NCBI RefSeq assembly: GCF_007828955.1
Contig: NZ_VIVR01000001.1
Span: forward strand, 4,588,001 to 4,652,000
DNA: 64,000 bases
Direction: 5' to 3'
Source of the DNA: Kitasatospora atroaurantiaca
Lineage (GTDB): Bacteria; Actinomycetota; Actinomycetes; Streptomycetales; Streptomycetaceae
Shown here: positions 1 through 64,000 of the stretch, piece by piece
Numbering within the stretch: position 1 is the first letter of the stretch
Layout: the number at the start of each line of letters is the position of its first letter
The notes under the pieces: model-generated
What the model was told of the DNA's origin: nothing
Databases searched by the model: none
The model's input: only the letters and a program-made list of their open reading frames with translations
Position numbers and translations under genes: made by a program

Positions 1-1
1 C

Positions 2-1117
2 GTCAACAAGCTGATCGGCCGGCACGAGGTGCACGTCGTCTCGTCCGACGTCCGGGCCGTGATCGAGGGCCGCCGGGTACTGGTCACCGGCGCCGGCGGA
101 TCGATCGGCAGTGAACTCTGCCGCCAGGTCCACGCCTTCGGCCCGTCCGAGCTCTACATGCTCGACCACGACGAGTCCAACCTGCACCGGCTCCAGCTGG
201 AGATCTGGGGCGAGGCCCTGCTCACCGACGACTCCCTGGTCATCGCCGACATCCGGGACCGCCCGCGGATCCAGCAGATCTTCCGCGACCTCAAGCCCGA
301 GGTGGTCTTCCACGCCGCCGCCCACAAGCACCTGCCGCTGCTGGAGCGCCACCCGTCCGAGGCGGTGAAGTCCAATGTGCTCGGCACCGACAACCTGGTC
401 GAGGCGGCGCTGGCCACCGGCGTCGAGCGCTTCGTGCTGATCTCCACCGACAAGGCCGCCGACCCGACCTCCGTGCTCGGCGCCAGCAAGCGGCTGGCCG
501 AGCTGATCGTCCAGGCCAATGCCAGGGACGCCCGCAACCTCGGCACCGGGGTGTTCTCCGCCGTCCGCTTCGGCAACGTGCTCGGCTCGCGCGGCTCGCT
601 GCTCTCGGTCCTGGCCGAACAGCTGCGCAGCGGCACCCCGGTGACGGTCACCCACCCCGATGTCACCCGCTTCTTCATGACCATCGAGGAGGCCGTCGGC
701 CTGGTCCTGGAAGCCGGGCGGATGGCCCACGGCGGAGAGGTGTTCGTACTCGACATGGGCGAGCCGGTCCGGATCGTCGACCTGGTGCACAACTTCGCCC
801 GGCAGGTGCAGCTCGGCGCCGAGGACGTGGAGATCCGCTACACCGGTCTGCGCGCGGGGGAGAAGCTCAACGAGGCGCTGTTCTCGGAGGGCGAGGAACG
901 CCTGCCCACCGCGCACGCCAGGATCTACGCCACCCTCGCCGAACCCTCCGCGGGCCCCGAGGACCTGGCGGGCGGTCTGACCGGCCTGTACGAGGCGGCG
1001 GCGGGCAACAGCGATGCCGAGGTCCGCCGCCGCCTCGCCGAGCTCCTGCCCGGCTACCGCACCCCCGAGGAGCTGCCCGAACCGGCGCTGAGCACGCCGT
1101 ACCCGGACGGCTTCTGA
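2..1117 (+). CDS. FlaA1/CapD-type nucleotide-sugar dehydratase/epimerase, 5' end outside the window
   Basis: The reading frame is open to the left edge: the codons before the GTG at 29 read VNKLIGRHE, which is typical linker sequence just before the Rossmann domain in this family. The GTG is therefore probably not the start, and an N-terminal part (often membrane-spanning in FlaA1/WbpM/PglF relatives) probably lies outside. Visible are the nucleotide-binding loop GAGGSIGSEL, STDKAADPTSVLGASK and RFGNVLGSRGS. Family members act on UDP-GlcNAc-type nucleotides at the cytoplasmic membrane, usually as 4,6-dehydratases, for surface glycans. The residue four before the catalytic Lys (Tyr in classical SDRs, often Met here) is Leu in VLGASK. 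It probably belongs with the sugar operon at 17-23 kb. Family assignment is firm; exact substrate is not. Confidence 0.85.
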   Translation, partial: VNKLIGRHEVHVVSSDVRAVIEGRRVLVTGAGGSIGSELCRQVHAFGPSELYMLDHDESNLHRLQLEIWGEALLTDDSLVIADIRDRPRIQQIFRDLKPEVVFHAAAHKHLPLLERHPSEAVKSNVLGTDNLVEAALATGVERFVLISTDKAADPTSVLGASKRLAELIVQANARDARNLGTGVFSAVRFGNVLGSRGSLLSVLAEQLRSGTPVTVTHPDVTRFFMTIEEAVGLVLEAGRMAHGGEVFVLDMGEPVRIVDLVHNFARQVQLGAEDVEIRYTGLRAGEKLNEALFSEGEERLPTAHARIYATLAEPSAGPEDLAGGLTGLYEAAAGNSDAEVRRRLAELLPGYRTPEELPEPALSTPYPDGF

Positions 1118-1130
1118 CGGCGCGGCCCGG

Positions 1131-2096
1131 TCACCAGTGCCGCTCGAAGTGGGCGAGCAGCAGGTTCGGGTCCTTGACGGTGGTGGGGAAGGACGCGCTG
1201 GTGACGTACACGCGGTCGCCGCGCACCGCCACGGAGGTGGGGTCCGCCAGCCCGTCCTGCTGGGTGAGCACGACCGAGTGGGCGCCGTCGGAGGTCACGA
1301 AGTCGACCTCGTTGGGGGCGTTCAGGGCGGCGAACAGGTCGTCGCGGTGCCCGGTGAAGCCGAAGTCGTCGATGCCGTCGAGCCCGGTGGCCCGGGTCTC
1401 GATCGGTGCGGCGGACCCGTCCGGGCAGATCGGGATGCGCAGCACCGTCCCCCGGTCGGAGTTGGCCACCCAGATGGCGCCGTTGTGGTTCCTGATGCCG
1501 TTGGCGCCGATGAAGGTGAGCGGTTCCAGCTCGGTCCCGGTGGCCCAGGCGGTCGGTGCACCGCCGTGCACCGGGACCCGCCAGACGGTGCCCAGCTCCG
1601 AGTCGGCGGAGTAGAGCAGGCCGTGCCGGCGGTCGAGGGTGAGGCCGTTGGGAAGCCCGGTCGGCGGGAGGGCCGCGATCTGCTCGGGCGTGCCGCCGGG
1701 GACGATCCGCCAGATGCCGGTCAGCTTGTCGCCGGTGGCGTAGTTGACGTAGAGGGTGCCGTCCCCGGCCCGGGCGATGCCGGTGACCGCCGCGAAGCCG
1801 ATCTTCGGGGTGGACGCCACGGCCGGGGCGGGCAGTTCGGCCAGGATGTCCGTGTGGCCGTCGAGACCGACCCTGGCGACCTGCCGGCTGACCGCGAAGG
1901 TCACGTCGGCCGAGCCGTCCGGCTCGAGGACGAGGTTCTCCGCAGTCTGGCCGGCGTTGAAGTCGAAGTGCTTGACGACGTGCGGGTCGGACAGCGGAGG
2001 GGCCACCGACACGGCGGGAGCCGAGGCGAGCAGGGTCAGGGCGGCGGACGCGGCGCCGATCCCGGCGACTCGGGTGAGGCGGGTGAGGCGGAGCAA
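1131..2096 (-). CDS. Secreted SMP-30/gluconolactonase-like beta-propeller protein
   Basis: About 321 residues. I chose the TTG at 2096 because a GAGGAG Shine-Dalgarno lies just upstream; the longer ORF from 2153 would add 19 unlikely residues before the signal peptide. The N-terminus (basic LLRLTRLTRV, then a hydrophobic stretch ending near ALTLLASAPA) is a Sec signal peptide. The mature part carries repeated blades with PNGLTLD, LLYSADSELGTVWRVPV and GANGIRNHNGAIWVAN, as in SMP-30/gluconolactonase/virginiamycin-lyase-like six-bladed propellers. Such proteins may be extracellular lactonases or binding proteins; substrate unknown. It converges on the dehydratase gene with 13 bp between stops and shows no operon partner. 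Confidence 0.7.
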   Translation of the reverse strand: MLRLTRLTRVAGIGAASAALTLLASAPAVSVAPPLSDPHVVKHFDFNAGQTAENLVLEPDGSADVTFAVSRQVARVGLDGHTDILAELPAPAVASTPKIGFAAVTGIARAGDGTLYVNYATGDKLTGIWRIVPGGTPEQIAALPPTGLPNGLTLDRRHGLLYSADSELGTVWRVPVHGGAPTAWATGTELEPLTFIGANGIRNHNGAIWVANSDRGTVLRIPICPDGSAAPIETRATGLDGIDDFGFTGHRDDLFAALNAPNEVDFVTSDGAHSVVLTQQDGLADPTSVAVRGDRVYVTSASFPTTVKDPNLLLAHFERHW

Positions 2097-2315
2097 GGTG
2101 TCTCCTCTGCGGGGTGCGCCGGGTGTCGAGAACCGGCCACAGACCCGGGACACCCGGCCGGGCTTTCAGCAGAGCACGCCGAAGGCCGGGCCACCCGTCG
2201 GGGGCCGGACGCATTCGGGTGAGAGCCGAGCCGCTGACAGGCTGTCATGCGGTACGCCCGGCGGCGGGATCGCCCGCTCGGCCGACACCGGACCGGCGCA
2301 ACGGGCCAACCACAA

Positions 2316-2378
2316 GGGGCGCGGGGAACTGCGCGAGACGGAAGGCAACGACCTGTGCCCTACCGCTGCGCGCAGTTC
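2316..2378. repeat. Dispersed GGGGAACTGCGCG hairpin repeat, copy 1 (degenerate right arm)
   Basis: Left arm at 2316-2336 matches the arms of the copies at 13070, 19256 and 50749. The right arm CGCGCAGTTC (2369-2378) is followed by TCCCCC and an unrelated hairpin-like GC stretch, so this copy looks decayed. It lies in the 362-bp gap between the beta-propeller gene (transcribed away) and the 3' end of the MarR gene. No gene was seen in this gap. Confidence 0.6.
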
Positions 2379-2458
2379 TCCCCCAGCCTTCGGCCGGGAG
2401 GTGCCCCCACGCGCCTCTGGACAGTGCAACTGGCTGCGCTGCCTACTGGCGGATGCCC

Positions 2459-2956
2459 TCAGCCCGGGATGTTGTCGAACGGAGCCACCAGCTGCCGCAG
2501 CAGCCCTGCCAGCTCGCCCTGTTGGCCCGCGGAGAGCTCGGCGAGCAGGGCACGCTCGTGCGCGAGCAGCCCGGCGAGCGCCTGGTCCGCGCGGTCGCGC
2601 CCGTCATCGGTGAGCCGGACGAGTACGCCTCGGCGGTCGTCCGGGTCGGGCAGGCGCTTGACCAGGCCCTTGCCGGTGAGACGGTCGATCCGGTTGGTCA
2701 TGGTGCCGGAGGTCACCAGGGTCTGGGTGAGCAGCTGGCCGGGGGAGAGCTGATAGGGGGAACCGGCCCGGCGAAGGGCCGTCAGCACGTCGAACTCCCA
2801 GGGCTCCAGACCGTGCTCGGCGAAGGCGGTACGGCGGGCGCGGTCCAGGTGCCGGGCGAGCCGGCTGACCCGGCTGAGCACCTCGAGCGGTTCCACGTCG
2901 AGGTCCGGGCGCTCACGGCGCCATGCTGCGACCAGGCGGTCGACCTCGTCCTCCAT
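2459..2956 (-). CDS. MarR-family transcriptional regulator (TamR-like)
   Basis: 165 residues, normal for MarR proteins. A winged helix-turn-helix spans roughly residues 55-125 (EFDVLTALRRAG, then TSGTMTNRIDRLTGKGLVKR as recognition region, and the wing DPDDRRGVLVRLT), flanked by helices for dimerisation. From memory the N-terminus (DEVDRLVAAWRRERPDLD) resembles TamR, the trans-aconitate-responsive MarR of S. coelicolor, but its usual divergent partner, a trans-aconitate methyltransferase gene, is absent here; upstream lies a TetR gene on the same strand. A perfect 14-bp palindrome 39 bp upstream of the start is the probable self-operator. A TACACT hexamer ends exactly 7 nt before the ATG and no Shine-Dalgarno is visible, so the mRNA may be leaderless. 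Confidence 0.85.
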   Translation of the reverse strand: MEDEVDRLVAAWRRERPDLDVEPLEVLSRVSRLARHLDRARRTAFAEHGLEPWEFDVLTALRRAGSPYQLSPGQLLTQTLVTSGTMTNRIDRLTGKGLVKRLPDPDDRRGVLVRLTDDGRDRADQALAGLLAHERALLAELSAGQQGELAGLLRQLVAPFDNIPG

Positions 2957-2994
2957 GTGGATCAGTGTATCGGGGGATGTGTCGATATGAAGCC

Positions 2995-3008
2995 TCTTGA
3001 CGTCAAGA
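2995..3008. promoter_or_regulatory. Perfect 14-bp palindrome, probable MarR/TamR operator
   Basis: TCTTGACGTCAAGA reads the same on both strands. It lies 39-52 bp upstream of the MarR start codon, overlapping a TTGACG that could serve as a -35 box. The TCTTGA-N2-TCAAGA spacing fits MarR-family dimers, which commonly bind sites in their own promoters. Confidence 0.7.
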
Positions 3009-3029
3009 CTTCCCCCGGCGCAGCTGGCA

Positions 3030-3758
3030 CTACTGCTTGCGCTCGCCCACGAGCGTCGGATGCCGCTCCATGCCCTCCAGGCCGTGCCAGGCCAGATTGA
3101 CCAGGTGCGCGGCCACGTCCGCCTTGCTGGGCTTGCGCACCTCCAGCCACCACTGCCCGGTCAGCGCGACCATGCCCACCAGCATCTGCGAGTACATCGG
3201 GGCGAGCCGGGAGTCGAAACCGCGGGCCTTGAACTCCAGCCCCAGGATGTCCTCGACCTGTACCGCGATGTCGCTGATCAGCGAGGCGAACGAGCCGGTC
3301 GACTGGGCCACCGGGGAGTCCCGGACGAGGATCTTGAAGCCGTCCGTGGAGGTGTCGATGTAGTCCATCAGCGCGAACGCGGCCTGCTCCAGCAGCTCCC
3401 GCGAGTGCCCGCCGGTCAGCGCCCCGGTCACCATGTCGAGCAGCAGCTGCATCTCGCGGTCGACCACCACCGCGTACAGCCCCTCCTTGCCCCCGAAGTG
3501 CTCGTACACCACCGGCTTGGACACGCCCGCCCGCTCGGCGATCTCCTCGACCGAGGTGCCGTCGTACCCGCGCTCCGCGAAGACCGTGCGCCCGATGTCG
3601 AGCAGCTGCTCGCGCCGCTGCTTGCCGGTCATCCGGACCCGGCCGCCCTTGGCAGGCCTGCCGGGCGCAGCGGAGCGCGTACGGGGGCCTGCCCCGCCCG
3701 CGGCCCCCGCTCGCGAGGTCTGATGGCCGCCTGCGCTGTCTCCGTTGCTCCCGTTCAC
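3030..3758 (-). CDS. TetR-family transcriptional regulator
   Basis: 242 residues from the GTG at 3758 (VNGSNGDSAGG), preceded closely by GTAAGG; longer readings would overlap the desaturase gene. After a disordered Ala/Gly/Arg-rich stretch of about 40 residues the TetR DNA-binding domain is clear: RREQLLDIGRTVFAERGYDG, then VEEIAERAGVSKPVVYEHFGGKEGL. The remainder is an all-helical ligand-binding and dimer domain. The gene starts 26 bp after the desaturase stop on the same strand, so the two are probably cotranscribed. By analogy with other desaturase-linked TetR proteins it may sense acyl-CoAs and bind the palindrome at 4770-4812; this is inference. Confidence 0.85.
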   Translation of the reverse strand: MNGSNGDSAGGHQTSRAGAAGGAGPRTRSAAPGRPAKGGRVRMTGKQRREQLLDIGRTVFAERGYDGTSVEEIAERAGVSKPVVYEHFGGKEGLYAVVVDREMQLLLDMVTGALTGGHSRELLEQAAFALMDYIDTSTDGFKILVRDSPVAQSTGSFASLISDIAVQVEDILGLEFKARGFDSRLAPMYSQMLVGMVALTGQWWLEVRKPSKADVAAHLVNLAWHGLEGMERHPTLVGERKQ

Positions 3759-3784
3759 CCTTACATCATGCTGCAGTGACCGCC

Positions 3785-4747
3785 TCATGCGGCGCGGCGG
3801 GCGGCGATCCGCTCCGCGTCCGGCCAGCGGACGTCCTTCGCCCACCCCGCCAGCTCGAACCAGCGGATCAGCCGGGCCGAGGAGTCGACCTGTCCGCGCA
3901 GCACCCCGTGCCGGGCCGAGGTCGGGTCCGCGTGGTGCAGGTTGTGCCAGGACTCACCGCAGGACAGCACCGCCAGCCACCACACGTTGCCCGACCTGTC
4001 GCGCGACTTGAACGGCCGCTCGCCGATCGCGTGGCAGATCGAGTTGATCGACCAGGTGACGTGGTGCAGCAGTGCGACCCGCACCAGCGAGCCCCAGAAG
4101 AAGGCGGTCAGTGCGCCGTGCCAGGACATCGACAGCAGGCCGCCGACCAGCGGCGGGATCAGCATCGAGATCAGCGTCCAGAGCCAGAACAGGCGGGAGA
4201 TCCGCCTTATGGCCGGGTCCTTCACCAGGTCGGGGGCGTACTTCAGCTGCGGGGTCTGTTCCTCGTCGAAGAGCCAGCCCATGTGCGCCCACCACAGGCC
4301 CTTCATGAGCGCGGGCACGCTCTCGCCGTAGCGCCACGGCGAGTGCGGGTCGCCGTCCTTGTCGCTGAAGCGGTGGTGCTTGCGGTGGTCGGCCACCCAG
4401 CGCACCAGCGGGCCCTCGATGGCCAGGCTGCCGGCGATCGCCAGGCTGAGCGTGAGGGCGCGGTTGGCCTTGAAGGAGCCGTGCGTGAAGTACCGGTGGA
4501 AGCCGATGGTGATCCCGTGGCAGGCGAGGAAGTACATCACCGTCGCGATCGACAGATCCACCCACCCGAGCCCCCAGCCCCAGGCCACCGGCACCGCGGC
4601 CAGCAGCGCCAGGAACGGCACCCCGATGAACAAGCCGAGCGTGACCCGCTCGGCGAGACCCTGCTTCTCGCCACCTCTGGTGGCGGACATCCGGGAGAGA
4701 TCGACCTCGGCGGCCCCGGGGCGCGCTTCGCTGGCCTGCATGGTCAT
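3785..4747 (-). CDS. Membrane fatty-acid (acyl-CoA) desaturase
   Basis: 320 residues. The family introduces a cis double bond, usually at delta-9, into a saturated acyl chain using a di-iron centre, O2 and an electron carrier. The histidine boxes are present: HRYFTH, HRKHH and HNLHH, plus HHVTWSINSICH. Two hydrophobic hairpins (LFIGVPFLALLAAVP; LTLSLAIAGSLA and the stretch near LFWLWTLISMLIPPLVGGLLS) anchor it in the membrane. The ATG at 4747 has AAGGAC upstream. It leads a two-gene unit with the TetR gene and has the 43-bp operator-like palindrome just upstream. Its role is probably control of membrane fluidity. Confidence 0.92.
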   Translation of the reverse strand: MTMQASEARPGAAEVDLSRMSATRGGEKQGLAERVTLGLFIGVPFLALLAAVPVAWGWGLGWVDLSIATVMYFLACHGITIGFHRYFTHGSFKANRALTLSLAIAGSLAIEGPLVRWVADHRKHHRFSDKDGDPHSPWRYGESVPALMKGLWWAHMGWLFDEEQTPQLKYAPDLVKDPAIRRISRLFWLWTLISMLIPPLVGGLLSMSWHGALTAFFWGSLVRVALLHHVTWSINSICHAIGERPFKSRDRSGNVWWLAVLSCGESWHNLHHADPTSARHGVLRGQVDSSARLIRWFELAGWAKDVRWPDAERIAARRAA

Positions 4748-4769
4748 GGGGGCGTCCTTGAGGGGAGGA

Positions 4770-4812
4770 GCAGTACCTACGTATCCGTAACTTACGGCAT
4801 CGTAGGTACTGC
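4770..4812. promoter_or_regulatory. 43-bp interrupted palindrome in the desaturase promoter
   Basis: Two nested inverted repeats share one centre (base 4791). The outer arms GCAGTACCTACG (4770-4781) and CGTAGGTACTGC (4801-4812) are perfect complements. The inner arms CCGTAA (4785-4790) and TTACGG (4792-4797) flank a single C. Only three symmetric base pairs do not match, so 18 of 21 pair. It lies 23 bp upstream of the desaturase start. Size and position fit a site for two TetR dimers, most simply the product of the adjacent TetR gene. Confidence 0.75.
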
Positions 4813-4931
4813 GGCCCCCGATGGGAAGACGTGTCGCACGGGCGGCCCGGAATGGTGGTGGATGCGGGGGGCCCGCACCCCGTAGGCTATGGACCGCGTT
4901 GCCGGTCGGCGGGCGGCGCGGAGAACGTCCG

Positions 4932-5002
4932 TCCCGGATCGTCTAAGGGCAGGACAGCTGGTTTTGGTCCAGCTTATGGGGGTTCGAATCCTCCTCCGGG
5001 AG
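4932..5002 (+). tRNA. tRNA-Gln(UUG)
   Basis: The acceptor stem TCCCGGA (4932-4938) pairs with TCCGGGA (4995-5001); G5002 is the discriminator and CCA is not encoded. The anticodon stem GCTGG/CCAGC encloses the loop TTTTGGT, giving anticodon UUG, which reads glutamine codons. The T-arm contains GGTTCGAATCC. It sits between the desaturase promoter and glmU and is followed by a strong hairpin. Confidence 0.93.
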
Positions 5003-5011
5003 CACGATGAG

Positions 5012-5046
5012 CAGCCCCCGGCCCGGCTAGAGCGGGCCGGGGGCTG
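5012..5046. terminator. Hairpin after tRNA-Gln
   Basis: CAGCCCCCGGCCC (5012-5024) pairs perfectly with GGGCCGGGGGCTG (5034-5046) around a 9-nt loop. No U-tract follows. It probably ends the tRNA transcript before glmU. Confidence 0.65.
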
Positions 5047-5157
5047 ACTGCTGGACCGGCCTCGCCGCACTATCCTCGGAGCTGCCCGGGCCCGGATGTG
5101 CGACTGCGGACCGGGCCGACCCTCCCCTCCCTGTGCGACGACCGAGGAGCCTCCCGC

Positions 5158-6612
5158 GTGAGTGCCAACAACCCCGCTGCCGTGATCGTGCTCGCCGCTG
5201 GTGGCGGGACTCGGATGAAGTCCAAGAGCCTGCCGAAGGTGCTGCACTCGATCTGCGGGCGGTCGTTGGTGGGGCACGCGGTGGCCGCGGCGCAGGAGCT
5301 GACGCCGCAGCAGCTGGTCGTGGTGGTCGGACACATGCGCGAGAAGGTGCAGGCGCACCTGGCGGAGCTGTACCCCGGGGTGCGCACCGCCGTGCAGGTG
5401 GAGCAGAACGGTACGGGCCACGCGGTGCGTACGGCGCTGGAGGCGCTGGCGGCCGACGGGGTGGAGCTGGACGGCACGGTGGTGGTCACCACCGGTGACG
5501 CGCCGCTGCTGACCGGGGCGACGCTGGCCTCGCTGGTCGGGGAGCACGCGGCGCAGGGCAACGGCGTGACGGTGCTCACGGCGGTCGTCCCGGACGCCTT
5601 CGGGTACGGGCGGATCCTGCGCGACGAGTTCGACGGCGCGGTCGCCGCGATCGTCGAGGAGAAGGACGCGACCGACGCGCAGCGGGCCATCGCCGAGATC
5701 AACTCGGGGGTCTTCGCCTTCGACGCCGAGCTGCTGGCCGAGGCGCTGGGCCGGCTCGATACGGACAACGTGCAGGGCGAGGAGTACCTCACCGACACCC
5801 TGGAGATCCTGCGGACGGCCGGCCACCGGGTCGGCGCCGTGGTCGCGGGTGACTTCCGCGACATCCTGGGCATCAACGACCGGGTGCAGCTGGCCGAGGC
5901 GCGGCGGACGCTGAACGCCCGGCTGGTCGAGCGGGCGATGCGCGAGGGCGTGACGGTGGTGGACCCGGCGTCGACCTGGTTCGACGTGCAGGTGACGTAC
6001 GAGCCGGACGCGGTGGTGCTGCCGGGCACCCAGCTGCAGGGCGCCACCCACCTGGGCGAAGGCTCCGAGGTCGGTCCGAACTGCACCCTGACCGACACCA
6101 CGGTCGGCGCGGGCGCCCATGTGAGCAACACCACGGCGATCGGCGCGGAGATCGGCGAGCTGGCCTCGGTGGGCCCGTACGCGTACCTGCGTCCGGGGAC
6201 GAGGCTGGCCCGCAAGGCGAAGGCCGGGACGTACGTGGAGATCAAGAACTCGGAGATCGGCGAGGGCTCCAAGGTCCCGCACCTGTCCTACATCGGGGAC
6301 ACCACGATCGGCGAGGGCAGCAACATCGGTGCGGCGTCCGTCACGGTGAACTACGACGGGGTGAACAAGCACCGGACGGTCATCGGGTCCTTCTGCCGCA
6401 CGGGTTCGGACAACATGTTCATCGCACCGGTGACGGTCGGGGACGGCGCCTACACGGCGGCCGGTTCGGTGATCACCAACGACGTGCCGGCCGGTTCGCT
6501 GGGGGTGGCGCGGGCGCAGCAGCGCAACATCGCGGGCTGGGTGGAGCGCAAGCGGCCGGGTACGGACTCCGCGCGCGTGGCGGCCGAGGCTGCCGGGCCC
6601 AAGGAGGCCTGA
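5158..6612 (+). CDS. glmU: Bifunctional GlmU: GlcN-1-P acetyltransferase / UDP-GlcNAc pyrophosphorylase
   Basis: 484 residues from the GTG at 5158, chosen because GAGGAG lies 8 nt upstream; the in-frame ATG at 5098 lacks a ribosome site. The N-terminal uridyltransferase shows LAAGGGTRMKSKSLPKVLH, QNGTGHAV and TTGDAPLL; the C-terminal left-handed beta-helix acetyltransferase shows the hexapeptide repeats and EIKNSEIGEGSKVPHLSYIG, with VNYDG near the active site. It makes UDP-GlcNAc in the cytoplasm for peptidoglycan and for the glycan genes in this window. The prs gene follows at 209 bp, probably with its own promoter. Confidence 0.97.
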   Translation: MSANNPAAVIVLAAGGGTRMKSKSLPKVLHSICGRSLVGHAVAAAQELTPQQLVVVVGHMREKVQAHLAELYPGVRTAVQVEQNGTGHAVRTALEALAADGVELDGTVVVTTGDAPLLTGATLASLVGEHAAQGNGVTVLTAVVPDAFGYGRILRDEFDGAVAAIVEEKDATDAQRAIAEINSGVFAFDAELLAEALGRLDTDNVQGEEYLTDTLEILRTAGHRVGAVVAGDFRDILGINDRVQLAEARRTLNARLVERAMREGVTVVDPASTWFDVQVTYEPDAVVLPGTQLQGATHLGEGSEVGPNCTLTDTTVGAGAHVSNTTAIGAEIGELASVGPYAYLRPGTRLARKAKAGTYVEIKNSEIGEGSKVPHLSYIGDTTIGEGSNIGAASVTVNYDGVNKHRTVIGSFCRTGSDNMFIAPVTVGDGAYTAAGSVITNDVPAGSLGVARAQQRNIAGWVERKRPGTDSARVAAEAAGPKEA

Positions 6613-6821
6613 ACGGCCCAGGGGGGATCTTGAGGAGTGGTCCCGGGGCGGACGCTTCCGGCTCGGGCGCGTAACCTGGTGTACATACGTGCGCCATTGG
6701 GCTTAAGGCCCGTGCCTGGGCGTACTCCCAATCCCCCGTTGACCACCGGCCCGAGCAGCTCGGCTGCTCTGGGTGCGGCGCGGCGGGTTCATGTGCGTCA
6801 GCAACACGAGGAGACGGTGCA

Positions 6822-7799
6822 GTGAGCGGGATCACGACGTCGGGTGAGAAGAAGCTGAAGCTCTTCTCCGGCCGTGCCCACCCGGAGCTGGCGAAGGAGG
6901 TGGCCGCGGCACTGGGCACCGAGCTGGTTCCGACCAAGGCCCTGGACTTCGCCAACGGCGAGATCTACGTCCGCTTCCTGGAGTCCGCGCGTGGCGCGGA
7001 CTGCTTTGTGATGCAGAGCCACACGGCTCCCATCAACCAGTGGATCATGGAACAGCTGATCATGATCGATGCTCTGAAGCGGGCCTCGGCCAAGAGCATC
7101 ACCGCGATCCTGCCGTTCTACGGGTACGCCCGGCAGGACAAGAAGCACCTGGGCCGCGAGCCGATCTCGGCCCGTCTGGTCGCCGACCTGCTGGCTCAGG
7201 CCGGTGCCGACCGGATCATGGCCGTGGACCTGCACACCGCGCAGATCCAGGGCTTCTTCTCCGGCCCGGTGGACCACCTGTTCGCGCTGCCGCTGCTCTG
7301 CGACTACGTGGGTGAGAAGGTCGACCGCTCCAAGCTGACCATCGTCTCGCCGGACGCCGGCCGGGTGAAGGTCGCCGACCAGTGGTGCGACCGGCTCGGC
7401 GCCCCGCTGGCGATCATCCACAAGCGCCGCGACATGAGCCAGGCCAACACCATCCTGTCGGCCGAGGTCGTCGGTGACGTCAAGGACCGGGTCTGCGTCC
7501 TGGTCGACGACATGATCGACACCGCCGGTACGATCTGCGCCGCCGCCGACGCGCTGTTCGAGAACGGCGCCGCCGACGTGATCGTGGCCGCGACCCACGG
7601 CGTGCTCTCCGGCCCGGCCGCGGACCGCCTGAAGAACTCCCGGGTCAGCGAGTTCGTCTTCACCAACACCCTGCCGACCCCGGCCGAGCTGCAGCTCGAC
7701 AAGGTCACCACCCTCTCCATCGCCCCGTCGATCGCCGCGGCGATCCGCGAGGTCTTCGAGGAGGGCTCGGTCACCAGCCTCTTCGAGGGCGTGCACTGA
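6822..7799 (+). CDS. prs: Ribose-phosphate pyrophosphokinase (PRPP synthase)
   Basis: 325 residues starting at GTG 6822 with GAGGAG 7 nt upstream. The enzyme makes PRPP from ribose 5-phosphate and ATP for nucleotide, His and Trp synthesis. Seen are FANGEIYVRF, the flexible-loop region YGYARQDKKHLGREPISARL, the PRPP loop VLVDDMIDTAGTIC and KRRDMSQAN. Length and motifs are normal for class I enzymes. It is followed by a strong hairpin before rplY, which therefore probably has its own promoter. Confidence 0.97.
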   Translation: MSGITTSGEKKLKLFSGRAHPELAKEVAAALGTELVPTKALDFANGEIYVRFLESARGADCFVMQSHTAPINQWIMEQLIMIDALKRASAKSITAILPFYGYARQDKKHLGREPISARLVADLLAQAGADRIMAVDLHTAQIQGFFSGPVDHLFALPLLCDYVGEKVDRSKLTIVSPDAGRVKVADQWCDRLGAPLAIIHKRRDMSQANTILSAEVVGDVKDRVCVLVDDMIDTAGTICAAADALFENGAADVIVAATHGVLSGPAADRLKNSRVSEFVFTNTLPTPAELQLDKVTTLSIAPSIAAAIREVFEEGSVTSLFEGVH

Positions 7800-7815
7800 T
7801 CCTCGTACGCGGAGA

Positions 7816-7853
7816 TCGGCCCCCGGTGCTGCGTTCGGCACCGGGGGCCGATT
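7816..7853. terminator. Terminator after prs
   Basis: A perfect 15-bp stem, ATCGGCCCCCGGTGC (7816-7830) with GCACCGGGGGCCGAT (7839-7853), 8-nt loop, followed by TTCTT. Confidence 0.8.
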
Positions 7854-8024
7854 TCTTGGTTGACGACGGCTGCGGTTAGACTCGTGAGACTGCTCGGCGA
7901 GGGATGCCATCTGCGCTCCGTTATCGACGCGCTGGATCTATATCCGCCGAGCTGCCCCAAGTACTTGAGGGTGTGGTTTCGGCGGTTTTTTCGCTTCTGC
8001 ACCCGTTTCCTCCAGGAGTGCAGC

Positions 8025-8621
8025 ATGTCCGAGATCCGCCTTGCCGCCGAGACCCGCACCGAGTTCGGCAAGGGTGCCGCCCGTCGCGCCCGCCGTGCCG
8101 GCTTCGTCCCCGGTGTCGTCTACGGCCACGGCCACGCCCCGGTTCACCTGAACCTGCCCGGCCACGACCTGATGATGGCCCTGAAGACCCCGAACGCCCT
8201 GCTGGTCGTGCCGATCGAGGGCAAGGACGAGTTCGTGCTGCCGAAGGCCGTGCAGCGTGAGGCCATCAAGCGCACCATCGAGCACGTCGACCTGCTGCTG
8301 GTGAAGCGCGGCGAGAAGGTCACCGTCGAGATCCCGGTCAACGTCGAGGGCGAGCTGGCCCCCGGTGGCAACCTGGTCGAGCACGTGCTGAACACCCTCC
8401 CGGTCGAGGCCGAGGCCACCCACCTGCCCGAGTCCGTCACCGTCTCGGTCGAGGGCCTGGAGGCCGGCGCCTCCATCCACGCCAAGGACATCACCCTGCC
8501 GAAGGGCACCACCCTGGCCGTCGACGGCGACGCCGTCGTGCTGCAGATCATCGGCGCCCAGGCCTCGCAGGCCGACGCCGACGCCGAGGCCGCCGAGGCC
8601 GAGGCCGGCGCCGAGGCCTGA
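8025..8621 (+). CDS. rplY: 50S ribosomal protein bL25, Ctc (TL5) type
   Basis: 198 residues from the ATG at 8025, preceded by AGGAG. The N-terminal 5S-rRNA-binding domain begins [20 protein letters not shown] and includes [11 protein letters not shown]; the C-terminal beta domain characteristic of the long Ctc/TL5 form follows ([22 protein letters not shown]), ending in an acidic Ala/Glu/Asp tail. It binds 5S rRNA in the large subunit; the long form is linked to general stress in other bacteria. The pth gene follows at 103 bp, the usual actinobacterial order. Confidence 0.96.
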
Positions 8622-8724
8622 GCCTCACGCTCTGCTTGACCACTGCCCCGACCGCTCCGCGATGGAGAGGCCGGGGCAGCGGTGTGTCCGGGATGATGGC
8701 GTCGTCGGAAGTGAGGAGCGCTCG

Positions 8725-9306
8725 ATGAGCGACGAGGAGTACACAGGCCCCTGGCTGGTCGTCGGCCTGGGCAATCCGGGTGAGGGCTACGCCCGCAACC
8801 GGCACAACATCGGCTTCATGGTGGTCGATCTGCTGGCGCAGCGCATCGGCGCCAAGTTCAAGGCGCACAAGAGCCGCGCCCAGGTGGCCGAGGGGCGGAT
8901 CGGCGGGCAGCGGGTGGTGCTGGCCAAGCCGATGTCCTTCATGAACCTCTCCGGCGGCCCGACCACCGCCCTGCGCGACTTCTACAAGGCACCCACCTCG
9001 GCGATCGTGGCGGTCCACGACGAGCTGGACATCGACTACGCGACGCTGCGGCTCAAGCTCGGCGGCGGCGACAACGGCCACAACGGCCTGAAGTCGATCA
9101 CCAAGTCGCTGGGCCCGGGGTACCACCGGGTGCGCTGCGGGGTCGGCCGCCCGCCGGGCCGGATGGAGGTGGCGGACTTCGTGCTCAAGGACTTCTCCTC
9201 GACGGAGCGCAAGGAGCTCGACTGGTTCGTCGACCGTGCGGCCGACGCGGTCGAGGCGTTGCTGACGGAGGGTCTGGAGAGAGCACAGAGCACGTACAAC
9301 TCCTGA
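8725..9306 (+). CDS. pth: Peptidyl-tRNA hydrolase
   Basis: 193 residues from the ATG at 8725, with GAGGAG upstream. The bacterial Pth enzyme releases peptidyl-tRNAs that fall off the ribosome. Conserved pieces are [20 protein letters not shown] (Asn and catalytic His of the RHNIG motif), [15 protein letters not shown] and [12 protein letters not shown]. Full length and intact. Confidence 0.97.
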
Positions 9307-9453
9307 CTCACCGTCAGCCTCTCGAATGCCCTTGCGCAACGGTCGTACAACGCTTGGCCGGTGGCGCCGAAACGGTATGGGAACGACCCGACTTCTCCGA
9401 TACGGTCTGACCGTACTCATAGGGTTGAGGGGTTGGATCTGGGGGTAGGGGCC

Positions 9454-9735
9454 GTGGTTCGGTCACATCGCGTCCTGGTGGGGCGTGCTGTCGGTGGCGC
9501 AGCGTTGGTCGTCGCCGTCACCGCACTGGGTGCACCGGCGGCGCAGGCCGCCGATTCGACGGCGGGCCCGGTGAGCTCGCCCGAGCCGGCCGCCGCTCAG
9601 CTGACTCCGCCCGTCACGGGCAGGATCGACGACTCGGCGGGCCTGTACGCCGTCGGCGGCGGGCTGGTGGTGGTCGCGGGCGGTGCGGCGATGTGGCTGC
9701 GGCGCAAGCGTACGGGCAAGGTGACGATTCACTGA
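9454..9735 (+). CDS. Small secreted protein with C-terminal membrane anchor
   Basis: 93 residues if the GTG at 9454 is used, which has a G-rich GGGGTAGGGG stretch in front; a longer reading from 9361 would put a polar stretch before the signal peptide. It has a Sec signal peptide ending near GAPAAQAA, a short Ser/Pro/Ala-rich middle and a single C-terminal membrane segment (AVGGGLVVVAGGAAMWL) followed by the positive tail RRKR. This layout resembles LPXTG-less surface proteins. No enzymatic domain is visible and the function is unknown. A good intrinsic terminator follows directly. Confidence 0.6.
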   Translation: MVRSHRVLVGRAVGGAALVVAVTALGAPAAQAADSTAGPVSSPEPAAAQLTPPVTGRIDDSAGLYAVGGGLVVVAGGAAMWLRRKRTGKVTIH

Positions 9736-9750
9736 GCGAGTTCTCGCAGA

Positions 9751-9786
9751 GTGGGGCTGACCGGCAACGGTCGGCCCCACTTTTTT
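9751..9786 (+). terminator. Intrinsic terminator with GCAA tetraloop and T6 tract
   Basis: GTGGGGCTGACCG (9751-9763) pairs with CGGTCGGCCCCAC (9768-9780) with one G-U pair, GCAA loop, then six Ts. The clear T-tract is unusual for this GC content and shows that the frame running through it is not read from upstream. Confidence 0.88.
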
Positions 9787-10061
9787 ACTTCGACGCCGAG
9801 CTGACCAGGCGGCTGAAGAAGCCCGGTGTCACGCTTGTCTTCATCGACGCCAAGTTCACGCGGAAGCAGCTTCAGCCGGCGGTGGAGCAGATCAAGGCAG
9901 ACACGTACTGGAACTCGAAGGGCGTGGCGATCCCCGACGTCTATGTGCTGCCGGACGGGAGTGGGCTTCTCCTCCGGAGCCCCTGGGCCGACAAGGTGCG
10001 CCAGGAGGTCATGGAACGCTACAAGCCGTACGTCGCCAAGGTGCTGACCCAGGACCAGTAG
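9786..10061 (+). pseudogene. Probable C-terminal fragment of an unknown protein
   Basis: An open frame gives about 91 protein-like residues (starting YFDAELTRRLKK, with VTLVFIDAKF and DVYVLPDGSGLLL, ending VAKVLTQDQ), but upstream it runs straight through the intrinsic terminator and no start codon with a ribosome site is seen. Codons are less GC-biased than in neighbours. It is followed by another strong hairpin. I read it as the 3' remnant of a gene whose front was lost, perhaps left by a deletion or transfer; a short real gene with an unusual start cannot be excluded. No family recognised. Confidence 0.4.
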
Positions 10062-10081
10062 GTCGGAGCCGCTCGAGCATG

Positions 10082-10115
10082 TCGGGCCCGCACCTTCGAG
10101 GAGGTGCGGGCCCGA
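10082..10115. terminator. Bidirectional hairpin between the gene fragment and ppc
   Basis: TCGGGCCCGCACCT (10082-10095) pairs perfectly with AGGTGCGGGCCCGA (10102-10115), 6-nt loop. It lies 11 bp beyond the ppc stop and can serve both strands. Confidence 0.75.
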
Positions 10116-10126
10116 TGTGCTTGGTG

Positions 10127-12922
<2,796 letters not shown>

Positions 12923-13069
12923 GGCTGGCTCCCTCTGGTGGTGGGGTTCGGCAACGGCTCTCGGACCGCGCTGTCCGACGCGACCAGCATAGGTGTCACG
13001 GGGTGCCCGGTCCGAGACGTGGCCGGATGCCGGACACGCCGGCGGCGAGCATCCGCTGATGGGCACCTC

Positions 13070-13201
13070 CAGGGGCGCGGGGAACTGCGCGAATCGGAAG
13101 ACTCCACGCGGCACCTGTTCAGCGGGAGCCAGTTGCACCTTGCTCGGTGCGCCCGGCTGACCGTGGTGCCCTCCCGTTTCGCGCAGTTCCCCGCGCCCCT
13201 G
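13070..13201. repeat. Dispersed GGGGAACTGCGCG hairpin repeat, copy 2
   Basis: The 24-nt arm at 13070-13093 (starts CAGGGGCGCGGGG, ends ACTGCGCGAA) is perfectly complementary to 13178-13201. The 84-nt interior is not symmetric. It fills most of the 381-bp gap between the divergently transcribed ppc and histidine kinase genes, so it is not only a terminator for converging genes. No gene was seen in this gap. Confidence 0.85.
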
Positions 13202-13290
13202 AAGGCGTGCCCGCCTGCGTCCTGAAGGCGTGCCCGTCTGCGCGCCGAAGGCGGTGCCTGCCTGTGCCGTAAAAGCGTTGGCCGCGTGCG

Positions 13291-13296
13291 TAGGCT
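13291..13296 (+). promoter_or_regulatory. -10-like TAGGCT, leaderless promoter of the histidine kinase
   Basis: TAGGCT ends 7 nt before the ATG at 13304 and there is no Shine-Dalgarno, which places the likely transcription start at the A of the ATG. Confidence 0.45.
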
Positions 13297-13303
13297 GTTC
13301 CTC

Positions 13304-14572
13304 ATGAGCAAGTCGCCTGAGGGGGGCGGGCCGGCCCGGCCACTGTGGTGGTGGGAGCGGCGCCGCAGCGCGTTGCTGGACATCGGCCTGGCCGCACTGG
13401 CCGGCCTGGAGTGCGCCGTGGGCGCGTACACGATGGTGGGGAGCCGGCTGCACTGGGGCTTCCCGGCCGCGGTGACGGCGGCGGTGCTGGGCGCGCTGGC
13501 GGGGGCCACGCTGGTGGTGCGGCGGCGTTGGCCGGCCGTGCCGGTGGTCGTGGCGCTGGTCTTCGTACCGGGGCTGTTCGGCGTGGTGCTGCTGGTGGTG
13601 TCGCTGTACAGCCTGGCGGCGACCTGGGAGTGGCCGTCGCGGCGACGGCGGGTGGTGGGGCTGTCGGCGCTGGCCTTCGTCGAGTCGTTGGGCATGGTCC
13701 TCTTCTCCTTCCTGAACACCGAGGCGCAGCCGGGCGAGACGCTGCCGCCGACCTGGCTGTTCGTCCTGCTGGCGGTGCTGGTCGCGGTCGGCCTCACGGT
13801 GCCGCCGGTGGTCACGGGCCTGTACGTGGGCGCCCGCCGCCGCCTGGTCGAGTCGCTCAAGGACCGGGCGCACGGTCTGGAGACCGAGCTGGACCTGCTG
13901 GCCGAGCAGGCCCAGGAGCGGGCCAGGCGGGCCCGGCTGGAGGAGCGGACCAGGATCGCCCGGGAGATGCACGACGTCGTGGCGCACCGGGTGAGCCTGA
14001 TGGTGGTGCATGCCGGGGCGCTGGAGCGGATCGTCGCCAAGGACCCGGAGAAGGCGCAGCAGAGCGCCAAGCTGATGGGTGAGGTGGGCCGCCAGGCGCT
14101 GAACGAGCTGCGCGAGATCCTCGGGGTGCTGCGGATGTCCGAGACCGTGGACGGGCACCTGGACAGCCTGGCCGAGCTGCCCCGGCTGGTGGAGCAGTCC
14201 GAGGCGGCGGGGATGCGGGTGACCCTGACGGTCAGCGGCACCCGCAGGCCGTTCAGCACCGAGGCCGAGCAGACCGCGTACCGGGTGGTCCAGGAGGGCC
14301 TGACCAACGCGCACAAGCACGCGGGTGGCGCGCAGGTCGCCGTCCTGCTGGCATACGTGCCGAACGGGGTGCGCGTCGCCGTGGTCAACGACTGCTCCGG
14401 CGGCGGGGAGAAGGTCGTGCTGCCCAGTGGTGGCAACGGCCTGGTCGGGATGGAGGAGCGGGTGCTGGCCCTGGGCGGTACCTTCGCGGCGGGTCCGGAC
14501 GAGGGCGGGGGCTTCCGGGTCGAGGCGGTGCTGCCGTCACGCCTCGCGGTGCAGGCCGAGCGGCTTTCCTGA
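13304..14572 (+). CDS. DesK/NarL-type sensor histidine kinase, no adjacent response regulator
   Basis: 422 residues from the ATG at 13304. About five membrane segments fill residues 25-180 ([53 protein letters not shown]). A short coiled coil ([20 protein letters not shown]) leads to the HisKA_3 domain with phospho-acceptor His in [18 protein letters not shown], followed by a HATPase domain with [11 protein letters not shown] (N box) and [11 protein letters not shown] (G box). Such kinases normally sit next to a NarL/LuxR-type regulator; none is present here. Its last 36 bp overlap, tail to tail, with the acyltransferase gene. The signal sensed is unknown. Confidence 0.9.
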
Positions 14573-15625
14573 CCGCTCGCTCCGCAGCAGCCAGTCGAGC
14601 CGGGGCTGCACCAGCGGCGTGAGCACCCGCACGACCGGCGGCAGGCTCAGCACCACGGCCAGGGTCAGGGCGAAGGCGCCGAGCAGCGGCAGCGCGGTGT
14701 ACGCGTGGTGCAGTTTGCGGGCGTGGTAGATACCCGATGCCTGGACCAGCTTGAGCGGCAGCCCGTGCAGCAGGTACACGTACAGCGAGGCGGCGCCGAG
14801 TGCGGTGTAGCGGGTGCGGCGGGCCGGCAGCAGCGCCAGGAAGGACGCGGACGCGACCAGCGAGAGCAGACCGAAGGCCGCTCTGACGCCCAGCCAGACC
14901 GGGTAGCCGACGTGCAGCTGCTCGGCGCTCTGGGTGTACTCGACCCAGGCCGGGTTGAGCAGCTTGGGTGCGGCCAGCCAGATCGCGGCGAAGGCGGCCA
15001 GCAGGCCGAGCGGCGCGATCCGGCGGACCGTCCGGTGGTGCAGCGCGGTGAAGTGGTGCGGGCGCAGGACCAGGCCGAGGACGAACCAGGGCAGGAAACT
15101 GAGGGTCCGTCCGAGTGCCAGCTCCGCCGGATAGGCGTGCACCGCACCCGAGCCGGCGGCGATCAGGACCGCGACCGGCAGCGGGTGGCGCAGGGCCGTC
15201 CAGATCGGGACGGTGAGCCGCCAGACGAGCAGCGAGAGCAGGAACCAGGTGAGCCAGCGCGGCTCCAGCAGCCGGATCGGCTGGACGCGCTGCTCCAGGG
15301 CCATGCCGACCAGGTTGTAGAGCACCTGGAAGATCAGGTACGGCACGGCGATCTGGCCGATCAGCCGGGCGCCGTCGACCTGCGGGCGGCCCGGTCTCGG
15401 CTGGGCGAAGTAGCCGCACAGGGTGACGAACACCGGCATCGCGAAGGCCGCGATGGTCAGCACGGTGGCCGCGACGGTGCGGTTGACCTCCAGCAGCGGC
15501 ATCCAGGTGTGGGCGCAGACCACCAGGGCGACAGCGGCGAACTTGGCGTTGTCGAACAGTGGTTGGCGTTCGGACCGGACCTGGGTGACGGACGGTGCCG
15601 GCGCTGCGGCCGTCTGGACGCTCAT
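14537..15625 (-). CDS. Membrane acyltransferase (acyltransferase-3 family)
   Basis: 362 residues from the ATG at 15625 with a GGGGGGA stretch upstream. Around ten membrane helices are visible. The N-terminal DNAKFAAVALVVCAHTWMPL has the early His typical of acyltransferase-3/OafA and fucose-4-O-acetylase-like proteins, which transfer acetyl or other acyl groups to sugars of surface polymers or to lipids. Further motifs are LVWRLTVPIWTALR and YLLHGLPLKL. It may decorate the glycan made by the sugar genes nearby, but it is not in their operon. Its 3' end overlaps the kinase gene by 36 bp on the other strand. Confidence 0.85.
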   Translation of the reverse strand: MSVQTAAAPAPSVTQVRSERQPLFDNAKFAAVALVVCAHTWMPLLEVNRTVAATVLTIAAFAMPVFVTLCGYFAQPRPGRPQVDGARLIGQIAVPYLIFQVLYNLVGMALEQRVQPIRLLEPRWLTWFLLSLLVWRLTVPIWTALRHPLPVAVLIAAGSGAVHAYPAELALGRTLSFLPWFVLGLVLRPHHFTALHHRTVRRIAPLGLLAAFAAIWLAAPKLLNPAWVEYTQSAEQLHVGYPVWLGVRAAFGLLSLVASASFLALLPARRTRYTALGAASLYVYLLHGLPLKLVQASGIYHARKLHHAYTALPLLGAFALTLAVVLSLPPVVRVLTPLVQPRLDWLLRSERSGKPLGLHREA

Positions 15626-15723
15626 CGCGAATCCCCCCACTTGTCCCCTCGAAAGCTCCACATTCAGGTGGGGCTCAGTGTGGCGTCAACGAGGGTGGCC
15701 CGGCAGGGGATTGGACAAAACAG

Positions 15724-16227
15724 TCACGCGGTACTCGTCCGCAGCCGCTCGGGCGGCACGCCCAGCACCAGGGTGGCCACCGCCTTGTCGATGGAGCCGC
15801 CGAGGTACCACTCGCCGGTGTGGTCCAGGCTGAACACCCGGCCCTCCTCGTCGATCGCGAGCAGCGCCTGACCGTACAACTCCTCGCCCAGCGGGGCGAT
15901 CCGGCTGCCCAGGGCGCGGCCGAGGTCGGCCAGCGTACGCGGCTGGTGCAGCCCGCAGCGCGGGTCGAGCAGGAACGGCGTACGAGCCATCCCGCGACCG
16001 GCGCCGGCCAGGTCGAAGGAGAGCCCGCCGAACTCGGCCCATGCCTCGATGGCGGCCGGGAACACCGAGTGCCCGACGCCCTGGGCGTCGCCGTGGGCGA
16101 CCAGGACGTCCGCCCACTCCTCGGCCTGGCGGATCTGCCAGCGACCGGGATGCCAGCCGGCCTGCTTGAGGGCGGCGGCGACCTCGGCCGGGAAGCGGGG
16201 CTGGGTGCGGACGGCGGACGGGTTCAG
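15724..16227 (-). CDS. SUKH-3 domain protein, apparently starting at a CTG codon
   Basis: 167 residues if read from the CTG at 16227. No ATG, GTG or TTG in frame lies upstream of the GTG at 16065, and starting there would lose the first 54 residues, which are clearly coding (PRFPAEVAAALKQAGW, GRWQIRQAEEWADVLVAHG). CTG AAC CCG gives the expected (M)NPSA start and has GGAG 6 nt ahead. The rest (VFPAAIEAWAEFGGLSF, LGEELYGQALLAIDEEGRVF, TGEWYLGGSIDKAV) matches SUKH-3 proteins, a superfamily that supplies immunity proteins in polymorphic toxin systems. It lies 49 bp downstream of the YwqJ-type deaminase gene on the same strand, consistent with a toxin/immunity-like pair. Alternatively the start codon has mutated and the gene is poorly expressed. 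Confidence 0.8.
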   Translation of the reverse strand: MNPSAVRTQPRFPAEVAAALKQAGWHPGRWQIRQAEEWADVLVAHGDAQGVGHSVFPAAIEAWAEFGGLSFDLAGAGRGMARTPFLLDPRCGLHQPRTLADLGRALGSRIAPLGEELYGQALLAIDEEGRVFSLDHTGEWYLGGSIDKAVATLVLGVPPERLRTSTA

Positions 16228-16276
16228 GGCGTGCTCCAGAGGCTGGGGGACAGGACGGCGGGCGCTCGGCGGCGGC

Positions 16277-16741
16277 TCAGCGCGCCGACGGCCCGACGGC
16301 GACGCTCGCGACGTTCAGGTGGTCGAGCAGCGGAGCGCAGGACCGGCACGGCGGCGCATGGGTGCCGTGGGCCGGGTCGCCCTCCTCGCGGATCCGGACG
16401 GTGGTCAGCCGGGAGCCCTTGAGCGCCTTGCGGGCGTCCTGCAGGCTCAGCGGCTTGCGCGCGGCGCGCTTGGACCGGCCGGTGTCCACCGTGGCCAGGT
16501 ACTGCGAGAGCAGTACCGCCTCCGGGCAGCGGCCGAGGAAGCGCTCGCGGTGCTCGGCCGGCAGCTCGGCCAGGAACTCGCCGACCAGCGGGTGCAGCGC
16601 GGGCAGCGCGTCCGACTTGTCGCCGGCCAGCGTGTGCACCTCGCCGTTCTTGAGCGAGAGCGCGGCCGCGACGGCGGGCAGCAGGCTGTCCCGGTGGTGG
16701 CGCAGCAGCGGCGTCGCGCCGGGCTGTTCCGAAGGGTCCAC
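16277..16741 (-). CDS. YwqJ-type putative deaminase
   Basis: 154 residues from the GTG at 16741 with GAGGAG upstream. The zinc-dependent deaminase signature is intact: GRCPEAVLL supplies the first metal ligand and catalytic Glu (C-x-E), and APPCRSC supplies the two Cys. HPLVGEFLAELP and KGSRLTTVRIREEG also match the family. YwqJ-like domains occur as toxin tips in secreted polymorphic toxins and are thought to act on nucleic acids or nucleotides. Here the domain stands alone, with no signal peptide, WXG or RHS region, so it probably acts inside the cell. Paired with the SUKH-3 gene. Confidence 0.82.
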   Translation of the reverse strand: MDPSEQPGATPLLRHHRDSLLPAVAAALSLKNGEVHTLAGDKSDALPALHPLVGEFLAELPAEHRERFLGRCPEAVLLSQYLATVDTGRSKRAARKPLSLQDARKALKGSRLTTVRIREEGDPAHGTHAPPCRSCAPLLDHLNVASVAVGPSAR

Positions 16742-17072
16742 TGCTGCTCCTCACTCTCTGTTGGCCGGCGGTTCTCGGCTGCCGGGATTCTGCTGACGGT
16801 CGGTGACAACACACGGTAGGGGGCAAGCCTGCCAAACGTCGCCGACACACGCAGCGCCGGGGTGTACGGACGGTGTGCGCGCGCCCCCCGGTTGGGCACA
16901 AGTCGTGCAATCGGTTTCCGGATTCGGGCCCCGGCCGGTGGTGGCGGCCGGTAGCGTTCCAGCAGCGAGGCCAGGGGAGTTGAACTGCGGGGGGCGGTTC
17001 CGCCCTGGCTCGACAGGCAGTCGGGGCAGCCGGGGCGAGGAGGCCTCGGCGCCGAGCAAGGGGGGTCTTGCG
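16742..17072. other. 331-bp divergent promoter region
   Basis: Separates the YwqJ-type gene (minus strand) from the sugar operon (plus strand). I see no gene. A GC-poorer stretch near 16790-16830 probably holds the minus-strand promoter; AAGGGGGG at 17060-17066 is the ribosome site of the first sugar gene. It marks the left border of the sugar operon relative to the SUKH/deaminase genes. Confidence 0.5.
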
Positions 17073-18251
17073 ATGACGTATGCACCCAGTGACGGATCCG
17101 GTGACGTGGCTCACGAAGCACCGGGCGAACACGTACCGACGCCGGGAGCGCCGGAGCCACGGCCCGCCGAGCGGATCGGACTGGCGGTGGTCGGCGCCGG
17201 GTACTGGGGGCCGAACCTGGTCCGCAACGCCCAGCAGACGGCCGGGCTGCGGCTGCACTGGCTCTGCGACCTGGACGAGGCGAAGTCCCGCCGGGTGCTC
17301 GGCGAGTACAGCACCGTCCGGTCGACCACCTCCTTCGAGGAGGTGCTGGCCGACGAGCGGGTACGGGCCGTGGCGATCGCCACTCCCGCCGCCGCCCACT
17401 ACAAGCTGGTGCGGGCCGCGCTGGAGGCCGGAAAGCACGTCCTGGTCGAGAAGCCGATCACCACCTCGGCCGAGGACGCCGCCGAGCTGGTCGAGCTGGC
17501 CGAGGCCAACGACCTGGTGCTGATGTGCGACCACACCTTCTGCTACACGCCGGTGGTCCGCCGGATCCGCGAGCTGGTGCACGGCGGGGAGATCGGCGAC
17601 ATCCAGTTCTTCGACTCCGTCCGGATCAACCTCGGCCTGGTCCAGCCGGACGTGGACGTGCTCTGGGACCTCGCCCCGCACGACCTCTCCATCCTCGACT
17701 TCGTCCTGCCGCCCGGCGTGGAGCCGGTCGGCGTGAGCGCCCAGGGCGCCGACCCGATCGGCGCCGGCCGCGCCTGCGTGGCGTACCTCACGGTGCGCCT
17801 CAGCAACGGCGCGCTGGCCCACTGCCACGTGAACTGGCTCTCCCCGACCAAGGTCAGGACCACCCTGATCGGCGGCTCCCGCCGCACCCTGGTCTGGGAC
17901 GACCTCAACCCGCAGGCCCGCCTCGCCGTCCACGACCGGGGCGTCGACCTCACCCCGCCCGACGAGCTGACCGACGCGATCCGCCACCAGGCGCTGATCT
18001 CGTACCGGGTCGGCGAGATGGTCGCCCCGGCGCTGGTCGAGCAGGAGGCGCTGCGCAACGTGATGGCCGAGTTCGCCGCCGCCATCACCGAGGGGCGCGC
18101 GCCGCTCACCGACGGGCGCTCCGGACTGCGGGTGCTGCGCCTGCTGCACGCGGCCTCCCGCAGCCTCGAACTCGGCGGCGCCACCGTGCCGGTGGACACC
18201 GATTCGGACATGGAACTGATCACCGCTCAGGAGAGGGCCTCCGCCCGATGA
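17073..18251 (+). CDS. Gfo/Idh/MocA-type sugar-nucleotide dehydrogenase (WbpB/WlbA-like)
   Basis: 392 residues from the ATG at 17073 with AAGGGGGG upstream. After 30 disordered residues comes the Rossmann domain (LAVVGAGYWGPNLVRNAQQ), then IATPAAAHYKLVRAALEAGK and LVEKPITTSAEDA, with the family's EKP lysine; the C-terminal beta-sheet domain holds WDLAPHDLSIL. The closest functional analogy is WbpB/WlbA, which oxidise C3 of UDP-GlcNAcA so that an aminotransferase can act. First gene of a tightly coupled operon; its stop overlaps the next start (ATGA). Confidence 0.85.
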   Translation: MTYAPSDGSGDVAHEAPGEHVPTPGAPEPRPAERIGLAVVGAGYWGPNLVRNAQQTAGLRLHWLCDLDEAKSRRVLGEYSTVRSTTSFEEVLADERVRAVAIATPAAAHYKLVRAALEAGKHVLVEKPITTSAEDAAELVELAEANDLVLMCDHTFCYTPVVRRIRELVHGGEIGDIQFFDSVRINLGLVQPDVDVLWDLAPHDLSILDFVLPPGVEPVGVSAQGADPIGAGRACVAYLTVRLSNGALAHCHVNWLSPTKVRTTLIGGSRRTLVWDDLNPQARLAVHDRGVDLTPPDELTDAIRHQALISYRVGEMVAPALVEQEALRNVMAEFAAAITEGRAPLTDGRSGLRVLRLLHAASRSLELGGATVPVDTDSDMELITAQERASAR

Positions 18252-19228
18252 ACGCTGTCGCCATTGAGGGCTCCCGCTGCCTGGTCACGGGCGGAGCCGG
18301 CACCATCGGCTCCACCGTGGTCGACCGGCTGATCGAGGGCGGGGCCCGCGAGGTCGTCGTCCTGGACAACTTCGTCCGAGGCCGGACGGAGAACCTCGCC
18401 CACGCCCAGGAGATCGCCGAGCCCGGCCAACTCCGGGTGGTGGACGGCGACATCCGCGACCGTACGCTACTGCGCGAGCTGCTGGACCCGGGCACCGACC
18501 TGCTCTTCCACCTCGCCGCGATCCGGATCACCCAGTGCGCCACCGAACCCCGGCTGGCCCTGGAGATCATGGTGGACGGCACCTTCGACGTGGTCGAGGC
18601 AGCGGTCGAGAAGGGCGTGAAGAAGGTCATCGCCTCCTCCACCGCCTCGGTCTACGGCCTCGCCGACACCTTCCCGACCCCCGAGACCCAGCACCCCTAC
18701 AACAACGACACCCTCTACGGCGCCGCCAAGGTCTTCAACGAGGGCCTGCTGCGCAGCTTCCACGCGATGTACGGGCTGGACTACGTCGCCCTGCGCTACT
18801 TCAACGTGTACGGGCCCCGGATGGACGTGCACGGCCGGTACACCGAGGTCTTCATCCGCTGGATGGAGCGGATCGCCGCCGGGCAGCCACCGCTGATCTT
18901 CGGCGACGGCGCGCAGACCATGGACTTCGTCCACACCGAGGACATCGCCCGCGCCAACCTTCTGGCCGCCACGGCGCCCGTCACCGACCGGGTCTACAAC
19001 ATCGCCAGCAGCACCGAGGTCTCGCTGCGGGGGCTCGCGGACGCCCTGCTGCAGGCGATGGACCGGGCGGACCTGGACGTCGAGCACGGCCCCGCCCGGG
19101 GCACGGCGGGCGGCGTGGTCCGGCGCCTCGCCGACATCTCGGCGGCCGAACGCGACCTCGGCTGGAAGCCCGAGCTCGGCCTCGACGAGGGCCTGCGCCA
19201 GCTGGTCGCCTGGTGGCGCGAGCAGTAG
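18248..19228 (+). CDS. NAD-dependent nucleotide-sugar epimerase/dehydratase (SDR)
   Basis: 326 residues starting in the ATGA overlap with the preceding gene. The extended-SDR signature is complete: TGGAGTIGSTVVDRL for NAD binding, HLAAIRITQC, SSTASVYG, and YGAAK as the Tyr-Lys catalytic pair, then RYFNVYGPRMDVHGRYTEV and FGDGAQTMDFVHTEDIA. It probably acts on a UDP-sugar (4-epimerase or related). Overlap with the Gfo/Idh gene implies translational coupling and a shared pathway. Confidence 0.88.
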   Translation: MNAVAIEGSRCLVTGGAGTIGSTVVDRLIEGGAREVVVLDNFVRGRTENLAHAQEIAEPGQLRVVDGDIRDRTLLRELLDPGTDLLFHLAAIRITQCATEPRLALEIMVDGTFDVVEAAVEKGVKKVIASSTASVYGLADTFPTPETQHPYNNDTLYGAAKVFNEGLLRSFHAMYGLDYVALRYFNVYGPRMDVHGRYTEVFIRWMERIAAGQPPLIFGDGAQTMDFVHTEDIARANLLAATAPVTDRVYNIASSTEVSLRGLADALLQAMDRADLDVEHGPARGTAGGVVRRLADISAAERDLGWKPELGLDEGLRQLVAWWREQ

Positions 19229-19255
19229 GTCAGCCAATCACGTTCGGCCAACCTG

Positions 19256-19329
19256 CGGGGGCGCGGGGAACTGCGCGCGCAACCGTGCACCAACGTCGTG
19301 CCCTGGTGGCGCAGTTCCCCGCGCCCCCG
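19256..19329. repeat. Dispersed GGGGAACTGCGCG hairpin repeat, copy 3
   Basis: 21-nt perfect arms at 19256-19276 and 19309-19329 with a 32-nt interior. It is placed inside the sugar operon, between the epimerase stop (19228) and the aminotransferase start (19359), so it may attenuate or stabilise the transcript. Confidence 0.85.
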
Positions 19330-19358
19330 GGGGTACCCATACGAGTTCGGAGCTCATC

Positions 19359-20489
19359 GTGTCCACGATCCCCGTCATGATCCCCTGGCTCGGCGAGGAG
19401 GAGGCCCAGGCCGCGGCGGACGCCGTACGCTCCGGCTGGGTCGCCCAGGGGCCCCGGGTCGCCGAGTTCGAGCGGGCCTTCGCCGCCCATCTCGGCGTCC
19501 CGCACGCCGTCGCCGTCTCCTCCTGCACCACCGCGCTGCACCTGGCCCTGATCGGTGCGGGCGTCGGCCCCGGCGACGAGGTGGTGGTGCCCTCGCTCTC
19601 CTTCATCGCGACCGCCAACGCCGTCACCTACGTCGGCGCCACGCCCGTCTTCGCCGACGTCGAGCTCGCCACCGGGAACCTCACGGCCGAGACCGTCGCG
19701 CCGCTGCTGACGGCCCGCACCAGGGCGGTCATCGCCGTCGACCAGGGCGGTGTCCCGGTCGACCTGGACGCCATCAGGGAGCTGGTGGAGCCGCTCGGCG
19801 CGACCGTCGTCGAGGACGCCGCCTGCGGCGCGGGCTCGCTCTACCGGGGCCGCCCGGTGGGCAGTACGGCGCAGCTCGCCGCGTACTCCTTCCACCCGCG
19901 CAAGCTGCTCACCACCGGCGAGGGCGGCATGGTCACCTGTCAGGACGGCGAGGTCGCCGCCCGGCTGCGGCGGTTGCGCGAGCACGGGATGAGCGTCTCG
20001 GCGTCCGACCGGCACGCCGCGGGTGGCGGTGCGAGTGTGCTGGAGACGTACGACGAGATCGGCTTCAACCACCGGATGACCGACATCCAGGCGGCCGTCG
20101 GCCTGGTCCAGCTCCGCAAGCTGCCCGCCATGGTCCGGCGCCGCCGTGAACTCGCCGACCGTTACCGCGAGTTGCTCGGGCCGCTCGGGGAGCGGCTGGT
20201 GGCCGACCCGGAGCACGGTACCGGCAACTTCCAGGCCTGCTGGCTGCTGCTGCCGGACGGCGCCCTCGACCGCACCGAGCTGCTGGCCGGCCTTGCAGCC
20301 GTCGGAATCTCCGCTCGTCGCGGCATCATGGCGGCCCACCTGGAGGCCCCGTACAAGGGCACGGCGCGCGTCCCGCTGCCGGTCACCGAGCTGATCACCG
20401 GCCGCTCGGTGATACTGCCGCTCTACCACTCGCTCACCGAGGACCAGCAGGACCGGGTGATCGCCGGACTCCGGGAGTTGATCGGGTGA
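19359..20489 (+). CDS. DegT/DnrJ/EryC1-type sugar aminotransferase, first copy
   Basis: 376 residues from GTG 19359, GGAG 6 nt upstream. These PLP enzymes aminate keto sugars on nucleotides using Glu or Gln. Conserved are SGWVAQGPRVAEFE, SSCTTALHLAL, VEDAACGAGS and the PLP lysine in SFHPRKLLTTGEGGM; the C-terminal part has EIGFNHRMTDIQAAVGLVQL. The stop overlaps the next gene's GTG (GTGA). Its substrate is plausibly a 3- or 4-keto sugar made by the preceding two enzymes. Confidence 0.92.
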   Translation: MSTIPVMIPWLGEEEAQAAADAVRSGWVAQGPRVAEFERAFAAHLGVPHAVAVSSCTTALHLALIGAGVGPGDEVVVPSLSFIATANAVTYVGATPVFADVELATGNLTAETVAPLLTARTRAVIAVDQGGVPVDLDAIRELVEPLGATVVEDAACGAGSLYRGRPVGSTAQLAAYSFHPRKLLTTGEGGMVTCQDGEVAARLRRLREHGMSVSASDRHAAGGGASVLETYDEIGFNHRMTDIQAAVGLVQLRKLPAMVRRRRELADRYRELLGPLGERLVADPEHGTGNFQACWLLLPDGALDRTELLAGLAAVGISARRGIMAAHLEAPYKGTARVPLPVTELITGRSVILPLYHSLTEDQQDRVIAGLRELIG

Positions 20490-21961
20490 TCCCTTCGATC
20501 AGACACCTCGGCCACGCCGGGTTCGTGGTCGAGCACGCCGGGCTGCGCATCCTGATCGACCCGTGGTTCCACCCGGCCTTCCTGGAGGCGTGGTTCCCCT
20601 ACCCGGACAACCGGGACCTGCTGCCCGAGGTGGTCGCGGGCCGCTACGACTACCTGTACATCTCGCACACCCACGAGGACCACTTCGACCGGCGGCTGCT
20701 CGCCCAGCTCTCCAGGGACGTCACCGTCCTGGTGCCGCGCTATCGCACCAAGTCGCTGAGCCGCAGCCTCGCCGCGCTCGGCTTCGGGCAGCAGGTGCTG
20801 CTCGGGCACCGCGAGGAACACCGGCTCGGGCCCGACAGCACGGCGACGATGCTGCTGGACACCAGCCACAAGGAGGACAGCGGGCTGCTGCTCGACCTCG
20901 GCGGCTACCGCTTCCTCGACCTCAACGACTGCAACACCCCGATGTCCGAACTCCCGGGCGACGTCGACCTGCTGGCCGCCCAGTACTCCGGCGCCATGTG
21001 GTACCCGAACGCCTACGACTACCCGGCCGAGATGATGGCCGCCAAGACCGCCGCCGTCCGGTCCGACCTGCTCGACACCCTCGCCCGCAAGGTCAAGCTC
21101 ACCGGCGCCCGCGCCTACCTCCCGTCGGCCGGCCCGGCCTGTTTCCTCGACCCCGAGCTGGACCGCTTCAACGACCGCGACGCGACGATCTTCCCGCACT
21201 GGGAGGACGTCGCACCCGTGTTCGCCGCCGTCTGCCCGGAGACGCGGGTCGTCCGCACCGCCCCCGGCGACCTGGTCGCCGCCCCGGCCCCGCCCGGCCG
21301 CTGGTTCACCGACCCCGCCGGCTACCTCGCCGACTACCGCGAGCGCCGCTGCGCCGACTGGGAGGCGTACCACGAGGGCGAGCCCGCCCCCGTCACGGCC
21401 GAGGAGGTCGAGGCGCACTTCGCCCGGCTCCAGCGGCTCAACCGCCCGCTGCTCGCCGACTACCGGCGCGATCTGCGCCTGGAGACCGGAGGCACCGCCT
21501 GGGGCCTCACCCTGGGCGGCCTGGCGGCACAGGTCGAGCTGGAGGACGAACCGGTCGACCCGGCGTATGTGATCCGCATCCCGCCCCGCGCGCTGCGGGC
21601 CGTCCTGGACGGCCGGGCGGGCTGGGAGGAGGCGTTGCTCTCGATGCGGCTCAGCCTGCACCGCGACCCGGACGTCTTCGACCTCACCATGCTCAGCCTG
21701 CTCCGCTACGGTCATCAGCCCGCCCAGACCCGGCAGTTGGTGCGCGAGCGGGCCGGTCCGGTGGAGACCATCGAGCGGGACGGCCTGCGGCTGCAGCGCT
21801 ACTGCCCGCACGCCGGCGAGGACCTGAGTCACGCCGAGATCACCGGCGGGGTCGTGGAGTGCCCCCGCCACCACTGGAAGTGGGACACCACCACCGGGGC
21901 CTGCGTCTCCGGCGGGGCCCTCTCCCTGCACATCGAACCAGCTGAGAGGCCATCCGCATGA
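20486..21961 (+). CDS. Metallo-beta-lactamase-fold hydrolase with C-terminal Rieske [2Fe-2S] domain (CMAH-like)
   Basis: 491 residues, start GTG in a 4-bp overlap with the aminotransferase. Residues 1-220 are an UlaG-like metallo-beta-lactamase fold with HTHEDH at 61-66. Residues 425-485 carry a Rieske centre, CPH (C440, H442) and CPRH (C459, H462). The middle (WFTDPAGYLADYRERR; YVIRIPPRALRAVLDG) is unassigned. This pair of domains is known from CMP-N-acetylneuraminate hydroxylase, where the Rieske domain is N-terminal; here it is C-terminal. Tight coupling to sugar-nucleotide genes suggests an O2-dependent hydroxylation of a nucleotide sugar or its N-acyl group. Electron donor not found nearby. 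Domain calls are solid, function is inference. Confidence 0.8.
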   Translation: MIPSIRHLGHAGFVVEHAGLRILIDPWFHPAFLEAWFPYPDNRDLLPEVVAGRYDYLYISHTHEDHFDRRLLAQLSRDVTVLVPRYRTKSLSRSLAALGFGQQVLLGHREEHRLGPDSTATMLLDTSHKEDSGLLLDLGGYRFLDLNDCNTPMSELPGDVDLLAAQYSGAMWYPNAYDYPAEMMAAKTAAVRSDLLDTLARKVKLTGARAYLPSAGPACFLDPELDRFNDRDATIFPHWEDVAPVFAAVCPETRVVRTAPGDLVAAPAPPGRWFTDPAGYLADYRERRCADWEAYHEGEPAPVTAEEVEAHFARLQRLNRPLLADYRRDLRLETGGTAWGLTLGGLAAQVELEDEPVDPAYVIRIPPRALRAVLDGRAGWEEALLSMRLSLHRDPDVFDLTMLSLLRYGHQPAQTRQLVRERAGPVETIERDGLRLQRYCPHAGEDLSHAEITGGVVECPRHHWKWDTTTGACVSGGALSLHIEPAERPSA

Positions 21962-23064
21962 CCGCCATCCCGCTCGTCGACCTGCAAGCCGCCCACGCCG
22001 AGGTCGCCGAGGAGGTGCGCGAGGGCTTCGACCGGGTGCTCGCCTCCGGTGCGTACATCAAGGGCCCGGACGTGGCCGCCTTCGAGGCCGAGTACGCCGC
22101 CTTCTCGGGCGTCCGGCACGCCGTCGGCACCGCCAACGGGACCGACGCCCTGGAGCTCGCCCTGCGCGCTCTCGAACTCCCGCCCGGCGCCGGAGTGGTG
22201 CTGCCCGCCAACACCTTCGTCGCCACCGCCGAGGCGGTGGTCAGGGCCGGGCTACGGCCCGTCCTGGTCGACGCCGACCCGGAGTACCTCCTGATCGACC
22301 CGGCCCGCGTCGCGGAGGCACTGCCGGGCGCCGCCGCCCTGCTGCCCGTCCACCTCAACGGCCAACTCGCCCCGATGCGGCCGCTGCTGGACCTGGCCGA
22401 GGGCCGTCCGGTGGTCGAGGACGGTGCCCAGTCGCAGGGAGCCAGGCAGGACGGCCGGCTCTCCGGCTCCTGGGGCCGGATCTCCGCCACCAGCTTCTAC
22501 CCGGGCAAGAACCTCGGCGCGTACGGCGACGCCGGCGCGGTGGTCACCGACGACGAGGAGCTGGCCACCGCCGTCCGGCTGACCGGCGACCACGGCTCCG
22601 GCCGCAAGTACGTCCACGAGCGCTTCGGCTTCAACTCCCGGATGGACACCCTGCAGGCCGTCGTCCTGCGCGCCAAACTCCGCCGCCTGCCCGCCTGGAA
22701 CGAGGCCCGCCGCGCCGCCGCCGCCCGCTACGACCGGCTGCTCGCCGGCCTGGACGGGCTCAGCACGCCCCGCACCCTGCCGGGCAACGAACACGTCTGG
22801 CACCTCTACGCGGTGCAGGTCGAGCGCGGCCGGGACGAGGTCCTCGCCGAACTGCAGGCCGCCGGGATCGGTGCCGGTGTCCATTACCCCGTCCCCGTCC
22901 ATCTGCAGCCCGCCTTCCGCGGGCTCGGGTACGCCGAGGGCAGCTTCCCCGTCACCGAGCGGGCGGCGGGCCGGATCCTGACGCTGCCGCTCTATCCGCA
23001 GATCACGGAGGATCAGCAGAGCAGGGTCGCCGAGGCGCTGGCGAAGGCACTCACCAAGATTTGA
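21958..23064 (+). CDS. DegT/DnrJ/EryC1-type sugar aminotransferase, second copy
   Basis: 368 residues, ATG within the ATGA overlap with the MBL-Rieske gene. PLP-lysine motif SFYPGKNLGAYGDAGA; also LPANTFVATAEAV, VEDGAQSQGA and FGFNSRMDTLQAVVLRAKL. The GKNLGAYGDAG form is that of WbpE/QdtB/FdtB-like enzymes that aminate C3 or C4 of UDP- or dTDP-linked keto sugars, distinct from the HPRK type of the first copy. Two different aminotransferases in one operon suggest a diamino sugar or two products. Last gene of the operon. Confidence 0.92.
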   Translation: MTAIPLVDLQAAHAEVAEEVREGFDRVLASGAYIKGPDVAAFEAEYAAFSGVRHAVGTANGTDALELALRALELPPGAGVVLPANTFVATAEAVVRAGLRPVLVDADPEYLLIDPARVAEALPGAAALLPVHLNGQLAPMRPLLDLAEGRPVVEDGAQSQGARQDGRLSGSWGRISATSFYPGKNLGAYGDAGAVVTDDEELATAVRLTGDHGSGRKYVHERFGFNSRMDTLQAVVLRAKLRRLPAWNEARRAAAARYDRLLAGLDGLSTPRTLPGNEHVWHLYAVQVERGRDEVLAELQAAGIGAGVHYPVPVHLQPAFRGLGYAEGSFPVTERAAGRILTLPLYPQITEDQQSRVAEALAKALTKI

Positions 23065-23229
23065 CCAAGAACCGGCCAAGAACCGGTCAAACCCCGAAGA
23101 CGGCCCGTGCCGATGGTGTCCGGTCGAAGCAACCTCCAGGCGGGGCGACCGGGGCCGACCTGCACCCCCTACGCTGGTGTCCAGCATTCACCCATGGACA
23201 ATGTTTCAGCAGCCAGTGGGGGCACCCAG

Positions 23230-24231
23230 ATGACGACAGGTCGGCCCGGCACCGCCGCGGCGCCCAACGGGGCGTACGCGGGCCAGGTGGTGCAGTTCCC
23301 GGACCCGGTACGGTCCGCGAAGCACCCCGCCGGGGTGCGGGTGGACGAGTACGGCTACCCGGACTTCAGCGCGTACGCGGTCGCCGCCGCCGAGGTCGCG
23401 GACCCGCCGGAGGGCTTCGGCGTGGACGAGCTGCGGCTGACCGACTACGTGTCGGCCAACGCCGCGCTGTTCACCCAGGGCCATGAGCTCTGGGCGGACC
23501 TGGACACCGCCGTGGCCACCCCGCCGGGCTGGACCTGGCACCACTCCGTCGGCCGGGCGGCGCCCGGCTGGCGCCGGATGGAACTCGTCCCGGTCGAGGT
23601 CAAGGCCCTGCTCCGGCACCACGGCGGCCTGGCCCGCTCCAGCGCCGACCACAACCGGCGTGGCACCCGCCCGCTCCAGGAGCACCGCCCGGCGCACTTC
23701 TCGCTGGCCAAGGACGGCGGCGACCCGCTGAGCGTCACCGAGGACCTGGTGCAGAACGCGGAGCAGCGCCTGGGCCACCGGCTCCCCGGCGCGTACCGCA
23801 GCTTCCTCAAGGTGGCGGGCGGCCGGGCCCCGGTCGGCGTCGCGCTCGACACCGAGCTCGGACTGCTGCTCGACCAGCCGTTCATGACGGTGAGTGAGGA
23901 GTACGGCGTCCAGGACCTGGTCTACGCGAACAAGTGCCTGCGCGACCACCTCACCAAGGACTACCTGGGCATCGCCTACGTGCAGGGCGGCATCCTGGCG
24001 CTCAAGGTGCGTGGCGAGCAGACCGGTTCGGTCTGGTTCTGCCTCTACGACGACGCCCGGGACACCGGCGGGCCCGAGACCCCCGAGGAGCGCGTCGCGC
24101 GGCTTCTGCTGCCCTGCGGTGCGGACTTCGACCAGTTCCTGCTCCGGCTGGCCGGCAGCCCTCCGGAGCTGGAGACCGTGGCGGGAATGATGGTGGACGG
24201 CGGGTTCGCCCGGGCCGTACCGGTCAACTGA
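23230..24231 (+). CDS. HNH-nuclease-like domain fused to an SMI1/KNR4 (SUKH-1) domain
   Basis: 333 residues from the ATG at 23230, where a GGGGG stretch 8 nt ahead is the best ribosome site; earlier in-frame starts lack one. Residues 95-140 carry TWHHSVGRAAPGWRRMELVP followed by a second histidine pair and GG near 130, the pattern of WHH/LHH-type HNH/Endo VII nuclease toxins. From about 165 the SMI1/KNR4 fold follows (VTEDLVQNAEQRLGHRLPGAYRSFLKVAGG; the run is typical SUKH). SUKH domains are mainly immunity proteins, so enzyme and inhibitor-like parts share one chain. No secretion signal. A second fusion protein follows 34 bp downstream on the same strand. Confidence 0.7.
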   Translation: MTTGRPGTAAAPNGAYAGQVVQFPDPVRSAKHPAGVRVDEYGYPDFSAYAVAAAEVADPPEGFGVDELRLTDYVSANAALFTQGHELWADLDTAVATPPGWTWHHSVGRAAPGWRRMELVPVEVKALLRHHGGLARSSADHNRRGTRPLQEHRPAHFSLAKDGGDPLSVTEDLVQNAEQRLGHRLPGAYRSFLKVAGGRAPVGVALDTELGLLLDQPFMTVSEEYGVQDLVYANKCLRDHLTKDYLGIAYVQGGILALKVRGEQTGSVWFCLYDDARDTGGPETPEERVARLLLPCGADFDQFLLRLAGSPPELETVAGMMVDGGFARAVPVN

Positions 24232-24265
24232 TGCGCAGCCGCAGGACAGAAGGGGTGGACCGGGC

Positions 24266-26686
24266 GTGGTGACGTACGCGCAGGCGCAGGAGCTCGCCGA
24301 GGACTGGATCAACGCCGGGGTGCCGCGCTCGCAGCAGCGCGAGGTACGGGTGCGGGAGTTCGACCTGGGCTTCGTCTGCTGGGCCGTGGACAGGGCCGAC
24401 GGCCAGGACGCCGACGGCGGTTCGGACGGCCCGGCCGGCGAGGCCCGGATGGTGATCGCCCGGGACAGCGGGGCCAGCACGCTCTGGCCGCCGCTGCCCG
24501 TCAACGAGGTGGTCCGGCAGTACGAGGAGACGTACGGCGGTCCGGTCGCGCCCAACCCGGCCGGTGCCGCGAAGCCGGTGCCCGGGGCGGTCGAGGCGAC
24601 GTCCTTCCTGCTCAGCCCGCCGCAGTGGCTCCAGGAGGCCGGGGCGGCGGCGATCGCGGCCGAGGCGGCCCGCCTCGGCGAACCGGCCGCGCCCGACGCC
24701 TCCGGCGCCGCGCCGGTGGTGCTCACCGCGCCGCCCGCCTCCGACCGGCCGGCCGGGGACGCCCCCACCATGCTCGCCCCGCCCTCGGGCGACGCCGCAC
24801 CCTCGTACGGCCTGGCCGCCCCGCCGCCCGGCCACACCCCGCCGCCCGGCTCCACCCCGCTGCCGTTGCCGCACGGTCCGGTGCCGCCGGAGGGCGCCAC
24901 CGTGCCGCTGCCGGACGGGGTCCTGGCGGGGGCGCCGGGCTTCGCCGCCGCGCCCCCGCCACCGCCCGGCGCCACGCCCGTGCCGCTGCCGCCCCCGCCG
25001 GGGGTGCCGGTACCGGGTGCGCCCGCCGCGCCCGTCCCGCCCGCACCGCCTGCACCGCCTGCCGGCTCGCCCGGAATCGCGTACGCCCCGACCATGCTCG
25101 CCACCGACGGCGCACCGGGGCTGATGGGCCTGCCCGGCGCACCCGGGGCACCCGGCAGCCCGGCCCCGGCCGGCGGCCTCGGCCGCTCCGGCCCGGGCAC
25201 CCCGCCGCCCCCGCCACCGGCCGAGCTCCGCGGGCCGGGTGCCGCGCCGCACGGCCCGGGCGGAGCCGGGCGCGGCCCGAGCGCCCCGCCGCCGCCCCCG
25301 CCCGCCGAGCTCCGTCACGCACCCGGCGGCCACCCCGCACCCAGTGCCGGCGGCCGTTCCGGCCCCGGTGTCCCGCCGCCCCCGCCGCCCGGCGAGCTGC
25401 TCGGCGGAGCGGAGGCGCCCGCCGCCCCACAGGCCGCTGGCGCGGCCGGGATCGCGTACGAGGCGACCCAGCTGGCGCACGCCATCGAGATGCCCCCTGG
25501 CGGCCTCGGCGGCCCCGGCATCCCCGGCGCTCCGCCGCAAGGTGGCCCCGGCATGCCTCCGCCGCCCCCGCCGGGTGCCGTCCCGGTGCCGGGCGCTCCG
25601 CCGGTCGGCTACGGCTACCCCGCCGGCGCTGCCTCGGCCGGTGCGCCCGCACCTGCCGTGCCCGCCGTCCCGCCGCCCGCGCCCCAGCCGCCGGTCGCGC
25701 CGGTGCCGTCCGGCGTGCCCTCGATCGGGCCCGGCAGCATCGCCGTGATCAGCTACCGGGGGCCGGACGGCTCCGAGCAGAAGCTCATCCAGCACAGCGA
25801 GCCGGGTACCCCCCACCCCGAGTGGAAGGCCCTGCAGGAGCTGCGCCGGCTGAACGTCCCGCCGGACCAGGTCCTGGAGCTGCACACCGACCTGGAGTGC
25901 TGCGACCTGCCCGGCGGCTACTGCGCCCGGATGGTCCGCGCCTCCTGGCCGAACGCGCGGCTGAGCCACACCGCCCCGTACGGCCGGGACTACCAGGCCA
26001 GGCAGGCCGGGATGGCGCTGCTGCTGGACCACGTCGACCAGCTGCACCAGCTGGCCGCCGCGCCGCAGCGCCCGCGCCCCGTCCGGGTGCCGCTGCCCGC
26101 GCCGGGCATGGTCCCGCCGCTGCCGCCGCTCGCCCCGCAGCAGCTGGCCGCCGAGCTGGGCCAGGCCTTCGGGCCGATGGTGTTCCGCTTCGAGCAGCGC
26201 GCGGTCTCCCGTCAGGGCGTGCCGGAGCCGGTGGCGCAGACCCTGATGTGGGCCGGGCTGCCGCGCGACTTCGCGCCGTTCTTCTGGGCCCAGGCCCAGG
26301 AGGGCAGGCCGATCCCGACCCTCGCCGAGCTGGCCGCCGAGCGCGGCCTGCCGCCGGGGCCGGACTTCGGCGGCTACCTGGTGCTCGGCAACGACTACGG
26401 CCGCCAGCTGTGCGTGCAGTACGGCACGGCCGCCGTGGTCGCGGTCGACATCGAGGGCGGCGGCGAGGCCCCGCGCTTCGTCAACACCGGCGTGCCGGAG
26501 TTCGTCCGCAGCCTGGCGCTGCTCGGGCGGATGTGGCGCCTGCGGTACGGGCTGACGCCGGATCAGGCCGGCCGCTGGACGACCGACTTCCAGGCTCAGC
26601 TGGCCGCCATCGACCCGGCGGCGCTGCAGACGCCCGAGACCTGGTGGGCCGTCCTGCTCGAGCAGTTCTGGGACGGCGTGATGTAG
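24266..26686 (+). CDS. Large Pro-rich protein: Imm35-like, deaminase-like and SUKH-4 domains
   Basis: 806 residues from GTG 24266, AAGGGG upstream. Residues 1-85 (TYAQAQELAEDWINA, REVRVREFDLGFVCW) resemble the Imm35/YrhB immunity domain with an acidic insert. About 130-490 is a Pro/Ala/Gly-rich linker with repeated PPPPPA-ELR units and two conserved GIAYEATQLA-type pieces. About 492-590 resembles nucleic-acid deaminases: HSE near 510 and CCDLPGGYC near 545-552 supply the zinc ligands and catalytic Glu. Residues 625-806 match SUKH-4 (LAAELGQAFGPMVFRF, GLPRDFAPFFW). No export signal. Deaminase residues appear intact, so activity held in check in cis is possible. Domain names are from memory of the toxin literature. 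Confidence 0.68.
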   Translation: MVTYAQAQELAEDWINAGVPRSQQREVRVREFDLGFVCWAVDRADGQDADGGSDGPAGEARMVIARDSGASTLWPPLPVNEVVRQYEETYGGPVAPNPAGAAKPVPGAVEATSFLLSPPQWLQEAGAAAIAAEAARLGEPAAPDASGAAPVVLTAPPASDRPAGDAPTMLAPPSGDAAPSYGLAAPPPGHTPPPGSTPLPLPHGPVPPEGATVPLPDGVLAGAPGFAAAPPPPPGATPVPLPPPPGVPVPGAPAAPVPPAPPAPPAGSPGIAYAPTMLATDGAPGLMGLPGAPGAPGSPAPAGGLGRSGPGTPPPPPPAELRGPGAAPHGPGGAGRGPSAPPPPPPAELRHAPGGHPAPSAGGRSGPGVPPPPPPGELLGGAEAPAAPQAAGAAGIAYEATQLAHAIEMPPGGLGGPGIPGAPPQGGPGMPPPPPPGAVPVPGAPPVGYGYPAGAASAGAPAPAVPAVPPPAPQPPVAPVPSGVPSIGPGSIAVISYRGPDGSEQKLIQHSEPGTPHPEWKALQELRRLNVPPDQVLELHTDLECCDLPGGYCARMVRASWPNARLSHTAPYGRDYQARQAGMALLLDHVDQLHQLAAAPQRPRPVRVPLPAPGMVPPLPPLAPQQLAAELGQAFGPMVFRFEQRAVSRQGVPEPVAQTLMWAGLPRDFAPFFWAQAQEGRPIPTLAELAAERGLPPGPDFGGYLVLGNDYGRQLCVQYGTAAVVAVDIEGGGEAPRFVNTGVPEFVRSLALLGRMWRLRYGLTPDQAGRWTTDFQAQLAAIDPAALQTPETWWAVLLEQFWDGVM

Positions 26687-26706
26687 CGGGCCTGTCGCAG
26701 GTCGGA

Positions 26707-26736
26707 GGGGCTGTACCGGACCACCGGTACGGCCCC
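26707..26736 (+). terminator. Hairpin after the SUKH-4 fusion gene
   Basis: GGGGCTGTACCGG (26707-26719) pairs with CCGGTACGGCCCC (26724-26736) with one G-U pair and an ACCA loop, 20 bp after the stop codon. Confidence 0.75.
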
Positions 26737-26878
26737 TTCGTGCTGCCGTGCGGCGCTGCGTTGTTTGGGTTTCGACCTTATCTGCGCAAAATAGGTCAAG
26801 AGGATGGGTCTACCCGCATCCACCTCGATGACGTCCGACAATGGGCTGCGCAGCCCGCGAGCACGAGGGGAAGAGCCC

Positions 26879-27967
26879 ATGAGCGACGCCGTCTCCCAGC
26901 ACGGCTTCACCGCTGCCCGGCGGGGCTACGCGCCCGAGCAGGTCGACCGGGCGCTGGCCGCCCTCACCGCCGAGCGGGACGAGGCGTGGGAGCGGCTCAG
27001 CGTGCTCGGCGCGGGCATCCGCGAGATGGAGAAGCGGCTCGCCGACATCGTCCGGTCCGCGGCCGACGCCCCCGAACCGGACTTCGCGGTGCTCAGCGAG
27101 CAGGCCGCCAAGCTGATGGCGATCGCCGACGCCGAGGCACTGGCCGTCCGGACGCGGGCCGAGCGCGCCGCGGAGGACGCCCGCGACCGGGCGTACGAGG
27201 CGGGCCAGGACATCGCCACGGCGGCCAAGGAGTACGCCGCCACGGCGCGCAGCGACGCCGAGCAGGCCGTCCGCCGGACGGACGAGCGCTCGCGCGCCGA
27301 GGCCGAGAAGCTGCGCGCGGAGGCCGACCGCGACGCCCGTACGGTGCGGGACACCGCGACGGCGGACGCGGCGAAGACCCGGGTGAGCGCCGCGGAGGCG
27401 GAGGAGCAGGCCGAGGCCAAGCTCGCCGAGCTGCGCCGGCGGGCGGACGAGACGTTCGCCGCCGCGGAGGCGCAGGCGGTTGCCGAGGACGCCAAGATCG
27501 CCGCCATGGCCGAGAACCGGCTCAAGGAGGCCGAGCAGCACCGCCAGGACGTGCTGGCGAAGATCAAGCAGTGGGAGGCCGAGGCCCGGGCCAAGGCGGA
27601 CCAGGTGATGGAGCAGGGCCGCCGCAAGGCCGAGAGGATCCACGCGGCGAGCGAGCGCGAGCAGCAGGAGTTCGCCGTCCGGCAGGAGGAGGTGCAGAAG
27701 CACCTCGACCACATCAAGGGGACCCTCGCGGCCCTCACGGGCGCGGCGGTCGGTGCGATCGAGCCCGTCCCCGAGGAGCCCACGGCAGGGCCTCCCCCCG
27801 AGGCACCGGCGCCCGCGGAGGCCGAGACCACCGTCATGCCGCCTGTGCCGCCGAAGCCGGCGGACCCTCCGGCCCCCGTGCCGGACGCCGAGACGAAGAT
27901 CATCCCCAAGATCGTGATCGTGGACGACGGCTCCGAGTACCCGAGCTCGGTGGTGCGGCGGGCCTAG
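26879..27967 (+). CDS. Long coiled-coil protein, DivIVA/FilP-like ('cellulose-binding' family)
   Basis: 362 residues from the ATG at 26879, with GAGGGG upstream. The N-terminus (FTAARRGYAPEQVDRALAALTAERD) is the DivIVA-like segment that opens many Streptomyces filament proteins. Residues 40-270 are a nearly continuous Ala/Glu/Arg coiled coil; the tail is Pro-rich and ends KIIPKIVIVDDGSEYPSSVV. Such proteins build cytoskeletal assemblies at hyphal tips in Streptomyces (Scy, FilP), though this one is shorter. Probably cytoplasmic, structural. Its stop is 2 bp from that of the converging lipoprotein gene. Confidence 0.7.
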   Translation: MSDAVSQHGFTAARRGYAPEQVDRALAALTAERDEAWERLSVLGAGIREMEKRLADIVRSAADAPEPDFAVLSEQAAKLMAIADAEALAVRTRAERAAEDARDRAYEAGQDIATAAKEYAATARSDAEQAVRRTDERSRAEAEKLRAEADRDARTVRDTATADAAKTRVSAAEAEEQAEAKLAELRRRADETFAAAEAQAVAEDAKIAAMAENRLKEAEQHRQDVLAKIKQWEAEARAKADQVMEQGRRKAERIHAASEREQQEFAVRQEEVQKHLDHIKGTLAALTGAAVGAIEPVPEEPTAGPPPEAPAPAEAETTVMPPVPPKPADPPAPVPDAETKIIPKIVIVDDGSEYPSSVVRRA

Positions 27968-27969
27968 GC

Positions 27970-28854
27970 CTAGGAGGTGCCCGAGCCCGCGAGGAGCCTG
28001 GCGATCCGCTCGGCCTGGTCCTTGACCGCCTTCTGCTGGGCGGCCAGGGCGGTGGCGTTCTGGTCGATCTGCTGCTTCTGGTACCCGGTGAGCACGGCGA
28101 ACCAGACGCCCGCGAGGTTGCTGCGGGTGGTGCAGTCGGCGTCCGCCCGCGCGGTCGCCAGCTCCTCGGCGGTCGGGCTGCCGGGGCCGCGGTACTGCTG
28201 GAGCGGCGTGGTGGGATCGGCGACGCGGTATCCGGACCTCGCCATGCAGTCGGCCCAGCTCCGGGTGGCCTCCGTGACCCGGGAGTCCCGGCCGGTGGCC
28301 TGGAGGGACTCGCTGAACAGGCGGTTGACCAGCTCCGTCCCGGCCGGGCTGGGCGGCTTGAGCTGCTCGGCGATCTGCCGGTCGCAGTCGACGCGGGCGG
28401 TCACGAAGGCCTCGGAGTCGTCCGTCCCGGCGGGCGCCGTCCGTACCTGGCTGCGCTTGGGCGGGTGGAACCCCTGGACGCCCGCGATGTCGGCGCCCAG
28501 GTACCCCCAGGCGCCGGCGGGCAGTGCGGTGGCGTTGTCGGGCGGTTCGGTGCCCTGGTAGTTGTCGCCGCTGAAGCCGGCGAACCCGGCCTTGTGCATA
28601 CAGGAGACGGCCAGTGACGTGCGGAGCTGCGCGTCCCGCTGAATGTCCTGGTCGCCCCAGTTGTAGGCGGAGAGCGGAAGCCCGGTCATTCCGCCGCGCC
28701 CGGAAGCCGGAGCCTGCGGGGTTCCGGATATCGGTGGCGGCGTCAGCTTCGTTTCCGGGGCCTTTGCCGGGGACGAGCAGCCGGAGATCAGTACCGCCGG
28801 CGTTGCGAGCAGCGCCAATCCTGCGCGTCGGTATCTGCGGGCGGATGCGTCCAC
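27970..28854 (-). CDS. Putative lipoprotein with paired cysteines, unknown function
   Basis: 294 residues from GTG 28854 with AGGAA upstream. The signal peptide ends in a lipobox (VLISGC), so the protein is probably lipid-anchored outside the membrane. The mature part has four further Cys in similar short contexts (SCMHKAGFAG, DCDRQIAEQL, DCMARSGYRV, DCTTRSNLAG), which looks like an internal duplication of a Cys-pair helical unit and suggests two disulfides. The C-terminus is a helical Gln/Ala-rich stretch. No known domain recognised. Confidence 0.7.
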   Translation of the reverse strand: MDASARRYRRAGLALLATPAVLISGCSSPAKAPETKLTPPPISGTPQAPASGRGGMTGLPLSAYNWGDQDIQRDAQLRTSLAVSCMHKAGFAGFSGDNYQGTEPPDNATALPAGAWGYLGADIAGVQGFHPPKRSQVRTAPAGTDDSEAFVTARVDCDRQIAEQLKPPSPAGTELVNRLFSESLQATGRDSRVTEATRSWADCMARSGYRVADPTTPLQQYRGPGSPTAEELATARADADCTTRSNLAGVWFAVLTGYQKQQIDQNATALAAQQKAVKDQAERIARLLAGSGTS

Positions 28855-29071
28855 GCTGGAATTCCTGTCCGCGCGGCGTGGGGGTGGGTGGCGTGGCCGC
28901 GCCAGAACCGGACACTAGCCGGGCGGTCCGGCCTTGGCCACCGGTTCGGTGACGAAGGAAGGTGAGCTCCATCACGGCATTCCGCCGTGGCTGCGGAAAT
29001 CTCCCGGGGCGTCGGATCCGGAATCGGAATCGCCCATTCCCGTGGCAGTCCGAGTACTACAGGTCGGACGT

Positions 29072-29104
29072 CGGTGTCGGCCCCTTCGGGAGGGGCCGAC
29101 ACCG
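29072..29104. terminator. Strong hairpin after the UDP-sugar dehydrogenase
   Basis: A perfect 14-bp stem, CGGTGTCGGCCCCT (29072-29085) with AGGGGCCGACACCG (29091-29104), loop TCGGG, just beyond the stop codon of the minus-strand gene. The 217 bp from here to the lipoprotein start hold no gene. Confidence 0.8.
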
Positions 29105-29109
29105 GTGTC

Positions 29110-30423
29110 TCAGAGCACCTCGACCGCCGCGCCCGCCAGCCGCCGGCGGCAGTCCAGCACGTACCGGGCGTGCGCGACCACGGCCTCGTAGTCGAACTCG
29201 TCGTGGTCGGCCAGCAGCACCACCGCGTCCGCCGCCGCCAGTTCCTCCGGGGTGGCCTCGACCCGCCGTACGGCTGCGAAGGGGTCGCCGTGGGCGTCCT
29301 GCTCGGGCGTGCGCTGGCCGGGGATCACCGGCTCGGGCACGTGCACCCCGACCACCACGTGCGGGTCGGCGGCGCGTACCTCGGCGCCCATCCTGGTGAG
29401 CAGCTCGGCGACCCGGGCCGCCGGGGTCTCCCGGGCGTCGCCGGTGTTCTTCTTGTAGGCGAGCCCGAGCAGCAGCACCCGCGAGCCCTTGACCGAGCGC
29501 TGACGGTCGTTCAGCGCCTCCACCAGTCGGCGCACCACGTAGTCGGGCATGTGGCTGTTCACGTCGTTCGCCAGCTCCACGAAGCGGAACGACTGCCCGA
29601 GGGCCCGCTCCACCCGCCAGGAGAGATAGGACGGGTCGATCGGCAGGCAGTGCCCGCCGACGCCGGGGCCGGGGGTGAAGCGCAGATAGCCGAAGGGCTT
29701 GGTGGAGGCCGCGTCGATGGCCTCCCAGACGTCGATCCCGAGATCGTGGGCGAACATCGCCAGCTCGTTGACCAGGGCGATGTTCACGTGCCGGAAGGTG
29801 TTCTCCAGCAGCTTGGTCAGCTCGGCCTCCTTGCACGAGGAGACCGGCACCGTACGCTCGACCAGCTGCCCGTAGAAGCCCTCGACCGCCGAGAGGGCGG
29901 CCGGGGTGATGCCCGAGACCACCTTGGGTGTGTTCTCCAGCCGCCAGGTCGGGTTGCCCGGGTCGATCCGCTCTGGGCTGTAGCCGAGGTGGAAGTCCGT
30001 ACCCGCCCTCAGCCCGGAGCCCTCCTCCAGCAGCGGCGCCAGCAGCTCCTCGGTCGTCCCCGGGTAGGTGGTCGACTCCAGCACCACCGTGGCGCCGGGC
30101 CGCAGGTGCCGGCCGAGCAGCCGCGCCGAGGCCTCGATGTACGAGAGGTCGGGCACCCCGTCCCGCAGCGGGGTCGGCACGGTGATCACCGCGACGTCGA
30201 AGCCCGCCACGTCGGCCGGGTCGGCGGACGGAAGGTAGGCGCCGCCGTCCAGCAGCGGGCGCAGCCGCTCGGCCGGGATGTCCTCGACGTACGACTCGCC
30301 GACGGCCAGCCGCTTGATCCGCCGCTCGTCCACGTCGTAGCCGACCACCTGGTGCCCCACCTCGGCGGCCCGGACGGCCAGTGGCAGCCCGACATACCCC
30401 TGACCTGCGATGACGACGCGCAT
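29110..30423 (-). CDS. UDP-N-acetylhexosamine 6-dehydrogenase (WbpA/WecC family)
   Basis: 437 residues from the ATG at 30423, preceded by GGAGGGGG. It oxidises C6 of a UDP-HexNAc to the uronic acid with two NAD+. Domains in order: Rossmann VVIAGQGYVGLPLA, then LESTTYPGTTEE and GYSPERIDPGN, KLLENTFRHVNIALVNELA, the catalytic Cys in GPGVGGHCLPIDPSYLSW, and a C-terminal nucleotide-binding half (GLAYKKNTGDARETPA). The STTYPGTT form is typical of WbpA-like enzymes. With the WbpB-like dehydrogenase at 17 kb and an aminotransferase it would complete a WbpA-B-E route to a 2,3-diamino uronic acid, but it is transcribed separately. Confidence 0.9.
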   Translation of the reverse strand: MRVVIAGQGYVGLPLAVRAAEVGHQVVGYDVDERRIKRLAVGESYVEDIPAERLRPLLDGGAYLPSADPADVAGFDVAVITVPTPLRDGVPDLSYIEASARLLGRHLRPGATVVLESTTYPGTTEELLAPLLEEGSGLRAGTDFHLGYSPERIDPGNPTWRLENTPKVVSGITPAALSAVEGFYGQLVERTVPVSSCKEAELTKLLENTFRHVNIALVNELAMFAHDLGIDVWEAIDAASTKPFGYLRFTPGPGVGGHCLPIDPSYLSWRVERALGQSFRFVELANDVNSHMPDYVVRRLVEALNDRQRSVKGSRVLLLGLAYKKNTGDARETPAARVAELLTRMGAEVRAADPHVVVGVHVPEPVIPGQRTPEQDAHGDPFAAVRRVEATPEELAAADAVVLLADHDEFDYEAVVAHARYVLDCRRRLAGAAVEVL

Positions 30424-30920
30424 GACGAAGTACCCCCTCCATCGCGATGACGGTGTCCCCACACCGTCTTCACAAGAGAGTACGGAGAGCCGATCCCAAG
30501 CGTGGCACTTCAGACAAATAGGCCAGGACCCGTGGCGCCCTCCAGGAAAGGGCGCCACGACTCCCGACAAAGGGGCGCGGGCGCCCCCACCCAGGGCCGC
30601 CCGGCCACGCACTCCCGACCCCCATCGGGGTGCGTCTGCGCCACCACAGCCATCCCCCACGGTTGGGTGCGGCGGGCACAGGCACCATCCTGCGCGCCGA
30701 CCATGGACGGACAGTGACAGGAGTATGTCCAGTTCGTGTGATCTCCGAAGCGTGATCGAACCGGACTCGCTCGGCCGCACAGCCGGTCGCACCGCGTGCG
30801 TGTCGGCCGTGCGGCGTAGGCTGGAGGCCCCCGGGCGCACCGCGTGCCGGGCCGTTCGCGTTGCCCGGCCGGTCTCTCCGGCGCCCGGGCACTCCAGCCA
30901 CGGGACGAAGAAGAGACTCG
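30424..30920. other. 497-bp non-coding divergent region with two hairpins
   Basis: Lies between the divergent dehydrogenase and mfd genes. One perfect 11-bp stem joins CGTGGCGCCCT (30531-30541) to AGGGCGCCACG (30549-30559). A second spans 30607-30635 (ACGCAC and CCCGA pairing with TCGGG and GTGCGT, one bulge). Neither has a T-tract. No credible ORF was found; the frame open on the minus strand lacks a start with a ribosome site and has no family resemblance. A small RNA or structured 5' leader is possible. Confidence 0.5.
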
Positions 30921-34559
<3,639 letters not shown>

Positions 34560-34791
34560 CGTGCAGCCAGCGGACGGCGGTCTCGGGCTCAAGTGCCCGG
34601 GGCCGCCGTCCTGCTGTCGCGGCCGCCGGACACCGAACCGGCGGAGACCGGCCATCGGCACACCCGTTCGGCGCAAGGTCTGGGCAAGGCGCTGCGCGGC
34701 TCCCTATTGTCGGTTCCCGTCGGGAGAACCCACCGGTCTCCCACAGCACCGGACACCGCACCCAGCCCCGCCCACGACTCGGAGGCCCCAC

Positions 34792-35427
34792 GTGATCCGC
34801 ACCAGCCCCGCCGCCCGCCGCACCCGCACCGCCGTCGGCGCCCTGCTCGCCGCGGCCGCCCTGACCGCGTGCAGCGGCGGTACGGCCCACCAGGGGGCGG
34901 CAGCCGTGGTCGGGGGCCGGCCGATCTCCATCGCCACCGTGGAGTCGAGGGTGGCCGAGCTGCGGACGGCCGCCGCCGCCCAGCCGGGCGGGCCGCGCAC
35001 CGAACGGGCCGGGCTGATCAGGCGGACGGTCGCCGAGCTGGTGCTCAACCAGGTGGTGGCCCAGGCCCTCGCGGACCGCCGGATCACCGTCTCCGACGGG
35101 GAGATCGACCAGGCCCGGGACGCGGAGACCAGGATGCTCGGCGGCGAGAACGAGCTCCAGCGCGAGCTGCTGCTCAAGCAGAGCGTGCCCGCGGGCGACA
35201 TCGACGCCTTCTACCGGCAGCAGCTGGGCATCCACAAGCTCGCCGCGGCCCAGGGGCAGGACGCCCGTACGGCCGAGGGCGACGCCGTGGTGCGGGCGGC
35301 GTTGGCCGAGGCCGGCACCAAGCTCAGGATCGAGGTCAACCCCCGCTACGGGCACTGGGACCCGAAGCAGGTCACCCTCACCGACACCGTCACCGAGTGG
35401 TTGCCCCAGACGGCCGTCGCGGCCTGA
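34792..35427 (+). CDS. SurA N-terminal-domain lipoprotein
   Basis: 211 residues from GTG 34792, GGAGG 7 nt upstream. A short signal peptide ends in the lipobox LTAC. The mature part (AAVVGGRPISIATVESRV, RRTVAELVLNQVVAQALADRRI, SDGEIDQARD) matches the SurA/PrsA-type N-terminal chaperone domain; no parvulin isomerase domain follows. It probably assists folding of exported proteins at the outer face of the membrane. This position between mfd and mazG is standard in Streptomyces. Confidence 0.85.
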   Translation: MIRTSPAARRTRTAVGALLAAAALTACSGGTAHQGAAAVVGGRPISIATVESRVAELRTAAAAQPGGPRTERAGLIRRTVAELVLNQVVAQALADRRITVSDGEIDQARDAETRMLGGENELQRELLLKQSVPAGDIDAFYRQQLGIHKLAAAQGQDARTAEGDAVVRAALAEAGTKLRIEVNPRYGHWDPKQVTLTDTVTEWLPQTAVAA

Positions 35428-35469
35428 CGGCAGCTCGCCGTTCCTCGCGGCGCCGCACCGCCCACCAGG

Positions 35470-35475
35470 TAGGTT
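35470..35475 (+). promoter_or_regulatory. -10-like TAGGTT, leaderless promoter of mazG
   Basis: TAGGTT ends 7 nt before the GTG at 35483. The AGG inside it is too far for a normal ribosome site. Confidence 0.45.
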
Positions 35476-35482
35476 CAAAGGT

Positions 35483-36622
35483 GTGGACACTCCGAAGCTG
35501 ATCCTGCTCACCACCACCCACCGCGTCGCCCCCGGCCTGCTCTCCTGGCCCGCCTGGGAGGCCCTGCGAGGAGCGGCCCGTGTGCTGGCCGCCGACCCGG
35601 CGCACCCGCAGTTGCCCGCCGTCCGGCAGGCCGGTGTCGAGGTCGAGCTCGTCGAGCGCGGCACGGCCCCGGCACTCGCCCGCCGGCTGCTCGAGGCGGC
35701 GCCGGCACGCGCTCCCTACGGCTCGGGGCGCGCCGGTGCCGAAAGCGACGAGCGACAAGCGACCGACGAAGGAGGGAGTGCCGGAGCGAGGAGTGTCGGC
35801 GCCGGGTACGAGCGCCCGGAGGCGAGTGGGCGCGTAACAGTCTGGCTGGGCAGCCCCGACGGCGATCCGGGCCTTACCGACGCGCTGGCGCGGCTCGCCG
35901 TGGAGGAGGCGGGGCAGGTCCCCGAGATCGAGGTGCTGCCGGGCTCGTACGACCTGCCGGGCGCGCGGCTGCTCGACCTGGCCTCGGTGATGGACCGGCT
36001 CCGCTCGCCGGGGGGCTGCCCCTGGGACGCGGAGCAGACGCACGCCTCCCTGGTGAAGTACCTGGTCGAGGAGGCCTTCGAGCTGGTCGAGGCGATCGAG
36101 GAGGGCGACCGGGAGACCCTGCGGGAGGAGCTCGGTGACGTGCTGCTCCAGGTCTTCTTCCACTCCCGGATCGCCGAGGAGCACCCCGAGGACCCGTTCA
36201 GCATCGACGACGTGGCCGGCGACATCGTCGAGAAGCTGATGTACCGCCACCCGCACGTCTTCGGCGACGTCGAGGCCACCGAGTCCGCCGAGGTCGAGGC
36301 CAACTGGGAGCAGCTCAAGGCCGCCGAGAAGCAGCGCGAGTCGGTGCTGGACGGCGTTCCGGCCGGGCTGCCCGCCCTCGCGTACGCCGCCAAGCTGGTC
36401 TCGCGGGTCCGCCGGGCGGGCTTCACGGGCGTGCCGGACGCCCCGTACGAGCTGCCCGCCGAGCTGACCCCGGAGTCGGTGGGCACGCTGCTGCTCGCCG
36501 TGGCGCAGCGGGCGCACGACGCGGATGTGGATGTGGACGCGGCGCTCCGGGCGGCCGCGCGCGGCTACCGGAGCGCGGTGCGGGCGGCGGAGGGGCTCGA
36601 TGCGGGGCTCGGGGAGGGCTGA
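35483..36622 (+). CDS. mazG: Nucleoside triphosphate pyrophosphohydrolase MazG with N-terminal methylase-like region
   Basis: 379 residues. The MazG domain (about 170-300) is complete: LRSPGGCPWDAEQTHASL, YLVEEAFELVEAI, REELGDVLLQVFFHSRIAEE, with the EEAxE and ExxxD metal-binding helices. It hydrolyses NTPs to NMPs, probably house-cleaning. The N-terminal 150 residues resemble a degenerate tetrapyrrole-methylase fold (LTTTHRVAPGLLSW, GDPGLTDAL). Residues about 74-117 are a Gly/Ser/Arg/Glu-rich insert that does not look like either domain (see findings). Its last 58 bp overlap the converging SDR-like gene. Confidence 0.9.
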   Translation: MDTPKLILLTTTHRVAPGLLSWPAWEALRGAARVLAADPAHPQLPAVRQAGVEVELVERGTAPALARRLLEAAPARAPYGSGRAGAESDERQATDEGGSAGARSVGAGYERPEASGRVTVWLGSPDGDPGLTDALARLAVEEAGQVPEIEVLPGSYDLPGARLLDLASVMDRLRSPGGCPWDAEQTHASLVKYLVEEAFELVEAIEEGDRETLREELGDVLLQVFFHSRIAEEHPEDPFSIDDVAGDIVEKLMYRHPHVFGDVEATESAEVEANWEQLKAAEKQRESVLDGVPAGLPALAYAAKLVSRVRRAGFTGVPDAPYELPAELTPESVGTLLLAVAQRAHDADVDVDAALRAAARGYRSAVRAAEGLDAGLGEG

Positions 36623-37008
36623 CGCTGCTGCGGGACGACCTCGCTGATCGCGTCTCCGACGAGGGCGAGCAGTTCGGCCAGCGGGTCGAGGTGGTCGGGC
36701 AGCTCGTCCAGCGAGACGATCCGCTCGCCGTCGGGCCCGGCCACGCAGAACAGGTCGATCGGGCCGATGTGCTTGCCCGCGGTGTCCACCAGCGCGGCCA
36801 CGTCGCTGGGCTGGTGGACGTCGCTGCACACCCCGACCACCGGACAGCCGGGACGGTCGAGCTCGGCGGCCAGGTCCTCGGCAACACCCGGGTGCTGGTC
36901 GGCGATCAGCATCCCGGCCGCGCCCGCGGCGGCGAACCGGCGGGCCAGGTCGGCCCCCGATCCGCCGCTGAGTACCGCGATGACCACCACTGCCCCGGCT
37001 ACTCGCAT
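36565..37008 (-). CDS. Short SDR-like Rossmann protein (truncated)
   Basis: 147 residues from the ATG at 37008, which has GGAGGAG upstream. The first 110 residues form the start of an SDR fold: VIAVLSGGSGADLARRFAAAG (a variant of the TGxxxGIG loop), ADQHPG, CSDVHQPSDVAALVD, GPIDLFCVAGPDG. The segment with the catalytic Tyr-Lys is missing; instead there is a short Pro/Ser-rich tail read antisense to the end of mazG. It is therefore either a shortened, non-catalytic nucleotide-binding protein or a decaying gene. The good ribosome site argues it is still translated. Confidence 0.6.
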   Translation of the reverse strand: MRVAGAVVVIAVLSGGSGADLARRFAAAGAAGMLIADQHPGVAEDLAAELDRPGCPVVGVCSDVHQPSDVAALVDTAGKHIGPIDLFCVAGPDGERIVSLDELPDHLDPLAELLALVGDAISEVVPQQRQPSPSPASSPSAARTALR

Positions 37009-37163
37009 GGCCTGCTCCTCCTTCAGAGCTCTGTGGACGACACCGCACCGGCGCCCACCAAAGGCATATCGGAGGATCGTAGGCACGTAGCGACCCTCCG
37101 CAACAGCAATTACCCGCCAGGTGACCAGACTCACGCCTCCGCGGCACCGGTTACGGTCATGAC

Positions 37164-38408
37164 ATGCCGGAAACGCCCGATACCAGCCAGCCGGAACTCT
37201 TCACCTGGGAGTTCGCCGCCGACCCCTACCCCGCGTACGCATGGCTGCGCGAGCACGCTCCCGTGCACCGCACCACGCTGCCCAGCGGGGTGGACGCCTG
37301 GCTGGTCACCCGGTACGCGGACGCCCGGCAGGCGCTGGCCGACGGCAGGCTGTCCAAGAACCCCGCCCACCACAGCGAGCAGGCTCACCGCACCGGCCGG
37401 GTCGGTATCCCGGGCGAACGCCAGGCGGACCTGATGACGCACCTGCTGAACATCGACCCGCCGGACCACACCCGGCTGCGCCGGCTGGTCTCCAAGGCGT
37501 TCACCCCGCGCCGGGTGGCCGAGTTCGAGCCCCGGGTGCAGCAGCTCACCGACCGGCTGATCGACTCCTTCGCGGCCCGCGGCTCGGCCGACCTGATCCA
37601 CGAGTTCGCCTTCCCGCTCCCCATCTACGCGATCTGCGACCTGCTGGGCGTCCCGCCGGAGGACCAGGACGACTTCCGGGACTGGGCCGGGATGATGATC
37701 CGACATGGCGGCGGCCCGCGCGGCGGGGTGGCCCGCGCCGTGAAGAAGATGCGGGCTTACCTCCTGGAGCTGATCCACCGCAAGCGGGCCGACCTCGGCG
37801 AGGACCTGATCTCCGGCCTGATCCGGGCGAGCGACCACGGCGAGCACCTGACCGAGAACGAGGCGGCCGCGATGGCCTTCATCCTTCTCTTCGCCGGGTT
37901 CGAGACCACCGTGAACCTGATCGGAAACGGACTTTTCGCCCTGCTCCGCCACCCGGAGCAGCGGGCCCTCCTCCAGGCCTCAGTCCAGCGCGGCGAGACC
38001 GGCCTGCTGGCCACGGCCGTCGAGGAACTGCTGCGCTTCGACGGCCCGGTGGAGCTTGCCACCTGGCGGTTCGCGACCCGGCCGCTGACCATCGGCGGTG
38101 TGGACATCCCGGTCGGCGACCCCGTCCTGGTGGTGCTCGCGGCGGCCGACCGCGACCCGGCCCGCTTCGCCGAGGAGAACACCCTCGACCTGGCCCGCAA
38201 GGACAACCCGCACCTGGGCTTCGGCCACGGCACCCACTACTGCATCGGTGCCCCGCTGGCCCGGTTGGAGGGCCAGGCCGCCCTGGCCACGCTGCTCACC
38301 CGCCTTCCCGACCTCCGACTCGCGGCGGACCCGGCGGACCTGCGCTGGCGCGGTGGCCTGATCATGCGCGGGCTCCGGGAGTTGCCGGTGTCGTTCACGG
38401 CCGTCTGA
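37164..38408 (+). CDS. Cytochrome P450 (CYP107 type, probably CYP107U)
   Basis: 414 residues. All P450 marks are present: I-helix FAGFETTVNL (Glu in place of the usual Asp), ExxR in EELLRF, and the haem loop FGHGTHYCIGAPLAR with axial Cys. Sequence style (LFTWEFAADPYPAYAWLREHAPVH) is CYP107. From memory S. coelicolor CYP107U1, needed for normal sporulation, occupies the same place beside rpfA and eno. The ATG at 37164 has no ribosome site but TACGGT ends 6 nt before it, suggesting a leaderless mRNA. Ferredoxin partner not in the window. It is divergent from the SDR-like gene. Confidence 0.92.
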   Translation: MPETPDTSQPELFTWEFAADPYPAYAWLREHAPVHRTTLPSGVDAWLVTRYADARQALADGRLSKNPAHHSEQAHRTGRVGIPGERQADLMTHLLNIDPPDHTRLRRLVSKAFTPRRVAEFEPRVQQLTDRLIDSFAARGSADLIHEFAFPLPIYAICDLLGVPPEDQDDFRDWAGMMIRHGGGPRGGVARAVKKMRAYLLELIHRKRADLGEDLISGLIRASDHGEHLTENEAAAMAFILLFAGFETTVNLIGNGLFALLRHPEQRALLQASVQRGETGLLATAVEELLRFDGPVELATWRFATRPLTIGGVDIPVGDPVLVVLAAADRDPARFAEENTLDLARKDNPHLGFGHGTHYCIGAPLARLEGQAALATLLTRLPDLRLAADPADLRWRGGLIMRGLRELPVSFTAV

Positions 38409-38584
38409 CGGCGTGTTGACCGGCTCTGTCCAGCAACGATCCGAATACGCATCAATATGGACAAAGTTGGATCGTTTGTAGACGATCGGTGACGGACCGT
38501 AATTCCCTTGTGATGCAGGCGGTATGAGCTTGTGATCGGTGGGCTCATCTGTTTACTCTCCCTGAAGTTCGCAGCTGCGAACCC

Positions 38585-38778
38585 CGTGCGCGGAACGCCG
38601 AGTCCTGCCCGCCGCGCTGCCGGGACACCGACCAGACCCTTGGGCAGGGGCGGGGGACCCAGGTCAGTTGCCGTTCCCCCACGGCTTGGGGTGAAGCCGC
38701 CCACGCAGGACCGTTCCTGCGGCAGGCGGCCGGGCCACCTCCCGGTCCGAACCCGACAGCTCACCTCGCAGGCGTGCG
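38585..38778 (+). promoter_or_regulatory. c-di-AMP (ydaO-type) riboswitch upstream of rpfA
   Basis: The leader carries the conserved ydaO/yuaA blocks in the right order: CGCCGAGTCCTGCC near 38596, GGGGACCCAGG near 38653, TTGGGGTGAAGCCG near 38686, and CCGAACCCGACAGCTCACCTC near 38746, with the closing stem formed by CGCC-GAG and CTCGCAGGCG. In Streptomyces rpfA is known to be repressed through such a riboswitch when c-di-AMP binds. A palindrome GTTCGCAGCTGCGAAC (38568-38583) lies directly in front. Boundaries are approximate. Confidence 0.88.
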
Positions 38779-38793
38779 GAGAGGGACGTCTTC

Positions 38794-39696
38794 ATGCTCT
38801 TCACCGGTTCGGGCCGTCACCGCCGTCGTACGCAGACCGAGAAGGCCATCGCCGTCGCAGGCGTGGCCGGAGTCGGTCTCGCCATGCCGCTGCTCACCGC
38901 CACCGGCGCCCACGCCGCCCCCGTGTCGACCTGGGACAAGGTCGCCGAGTGCGAGAGCGGCGGCAACTGGAGCATCAACACCGGCAACGGCTTCTACGGC
39001 GGCCTGCAGTTCAGCAACAGCACCTGGAAGGCCTACGGCGGCGCCCAGTACGCCGCGCAGGCCCACCAGGCCAGCAAGGGCCAGCAGATCGCCGTCGCCG
39101 AGAAGGTGCTCGCCTCCCAGGGTCCCGGCGCCTGGCCCGTCTGCTCCGTCAAGGCCGGTCTGACCAAGGGCGGTTCGGCCGCCCAGGTCGACAGCGACAG
39201 TGCGGCCAGCGCCGCCGGCACCATCCAGGGTTCCAAGAAGGCCGGCGAGCAGGACGCCGCCCAGGCGCCCGTGGTCCCGGTCTTCCCCGGCAAGGCCGGT
39301 TACGACGAGGCCTCGGGCAAGTACTGGTACCAGAAGGACGGCAACTGGTACTGGACCAGCCACGAGGAGATCTACAACCAGTTCGCGCAGACCCCTGCCG
39401 CGACGCCGTCCACCCCGGCGACCCCGGCAGCCCCGGCGACCCCCGAGGTCACGATCCCTCAGGCGGTCCCGGTCCCGGTTCCTCCGGCGGCCCCGGCCCC
39501 GCAGGCCGCCCCCGTCCAGCAGAGCACGTCCGCGGTCGGCAACACTTACACCGTCGTGCCGGGTGACACCCTGTCGGACATCGCCCACGACCAGCACCTC
39601 TCGGGCGGCTGGCACAAGCTGTACGACGGCAACAGGTCGACCGTCGGGGGCAACCCGGACCTGATCCTCCCCGGCCAGGTGCTCCACCTCGGCTGA
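38794..39696 (+). CDS. rpfA: Resuscitation-promoting factor (lytic transglycosylase + LysM)
   Basis: 300 residues from the ATG at 38794, GAGAGGGA upstream. A signal peptide (cut near GAHAAP) leads to the Rpf transglycosylase-like domain, [18 protein letters not shown] with the catalytic Glu in [23 protein letters not shown], and a conserved Cys pair. A Pro/Ala linker follows, then a LysM peptidoglycan-binding domain ([13 protein letters not shown] to GQVLHL). The secreted enzyme cleaves peptidoglycan during spore germination and growth. Controlled by the c-di-AMP riboswitch upstream. Confidence 0.95.
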
Positions 39697-39713
39697 GACC
39701 GCGGCGTGGACCA

Positions 39714-39748
39714 GGGGGCGTTCCGGCGGCGGCCGGAACGCCCCCTTT
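39714..39748 (+). terminator. Terminator after rpfA
   Basis: A perfect 14-bp stem, GGGGGCGTTCCGGC (39714-39727) with GCCGGAACGCCCCC (39732-39745), then TTT. A further outer 7-bp pairing GACCGCG/CGCGGTC (39697-39703, 39749-39755) extends it. Confidence 0.85.
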
Positions 39749-39840
39749 CGCGGTCATTCAGGTGAACTACCGGCGAGTAGCCGGGCCACACGGTGAGACG
39801 GGGCCAAGGGCAGCGTGGCCCGGAGCGCCGGTGCGGTTAG

Positions 39841-41211
<1,371 letters not shown>

Positions 41212-41247
41212 GCACGGCAAGTACGAGGGCTGACACACAGCTGTAGT

Positions 41248-41294
41248 ACCGGTGCCCCGGCTCTCACCCCGTAGGGTGGGGCCGGGGCACCGGT
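41248..41294 (+). terminator. Long hairpin between eno and divIC
   Basis: ACCGGTGCCCCGGC (41248-41261) pairs perfectly with GCCGGGGCACCGGT (41281-41294), with an inner 5-bp CACCC/GGGTG stem. No T-tract, so it may terminate or only attenuate reading into divIC. Confidence 0.65.
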
Positions 41295-41317
41295 GCGATC
41301 AGCAGGGGGTACGAGAG

Positions 41318-41755
41318 ATGGCAAGGTGGAAGATCCCGGGCATGGCCGCGAGGCCGCGCTTCACCAGCCGGGCGACCGTCCTGGTGCTCGTCCTCTGCTC
41401 GCTCGTCGCGATCCTCGCGTACCCCACCCGGCAGTTCATCTCGCAGCGCTCCGACATCGCCGCCCAGCGCGCCAAGGCCGACCACGCCAAGCAGCAGGTC
41501 GAGCAGCTCCGCAAGGAGCGGGCCCGCTGGCAGGATCCCGAGTACGTGAAGGCGCAGGCCCGCGAGCGGCTGCACTACGCGATGCCCGGCGAGACCCCGT
41601 TCGTCTCGGTCGATCCGAGCCCGCCCGCCACCCCCAAGCCCTCCTCGGGCGGCACGGCGCCCGCCCAGGCGGCCAAGGCCGCCCAGCCCTGGTACACCAG
41701 CATCTGGGACTCGGTCGACGCGGCCGACTCCACCCCCGCCCCCGCCTCCCGCTAG
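41318..41755 (+). CDS. divIC: Septum formation initiator, DivIC/FtsB family
   Basis: 145 residues from the ATG at 41318. One membrane segment near residues 20-37 (TVLVLVLCSLVAILAYPT) is followed by a coiled coil (SDIAAQRAKADHAKQQVEQLRKERARW) and the family's DPEYVKAQARERLHYAMPGE block, then a Pro/Ala-rich tail. It stabilises the FtsQ/FtsL part of the divisome. Its place between eno and DUF501-ppx is conserved in actinobacteria. Confidence 0.92.
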   Translation: MARWKIPGMAARPRFTSRATVLVLVLCSLVAILAYPTRQFISQRSDIAAQRAKADHAKQQVEQLRKERARWQDPEYVKAQARERLHYAMPGETPFVSVDPSPPATPKPSSGGTAPAQAAKAAQPWYTSIWDSVDAADSTPAPASR

Positions 41756-41767
41756 AGACAGTTCCCC

Positions 41768-42403
41768 ATGACCACTGAGAACTCTGCCGTTTCCGACCAC
41801 GACGTCGCCGCCATCGCGGCCCAGCTCGGCCGCGTCCCGCGCGGCCTGCGCGGGGTGGCCCACCGCTGCCCGTGCGGCAACCCGGACGTCGTCGAGACGG
41901 CGCCCCGGCTGCCGGACGGTACGCCGTTCCCCACCCTGTACTACCTGACCTGCCCCAAGGCCGCCTCGCTGATCGGCACCCTGGAGGCGGACGGTGTGAT
42001 GAAGGATCAGACCGCCCGGCTCGCCGAGGACCCGGAGCTCGCCGCCTCGTACCGGAAGGCGCACGAGGACTACATCGCCCGCCGGGACGCCATCGAGGTG
42101 CTGGAGGGCTTCCCGAGCGCCGGCGGTATGCCGGACCGGGTGAAGTGCCTCCACGTGCTGGTCGGCCACTCACTGGCGGCCGGGCCCGGCGTCAACCCGC
42201 TGGGTGACGAGGCGATCGGCATGCTGGAGGACTGGTGGGCCAAGGGCCCGTGCGTCTCCGCCGCCGAGGTCGACGAGAACCTGGCGAAGGTGGCCGAGCA
42301 GCGGGCGCAGGCCGAGGACCACGCCGCCGTGATCGCCGCCAAGGAGCAGAAGGCCGCCGAGCGTGCGGCGAAGAAGCGCCAGGCCGAGGAGGAGACCGAA
42401 TGA
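41768..42403 (+). CDS. DUF501 protein
   Basis: 211 residues. Characteristic are the Cys-rich block VAHRCPCGNPDVVET, LPDGTPFPTLYYLTCPKAASLIGTLEADG, and CLHVLVGHSLAAGPGVNPLGDEA, as in DUF501 proteins always found next to ppx and divIC. Three Cys and a nearby His may bind metal. The tail is a charged coiled coil. Function unknown. Starts 12 bp after divIC and overlaps the ppx start (ATGA), so the three are one operon. Confidence 0.93.
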   Translation: MTTENSAVSDHDVAAIAAQLGRVPRGLRGVAHRCPCGNPDVVETAPRLPDGTPFPTLYYLTCPKAASLIGTLEADGVMKDQTARLAEDPELAASYRKAHEDYIARRDAIEVLEGFPSAGGMPDRVKCLHVLVGHSLAAGPGVNPLGDEAIGMLEDWWAKGPCVSAAEVDENLAKVAEQRAQAEDHAAVIAAKEQKAAERAAKKRQAEEETE

Positions 42404-43341
42404 CCACCACGCGAGTCGCCGCGATCGACTGCGGCACCAACTCCATCCGCCTGCTGATCGCGGACCTCGACCCCGCCACCGGCCAGATCGCCGACCTCGA
42501 CCGCCGGATGATCATCAACCGGCTCGGCCAGGGCGTGGACAGGACCGGCCGGCTGGCCCCCGAGGCGCTGGAGCGGACCTTCGCGGCCTGCCGCGAGTAC
42601 GCCGCCGTGATCGCCGAGTACGGCGTCGGCCCGGACCGCATCCGCTTCGTCGCCACCTCGGCCTCCCGGGACGCCGAGAACAGCGACGAGTACACCAAGG
42701 GCGTCCGCGAGATCCTCGGCGTCGAGCCCCAGGTGGTGAGTGGCGAGGAGGAGGCCCACCTCTCCTTCGTCGGCGCCACCAAGGAGCTCACCGGCGGCGC
42801 CTTCGAGGCCCCGTACCTGGTCTTCGACCTGGGCGGCGGTTCCACCGAGTTCGTGCTCGGCACGGACGACGTGGAGGCGGCCCGCTCGGTCGACATCGGG
42901 TGTGTCCGCCTGACCGAGCGGCACTTCGCCGGCACCGAGCTGCCGACGCCCGATCAGATCTCCGCCGCCAAGGCGGACATCCGGGCCGCGCTGGACCGGG
43001 CCGCGGAGGTCGTCCCGCTGAACGAGGCCGCCACGCTGGTCGGCCTCGCCGGTACGGTCACCACGGTGGCCGGCATCGCCCTGGACCTGCCCGCGTACGA
43101 CTCCGAGGCGATCCACCACTCGCGGATCCCGGTGGCGGACGTGCGGGAGGTGACCGGTCGGCTGCTGACCTCGACCCACGAGCAGCGCGCGGCCATCCCC
43201 GTGATGCACCCGGGCCGGGTGGACGTGATCGCGGCCGGTGCCCTCGTCCTGCTGGAGATCATGGAGCGGACGGGCGCCGCCGAGGTGGTCGTCAGCGAGC
43301 ACGACATCCTCGACGGGATCGCCTGGAGTATGGCGGTCTGA
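42400..43341 (+). CDS. ppx: Ppx/GppA-family exopolyphosphatase
   Basis: 313 residues, ATG inside the ATGA overlap with DUF501. Actin-like ATPase fold: VAAIDCGTNSIRLLIADLD, FVATSASRDAENSDEY, VVSGEEEAHLSFVGA, FDLGGGSTEFV and GLAGTVTTVAG are the phosphate-binding loops. The short two-domain form is the actinobacterial Ppx1/2 type, which cleaves polyphosphate or, in some members, pppGpp. Followed by a hairpin. Confidence 0.93.
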   Translation: MTTTRVAAIDCGTNSIRLLIADLDPATGQIADLDRRMIINRLGQGVDRTGRLAPEALERTFAACREYAAVIAEYGVGPDRIRFVATSASRDAENSDEYTKGVREILGVEPQVVSGEEEAHLSFVGATKELTGGAFEAPYLVFDLGGGSTEFVLGTDDVEAARSVDIGCVRLTERHFAGTELPTPDQISAAKADIRAALDRAAEVVPLNEAATLVGLAGTVTTVAGIALDLPAYDSEAIHHSRIPVADVREVTGRLLTSTHEQRAAIPVMHPGRVDVIAAGALVLLEIMERTGAAEVVVSEHDILDGIAWSMAV

Positions 43342-43363
43342 ACCCCCGACACCCCTTACGGAA

Positions 43364-43399
43364 TCGGCCCCGGAGCGCCCTCGGCGCGCCCGGGGCCGA
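43364..43399 (+). terminator. Hairpin after ppx
   Basis: TCGGCCCCGG (43364-43373) pairs with CCGGGGCCGA (43390-43399); the 16-nt interior can form a small GC hairpin. 22 bp after the ppx stop. Confidence 0.65.
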
Positions 43400-43427
43400 G
43401 GCCTGTACGGCGAGTCGCGAGAAAGTT

Positions 43428-43443
43428 CGTGAATTTCTTCACA
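43428..43443. promoter_or_regulatory. Rex-operator-like site far upstream of ndh
   Basis: CGTGAATTTCTTCACA contains the perfect inverted repeat GTGAA-N4-TTCAC and differs from the Rex consensus TGTGAAnnnnTTCACA only at the first base. Rex is the actinobacterial NADH/NAD+ sensor that represses respiratory genes. It lies 328 bp upstream of the ndh start. Confidence 0.7.
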
Positions 43444-43770
43444 TGGCGATCCAGCCTTTCGTCGCACCGAGCCGCCCGCTACGTCCGATATGTGGGACCG
43501 AAGGTCGACTTCAGCGCCCGCCCGCTGGATCGCAGGCAGGGCTCCCGCTCGGGTGACGGAATCGAAATGGCGAGCGGGAACTCGGGCGGGACAAGGAACG
43601 TTGCTGCTCAGCGGTGCCCTCTGCGTCCGGATGCTCACCGGCTGCGCCCGGCGCCCGTGAGGCGGTCGCCACCCCCGGCAGATGTGGCCGCGTAGTGTAG
43701 CAGAGGGTGTCCAGAGGGCTGTGACGGGCCTCACGAAGGGCGGCCCGAACGGGGGTGGATACTTTCGGAT
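43444..43770 (+). other. Long non-coding leader of ndh with inverted repeats
   Basis: No gene seen. Inverted repeats are TCCCGCTCG/CGAGCGGGA (43543-43551, 43571-43579) and CGTGAGGC/GCCTCACG (43656-43663, 43728-43735). A TACTTT hexamer (43760-43765) ends 5 nt before the ATG and could be a second, leaderless promoter. If transcription starts near the Rex-like site the mRNA has a leader of about 300 nt. Confidence 0.45.
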
Positions 43771-45147
43771 ATGAGCACCACGGAGCGTCCTCGCATCCTC
43801 ATTGTCGGCGGTGGTTACGTCGGCCTGTATGCCGCGATGCGCATCCTCAAGAAGATGCGCTACGGGGAGGCGACCGTCACGGTCGTCGACCCGCGGTCGT
43901 ACATGACGTACCTGCCCTTCCTTCCCGAGGCGGCCGGCGGCAACGTCGCGCCCCGCAACCTCGTTGCCCCGCTGCGCAGCGCCCTCAAGAAGGCGGAGGT
44001 GCTCACCGGTCACGTGACCGGTGTGGACCACGCCCGCAAGGTCGCCACCATCGCGCCGCTGGCCGGCGACGCCTACGAGCTGCCCTTCGACTACCTCGTC
44101 GTCGCGACCGGCTCGGTCTCCCGCACCTTCCCGATCCCCGGCCTGGCCGAGCACGGCATCGGCATGAAGACGGTCGAAGAGGCGATCAGCCTCCGCAACC
44201 ACGTCATGGCGCAGCTGGACAAGGCCGAGTCCACGACGGACCCCGAGGTCCGTCGCAAGGCCCTCACCTTCGTGGTCATCGGCGGCGGCTTCGCCGGCGT
44301 CGAGACCATCGCCGAGGTCGAGGACATGGCCCGGGACGCGGCGAAGATCTACAAGACCGTCAGCCGTGACGACATGCGCTTCATCCTGGTGGAGGCGGCC
44401 AACCGCATCCTCCCGGAGATGGGCCCGGACCTCGGTCTGTGGACCAAGGAGAAGCTCGAAGAGCGCAACATCGAGATCTACATCGAGACCTCGATGGACT
44501 CCTGCGTCGACCAGCACGTGGTGCTGAAGAACGGCGTCGAGGCCGATGCCTCCACCATCGTGTGGACGGCGGGCGTCAAGCCCAACCCGGTCCTGAACCA
44601 CTTCGGCCTGCCGCTCGGCCCGCGTGGCCACGTGGACACCGCGCCGACCCTGCAGGTCCAGGGCTTCGACTACGTCTGGGCCGCCGGCGACAACGCCCAG
44701 GTACCCGACCTCGCCGTCGGCGAGGGCGCCTGGTGCCCGCCGAACGCGCAGCACGCGGTCCGTCAGGCGCTCGTCCTCGGCGACAACGTGATCTCCGGCA
44801 TGCGGGGCTTCCCGCAGAAGGAGTACAAGCACAAGAACCTCGGTGCGGTCGCCGGCCTCGGCCTGCACAAGGGCGTGGCGATCCTCTTCGGCAAGTACAA
44901 GCTGAAGGGCCGTCCGGCCTGGTGGTTCCACCGCCTGTACCACGGCAGCCGGGTGCCGACGATGAACCGCAAGGTCCGGGTCTTCACCGACTGGACGCTC
45001 GCGATGTTCCTCAAGCGCGAGACCGTGGGCCTGTCGGAGATGGAGAAGCCGTTCGACGCCTTCCAGGAGGCCGCGGCTCCCGCTCCCAAGCCCGTCGCTG
45101 CCACCGCTGTCGTCGAGCCCGCCAACGAGCTCGCGGCCAGCAAGTAG
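43771..45147 (+). CDS. ndh: Type II NADH dehydrogenase (NDH-2)
   Basis: 458 residues. Two dinucleotide-binding domains are plain: FAD loop ILIVGGGYVGLYAAMRIL and NADH loop FVVIGGGFAGVETIAEVEDMA, plus DYLVVATGS, TIVWTAGVKPNPVL and the FAD-contacting DYVWAAGDNAQVPD. The C-terminal amphipathic region (FHRLYHGSRVPTMNRKVRVFTDW) attaches it to the membrane. It passes electrons from NADH to menaquinone without pumping protons. A Rex-like operator upstream fits redox control. Confidence 0.95.
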   Translation: MSTTERPRILIVGGGYVGLYAAMRILKKMRYGEATVTVVDPRSYMTYLPFLPEAAGGNVAPRNLVAPLRSALKKAEVLTGHVTGVDHARKVATIAPLAGDAYELPFDYLVVATGSVSRTFPIPGLAEHGIGMKTVEEAISLRNHVMAQLDKAESTTDPEVRRKALTFVVIGGGFAGVETIAEVEDMARDAAKIYKTVSRDDMRFILVEAANRILPEMGPDLGLWTKEKLEERNIEIYIETSMDSCVDQHVVLKNGVEADASTIVWTAGVKPNPVLNHFGLPLGPRGHVDTAPTLQVQGFDYVWAAGDNAQVPDLAVGEGAWCPPNAQHAVRQALVLGDNVISGMRGFPQKEYKHKNLGAVAGLGLHKGVAILFGKYKLKGRPAWWFHRLYHGSRVPTMNRKVRVFTDWTLAMFLKRETVGLSEMEKPFDAFQEAAAPAPKPVAATAVVEPANELAASK

Positions 45148-45281
45148 GAACGACCAGCCCCCGTCGGGGTATGAGTCGGAGGCTCTCCGCCCGGCAGCGT
45201 CGCCGGACCACGACCTCCGTGGTGCTCAGCCGGCCGTGCGACCGGGCGGAGTACAGCAGTAGCGAAGTACAGCAGTGACGA

Positions 45282-45322
45282 AGAAGGCCCCTGCCGAACG
45301 AACCCTCCGGCAGGGGCCTTCT
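45282..45322. terminator. Bidirectional terminator between ndh and the ABC permease
   Basis: A perfect 15-bp stem, AGAAGGCCCCTGCCG (45282-45296) with CGGCAGGGGCCTTCT (45308-45322), 11-nt loop. Located between two converging genes. Confidence 0.85.
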
Positions 45323-45334
45323 CGTGTCCGACGG

Positions 45335-47893
45335 TCAGTCGGTCTTGATGCTCGCCAGGATGTCCAGCCTGGAGGCCCGGCGGGCCGGCCAGATCGCGGC
45401 CACCAGGCCGACCAGACCGGCCAGGGCCAGGAAGACCAGCATCTTGCCGTACGGGATCACCGTGGTCAGCCCGGCGATGCTGGACTCCAGGGTGCCGTTG
45501 ACCGCCCAGGCCATGAAGCAGCCGAGCAGGACGCCGATCGCCGCGCCGAAGAGCGAGATCACCACGGACTCCAGCCGGACCATCCGCTTGATGCCGCCGC
45601 GGTCCAGGCCGATCGCCCGCAGCATCCCGATCTCGCGCTTGCGCTCGAAGACCGACATCGCCAGCGTGTTGATCACGCCGAGGATCGCCACCAGCACCGA
45701 CATGGCCAGCAGGCCGTACATCATGTTCAGGGCGAAGGTGATCATCTTGCTGAACTCGTCCCTCATGTCCTGCTTGGTCTTGACGTCGATCACCGGGTTG
45801 TTGCCGGTGGCGTCCTTGATGGACTGCTTGACGGTGCTGCTCGCACCGTCCGTGCCCTTCACCAGGATGTCGTTGACCGAGGGGTTCGGGTCGTGCTTGG
45901 CGACCTCGGCGTTGGCCATGATCACACCCGAGATCATCTCGCTCTTCTCGAACACCCCGCCGACCGTCAGGGTGCCGGTCCGGTCGTCCGGGTAGCTCAC
46001 CTTGACGGTGCTGCCGGCGGACAGGTTGCTCTTCTTCGCGATGGCGCTGTCGACCAGGACCTGACCCTGCTTCAGCACCGAGGCCGAACCACCGGTCATG
46101 GTGGGCCGGACCAGCTGGTCGAAGCTGTCGGCGTCGAAGCCGTCGACCGAGGTGAACGAGTCGTCGATCCTCAGGTAGCTCTGCAGCCGCGGGCTGGCGG
46201 CGGCCACCCCGGGGGCCTTGGTGATCTGCGAGACCAGCTCGGGGGACATGTCCCGCCCGTTGGCCATGGTGACGTTGAAGTCCGCCTTCATCGCGCTGGT
46301 CACGGCCCGGTCGACGGCCCCGCCGATCGAGGCACCGAGCACGGTCAGCGCGCTGACCAGGGTCAGGCCGATGGTGAGCGCGGCGGCCGTGGCGGCCGTA
46401 CGGCGCGGGTTGCGCACCGCGTTCTGCCGGGCCAGCTTGCCGGGGGTGCCGGCCAGCTTGGCGAGCAGCGGGCCGACCAGGGCGATCACCGGGCGGGAGA
46501 GCAGCGGCAGCAGGATGAAGATGCCGATCAGGGCCAGGCCCGCGCCGAGCGCGACCGGCATCCGGCCGTCGCTGTTGCCGGTCGAGGCGCCGACCGCGAT
46601 CAGGGCCAGGCCGCCGGCCGCGATCAGCGAGCCGATGATGTTGCGGATCAGCAGGCTCTTCTGGGTCGCCGGCTGGTCGCCGCTGCTCATCGCGGCCACC
46701 GGGGCGATCCGGGATGCGCGGATGGCGGGGAGCACGGCGGACAGGACGGTCACCAGGATGCCGACCACGACGGCCACCACGATCGTCACCGGGGCGATGA
46801 CCAGCGGGCCGGTGGGCATGCTCGGGGTCAGTGCGCGGATCAGCGCCTGCATCCCGGCACCGATCCCGACGCCCGCGACCAGGCCCGCGACCGAGGCGGT
46901 GGCGCCGATCAGCAGCGCCTCGACCAGCACCGAGTCGGTGACCTGGCGGCGGCTGGCGCCGACGGCGCGGAGCAGCGCCAGCTCCTTGGTGCGCTGGGCG
47001 ATCAGCATGGTGAAGGTGTTGGCGATGATGAAGATGCCCACGAAGAGCGAGATGGCGGCGAAGACGAGCAGCATGGTCTTCATGCTGCCGGTGCCCTCGG
47101 CGATCATCTTGGTCTGCTCGTCCGTCAGCTGCCGACCGGTCTCGGTGCGGAACCGGTCACCGCTCGGCAGCTTGGCCTCGACCTCGCTCAGCAGGGCGCT
47201 CTCGGAGGTGCCCGGCTTGGCCTTCACCGAGATGCTGCTGTACTGACCGGGCGTCAGCAGGAACTTCTGTGCGCTGGCGGTGTCGAGGAGCGTGAGCGTG
47301 CTGCCGGAGCTCACCTCGGGGTCGTCGGTGGTGAAGACACCGGTCAGCCTGGCGTCCACGGCCGGGCCGTTCGACGCGATCCGGACGGTGTCGCCGACCT
47401 GGTAGCCGCCCTTCCTGGCGGTCTCCTTGTCGAGGGCGATCTCGCCGGCCTTCTGCGGGCCGCGGCCGTCGGCCATCGGGTAGCGCGAATCCTTGCCGGA
47501 GCCGTCGGGCACGTAGTTGCCGCCCTTGGCGCTCCAGGACTCGCCGATCAGGTTGCCCTTGCGGTCGGCCACGGCGGTGAAGCCGGAGACCACGCCGCGG
47601 GCCTGCTCGGCGCCGGGCAGTGCGGCGATCTGCTTGACCGTCGCCTCGTCGAGCCGGGCGGTGCTCCGCTCGCTCTTCTGGCGGGGGCTCGCGCCCGCGC
47701 CCGCGTCGCGGTCGGAGACCAGGACGGAGACGTCGGAGTAGCTCTTGGAGTAGCTGTTCTTCATGGCCTGGCCGAGCGTGTCGGAGAAGACCATGGTGCC
47801 GGCCACGAAGGCCGTGCCGAGCATGACGGCGAGCGCCGTCATCAGCAGTCGGCCCTTGTGGGCCAGCACATTGCGCAGTGCGGTGCGGAACAT
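45335..47893 (-). CDS. ABC transporter permease, FtsX/MacB family
   Basis: 852 residues from the ATG at 47893 with AGGAC upstream. It has an N-terminal membrane helix (LLMTALAVMLGTAFVAGTMVF), a MacB-type extracellular domain, an FtsX core of three helices (SLFVGIFIIANTFTMLIAQRTKELALLRAVGASRRQV), a second helix group, a second extracellular domain and a second FtsX core (MSVFERKREIGMLRAIGLDRGGIKRMV). This duplicated layout with about ten helices is common in Gram-positive lipoprotein or peptide-resistance exporters. Partner ATPase lies 53 bp upstream. Substrate unknown. Confidence 0.93.
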   Translation of the reverse strand: MFRTALRNVLAHKGRLLMTALAVMLGTAFVAGTMVFSDTLGQAMKNSYSKSYSDVSVLVSDRDAGAGASPRQKSERSTARLDEATVKQIAALPGAEQARGVVSGFTAVADRKGNLIGESWSAKGGNYVPDGSGKDSRYPMADGRGPQKAGEIALDKETARKGGYQVGDTVRIASNGPAVDARLTGVFTTDDPEVSSGSTLTLLDTASAQKFLLTPGQYSSISVKAKPGTSESALLSEVEAKLPSGDRFRTETGRQLTDEQTKMIAEGTGSMKTMLLVFAAISLFVGIFIIANTFTMLIAQRTKELALLRAVGASRRQVTDSVLVEALLIGATASVAGLVAGVGIGAGMQALIRALTPSMPTGPLVIAPVTIVVAVVVGILVTVLSAVLPAIRASRIAPVAAMSSGDQPATQKSLLIRNIIGSLIAAGGLALIAVGASTGNSDGRMPVALGAGLALIGIFILLPLLSRPVIALVGPLLAKLAGTPGKLARQNAVRNPRRTAATAAALTIGLTLVSALTVLGASIGGAVDRAVTSAMKADFNVTMANGRDMSPELVSQITKAPGVAAASPRLQSYLRIDDSFTSVDGFDADSFDQLVRPTMTGGSASVLKQGQVLVDSAIAKKSNLSAGSTVKVSYPDDRTGTLTVGGVFEKSEMISGVIMANAEVAKHDPNPSVNDILVKGTDGASSTVKQSIKDATGNNPVIDVKTKQDMRDEFSKMITFALNMMYGLLAMSVLVAILGVINTLAMSVFERKREIGMLRAIGLDRGGIKRMVRLESVVISLFGAAIGVLLGCFMAWAVNGTLESSIAGLTTVIPYGKMLVFLALAGLVGLVAAIWPARRASRLDILASIKTD

Positions 47894-47946
47894 GGATGCG
47901 TCCTGGGGAAGTCGGGGCGGGCGGCTACGCGGCTACTGGCGGGGCG

Positions 47947-48720
47947 TCAGCTCGTCCGGCCCTTGGCGTCGAAGCGGCGCATCCGGTCCAGGACGCTGTC
48001 GGCCGTGGGGCCGGTCAGCTCGTCCACGATCCGGCCGTCGGCCAGGAAGACCACGCGGTCGGCGTACGAGGCGGCGACCGGGTCGTGGGTCACCATGACC
48101 ACCGTCTGGCCGAGCTCGCGGACGGAGTTGCGGAGGAAGGAGAGGATCTCGGCGCCGGAGCGGGAGTCGAGGTTTCCGGTGGGCTCGTCGGCGAAGATGA
48201 TGTCGGGCTTGGAGGCCAGCGCGCGGGCGCAGGCGACGCGCTGCTGCTGGCCGCCGGAGAGCTGGCTCGGCCGGTGCGAGAGGCGGCCGGAGAGGCCGAC
48301 GGTGTCGACCACGCGGTCCAGCCACTCCTTGTCGACCTTGCGGCCCGCGATGTCCATCGGGAGGGTGATGTTCTCCAGCGCCGTCAGCGTCGGCAGCAGG
48401 TTGAAGGTCTGGAAGACGAAGCCGATGTGGTCCCGGCGCAGCTTGGTGAGCTGCTTGTCCTTCAGCCCGACCAGCTCGGTGTCGCCGATCAGCGAGGAGC
48501 CGGAGGAGACGGTGTCGAGCCCGGCCATGCAGTGCATCAGGGTCGACTTGCCGGAGCCGGACGGGCCCATGATGGCGGTGTACTCGCCCTGCGGGAACAC
48601 CACACTCACGTTGTCCAGGGCGACGACGCGCGTCTCGCCCTCCCCGTAGACCTTGTTGAGGCCGGTGGCGCGGGCGGCCGCCTGGCCGGTGCGGACGGCG
48701 GTTGCGGTCGTCGTGGTCAC
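47947..48720 (-). CDS. ABC transporter ATP-binding protein, MacB/LolD type
   Basis: 257 residues from the GTG at 48720 (AGGAG 5 nt upstream); an ATG at 48813 would add 31 residues without a ribosome site. Walker A GPSGSGKSTL, Q-loop FVFQTFNLLPTLTALENI, signature LSGGQQQRVACARAL, Walker B IIFADEPTGNLDS and H-loop VTHDP are intact. It powers the FtsX-type permease encoded directly downstream. Confidence 0.96.
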   Translation of the reverse strand: MTTTTATAVRTGQAAARATGLNKVYGEGETRVVALDNVSVVFPQGEYTAIMGPSGSGKSTLMHCMAGLDTVSSGSSLIGDTELVGLKDKQLTKLRRDHIGFVFQTFNLLPTLTALENITLPMDIAGRKVDKEWLDRVVDTVGLSGRLSHRPSQLSGGQQQRVACARALASKPDIIFADEPTGNLDSRSGAEILSFLRNSVRELGQTVVMVTHDPVAASYADRVVFLADGRIVDELTGPTADSVLDRMRRFDAKGRTS

Positions 48721-49094
48721 GGGGTGCTCCTGTCGGAAGTGCCGGGTGGAAGAGATCTGGACGGCCGGTGCCCACAGCACCGGCCGCTCTTCCATGGTCC
48801 GCCGCGTGATCATGGTTTCTGTCGCCCGGGGGGACGGTTGGGCCTACCGCCGCTGGGCGTACATCAGCTCGGTGGTCTCCTCCTGCGGTATGACACGGAC
48901 CCTGAGGGACGGGCGCTGTCCGATTAGCGTTCCTGAGGTGGCCGAATCACAGACTGTTCGTCAGATGGCAAGGAAACATGACAACTTCCCTGGCTCGGAA
49001 CATGCGAAAGGGGGAGTCGGGCGACTAGTCTCAGGGGTAGCCCGTACAGGGGCGGAGCATTCTCCGGCCGTGGCAACGGGTGTTGTCGCAGTAC
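48721..49094. other. 374-bp intergenic region before tRNA-Leu(UAA)
   Basis: Separates the divergent ABC operon from bldA. I found no gene. GC content dips around 48910-49010 (for example TCCGATTAGCG and CAAGGAAACATGACAAC), where the two promoters probably lie. TAGTCT at 49027-49032 is a candidate -10 for the tRNA. Confidence 0.4.
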
Positions 49095-49179
49095 GCCCGG
49101 GTGGTGGAACGCAGACACGGGCAGCTTAAAACTGCTTGGCCGTGAGGCCGTGCCGGTTCGAGTCCGGCCCCGGGCACCA
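49095..49179 (+). tRNA. bldA: tRNA-Leu(UAA), the bldA tRNA
   Basis: Class II tRNA of 85 nt with encoded CCA. Acceptor GCCCGGG (49095-49101) pairs with CCCGGGC (49169-49175); discriminator A. Anticodon stem GGCAG/CTGCT (one G-U) encloses CTTAAAA, anticodon UAA, which reads the rare leucine codon UUA. A long variable arm (TGGCC-GTGA-GGCCG) and the T-arm with GGTTCGAGTCC follow. In Streptomyces the only tRNA reading UUA is bldA, the developmental switch for aerial growth and antibiotic genes. Confidence 0.95.
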
Positions 49180-49312
49180 ACTCCGTCGTACGGCCGCGTT
49201 CTGCCGTTCGGTCGGCTGCGAGATCATCCTCGCGGCGTAGGTACTTCCCTTTGCCAAGGCATTACCCTGGTCCATCGTGGGTGGTGCCTTGCCGCCCCGG
49301 AGGGAATGAGCA

Positions 49313-50206
49313 ATGAGAAGCAGCAACCCGGTCTTCTCGCGGGAGGGGTCCTTCACCCGCGACACCGGATACGCGGCCCCCCACCACATTCAGGGCAGCG
49401 GGACTACCCAACAGCCGCAGGCCGGGAGCCCGTACGCCGGCAACCCGTACGGCAACAACCCCTACGCCCAGCAGCCCTACGGCCAGCAGCTCACCGACGA
49501 GCAGCTGGCCTCGATGTACGAGGCCCCGTCGGCTGGCCCGCTCCAGACCGGCCGGATGACCATGGACGACGTGGTCGCCCGTACGGCTCTCACGCTGCTC
49601 ACCCTGGTGGCCGGCGGTGCTCTCGCCTGGTTCGCGCTGCCCGTGGCCAACTTCGGCATCGCCTCGGCGGCGGCCCTGGCCGCCTTCGTGGTGGCCATGG
49701 TCATCACGTTCAAGCGGAGCGTCAGCGCCCCGCTGATCCTGACCTACGCGGGTCTCGAGGGCTTCTTCCTCGGTGCCATCAGCAAGGTCTTCAACATCAT
49801 GTGGCCGGGCGTCGCCCTCCAGGCGGTGCTGGGCACGGCCGCGGTCTTCGCCGCGATGCTGGTCGCCTACAAGAGCGGCCGGATCAGGGTCACCCCGCGC
49901 TACACCCGGATCGGCCTGGCCGTGGCCATGGGCTTCGTCCTCCTGATGCTGATCAACCTGGTCGCCTCGATGTTCGGCGCCGACATGGGCCTGCGGTCCG
50001 GCCCGCTGGGCATCGTGGTGGGCCTGATCGGCATCGGCCTCGGCGCCTTCTTCCTCTCTCTGGACTTCGCGGAGATCGAGGAGGGCATCCGCGGCGGTGC
50101 CCCGCAGCAGGAGTCCTGGCGGGCGGCCTTCGGGCTGACGCTCTCGCTGGTCTGGATCTACCTGGAGATGCTGCGGCTGATCGCGATCCTGCGCGGCGAC
50201 GACTGA
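49313..50206 (+). CDS. Bax inhibitor-1/YccA-family membrane protein
   Basis: 297 residues from the ATG at 49313, GGAGGGA upstream. A cytoplasmic Pro/Tyr/Gln/Asn-rich N-terminus of about 75 residues (repeats of NPYGNNPYAQQPYGQQ type) precedes seven membrane helices with LTYAGLEGFFLGAISKVF and LDFAEIEEGIRGG, the BI-1 signature including the acidic pair near the last helices. The family forms pH- or calcium-sensitive leak channels in other bacteria; role in Streptomyces is unknown. The tyrosine-rich tail is an actinobacterial feature. Confidence 0.93.
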   Translation: MRSSNPVFSREGSFTRDTGYAAPHHIQGSGTTQQPQAGSPYAGNPYGNNPYAQQPYGQQLTDEQLASMYEAPSAGPLQTGRMTMDDVVARTALTLLTLVAGGALAWFALPVANFGIASAAALAAFVVAMVITFKRSVSAPLILTYAGLEGFFLGAISKVFNIMWPGVALQAVLGTAAVFAAMLVAYKSGRIRVTPRYTRIGLAVAMGFVLLMLINLVASMFGADMGLRSGPLGIVVGLIGIGLGAFFLSLDFAEIEEGIRGGAPQQESWRAAFGLTLSLVWIYLEMLRLIAILRGDD

Positions 50207-50233
50207 CCTCGGGTCAGATCCGTCCAGCTGCCT

Positions 50234-50267
50234 CTCGGGCCCCGGAGCACCCGCTCCGGGGCCCGAG
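50234..50267 (+). terminator. Hairpin after the BI-1 gene
   Basis: A perfect 15-bp stem, CTCGGGCCCCGGAGC (50234-50248) with GCTCCGGGGCCCGAG (50253-50267), ACCC loop. No T-tract. Confidence 0.75.
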
Positions 50268-50293
50268 GCCGTTCCGGAGATACCCTCGGGGCC

Positions 50294-50611
50294 ATGGTTG
50301 AACCGAAGACCCTGCTGGACGCCGTGGACCGCCTGGCGGATCGTTTCCGCTCGATGCCGCAGAGCCGGCTGCTGGGCGCGGTGCCCGGACACCCGTCCCG
50401 GGCCGCCGCCGGGCTGGAGCTGGCGCGGCGGTTGGCCGCTGCTGCGCTCGCGGCGGCCGGCGAGGAGCCGCACGAGTTCCCGGACGCCGGGGCGTTCGCG
50501 GTCGGCGACCAGCTCGCCGTGGCAGGCCACGAGCTGGCGGCCGTGGGCGACGCCCGGGCGCTGGCCGAGGCACTGGCGGCCGTGGAGGCCGTGGCGGACC
50601 TGACCATCTGA
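50294..50611 (+). CDS. Small conserved-looking protein of unknown function
   Basis: 105 residues, Ala-rich and helical, beginning MVEPKTLLDAVDRLADRFRSMPQSRLLG, with LELARRLAAAA and DAGAFAVGDQLAVAGHELAAV. No signal peptide or membrane segment. No ribosome site, but TACCCT (50281-50286) ends exactly 7 nt before the ATG, the same leaderless arrangement as several other genes here. Codon use is typical, so I consider it real. Function not recognised. Confidence 0.65.
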   Translation: MVEPKTLLDAVDRLADRFRSMPQSRLLGAVPGHPSRAAAGLELARRLAAAALAAAGEEPHEFPDAGAFAVGDQLAVAGHELAAVGDARALAEALAAVEAVADLTI

Positions 50612-50620
50612 GAGGCTCCG

Positions 50621-50826
50621 CCGGTAGGTGCGCCGAACAGGATCGGGTACCGCAGGGGCGCGGGGAACTGCGCGAAGCGGGAGGTGTCGGCCCGCGCTGC
50701 GACGGCGTCCCGATGCCCGGTAGGTGTGCCGAACAGGGTCGGGTACCGCAGGGGCGCGGGGAACTGCGCGAAGCGGGAGGCTTCAGGCCGTTGCCTTCCG
50801 GTCTCGCGCAGTTCCCCGCGCCCCTG
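50621..50826. repeat. Tandem 64-bp repeat plus hairpin arm (dispersed repeat, copies 4a and 4b)
   Basis: A 64-bp unit at 50621-50684 recurs at 50717-50780 with only two differences. Each contains the GGGGCGCGGGGAACTGCGCG core. The second copy forms a 22-bp perfect stem with the inverted arm at 50805-50826. The region lies between two converging genes. Confidence 0.9.
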
Positions 50827-50873
50827 TGGTTGGCCCGCGGCCTGACCTGGCGGAGGCTCTGCAACACGCAGGA

Positions 50874-50913
50874 AAGGCCGGCCGAGTCGTAACCCCAGCA
50901 CTCGGCCGGCCTT
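50874..50913. terminator. Terminator between converging genes
   Basis: AAGGCCGGCCGAGT (50874-50887) pairs perfectly with ACTCGGCCGGCCTT (50900-50913), 12-nt loop. On the minus strand it is followed by TCC, 25 bp after the stop of the gene at 50938. Confidence 0.78.
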
Positions 50914-50937
50914 CCCGGCGGTGCTGCTGCTGATCCG

Positions 50938-51894
50938 TCAGATGCTGGCGACCACCCGGTCGGCCAGGACGTACACGGCGTCGTCGTCCGTCGAGAAGGT
51001 CAGCGAGTACGAGCCCGAGAAGCGCGAGCCGCCGAGCAGCCGGACGTCCTCTCCGGCCCGGACGGCGTCGATCAGGCGGTAGGCCGCCTCGCGGTCGCCC
51101 GGGGCCACGCACAGGGTGGTGCCGTCGGCGAAGGCGTACACGTCGAGGGTGCCCAGCGGGCCGGGCCGGACGTCGGTGAGCGCGATGCGCTCGTCGGCCA
51201 GGGCGGTCAGCCGGGTGTCGGTCCACTCGCGGGACGGGGCCTGGCTGGGGACGAAGTCCGGGTGCGAGGGGTGGCGGCGCGGGTCGGGCGCGGCCACCGG
51301 CTCGGCGTCGACCGCCGCCTCGGCGTCCAGCAGGCCGGCTTCCAGGCCGGTGGCGAGCAGGTCCGCCTCGCGGCGGGCCTTGGCCTCGCCGCTGCTCTCG
51401 GCCGTCACGCCGCCGTGGGCGGGGTGGCCGTGCGCCGGATGGCCGGGCCGGATCCCGCCGCCGGTGCCGTCGCCGTCGTTGATCAGCTCCTCCAGCGCGG
51501 ACCGCAGCGCCTCCCCGAACTCCGGGTCCATCGTGCCCGCGCTGTCCGCGGCGTCCTGCGGGCCGGTCGGGCGCGGGAAGAACAGCGGCCACTCCTCGGC
51601 GACGGTCAGGCCGGTGCCGGTGAGCGGGGTGTCGAACAGTGGCGCGTCCTCGGCCGCGCGGGCCTCCTGCTCGGCCCAGAACGCCCGGGCCTCGGCGATC
51701 TCCCGCTCCCGGTCGGCCGCGAGGGCCTCGGTCACGGCCCGGCGTATGACGGTCTCGTCAAGGGCAGCCGGTGCGGGGGCGGTTGGGGCGGTCCGCTGCT
51801 CCTCCAGACGCCGGGCGAGCCCGCGTACGTGGAGCAGGACGGCGGTACACACGGCGATCAGGACCAGCAGTAGAACGGTGTGGACAGCGCTCAC
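50938..51894 (-). CDS. Membrane-anchored protein of unknown function
   Basis: 318 residues. One N-terminal membrane helix (VHTVLLLVLIAVCTAVLLHV) followed by a charged, partly coiled region (ETVIRRAVTEALAADREREIAEARAFWAEQEARAAE), a low-complexity middle with GHPAHGHPAHGG, and a C-terminal globular part (LGTLDVYAFADGTTLCVAPGDREAAYRLI, LLGGSRFSGSYSLTF) that looks like a small beta-rich domain. No catalytic motif recognised. Not in an operon. Confidence 0.7.
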   Translation of the reverse strand: MSAVHTVLLLVLIAVCTAVLLHVRGLARRLEEQRTAPTAPAPAALDETVIRRAVTEALAADREREIAEARAFWAEQEARAAEDAPLFDTPLTGTGLTVAEEWPLFFPRPTGPQDAADSAGTMDPEFGEALRSALEELINDGDGTGGGIRPGHPAHGHPAHGGVTAESSGEAKARREADLLATGLEAGLLDAEAAVDAEPVAAPDPRRHPSHPDFVPSQAPSREWTDTRLTALADERIALTDVRPGPLGTLDVYAFADGTTLCVAPGDREAAYRLIDAVRAGEDVRLLGGSRFSGSYSLTFSTDDDAVYVLADRVVASI

Positions 51895-52089
51895 AGAACG
51901 TACTCCTAGCGAGGAGTGGAACGGGGTTACCTCTCCACATTGCCGTATCGCGGCCCGTTACTGCAGTGGCAGATGTCCTATTTGTCCGGAACTTTCTGTC
52001 TTGTCCTCAAATTGTTAGGTAGGGTCGTTCTACGCTGCGGAGTTGACCGACTTCGGGGCGTCGACAAAACGGCCTTCCGGGCACAAATC

Positions 52090-52126
52090 GAGGGCCGGAT
52101 CACCGTCGGAATGTGATCCGGCCCTC
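52090..52126. terminator. Terminator after the thiolase gene
   Basis: GAGGGCCGGATCAC (52090-52103) pairs perfectly with GTGATCCGGCCCTC (52113-52126), 9-nt loop; the minus strand continues GATTTG. The rest of the 51895-52173 gap holds no gene; an AT-richer stretch near 51960-52020 probably carries a promoter. Confidence 0.75.
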
Positions 52127-52173
52127 AATTACGCTATGTCACCGCCAAATGGGGGGTTGACAGAGCCCGTGGT

Positions 52174-53394
52174 TCAGCTCAGGCGCTCGATGACCATCGC
52201 CATGCCCTGGCCGCCGCCCACGCACATGGTCTCCAGACCGAACTGCTTGTCGTGCCACTGCAGCGAGTTGATCAGCGTGGTGGTGAGCCGCGCGCCGGTC
52301 ATGCCGAAGGGGTGGCCGACGGCGATCGCACCACCGTTGACGTTCAGCTTGTCGATGTCGATGCCCAAGTCCCGGTAGGACGGGATGACCTGGGCCGCGA
52401 AGGCCTCGTTGATCTCGACCAGGTCGATGTCGTCGATGGTCAGGCCGGCCCGCTTCAGCGCCTGGCGGGAGGCCTCCACCGGGCCGTAGCCCATGATCTC
52501 GGGGGAGAGGCCGCTGACGCCGGTGGAGACCACCCGGGCCAGCGGGGTGATGCCGAGCTCGCGGGCCTTGGTGTCGGACATGATCACCAGGGCGGCGGCG
52601 CCGTCGTTGAGCGGGCAGCAGTTGCCGGCGGTCACGGTGCCGTCCGGACGGAACACCGGCTTGAGGCCCGAGACGGCCTCCAGCGTGACGCCCGCGCGCG
52701 GGCCGTCGTCGGCCGAGACCACGGTGCCGTCGGGGGTCGTGATCGGGGTGATCTCGCGCTGCCAGAAGCCGGCCTTGATGGCGGCCTCGGCGAGGTTCTG
52801 CGAGCGGACGCCGAACTCGTCCTGGTCGGCGCGGGTGATGCCCTTGAGCGCGGCCAGGTTCTCGGCGGTCTGGCCCATCGCGATGTACGCGTCCGGGAGC
52901 AGCCCGTCCTCGCGCGGGTCGTGCCACTCGCCGCCGCCCTCCTCGGCGCGCTTGGCGGTACGGGCGAGCGCGTCGGCGAAGAGCGGGTTCTGGGTGCCCG
53001 GCATGCCGTCCGAGGTGCCGTTGACGGAGCGCGAGACGGTCTCGACACCGGCCGAGATGAAGACGTCGCCCTCGCCCGCCTTGATCGCGTGCAGTGCCAT
53101 CCGCGTGGTCTGCAGTGAGGAGGAGCAGTAGCGGGTGATGGTGGCGCCGGGCAGGTAGTCCATGCCCATCTGGACGGCGATGATGCGGGCCAGGTTGTGG
53201 CCCTGCTCGCCGCCCGGGAGGCCGCAGCCGAGCATCAGGTCATCGATCTCGCGCGGGTCGAGCTGGGGCACCTTGGCCAGCGCGGTGGCGATGATCTGGG
53301 CGGTCAGGTCGTCCGGGCGGACGTCCTTGAGCGAGCCCTTGAAGGCCCTGCCGATCGGCGAACGGGCGGCGCTGACGATGACGGCTTCGGGCAT
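52174..53394 (-). CDS. Acetyl-CoA C-acetyltransferase (thiolase)
   Basis: 406 residues. The nucleophilic Cys lies in [14 protein letters not shown], followed by NEAFAAQ, the catalytic His in [16 protein letters not shown], and the second Cys in [11 protein letters not shown]. It either condenses two acetyl-CoA or cleaves 3-ketoacyl-CoA in beta-oxidation. The sequence style ([26 protein letters not shown]) is that of actinobacterial FadA-like thiolases. Single gene. Confidence 0.95.
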
Positions 53395-53486
53395 GGTGGC
53401 TCCTCGCTGAGTTACCCGGACTGGCTATCAAGCATTCACTTAGAACCGGGCTCGGCCAAGTGGGACGCTCGGGAGGAAAGTTACCG

Positions 53487-54611
53487 CTAAGTAGCTCGAA
53501 CGTCACCTGTGCCCGCGTGTGAGTTCGCCGACGTCTGACCGGACGGTTCTGCGGACGGTTGTGCGGACGTCTTCCCCGGGGTCTCCCCCGACATCTCCGC
53601 CGACGTCTGCGCCGGAGGTACCGTGCCGGGCAGGCCGAGCCGCAGCCGGTGCTTGACCAGGGCCCACCGCCGTCCGGCGTCGGGATCGGCCGCCGCCACC
53701 TCGGTGCCGGACCGGCCCGCCGCGGCCGCCGCGGCCACCGCCACCGGCAGCACCGCGTCGCCCTGGGCCGGGGCCTCCGGGCGCTCGTCCTGGGGCCAGA
53801 GGTCCAGCGCCGCGCAGAGCGAGGGAAGCATCGCCATCGCCGCCGTCGCGTACCCCTGCGCGGAGGGGTGGTAGCGGTCGGAGGCGAACATCTCGGGCCG
53901 GGCGGCGAACTCGGGTCCGAGCAGTGAGCCCAGCGACACGGTACGGCCGCCGTTCTCCACCACCGCGATGGTCTGGGCGGCGGCCAGCTGGCGGCTCAGC
54001 CGCCTGGCCACCCAGCGCAGCGGCGGCCGGACGGGCTTGATGGTCCCGAGATCAGGGCAGGTGGCGACCACCACCTCGCAGCCGGCCGCCTTCAGCGCCC
54101 GGACGGCCTCGCCCAGCTGCCGTACGGCCTGCACGGCCGGACTGTGCCGGGTGACGTCGTTGGCGCCGATCATGATCACCGCCAGCCCGGGCCGGTGCGG
54201 CAGAGCCAGTTCGACCTGTCGGGCGAGATCCGCGGAGCGGGCGCCCGACTTGGCCACGTTGAGCAGCTGCACCCGACGCTCGGCCACCGAGGCCAGGCCC
54301 GCCGCCAGCAGGGCCCCGGGGGTCTCCTGCCCGCGGGTCACCCCGAGCCCGGCGGCGGTGGAGTCACCGAGGAAGACCAGCACCATCGGGGGTTCGGCGG
54401 TGCGCGGATCGGCGAACGCATCGCCGTAGACCCCGTCCGCCCTCGGCGGGTCGCCCTCCAGCAGGCCGACCGCCCTGATCGCCAGCTTGCTCTCGGTGAG
54501 CAGCAGCCCGACCACGCCGACCCCGAGCAGGCCGAGACCGCCTCCGCCGTATGCGGCGGCCGTGGCGATCCGCCGGGCCACCCGGGCTCGTGACTCCTGT
54601 GAGCCTGTCAC
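53487..54611 (-). CDS. SGNH/GDSL-family hydrolase, membrane-anchored
   Basis: 374 residues from GTG 54611. One N-terminal membrane helix (GGGGLGLLGVGVVGLLL) precedes the SGNH hydrolase fold: block I FLGDSTAAGLGV with the nucleophile Ser, block III GANDV, and the Asp-His pair in DRYHPSAQGYA. It is an esterase or lipase of unknown substrate, acting outside or at the membrane. The C-terminal 60 residues are a Ser/Thr/Pro/Gly tail with repeated SAEPSGQTSA-like units, possibly a wall-spanning linker. Confidence 0.9.
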   Translation of the reverse strand: MTGSQESRARVARRIATAAAYGGGGLGLLGVGVVGLLLTESKLAIRAVGLLEGDPPRADGVYGDAFADPRTAEPPMVLVFLGDSTAAGLGVTRGQETPGALLAAGLASVAERRVQLLNVAKSGARSADLARQVELALPHRPGLAVIMIGANDVTRHSPAVQAVRQLGEAVRALKAAGCEVVVATCPDLGTIKPVRPPLRWVARRLSRQLAAAQTIAVVENGGRTVSLGSLLGPEFAARPEMFASDRYHPSAQGYATAAMAMLPSLCAALDLWPQDERPEAPAQGDAVLPVAVAAAAAAGRSGTEVAAADPDAGRRWALVKHRLRLGLPGTVPPAQTSAEMSGETPGKTSAQPSAEPSGQTSANSHAGTGDVRAT

Positions 54612-54771
54612 CCCGGACCCCCTTCACCTGAGCCCTTGTGGGGCTTCCCAGTGCCTCTCCTTACCTTGGTACCCCTCTGCGGCACGTGGCTATCGGTGAG
54701 CATCGGCCATCCGTGGGCCTAGGCTTTGGATTACCCATAGCAGTCGCATCGCCCAGACCGGGAGGACCCCC

Positions 54772-56172
54772 GTGCGGTACCACAATTCGATCATCGACCT
54801 GGTCGGCAACACGCCACTGGTGAAGCTCAACAAGGTCACCGAGGGCATCAGTGCCACCGTGCTGGCGAAGGTCGAGTACTTCAATCCCGGTGGTTCGGTC
54901 AAGGACCGCATCGCGATGCGCATGATCGAGGCCGCCGAGGCTTCCGGCGCCCTCAAGCCGGGCGGCACCATCGTCGAGCCGACCTCGGGCAACACCGGTG
55001 TCGGCCTGGCCATCGTGGCGCAGCAGAAGGGCTACCACTGCATTTTCGTCTGCCCCGACAAGGTCTCCACCGACAAGATCAACACCCTGCGCGCGTACGG
55101 CGCCGAGGTCGTGGTGTGCCCGACCGCCGTCGCGCCGGAGCACCCGGACTCGTACTACAACGTCTCGGACCGCCTCGTCCGGGAGACCCCGAACGCCTGG
55201 AAGCCGGACCAGTACTCCAACCCGGAGAACCCGGCCTCGCACTACCACTCCACCGGCCCGGAGCTGTGGGAGCAGACCGACGGGAAGATCACCCACTTCG
55301 TCGCGGGCGTGGGCACCGGCGGCACCATCTCCGGCACCGGCCGGTACCTGAAGGACGCCTCCGGCGGCAAGGTCCAGGTCATCGGAGCCGACCCCGAGGG
55401 CTCGGTCTACTCGGGCGGCACCGGCCGCCCGTACCTGGTCGAGGGTGTCGGTGAGGACTTCTGGCCGACCGCCTACGACCGCACGGTGGCCGACGAGATC
55501 GTGGCCGTGTCCGACAAGGACTCCTTCCAGATGACCCGCCGCCTGGCCAAGGAGGAGGGCCTGCTGGTCGGCGGCTCCTGCGGGATGGCCGTGGTGGCCG
55601 CGCTGGAGGTCGCCAAGCGGCTCGGCCCGGACGACGTGGTCGTCGTGCTGCTGCCGGACGGCGGCCGCGGCTACCTCTCGAAGATCTTCAACGACGACTG
55701 GATGGCCGACTACGGCTTCCTGCCGTCCGGGACCGACGAGGCGCACATCGGTGAGGTGCTGGCCCGTAAGGACGCCATCGAGCACGAGGGCATCCCGCAG
55801 TTCGTCCACATGCACCCGAGCGAGACGGTCGCCGAGGCCGTCCGGGTGCTGCGCGACTTCGGCGTCTCGCAGATGCCCGTCGTCTCGCCGGGCGCCGGGC
55901 ACCCGGACATCATGGCGGGCGAGGTGATCGGCTCGGTGGTCGAGCGCGAGCTGCTGGACGGGCTGTTCTCGCAGCGCATCCAGCTCACCGACACCCTCGA
56001 CAAGGTGATGTCCAAGCCGCTGCCGGTGGTCGGCTCGGGCGAGACCGTGACCAGCCTGATGGCCGTCCTGGAGAAGGCCGACGCCGCCGTCGTGCTGGTG
56101 GAGGGCAAGCCCCAGGGCATCGTCACCGGCCAGGACCTGCTGGCCTTCCTGACCAGCCGGGCCGGTCACTGA
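54772..56172 (+). CDS. cbs: Cystathionine beta-synthase
   Basis: 466 residues from GTG 54772, GGGAGG upstream. The PLP core has GNTPLVKLNK, the PLP lysine in GGSVKDRIAMRM, PTSGNTGVGLA and GVGTGGTISGTGRYLK. After residue 330 two CBS domains follow (VAEAVRVLRDFGVSQMPV and VTSLMAVLEKADAAVVLVEG), as in eukaryotic CBS. It condenses serine and homocysteine to cystathionine (reverse transsulfuration); metB at the right edge supplies the forward step. Confidence 0.96.
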   Translation: MRYHNSIIDLVGNTPLVKLNKVTEGISATVLAKVEYFNPGGSVKDRIAMRMIEAAEASGALKPGGTIVEPTSGNTGVGLAIVAQQKGYHCIFVCPDKVSTDKINTLRAYGAEVVVCPTAVAPEHPDSYYNVSDRLVRETPNAWKPDQYSNPENPASHYHSTGPELWEQTDGKITHFVAGVGTGGTISGTGRYLKDASGGKVQVIGADPEGSVYSGGTGRPYLVEGVGEDFWPTAYDRTVADEIVAVSDKDSFQMTRRLAKEEGLLVGGSCGMAVVAALEVAKRLGPDDVVVVLLPDGGRGYLSKIFNDDWMADYGFLPSGTDEAHIGEVLARKDAIEHEGIPQFVHMHPSETVAEAVRVLRDFGVSQMPVVSPGAGHPDIMAGEVIGSVVERELLDGLFSQRIQLTDTLDKVMSKPLPVVGSGETVTSLMAVLEKADAAVVLVEGKPQGIVTGQDLLAFLTSRAGH

Positions 56173-56699
56173 GCCGTCCGCCGCTGCGGCCGTGCCCGGC
56201 GTGAGGATCCGTCAGCAGTACTGATGCGCCAACAGTGTGAAGACTCGTCTTCCCACGAAGTGGTACACCGGCGTCACGTCCACGCATCACGTGGTTAACA
56301 ACGGTCGTGCATCGTATTGGTCAACGGCAAGACGCCGAGCATGGTGACAGCAGAGGTCGGGAGCGGCTCCCCGGCACCGCGGTCACCACGGACACGTCGG
56401 TCGGCCCTGACCCGGCCCACCGTGTCCTGCCCGCGGGGGTTGCCGTCGTCCCGCCCCTGTTCGGCCCCGGCTCCGGCCGGGTCCGATCAACAGGGTGCGG
56501 CGGCCCCCGCGGCACCCATCGCGCCGAAAGGCGCGTCTCCGCGGCTCCCGGGTGGGGGAGCCGGGCGGAGACGGCAGGGCCGGTCCTCGTCATCCGAGGG
56601 CCGGCCCTCCCCGTTTTCCCGCCGTTTTCTCCGCGCTCACTCGTCGCCGGTGCCGGTGCTGGTTCGTCGCACGCCTCCGGCTCGCCTACGCTCGCACAC
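56173..56699. other. 527-bp non-coding region with a strong hairpin
   Basis: No credible gene; ORFs here lack starts and families. A 14-bp stem at 56576-56589/56595-56608 (AGGGCCGGTCCTCG with CGAGGGCCGGCCCT, one G-U) is followed by CCCCGTTTT and may end a transcript. The palindrome GAAGAC-TC-GTCTTC lies at 56239-56252, just after cbs. Confidence 0.5.
56687..56692 (+). promoter_or_regulatory. -10-like TACGCT, leaderless promoter
   Basis: TACGCT ends 7 nt before the ATG at 56700; TTCGTC lies 18 nt upstream as a possible -35. No Shine-Dalgarno. Confidence 0.45.
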
Positions 56700-57026
56700 A
56701 TGACCAGCACTGACCTGCCCGAGCAGGACGCCCCGCGTTACGTACGCCTCACCATCGAGCTCATCGCCGAGATCACCGATGAGCAGGCCCTCAAGGCCGC
56801 CGCCCTCGCTCAGGTCGAGGGTGACGAGTACCTCGACGACGAGGAGCGCGCCCAGTCCGTCGAGGCCATCGAGGTGGACCCGTCCGGCTCGCTCGCCCAC
56901 TTCATCGACCCGGTCGCACTGCTCGGCGACGTCCCCGGGGTCGAGCTGACCTCCGCCACCTGGGAGTCCGCGCAGACCGAGTTCGACCCGGCCGACGAGA
57001 CCTGGGACGAGTACAACGTCGAGTAG
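56700..57026 (+). CDS. Small acidic protein of unknown function
   Basis: 108 residues, strongly acidic (many Asp/Glu, tail ADETWDEYNVE), with YVRLTIELIAEITDEQALKAAAL and DEYLDDEERAQSVEAIEVDP. Soluble, probably cytoplasmic. Typical codon use, a good terminator after it and a leaderless-type promoter support a real gene. From memory similar small proteins are common in Streptomyces, but I know no function. Confidence 0.75.
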   Translation: MTSTDLPEQDAPRYVRLTIELIAEITDEQALKAAALAQVEGDEYLDDEERAQSVEAIEVDPSGSLAHFIDPVALLGDVPGVELTSATWESAQTEFDPADETWDEYNVE

Positions 57027-57052
57027 GACCTCGTGTGTGAGGTACGACACCG

Positions 57053-57088
57053 CCGCCCGGCCCGGACCCCTCCGGACCGGGCGGTTTT
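57053..57088 (+). terminator. Intrinsic terminator with T4
   Basis: CCGCCCGG (57053-57060) pairs with CCGGGCGG (57077-57084); the inner CCGGA/TCCGG extends the stem; then TTTT. Confidence 0.82.
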
Positions 57089-57142
57089 GTCCGTTATGGC
57101 GGGATGTTCAGTACTCTCGTACGATCTCAACCGTTTGGTGAC

Positions 57143-57168
57143 GGAACCGCTTCGTCCTGGATTGCGTT
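57143..57168 (+). promoter_or_regulatory. Possible ECF sigma-E-type promoter of the L,D-transpeptidase gene
   Basis: GGAAC (57143-57147), 17-nt spacer, CGTT (57165-57168), the layout of cell-envelope-stress promoters in Streptomyces. A fit with the function of the gene, but the -10 is weak. Confidence 0.35.
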
Positions 57169-57213
57169 GTTTGTATCCGTAACGCCGACAGGTGGACAGC
57201 AGGGAGATCACGA

Positions 57214-58443
57214 GTGACGGCACCGGAGAAGAAGCATCGCCCCGCCGGGGGGAACTGGAGCCGTCGTGGCGTGCTCGCGGGCCTGCTCGGCGCCCCGGTG
57301 CTGCTCATGGCGGCGTGCAGCAGCGACTCCTCCGACAAGGGGAGCGGTGGCGGCAGCACCCCGAAGACCTCGGTCGCCAAGATCACCGTCTTTCCGGCCG
57401 ACGGCACCACCGACGCCTCGTTCACCGAACCGGTCAGGGTCACCGTCGCCGACGGGAAGCTGGGCTCCGTCGGGGTCACCGACTCGACCGGCAAGGCGAT
57501 ACCCGGGCAGCTGTCCGCCGACGCCGGCAGCTGGACCTCCAGCGGCCCGCTGGCCAGCGGCACCAAGTACACCGTCGCCGCGGTCGCCGCCGACCGCGAC
57601 AAGCTGGAGGCGGACGCCAACACCAGCTTCGCCACCGCCACGCCCGCCAACACCTTCGTCGGGTACTTCACCCCGGAGGACGGCTCGACCGTCGGCGTCG
57701 GCATGCCGGTCTCGATCCGCTTCAACAAGGCGGTCACCGACCGGCAGGCCGTGCAGGAGGCGATAACCGTGGTCGCCGAGCCCGGCGTGGAGATAGTCGG
57801 CCACTGGTACTCCAGCACCCGGCTCGACTTCCGGCCCGAGACGTACTGGGCCAAGGGCACCAGGGTGACGCTCAAGCTGCGCCTGAAGGACGTCGAGGGC
57901 GTCAAGGGCGTCTACGGCACCCAGTCCAAGGACGTGCGATTCACCGTCGGCCGCAGCCAGACCAGCGTCGCCGACCTCAAGGCCGGCACCCTGACGGTCA
58001 CCACCGACGGCCAGGTCACCGCGACCTACCCGATCATCGGCGGCGCCCCCGAGCACCGGACCTGGGCCGGCAAGCTCGTCGTCTCCGAGCAGTTCCCGCA
58101 GACCAAGATGGACTCCACCACGGTCGGCCTCGGCGACGAGTACAACATCCCCGACGTGCCGCACGCCCAGCGCCTGACCGCCTCTGGCACCTTCATCCAC
58201 GGCAACTACTGGGCGCCCGCCTCGGCCTTCGGCAAGGCCAACCTCAGCCACGGCTGCATCGCGCTCCAGGACGTCAAGGGCGCGGCGGATCCGAACACCA
58301 ACGGTGCGAAGTTCTACCGGAGCTCGATGGCCGGCGACGTCGTCGAGGTGATCAACTCGGGCGACAAGACGGTCGACCCGTCCAACGGCCTGAACGGCTG
58401 GAACCTGTCCTGGGCCGACTGGAACGCCGGCAGCGCCGTCTGA
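57214..58443 (+). CDS. L,D-transpeptidase lipoprotein (Ig-like + YkuD)
   Basis: 409 residues from GTG 57214, AGGGAG upstream. The signal SRRGVLAGLLGAPVLLMAAC has a twin Arg and a lipobox, so a Tat-exported lipoprotein is likely. Two Ig-like domains (VFPADGTTDASF; YFTPEDGSTVGVGMPVSIRFN) precede the YkuD catalytic domain with IHGNYW and the catalytic Cys in NLSHGCIAL. The enzyme makes 3-3 cross-links between meso-DAP or LL-DAP stem peptides outside the membrane. Structure is typical of actinobacterial Ldt proteins. Converges on the TTA-codon gene 12 bp away. Confidence 0.94.
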   Translation: MTAPEKKHRPAGGNWSRRGVLAGLLGAPVLLMAACSSDSSDKGSGGGSTPKTSVAKITVFPADGTTDASFTEPVRVTVADGKLGSVGVTDSTGKAIPGQLSADAGSWTSSGPLASGTKYTVAAVAADRDKLEADANTSFATATPANTFVGYFTPEDGSTVGVGMPVSIRFNKAVTDRQAVQEAITVVAEPGVEIVGHWYSSTRLDFRPETYWAKGTRVTLKLRLKDVEGVKGVYGTQSKDVRFTVGRSQTSVADLKAGTLTVTTDGQVTATYPIIGGAPEHRTWAGKLVVSEQFPQTKMDSTTVGLGDEYNIPDVPHAQRLTASGTFIHGNYWAPASAFGKANLSHGCIALQDVKGAADPNTNGAKFYRSSMAGDVVEVINSGDKTVDPSNGLNGWNLSWADWNAGSAV

Positions 58444-58455
58444 GGCTGAGGCCGG

Positions 58456-59496
58456 TCACTTCTCGGCTCTCCCGGCCTCCGGCTCGGCGTCGAACCCGCG
58501 CATCGAGCTCCGCACGTTCTCCAGCACCCTGTTCCCCTGCTGGTCGATCAGGCGGGTGATGGACTCCTGGGCGATGCCGAAGAACGCCGCCCACGCCAGA
58601 ATCTGGGTGCCGGAGTCCAGATTGGTGAGGCCGGGGATGAAGCCGCCCCGGATGAGCAGAATGCCGATGAACGCCGACAGGGCTCCGGCCGGAAGCCTGA
58701 GCAGCATCAGCGCCATCGGCACCATGTAGGGCGTCGAGGTGCCCTGGATGTTCCGGAGGGAGATGGCTCCGGCCAGCGCTGCCGCGCACATTCCCACGAA
58801 CTCGACGAGCAGGACATCGTTGGCCGAGGGGACGTAGGCCGTTCCGCTGCCTGCCGGACAGGTCCGGATGCTGTTGGGGTAGAAGCACATCTTCTCGGCG
58901 ATCGTCTCGGGGCTCACCAGCCCCCAGACGAAGGCGAGCATGGCCAGGGTGGCCAGCGCCAGAACCGATGCCAGCAGGAAGTTACGGAACGTGCGCACCT
59001 TGGCCCGCTCCGCGTCGGCACACTCGTTGGCCGCCTGTAAGGTCCGGACCGCCAGATCCTTGAAGTCCTTGTGGAGCCGGTGGTCGTTGTTCTCCAGGTG
59101 CTCCGCCAGCAGGGCCCGGCGCGGGTCGCTCTCGCCGAGATGTTGTTCGGCCTTGGCGAGTACGGTCGCACCCCACCAGCACAGCTCGTCCTCGGGCGAG
59201 AGCCGCAGGACCGCCTCCTCGGCCTTGTGGATGTTCGGCCAAGCCCGGTCGACGGCCGAGCCCATCCACACGGCCCCCAGTCCGCGCGACTCCTCCACCG
59301 CCTCCCGGGCGGCGCCCAGGTGCTTCCGGGCCATGTCTGCGATGGCCTTGTCACCGGAGGGCAGGCCGCCGCTGTTCTTGTCGATCCTGTCCAGCTGGGA
59401 CTGGAGCTCGGCGATCGACGAGGCACACCGCTGACGCCAGGACGACCGGTTCCGGCCGGCCACGTCCTCCAGCACCTTCGGTTTTCTGCCCGACAT
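58456..59496 (-). CDS. Membrane protein of unknown function containing a TTA codon
   Basis: 346 residues from the ATG at 59496 with GAGGAGG upstream. A cytoplasmic helical domain of about 170 residues (SIAELQSQLDRI; KHLGAAREAVEESRGLG; DRAWPNIHKAEEAVLRLSPEDELCWWG) is followed by four membrane helices (FLLASVLALATLAMLAFVWG; VEFVGMCAAALAGAISL; MVPMALMLLRLPAGALSAFIG; TQILAWAAFFGIAQESIT) and a short tail. The Leu in RTLQAANE is encoded by TTA (complement of 59038-59040), the only in-frame TTA I found in the window, so translation should need the bldA tRNA encoded at 49 kb. GC content is slightly lower than in neighbours, suggesting later acquisition. Family not recognised. Confidence 0.8.
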   Translation of the reverse strand: MSGRKPKVLEDVAGRNRSSWRQRCASSIAELQSQLDRIDKNSGGLPSGDKAIADMARKHLGAAREAVEESRGLGAVWMGSAVDRAWPNIHKAEEAVLRLSPEDELCWWGATVLAKAEQHLGESDPRRALLAEHLENNDHRLHKDFKDLAVRTLQAANECADAERAKVRTFRNFLLASVLALATLAMLAFVWGLVSPETIAEKMCFYPNSIRTCPAGSGTAYVPSANDVLLVEFVGMCAAALAGAISLRNIQGTSTPYMVPMALMLLRLPAGALSAFIGILLIRGGFIPGLTNLDSGTQILAWAAFFGIAQESITRLIDQQGNRVLENVRSSMRGFDAEPEAGRAEK

Positions 59497-59673
59497 GAGT
59501 CCTCCTCGAGTCCCATGCGTACGGCTGGTCCCGCGTTGGCTGCCGGGTGCACCTCGTTCCGTTCTGCGCTTTCCCATCCATCGTGAGCCTGCGGCCACCC
59601 CGGTGCAATCCGGTGATGTCGCCACAAGTTGCTTGAAACATCAGCCAGATGAGCCGTGCTCCGCGTCCTAGGC

Positions 59674-59704
59674 TTGAGTCTCCAGTGACGGGAGACCCCA
59701 AGGT
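59674..59704 (+). promoter_or_regulatory. MerR-type promoter with 19-bp spacer
   Basis: TTGAGT (59674-59679), a 19-nt spacer, then CAAGGT (59699-59704), which ends 7 nt before the ATG at 59712. The spacer holds the dyad GTCTCC/GGAGAC (59678-59683, 59691-59696). An over-long spacer with a central dyad is the hallmark of promoters activated by MerR-family proteins. Confidence 0.72.
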
Positions 59705-59711
59705 GGCGGAC

Positions 59712-60659
59712 ATGGACGACGACACCCTCCGCACCATCGGGGACCTGGCCCGGCTGACCGGCCTGACGGTCAAGACCATCCGGTTCTGGTCCGATGCGGG
59801 AGTGGTGCCGCCGACCGACCGCACCCCCGCCGGCTACCGGCTCTACGGCCGTGACGCGCTGGCCCGCCTCGACCTCGTCCGAACGCTGCGCGACCTCGGC
59901 GTCGACCTCGCCACCATCCAGCGGGTGCTGGAGCGCGAGGTCACCGTCGCCGAGGTCGCGGCAGCGCACGCCGAGGCCCTGGACGTGCAGATCCGCACCC
60001 TGCGGCTGCGCCGGGCCGTCCTGCGAGCGGTTGCCAGGCGTGGGTCCACACCGGAGGAGATGGAACTCATGCACAAGCTCGCCAAGCTCTCCGATCAGGA
60101 ACGCCGCCGCCTGATCAACGACTTCATCGACGAGGCCTTCGAAGGGCTCGACGTCGGGCCCGAGTTCGTGGCCAAGATGCGCGGTGCGATGCCCGAGCTG
60201 CCCGACGACCCGTCTCCCGAACAGGCCGACGCCTGGGTCGAGTTGGCCGAACTCGTCCAGGACCGGGACTTCCGTGCCGGCATCCGCAGGGCGGCCTCGT
60301 ACCAGGCCAGGGAGCGTGCCGAGGGCGTACAGACCGGCACGGGCGCCGACCGGCAGCTGGTGGAGCTGGTCCTGGAGCGGACCGGCGTGGCCCGGGAGGC
60401 AGGCATCGAGCCGGCTGCCGAGGCGGCCCGGCCGGTGGTCGACGAGCTCGCAGGATCCTTCGCGGAACTCTTCGGCCGCGCGGACGGCCCCGAGTTCCGG
60501 GCCTGGCTGCTGGAGCGGATGGTGACCGGCAACGACCCGCGGTACGAGCGGTACTGGCAGCTGATCGCGGTGATCAACGGCTGGCCCGTCGGCCCGAGCC
60601 TCGGGCCTGCCTTCGACTGGCTGGTCGCGGCACTGCGGGCCGGTCTGCAGACCGCCTGA
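59712..60659 (+). CDS. MerR-family transcriptional regulator with a large effector domain
   Basis: 315 residues from the ATG at 59712. The N-terminal winged helix (TLRTIGDLARLTGLTVKTIRFWSDAGVVPPTDRTPAGYRLYG) and the dimer helix (LDLVRTLRDLGVDLATIQRVLERE) are typical of MerR proteins. The 200-residue C-terminal part (HKLAKLSDQERRRLINDFIDEAF; DAWVELAELVQDRDFRAGIRRAA) is helical, like the TipA-type effector domains that bind peptides or drugs; no Cys pattern for metal. It appears to control its own leaderless promoter. Ligand unknown. Confidence 0.9.
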   Translation: MDDDTLRTIGDLARLTGLTVKTIRFWSDAGVVPPTDRTPAGYRLYGRDALARLDLVRTLRDLGVDLATIQRVLEREVTVAEVAAAHAEALDVQIRTLRLRRAVLRAVARRGSTPEEMELMHKLAKLSDQERRRLINDFIDEAFEGLDVGPEFVAKMRGAMPELPDDPSPEQADAWVELAELVQDRDFRAGIRRAASYQARERAEGVQTGTGADRQLVELVLERTGVAREAGIEPAAEAARPVVDELAGSFAELFGRADGPEFRAWLLERMVTGNDPRYERYWQLIAVINGWPVGPSLGPAFDWLVAALRAGLQTA

Positions 60660-60734
60660 CGCACCGCGGATCCGCCTGACGCGACGTCCGATTTCCGCCG
60701 GACTCCGTGCTCCGCTCCGAGCAGGCTGGGGGTC

Positions 60735-61211
60735 ATGACGACCCTGCGCATCAACGCCATCGCCCCCGACGTCTGCAAGCAGCTCCGCGAGTGCGACGAC
60801 GCGGGGCAGCCGCCCGTCCTCTCCGTCGACGAGACGGGCGGCGCCCCGCTGCGCTGCTGCCTGACCCGGGCCCTGCCCGGGGACCGGATCGCCCTGGTCT
60901 CGTACGCACCGCTACACCGCTGGGCCGCCGAGACGGGCGCCGAACCCGGCCCGTACGACGAACGCGGGCCGGTCTTCCTCCACGCCGAGGAGTGCACCGG
61001 ACCTGCCGAGGGCTGGCCGACCGGTTTCCACACCGGTGCCCGGGTGCTCCGCGCGTACGACCGGGAGGGCCGCATTCTCCGCGGTGTCCCGGTCGAGCCG
61101 GAGACCGCCGAGGCGGCGGCGGTCGAGCTGCTGGGAGACCAGGAGGTCGCCGTGGTGCACGTCCGTGCGCTCGCCTTCGGCTGCTTCATGCACGAGGTCG
61201 GGCGAGCCTGA
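60735..61211 (+). CDS. DUF1203-family protein
   Basis: 158 residues. LPGDRIALVSYAPLHRWAAETGAEPGPYDERGPVFLHAEEC and the C-terminal VHVRALAFGCFMHEVGR are characteristic of DUF1203; the first stretch is quoted in pieces of the family signature. The family has no known function; Cys and His residues are conserved. CAGGCT ends 7 nt before the ATG, and GGGGG overlaps it, so either a leaderless or a weak ribosome-site start is possible. Confidence 0.85.
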   Translation: MTTLRINAIAPDVCKQLRECDDAGQPPVLSVDETGGAPLRCCLTRALPGDRIALVSYAPLHRWAAETGAEPGPYDERGPVFLHAEECTGPAEGWPTGFHTGARVLRAYDREGRILRGVPVEPETAEAAAVELLGDQEVAVVHVRALAFGCFMHEVGRA

Positions 61212-61388
61212 CCCGGCATCGGAGGTTGTCGGCCCGTTGGGATACCTTGTGGGCGCCTTCGAGCCTCCGGGCGGGGGCGAAATTCGCATGCCGAGGTGGG
61301 CGATCAGTGCTTGCCTGTACCTCGACGCACATCGACATTCGGTCGCCCAACTGCCAAAGTCCGGGGCGCTGTTCCACGGGAGAACTCC

Positions 61389-62615
61389 ATCAACACCACC
61401 ATATGCAGGACCGCTCTCGCCACTGCCACCTGCACCGTGGTGCTGGCAGGCGGCCTGGCAGCCTGCGGCACCGTCCAGCAGCTCAGCGCGGCGGACAAGG
61501 TCTCGAAGGCCTTCGGAAAGCTGGGTGATGGGAAGACCTTCAAGGTCGAGCTCTCCGTCGAGGCCACCGCGGACCAGCTCGTCAGCTTCGGCAAGGCGAC
61601 CGGTGACCCGATCGAGCGGCCCGCGGCCGAGGCCCTCGCGGGGCTCAGCCTGGCCGTCTCGGTCAGTGCCGACAGGCCGCTGAAGGAGTTCGGCGCCGTC
61701 AAGAAGGGTGAGCTCGACAAGCTCGCCGACGACAAGAGCCTCGCCCTCGAGTACGTCCTGGCGGGCAAGGACGGCAAGGTCTATGCGGACATGCGGCAGG
61801 TCGACGCCAAGACCTACCTGAAGATCGACGCCGAGGGCATCGCCAAGCTGGCCGGCGAGGACCCGTCCGAGGTCCGCGCGATGGCCGACGAGATGCCGGC
61901 CGAGCTGAAGGTGTTCAAGGACGCCCTGGCCGGCAAGTGGCTCACCTTCGACCCGAAGCTCCTCCAGGAGCTGAACAAGGCGCCGAAGGGCAAGAGCTCC
62001 ACGCCGTCGGCGACCCCGTCGGTGGACCCCAAGGTCGCCGAGGACCTGATGAACTCGGTCAAGGACGTCTTCTCCCGCAACCTCACCTTCGACGACAAGG
62101 GGACCAAGGACGGCCTCGACCACGTCGTCGTCTCCGCCCCCGCACGCGGGCTGGTGAACGACCTGCTGAAGGCTTTCAAGCCGCTCTCCAAGGACGTCCC
62201 GAGCTTCGGCAAGCTCCCCACGGCGGCCCCGACCGACGTCCCCGACACCAAGATCGGCGTCGACGTCTACCTCAAGGACGGCGCGCTGTCCTCGGTCACC
62301 TTCGACCTCGCCCAGCTCGACGAGAAGGCCGGCCCGGGCGTCCACCTGCCCGTCAAGGCCGCCTTCAGCAAGGACGCGGCGGCCCCGCAGGCGCCCACCG
62401 GCGCCACCGAGATCAAGACCTCGGACATCGAGAGCATCATGACGTCCTTCGCGAAGGGCCCCGGCGGCAACGGTGTCACCCCGGCCGAGCCCCTGACCGA
62501 CGCTCAGATCAAGGAGCTCGCCAGGAGCGGCATGAGCGAGGCCCAGATCAAGATGATGAACGCCGGCGGCCTCGGCTACCAGGACATCAAGGACATGCTG
62601 GCCCTCAAGAGCTGA
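61389..62615 (+). CDS. Lipoprotein of unknown function, apparent ATC start
   Basis: 408 residues read from the ATC at 61389. The in-frame GTG at 61296 would place 31 polar residues (with no ribosome site) before the signal peptide; the ATC has GGGAGA 6 nt ahead and gives (M)NTTICRTALATATCTVVL, a normal lipoprotein signal ending in the lipobox LAAC. The mature part (KVSKAFGKLGDGKTFKVELS; ADMRQVDAKTYLKIDAEG; GVDVYLKDGALSSVTFDLAQL) resembles LppX/LprG-like lipid-binding lipoproteins in outline only. The C-terminus (DAQIKELARSGMSEAQIKMM) is a small helical hairpin. Either initiation at ATC is real or the start codon has been lost. Confidence 0.7.
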   Translation: MNTTICRTALATATCTVVLAGGLAACGTVQQLSAADKVSKAFGKLGDGKTFKVELSVEATADQLVSFGKATGDPIERPAAEALAGLSLAVSVSADRPLKEFGAVKKGELDKLADDKSLALEYVLAGKDGKVYADMRQVDAKTYLKIDAEGIAKLAGEDPSEVRAMADEMPAELKVFKDALAGKWLTFDPKLLQELNKAPKGKSSTPSATPSVDPKVAEDLMNSVKDVFSRNLTFDDKGTKDGLDHVVVSAPARGLVNDLLKAFKPLSKDVPSFGKLPTAAPTDVPDTKIGVDVYLKDGALSSVTFDLAQLDEKAGPGVHLPVKAAFSKDAAAPQAPTGATEIKTSDIESIMTSFAKGPGGNGVTPAEPLTDAQIKELARSGMSEAQIKMMNAGGLGYQDIKDMLALKS

Positions 62616-62628
62616 CCCCCCACCCGAA

Positions 62629-62663
62629 CTGCCCCGCGCACCCTGCCAGGGAGTGCGGGGCAG
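62629..62663. terminator. Hairpin after the lipoprotein gene
   Basis: CTGCCCCGC (62629-62637) pairs with GCGGGGCAG (62655-62663), with an inner CCCT/AGGG stem. Converging msrA lies 80 bp beyond. Confidence 0.65.
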
Positions 62664-62743
62664 CTCTGTGTACGGCCGAGTCGGGCCCGGTGCAGGGAGC
62701 TACGCTCCACCCCCGGCGGTCCGTGACGAACCTGGCGAGTTGC

Positions 62744-63409
62744 TCAGCCATCGGCCTTGGCGACGCCGATCGGGCAGCTTGCGCCCGTACCACCGAGGCC
62801 GCAGTAGCCGTTGGGGTTCTTGGCGTCCGAGAGGTACTGCTGGTGGTAGGGCTCGGCCGGGTAGAAGGGGCCGGCCGGGGCGATCTCGGTGGTGATGGGG
62901 CCGAGGCCGATGGCGGTGAGGGCGGGCTGGAAGGCGGCCCGGCTCGCCTCGGCGGCGGCGAGCTGTGCGGGGGAGTGGGTGTAGACGGCGGAGCGGTACT
63001 GGGTGCCCTGGTCGTTGCCCTGGCGGAAGCCCTGGGTCGGGTCGTGGGCCTCCCAGAAGGTCTTGAGCAGGGTCTCGTAGGAGACCACGGCCGGGTCGAA
63101 GACCACCCGGACCGCCTCGGTGTGCGCGGTGAGCCCGCTGCACACCTCCTCGTAGGTCGGGTTGGGGGTGTGCCCGCCCTGGTACCCGACGAGCGTCGTC
63201 CAGACGCCCGGCAGCTGCCAGAACTTCTTCTCGGCACCCCAGAAGCAGCCCAGCCCGAAGTCGGCGACCTCGAGCCCGGCCGGGTACGGGCCGCTGAGCG
63301 GGTTGCCGAGCACGGTGTGCGGCTCGGAGAGCGTGAACGGCGGCGCCTGCCGCCCGGGCAGGGCCTGGTCGGCGGTGACGAGCTCGCTCTTGTGGCGGTT
63401 GAACAGCAA
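62744..63409 (-). CDS. msrA: Peptide-methionine (S)-S-oxide reductase
   Basis: 221 residues from the TTG at 63409, chosen because GGAG lies 6 nt upstream and the product then starts [11 protein letters not shown] as in Streptomyces homologues; the ATG at 63604 would add 65 unlikely residues. Catalytic Cys in [13 protein letters not shown], then [37 protein letters not shown] and the resolving Cys region [14 protein letters not shown]. It repairs oxidised methionine. Divergent from metB. Confidence 0.94.
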
Positions 63410-63617
63410 GGCCTGCTCCAGGTGGCTCGGGGAGGGTCGCGGCAGGTTCAACGCTCGCCGGCGCCCCCGGATTCCATCACCGTCCGTGAGTCGTGGTCGA
63501 GGCTCGGCACGTAGGGGTGCGGCGCTCCGGGCAGAGCAGCTCGCAGGGAGAGCGCGCCCCGGGATTTTCCACCGGGCGACGAGGATCGCGTGCACGGCCG
63601 GCACCGGGCGGGCCGAC

Positions 63618-63623
63618 TAGGCT
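63618..63623 (+). promoter_or_regulatory. -10-like TAGGCT, leaderless promoter of metB
   Basis: TAGGCT ends 7 nt before the ATG at 63631, without a ribosome site. Confidence 0.45.
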
Positions 63624-63630
63624 CAGCGGT

Positions 63631-64000
63631 ATGACCGAGCACCAGCTTCCCCAGGGCTTCGAGACCCTCGCCATCCACGCGGGTCAGGAAGCAGACCCCC
63701 AGACCGGGGCCGTCGTCACGCCGATCTACCAGGTGTCCACCTACAAGCAGGACGGTGTGGGCGGCCTTCGGAACGGCTACGAGTACAGCCGTTCCGCCAA
63801 CCCCACCCGTACTGCGCTGGAGGAGTGCCTCGCCGCGATCGAGGGCGGCAGCCGCGGCCTCGCCTTCGCCTCCGGCCTGGCGGCCGAGGACACCCTGCTG
63901 CGCACCGTGCTCAAGCCGGGCGACCACATCGTCATCCCGAACGACGCGTACGGCGGCACCTTCCGCCTGTTCGCCAAGGTCCTGACCCGCTGGGGCGTGG
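63631..64000 (+). CDS. metB: Cystathionine gamma-synthase, 3' end outside the window
   Basis: First 123 residues (MTEHQLPQGFETLAIHAGQE, VVTPIYQVSTYKQDG, YEYSRSANPTRTALEECLA, GLAFASGLAAEDTLL, DAYGGTFRLFAKV). The Cys/Met-metabolism PLP family signature is plain; the PLP lysine lies beyond the edge. HAGQEADPQTGAVVTPI and YSRSANPTR favour cystathionine gamma-synthase over gamma-lyase, though the latter cannot be excluded from this part. Together with cbs it covers both transsulfuration directions. Confidence 0.85.
   Translation, partial: MTEHQLPQGFETLAIHAGQEADPQTGAVVTPIYQVSTYKQDGVGGLRNGYEYSRSANPTRTALEECLAAIEGGSRGLAFASGLAAEDTLLRTVLKPGDHIVIPNDAYGGTFRLFAKVLTRWGV

Follow-up and report, generated by a model that had tools for sequence, protein, structure and literature searches.

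The window analysed here, a 64-kb stretch of a Kitasatospora chromosome, holds both a gene for tRNA-Leu(UAA) and a gene for a membrane protein with an in-frame TTA codon. By the established bldA rule, translation of a UUA codon is weak or stalled while this tRNA is scarce. The locus therefore raises the question of whether the TTA codon is a selected developmental switch or an incidental feature of the gene that carries it. The evidence described in the following sections makes it probable that the membrane-protein gene is an ordinary accessory gene, in which a TTA that arose by chance sits on an insert of this lineage and is read by the bldA tRNA, and in which the codon is not a selected switch.

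The TTA codon and its gene

The membrane-protein gene is situated on the minus strand at 58456..59496 and comprises 346 codons, with an ATG start behind a GGAGG motif. It contains exactly one in-frame TTA, codon 153 (Leu153), which occupies 59038..59040 on the minus strand (read 59040-59038) and falls inside a predicted helix of residues 143-194. The codon lies 3' of every plausible start and within the region that can be aligned across the family. The sequence-only reading had located the TTA at this position and had reported no other in the window. Gene calling agrees with it: two home-made gene callers returned 50 and 51 calls, and the membrane-protein gene is the sole TTA-bearing gene in either set, with the reservation that the calls span about 54 of the 64 kb and that small genes left uncalled may contain another.

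A sequencing or assembly error could also produce a solitary TTA, and we regard this explanation as extremely improbable. The genome is a single contig with a completeness of 99.99 percent. Moreover, the two closest homologues, 66 percent identical to the window protein, carry CTG at the codon-153 site, which is two changes away from TTA, so that a single error would require the true codon to be TTG or another codon one step from TTA.

Decoding of the UUA codon

The tRNA-Leu(UAA), the bldA tRNA by function, is encoded on the plus strand at 49095..49179, where ARAGORN recognises a tRNA-Leu(taa) with the anticodon TAA; the tRNA that had been read from the bare sequence at 49095 is thereby corroborated. 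A genome-wide census gave 70 Rfam RF00005 matches, all 70 of which could be assigned an anticodon by ARAGORN. The leucine tRNAs comprise two genes with the anticodon GAG and one each with CAG, TAG, CAA and TAA, and in a DNA search the TAA gene appeared once at full length. The genome as a whole, with every RF00005 match typed, thus has a single tRNA cognate to UUA, as is likewise reported for six catalogued Streptomyces genomes (PMC4932002).

Because UUA has one cognate tRNA in the genome, dependence on bldA is the default expectation, and normal translation of the membrane gene probably needs the bldA tRNA; this is likely, not certain. The earlier statement that translation should depend on tRNA-Leu(UAA) is supported as such a predicted default. 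Published observations point both ways: several TTA genes are reported to be still expressed in bldA-deficient strains (PMC4932002), and the sole TTA-gene product detected in a proteome study of Streptomyces coelicolor is described as missing from the bldA mutant (PMC2000904).

According to this census, UUA codon 153 is normally readable by tRNA-Leu(UAA) only. If the bldA rule applies, translation of the message would be stalled or weak while the tRNA is scarce, so that the cytoplasmic part of the protein may be made and the membrane part would be missing; late in growth, full translation of the membrane protein would be expected.

Probable insertion between the transpeptidase and MerR genes

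The left neighbour of the membrane gene is an L,D-transpeptidase gene (YkuD with a Big_10 Ig domain; 57214..58443, plus strand), and the right neighbour encodes a MerR-family regulator (59712..60659, plus strand). The gap between these two genes measures 55-138 bp in nine relatives versus 1268 bp in the window. The additional DNA extends over approximately 58444..59665, from the transpeptidase stop codon to the conserved sequence upstream of MerR, and homology with the relatives picks up again at CCTAGGCTTGAG, near 59667; both boundaries are approximate. The L,D-transpeptidase was matched in all 70 genomes of the genus, in three of them (G009, G061 and G066) only by a paralogue about 50 percent identical. 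The membrane gene stands beside the transpeptidase gene in none of 29 loci examined from other genomes of the genus. Nine of these loci have MerR or a remnant of it downstream, intact in six, split in two and represented by its start only in one.

A relative of the membrane gene is present in 7 of the 70 genus genomes, its own included, and in 59 of 394 genomes of the taxonomic family. The six other carriers within the genus hold it far from the transpeptidase gene or on another contig. Since the site is empty in relatives and other carriers hold the gene elsewhere, it appears to have entered this lineage recently as a single-gene insert. The event may be pictured as the arrival of a single four-helix gene, from a family of patchy distribution in actinobacteria, between the L,D-transpeptidase and MerR genes, both of which are old.

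The vehicle of the insertion was sought among the usual mobile elements. No transposase is encoded within the insert, no target-site duplication was seen, and no pair of repeats frames it; a transposon was rejected as the carrier on the strength of the missing repeat pair and transposase. A prophage was likewise rejected, as no phage record matched the membrane protein. Three records of a plasmid collection contain a relative, one of them a chromosome-sized record of 11.9 Mb, and a plasmid was also set aside as the carrier. The membrane gene has a GC3 of 0.91, and the value is lower in 109 of 578 sampled genes; base composition does not mark the gene as foreign.

We also note several features of the MerR side of the locus. 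A dyad, CTTGAGTCTCCAGTGACGGGAGACCCCAAG, is found at 59673-59702 of the window, just 5' of the MerR gene, and the insert stops just before it. The dyad is recognisable in all nine relatives, varied in some, and looks like a MerR-type operator with its promoter. A scan of 58300-59800 for promoter and terminator consensus sequences gave no match, a result of little weight for a high-GC actinomycete. Three of the nine relatives (L067, L070 and L083) have a MerR gene that is either split or cut down to its beginning, and judging from these sequences the gene appears to be in decay within the genus.

Age of the bldA neighbourhood and the expected number of TTA genes

The bldA tRNA gene was matched in 65 of the 70 genus genomes with 92-100 percent identity, and the other five gave no match at the search threshold. 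One genus genome has a second match to it, 84 percent identical (G082:C14:149478-149562). The tRNA and L,D-transpeptidase genes share a contig in 56 genomes, where they are always 7-14 kb apart; the linkage is counted in these 56 one-contig genomes, and outside the count stand six genomes with the two genes on separate contigs, three with the transpeptidase paralogue only, and the five genomes that gave no tRNA match. As the two genes keep this spacing of 7-14 kb in relatives, the nearness to bldA is older than the insert and therefore uninformative on the gene.

The number of TTA genes to be expected was estimated from 40 stretches of 20 kb each (800 kb) of the same 7.87-Mb chromosome, taken outside the window. 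Genes in this sample were called by a home-made codon-usage scorer, which covered 78 percent of the sampled DNA and probably under-called low-GC genes. TTA is present in 9 of the 659 called genes, which corresponds to 0.70 TTA genes expected among the 51 genes of the window and to a chance of 0.50 of meeting at least one. Extrapolation to the genome yields about 89 TTA genes, probably an underestimate in view of the 78 percent coverage and the preference for GC-rich genes. Published counts are 51-505 TTA genes per Streptomyces genome, with a mean of 177 over 213 species (PMC10327506), and 147 in S. coelicolor (PMC4255298).

One TTA gene in this window is about chance level. The sequence-only reading had drawn attention to the presence of a TTA gene and bldA in the same window, and this part of it did not hold: the coincidence was rejected as significant, because the number of TTA genes is as expected and because the tRNA and transpeptidase genes lie near each other in relatives that lack the membrane gene. 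Closeness to bldA within a window is meaningless by itself when bldA occupies the same place in relatives without the gene.

Conservation and position of the TTA codon

DNA alignments were used to compare the codon-153 site among homologues of at most 66 percent identity. TTA occurs at this site in none of 33 homologues from whole genomes and in none of 17 homologues from named contigs, which are partly the same genes as the 33. Conservation of the TTA in orthologues, which had been put forward as a check, is thus not observed at this level of identity. At other positions, TTA was found in 2 of the 33 whole-genome homologues; for the homologues from named contigs the figure is 5 of 51. Codon 153 is far from the start, and Leu153 lies within the one long predicted helix, 143-194, that enters the first membrane segment. 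In the 800-kb sample, by comparison, the first 50 codons hold six of the nine TTA codons, and streptomycete TTA codons are reported to concentrate at gene starts (PMC4255298).

These observations bear on the alternative of a TTA selected as a bldA checkpoint, in which the membrane protein is wanted only in aerial or late growth and the codon holds back its synthesis as long as the tRNA is not abundant. A single UUA in frame, with a single tRNA to read it, speaks for such a checkpoint, and there is precedent in published streptomycete bldA cases and within the genus, where the adpA orthologue of Kitasatospora setae is reported to contain a TTA as well (PMC4255298). Against it stand the lack of TTA at this site in every aligned relative, a position at codon 153 of 346 that departs from both the sampled and the published start bias, the patchy and recent occurrence of the gene, and 21 TTA-gene mutants of S. 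coelicolor described as having no obvious phenotype (PMC2000904). We consider a selected checkpoint to be quite unlikely. With the codon unconserved and far from the start, the TTA count as expected, and bldA older than the insert, a developmental or regulatory reading is not supported, and nothing points to selection of this codon as a means of developmental control. The general remark in the sequence-only reading that TTA genes are usually developmental, regulatory or acquired accordingly survives in its last term, which the empty sites in relatives favour, and finds no support in the first two.

Known TTA genes can be set beside the preferred reading, an accessory gene with a chance TTA. 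Like the membrane gene, adpA has a TTA read by bldA in Streptomycetaceae (PMC4255298). The adpA codon is described as being kept across streptomycetes and lying between two domains, whereas the membrane-gene codon is private to one of the genomes compared and is embedded in a single helix. The membrane gene also resembles the bldA-limited accessory genes of streptomycetes: one in-frame TTA, one cognate tRNA and a patchy distribution are common to both, and the low conservation of the TTA matches what is reported as the norm for streptomycete TTA genes. The membrane gene differs from them in that its TTA is at codon 153 rather than near the start, and its bldA limitation is predicted. The TTA would then have come along passively, through drift or from the donor, and the gene would be one more case of a published pattern, namely a patchy acquired gene with an unconserved TTA that is bldA-dependent by default.

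The membrane protein and its family

Hydropathy peaks of the window protein indicate four membrane helices at residues 173-191, 228-246, 264-282 and 299-317. The structure model (mean pLDDT 88.1, pTM 0.80) presents a helical bundle up to about residue 170, followed by the four membrane helices, and residues ~19-170 are predicted to form a helical cytoplasmic domain. The loop that joins membrane helices 1 and 2 carries a pair of nearly invariant cysteines (C204 and C213). The window protein matched no Pfam family and no PADLOC entry at E values up to 1 and no NCBIfam entry at E values up to 0.01; its original description as an unassigned four-helix membrane protein is therefore upheld. No single Pfam family was matched by more than three of 52 family members.

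Structural comparison gave little more. Foldseek found no match in the PDB at E values up to 0.001, and the membrane part was barely covered. The best hits of a second fold search (Z 9.3) were helical bundles, either designed or viral, aligned across 124-130 residues, and such scores are uninformative for this kind of fold. A profile search of solved structures returned a coiled-coil protein as its best match (E 0.044). The cytoplasmic helices, the four membrane helices and the outer two-cysteine loop of the model would fit a membrane sensor or a pore, which we offer as a guess.

The relatives form an unnamed four-helix family in Streptomyces, Kitasatospora, Nonomuraea, Arthrobacter and others, with full-length similarity to the window protein at 29-66 percent identity and with the cysteine pair and membrane part in common with it. 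A scan of genome contigs based on the window protein alone yielded 36 pattern matches, none of them a relative; the scan based on an alignment gave 95 relatives, of which 80 were kept. The Nonomuraea montanisoli member (L141, 5001-5922) has an early stop in the matched range and is, judging from that stop, broken or frame-shifted.

Neighbours of the family in other lineages

The sequence-only reading had called the gene an orphan. The description is apt for the window copy and does not extend to some distant relatives, which have recurrent neighbours. A LysM gene adjoins the family member in 18 of the 80 named loci (5 of 20 in the first set examined). It is directly upstream and on the same strand in 14 of the 18, and downstream in the other four, one of which is a weak match. 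Examples of these small LysM genes, directly 5' of distant family members, are L050 8269-8709 and L147 4588-5016. The LysM domain was recognised with an E value of 1.9e-14, and no signal peptide is visible at the N-terminus of the protein. At least 11 of the LysM loci have wider synteny in common, and they represent one ancestral arrangement rather than independent events.

Proteases recur as well, mostly in Arthrobacter: an S8 protease in 8 of the 80 named loci and a C1-like protease in 5. The subtilase gene lies near the Arthrobacter members of L160, L163, L164, L166, L167, L173, L176 and L177, and the papain-like protease gene is found in four of these eight loci and in L172. On a Streptomyces canus plasmid (L246, 5788-11277), a relative of 37 percent identity precedes a small gene and a NACHT-domain gene. 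The window copy and its nearest relatives have neither a LysM nor a protease neighbour.

From these neighbourhoods it could be argued that the gene belongs to a wall-directed or conflict-type module with a LysM or a C1/S8 protease partner, in which the membrane protein serves as a pore or anchor and the window copy is a stray or stand-alone member. The recurrent LysM genes with their leaderless product, the two kinds of protease and the plasmid member that adjoins a NACHT gene speak for such a module. The absence of any such neighbour around the window copy and its nearest relatives, the single ancestral origin of at least 11 LysM arrangements and the lack of a PADLOC match for three members speak against it, and we hold the module to be unlikely, if the least unlikely of the alternatives. 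A more specific version appears distinctly improbable: the family would be the membrane half of a wall-acting pair, a leaderless cytoplasmic LysM protein working with the four-helix protein in the manner of endolysin and holin, the stand-alone copies would be reduced and mobile, and the UUA would confine one of them to late growth. For the window copy, the reading as an ordinary accessory gene is retained. The LysM and protease neighbours elsewhere in the family are the only lead worth following, and a small one.

The Leu(CAA) tRNA

The tRNA census brought up one side question. The only tRNA gene with the anticodon CAA (G000:C1:1633664-1633737; L289 101-174) is 74 nt long and has no long variable arm. 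Of the 70 genus genomes, 47 have a match to it, with identities of 78-100 percent versus 92-100 percent for the bldA tRNA. When a further Leu(CAA) tRNA was sought by pattern, only two chance sites turned up. The idea that the genome has no normal Leu(CAA) tRNA and that bldA also serves UUG was dropped, as the gene order matches that of the Streptomyces Leu-CAA gene. In Streptomyces, one Leu-CAA gene is reported, named between the Leu-GAG and Val-TAC genes (PMC4932002), and here the order is Leu-GAG at 1.26 Mb, CAA at 1.63 Mb and Val-TAC at 2.07 Mb. Because the order is the same, the CAA tRNA is probably the ordinary streptomycete Leu-CAA gene, odd in its shape and in its fast change.
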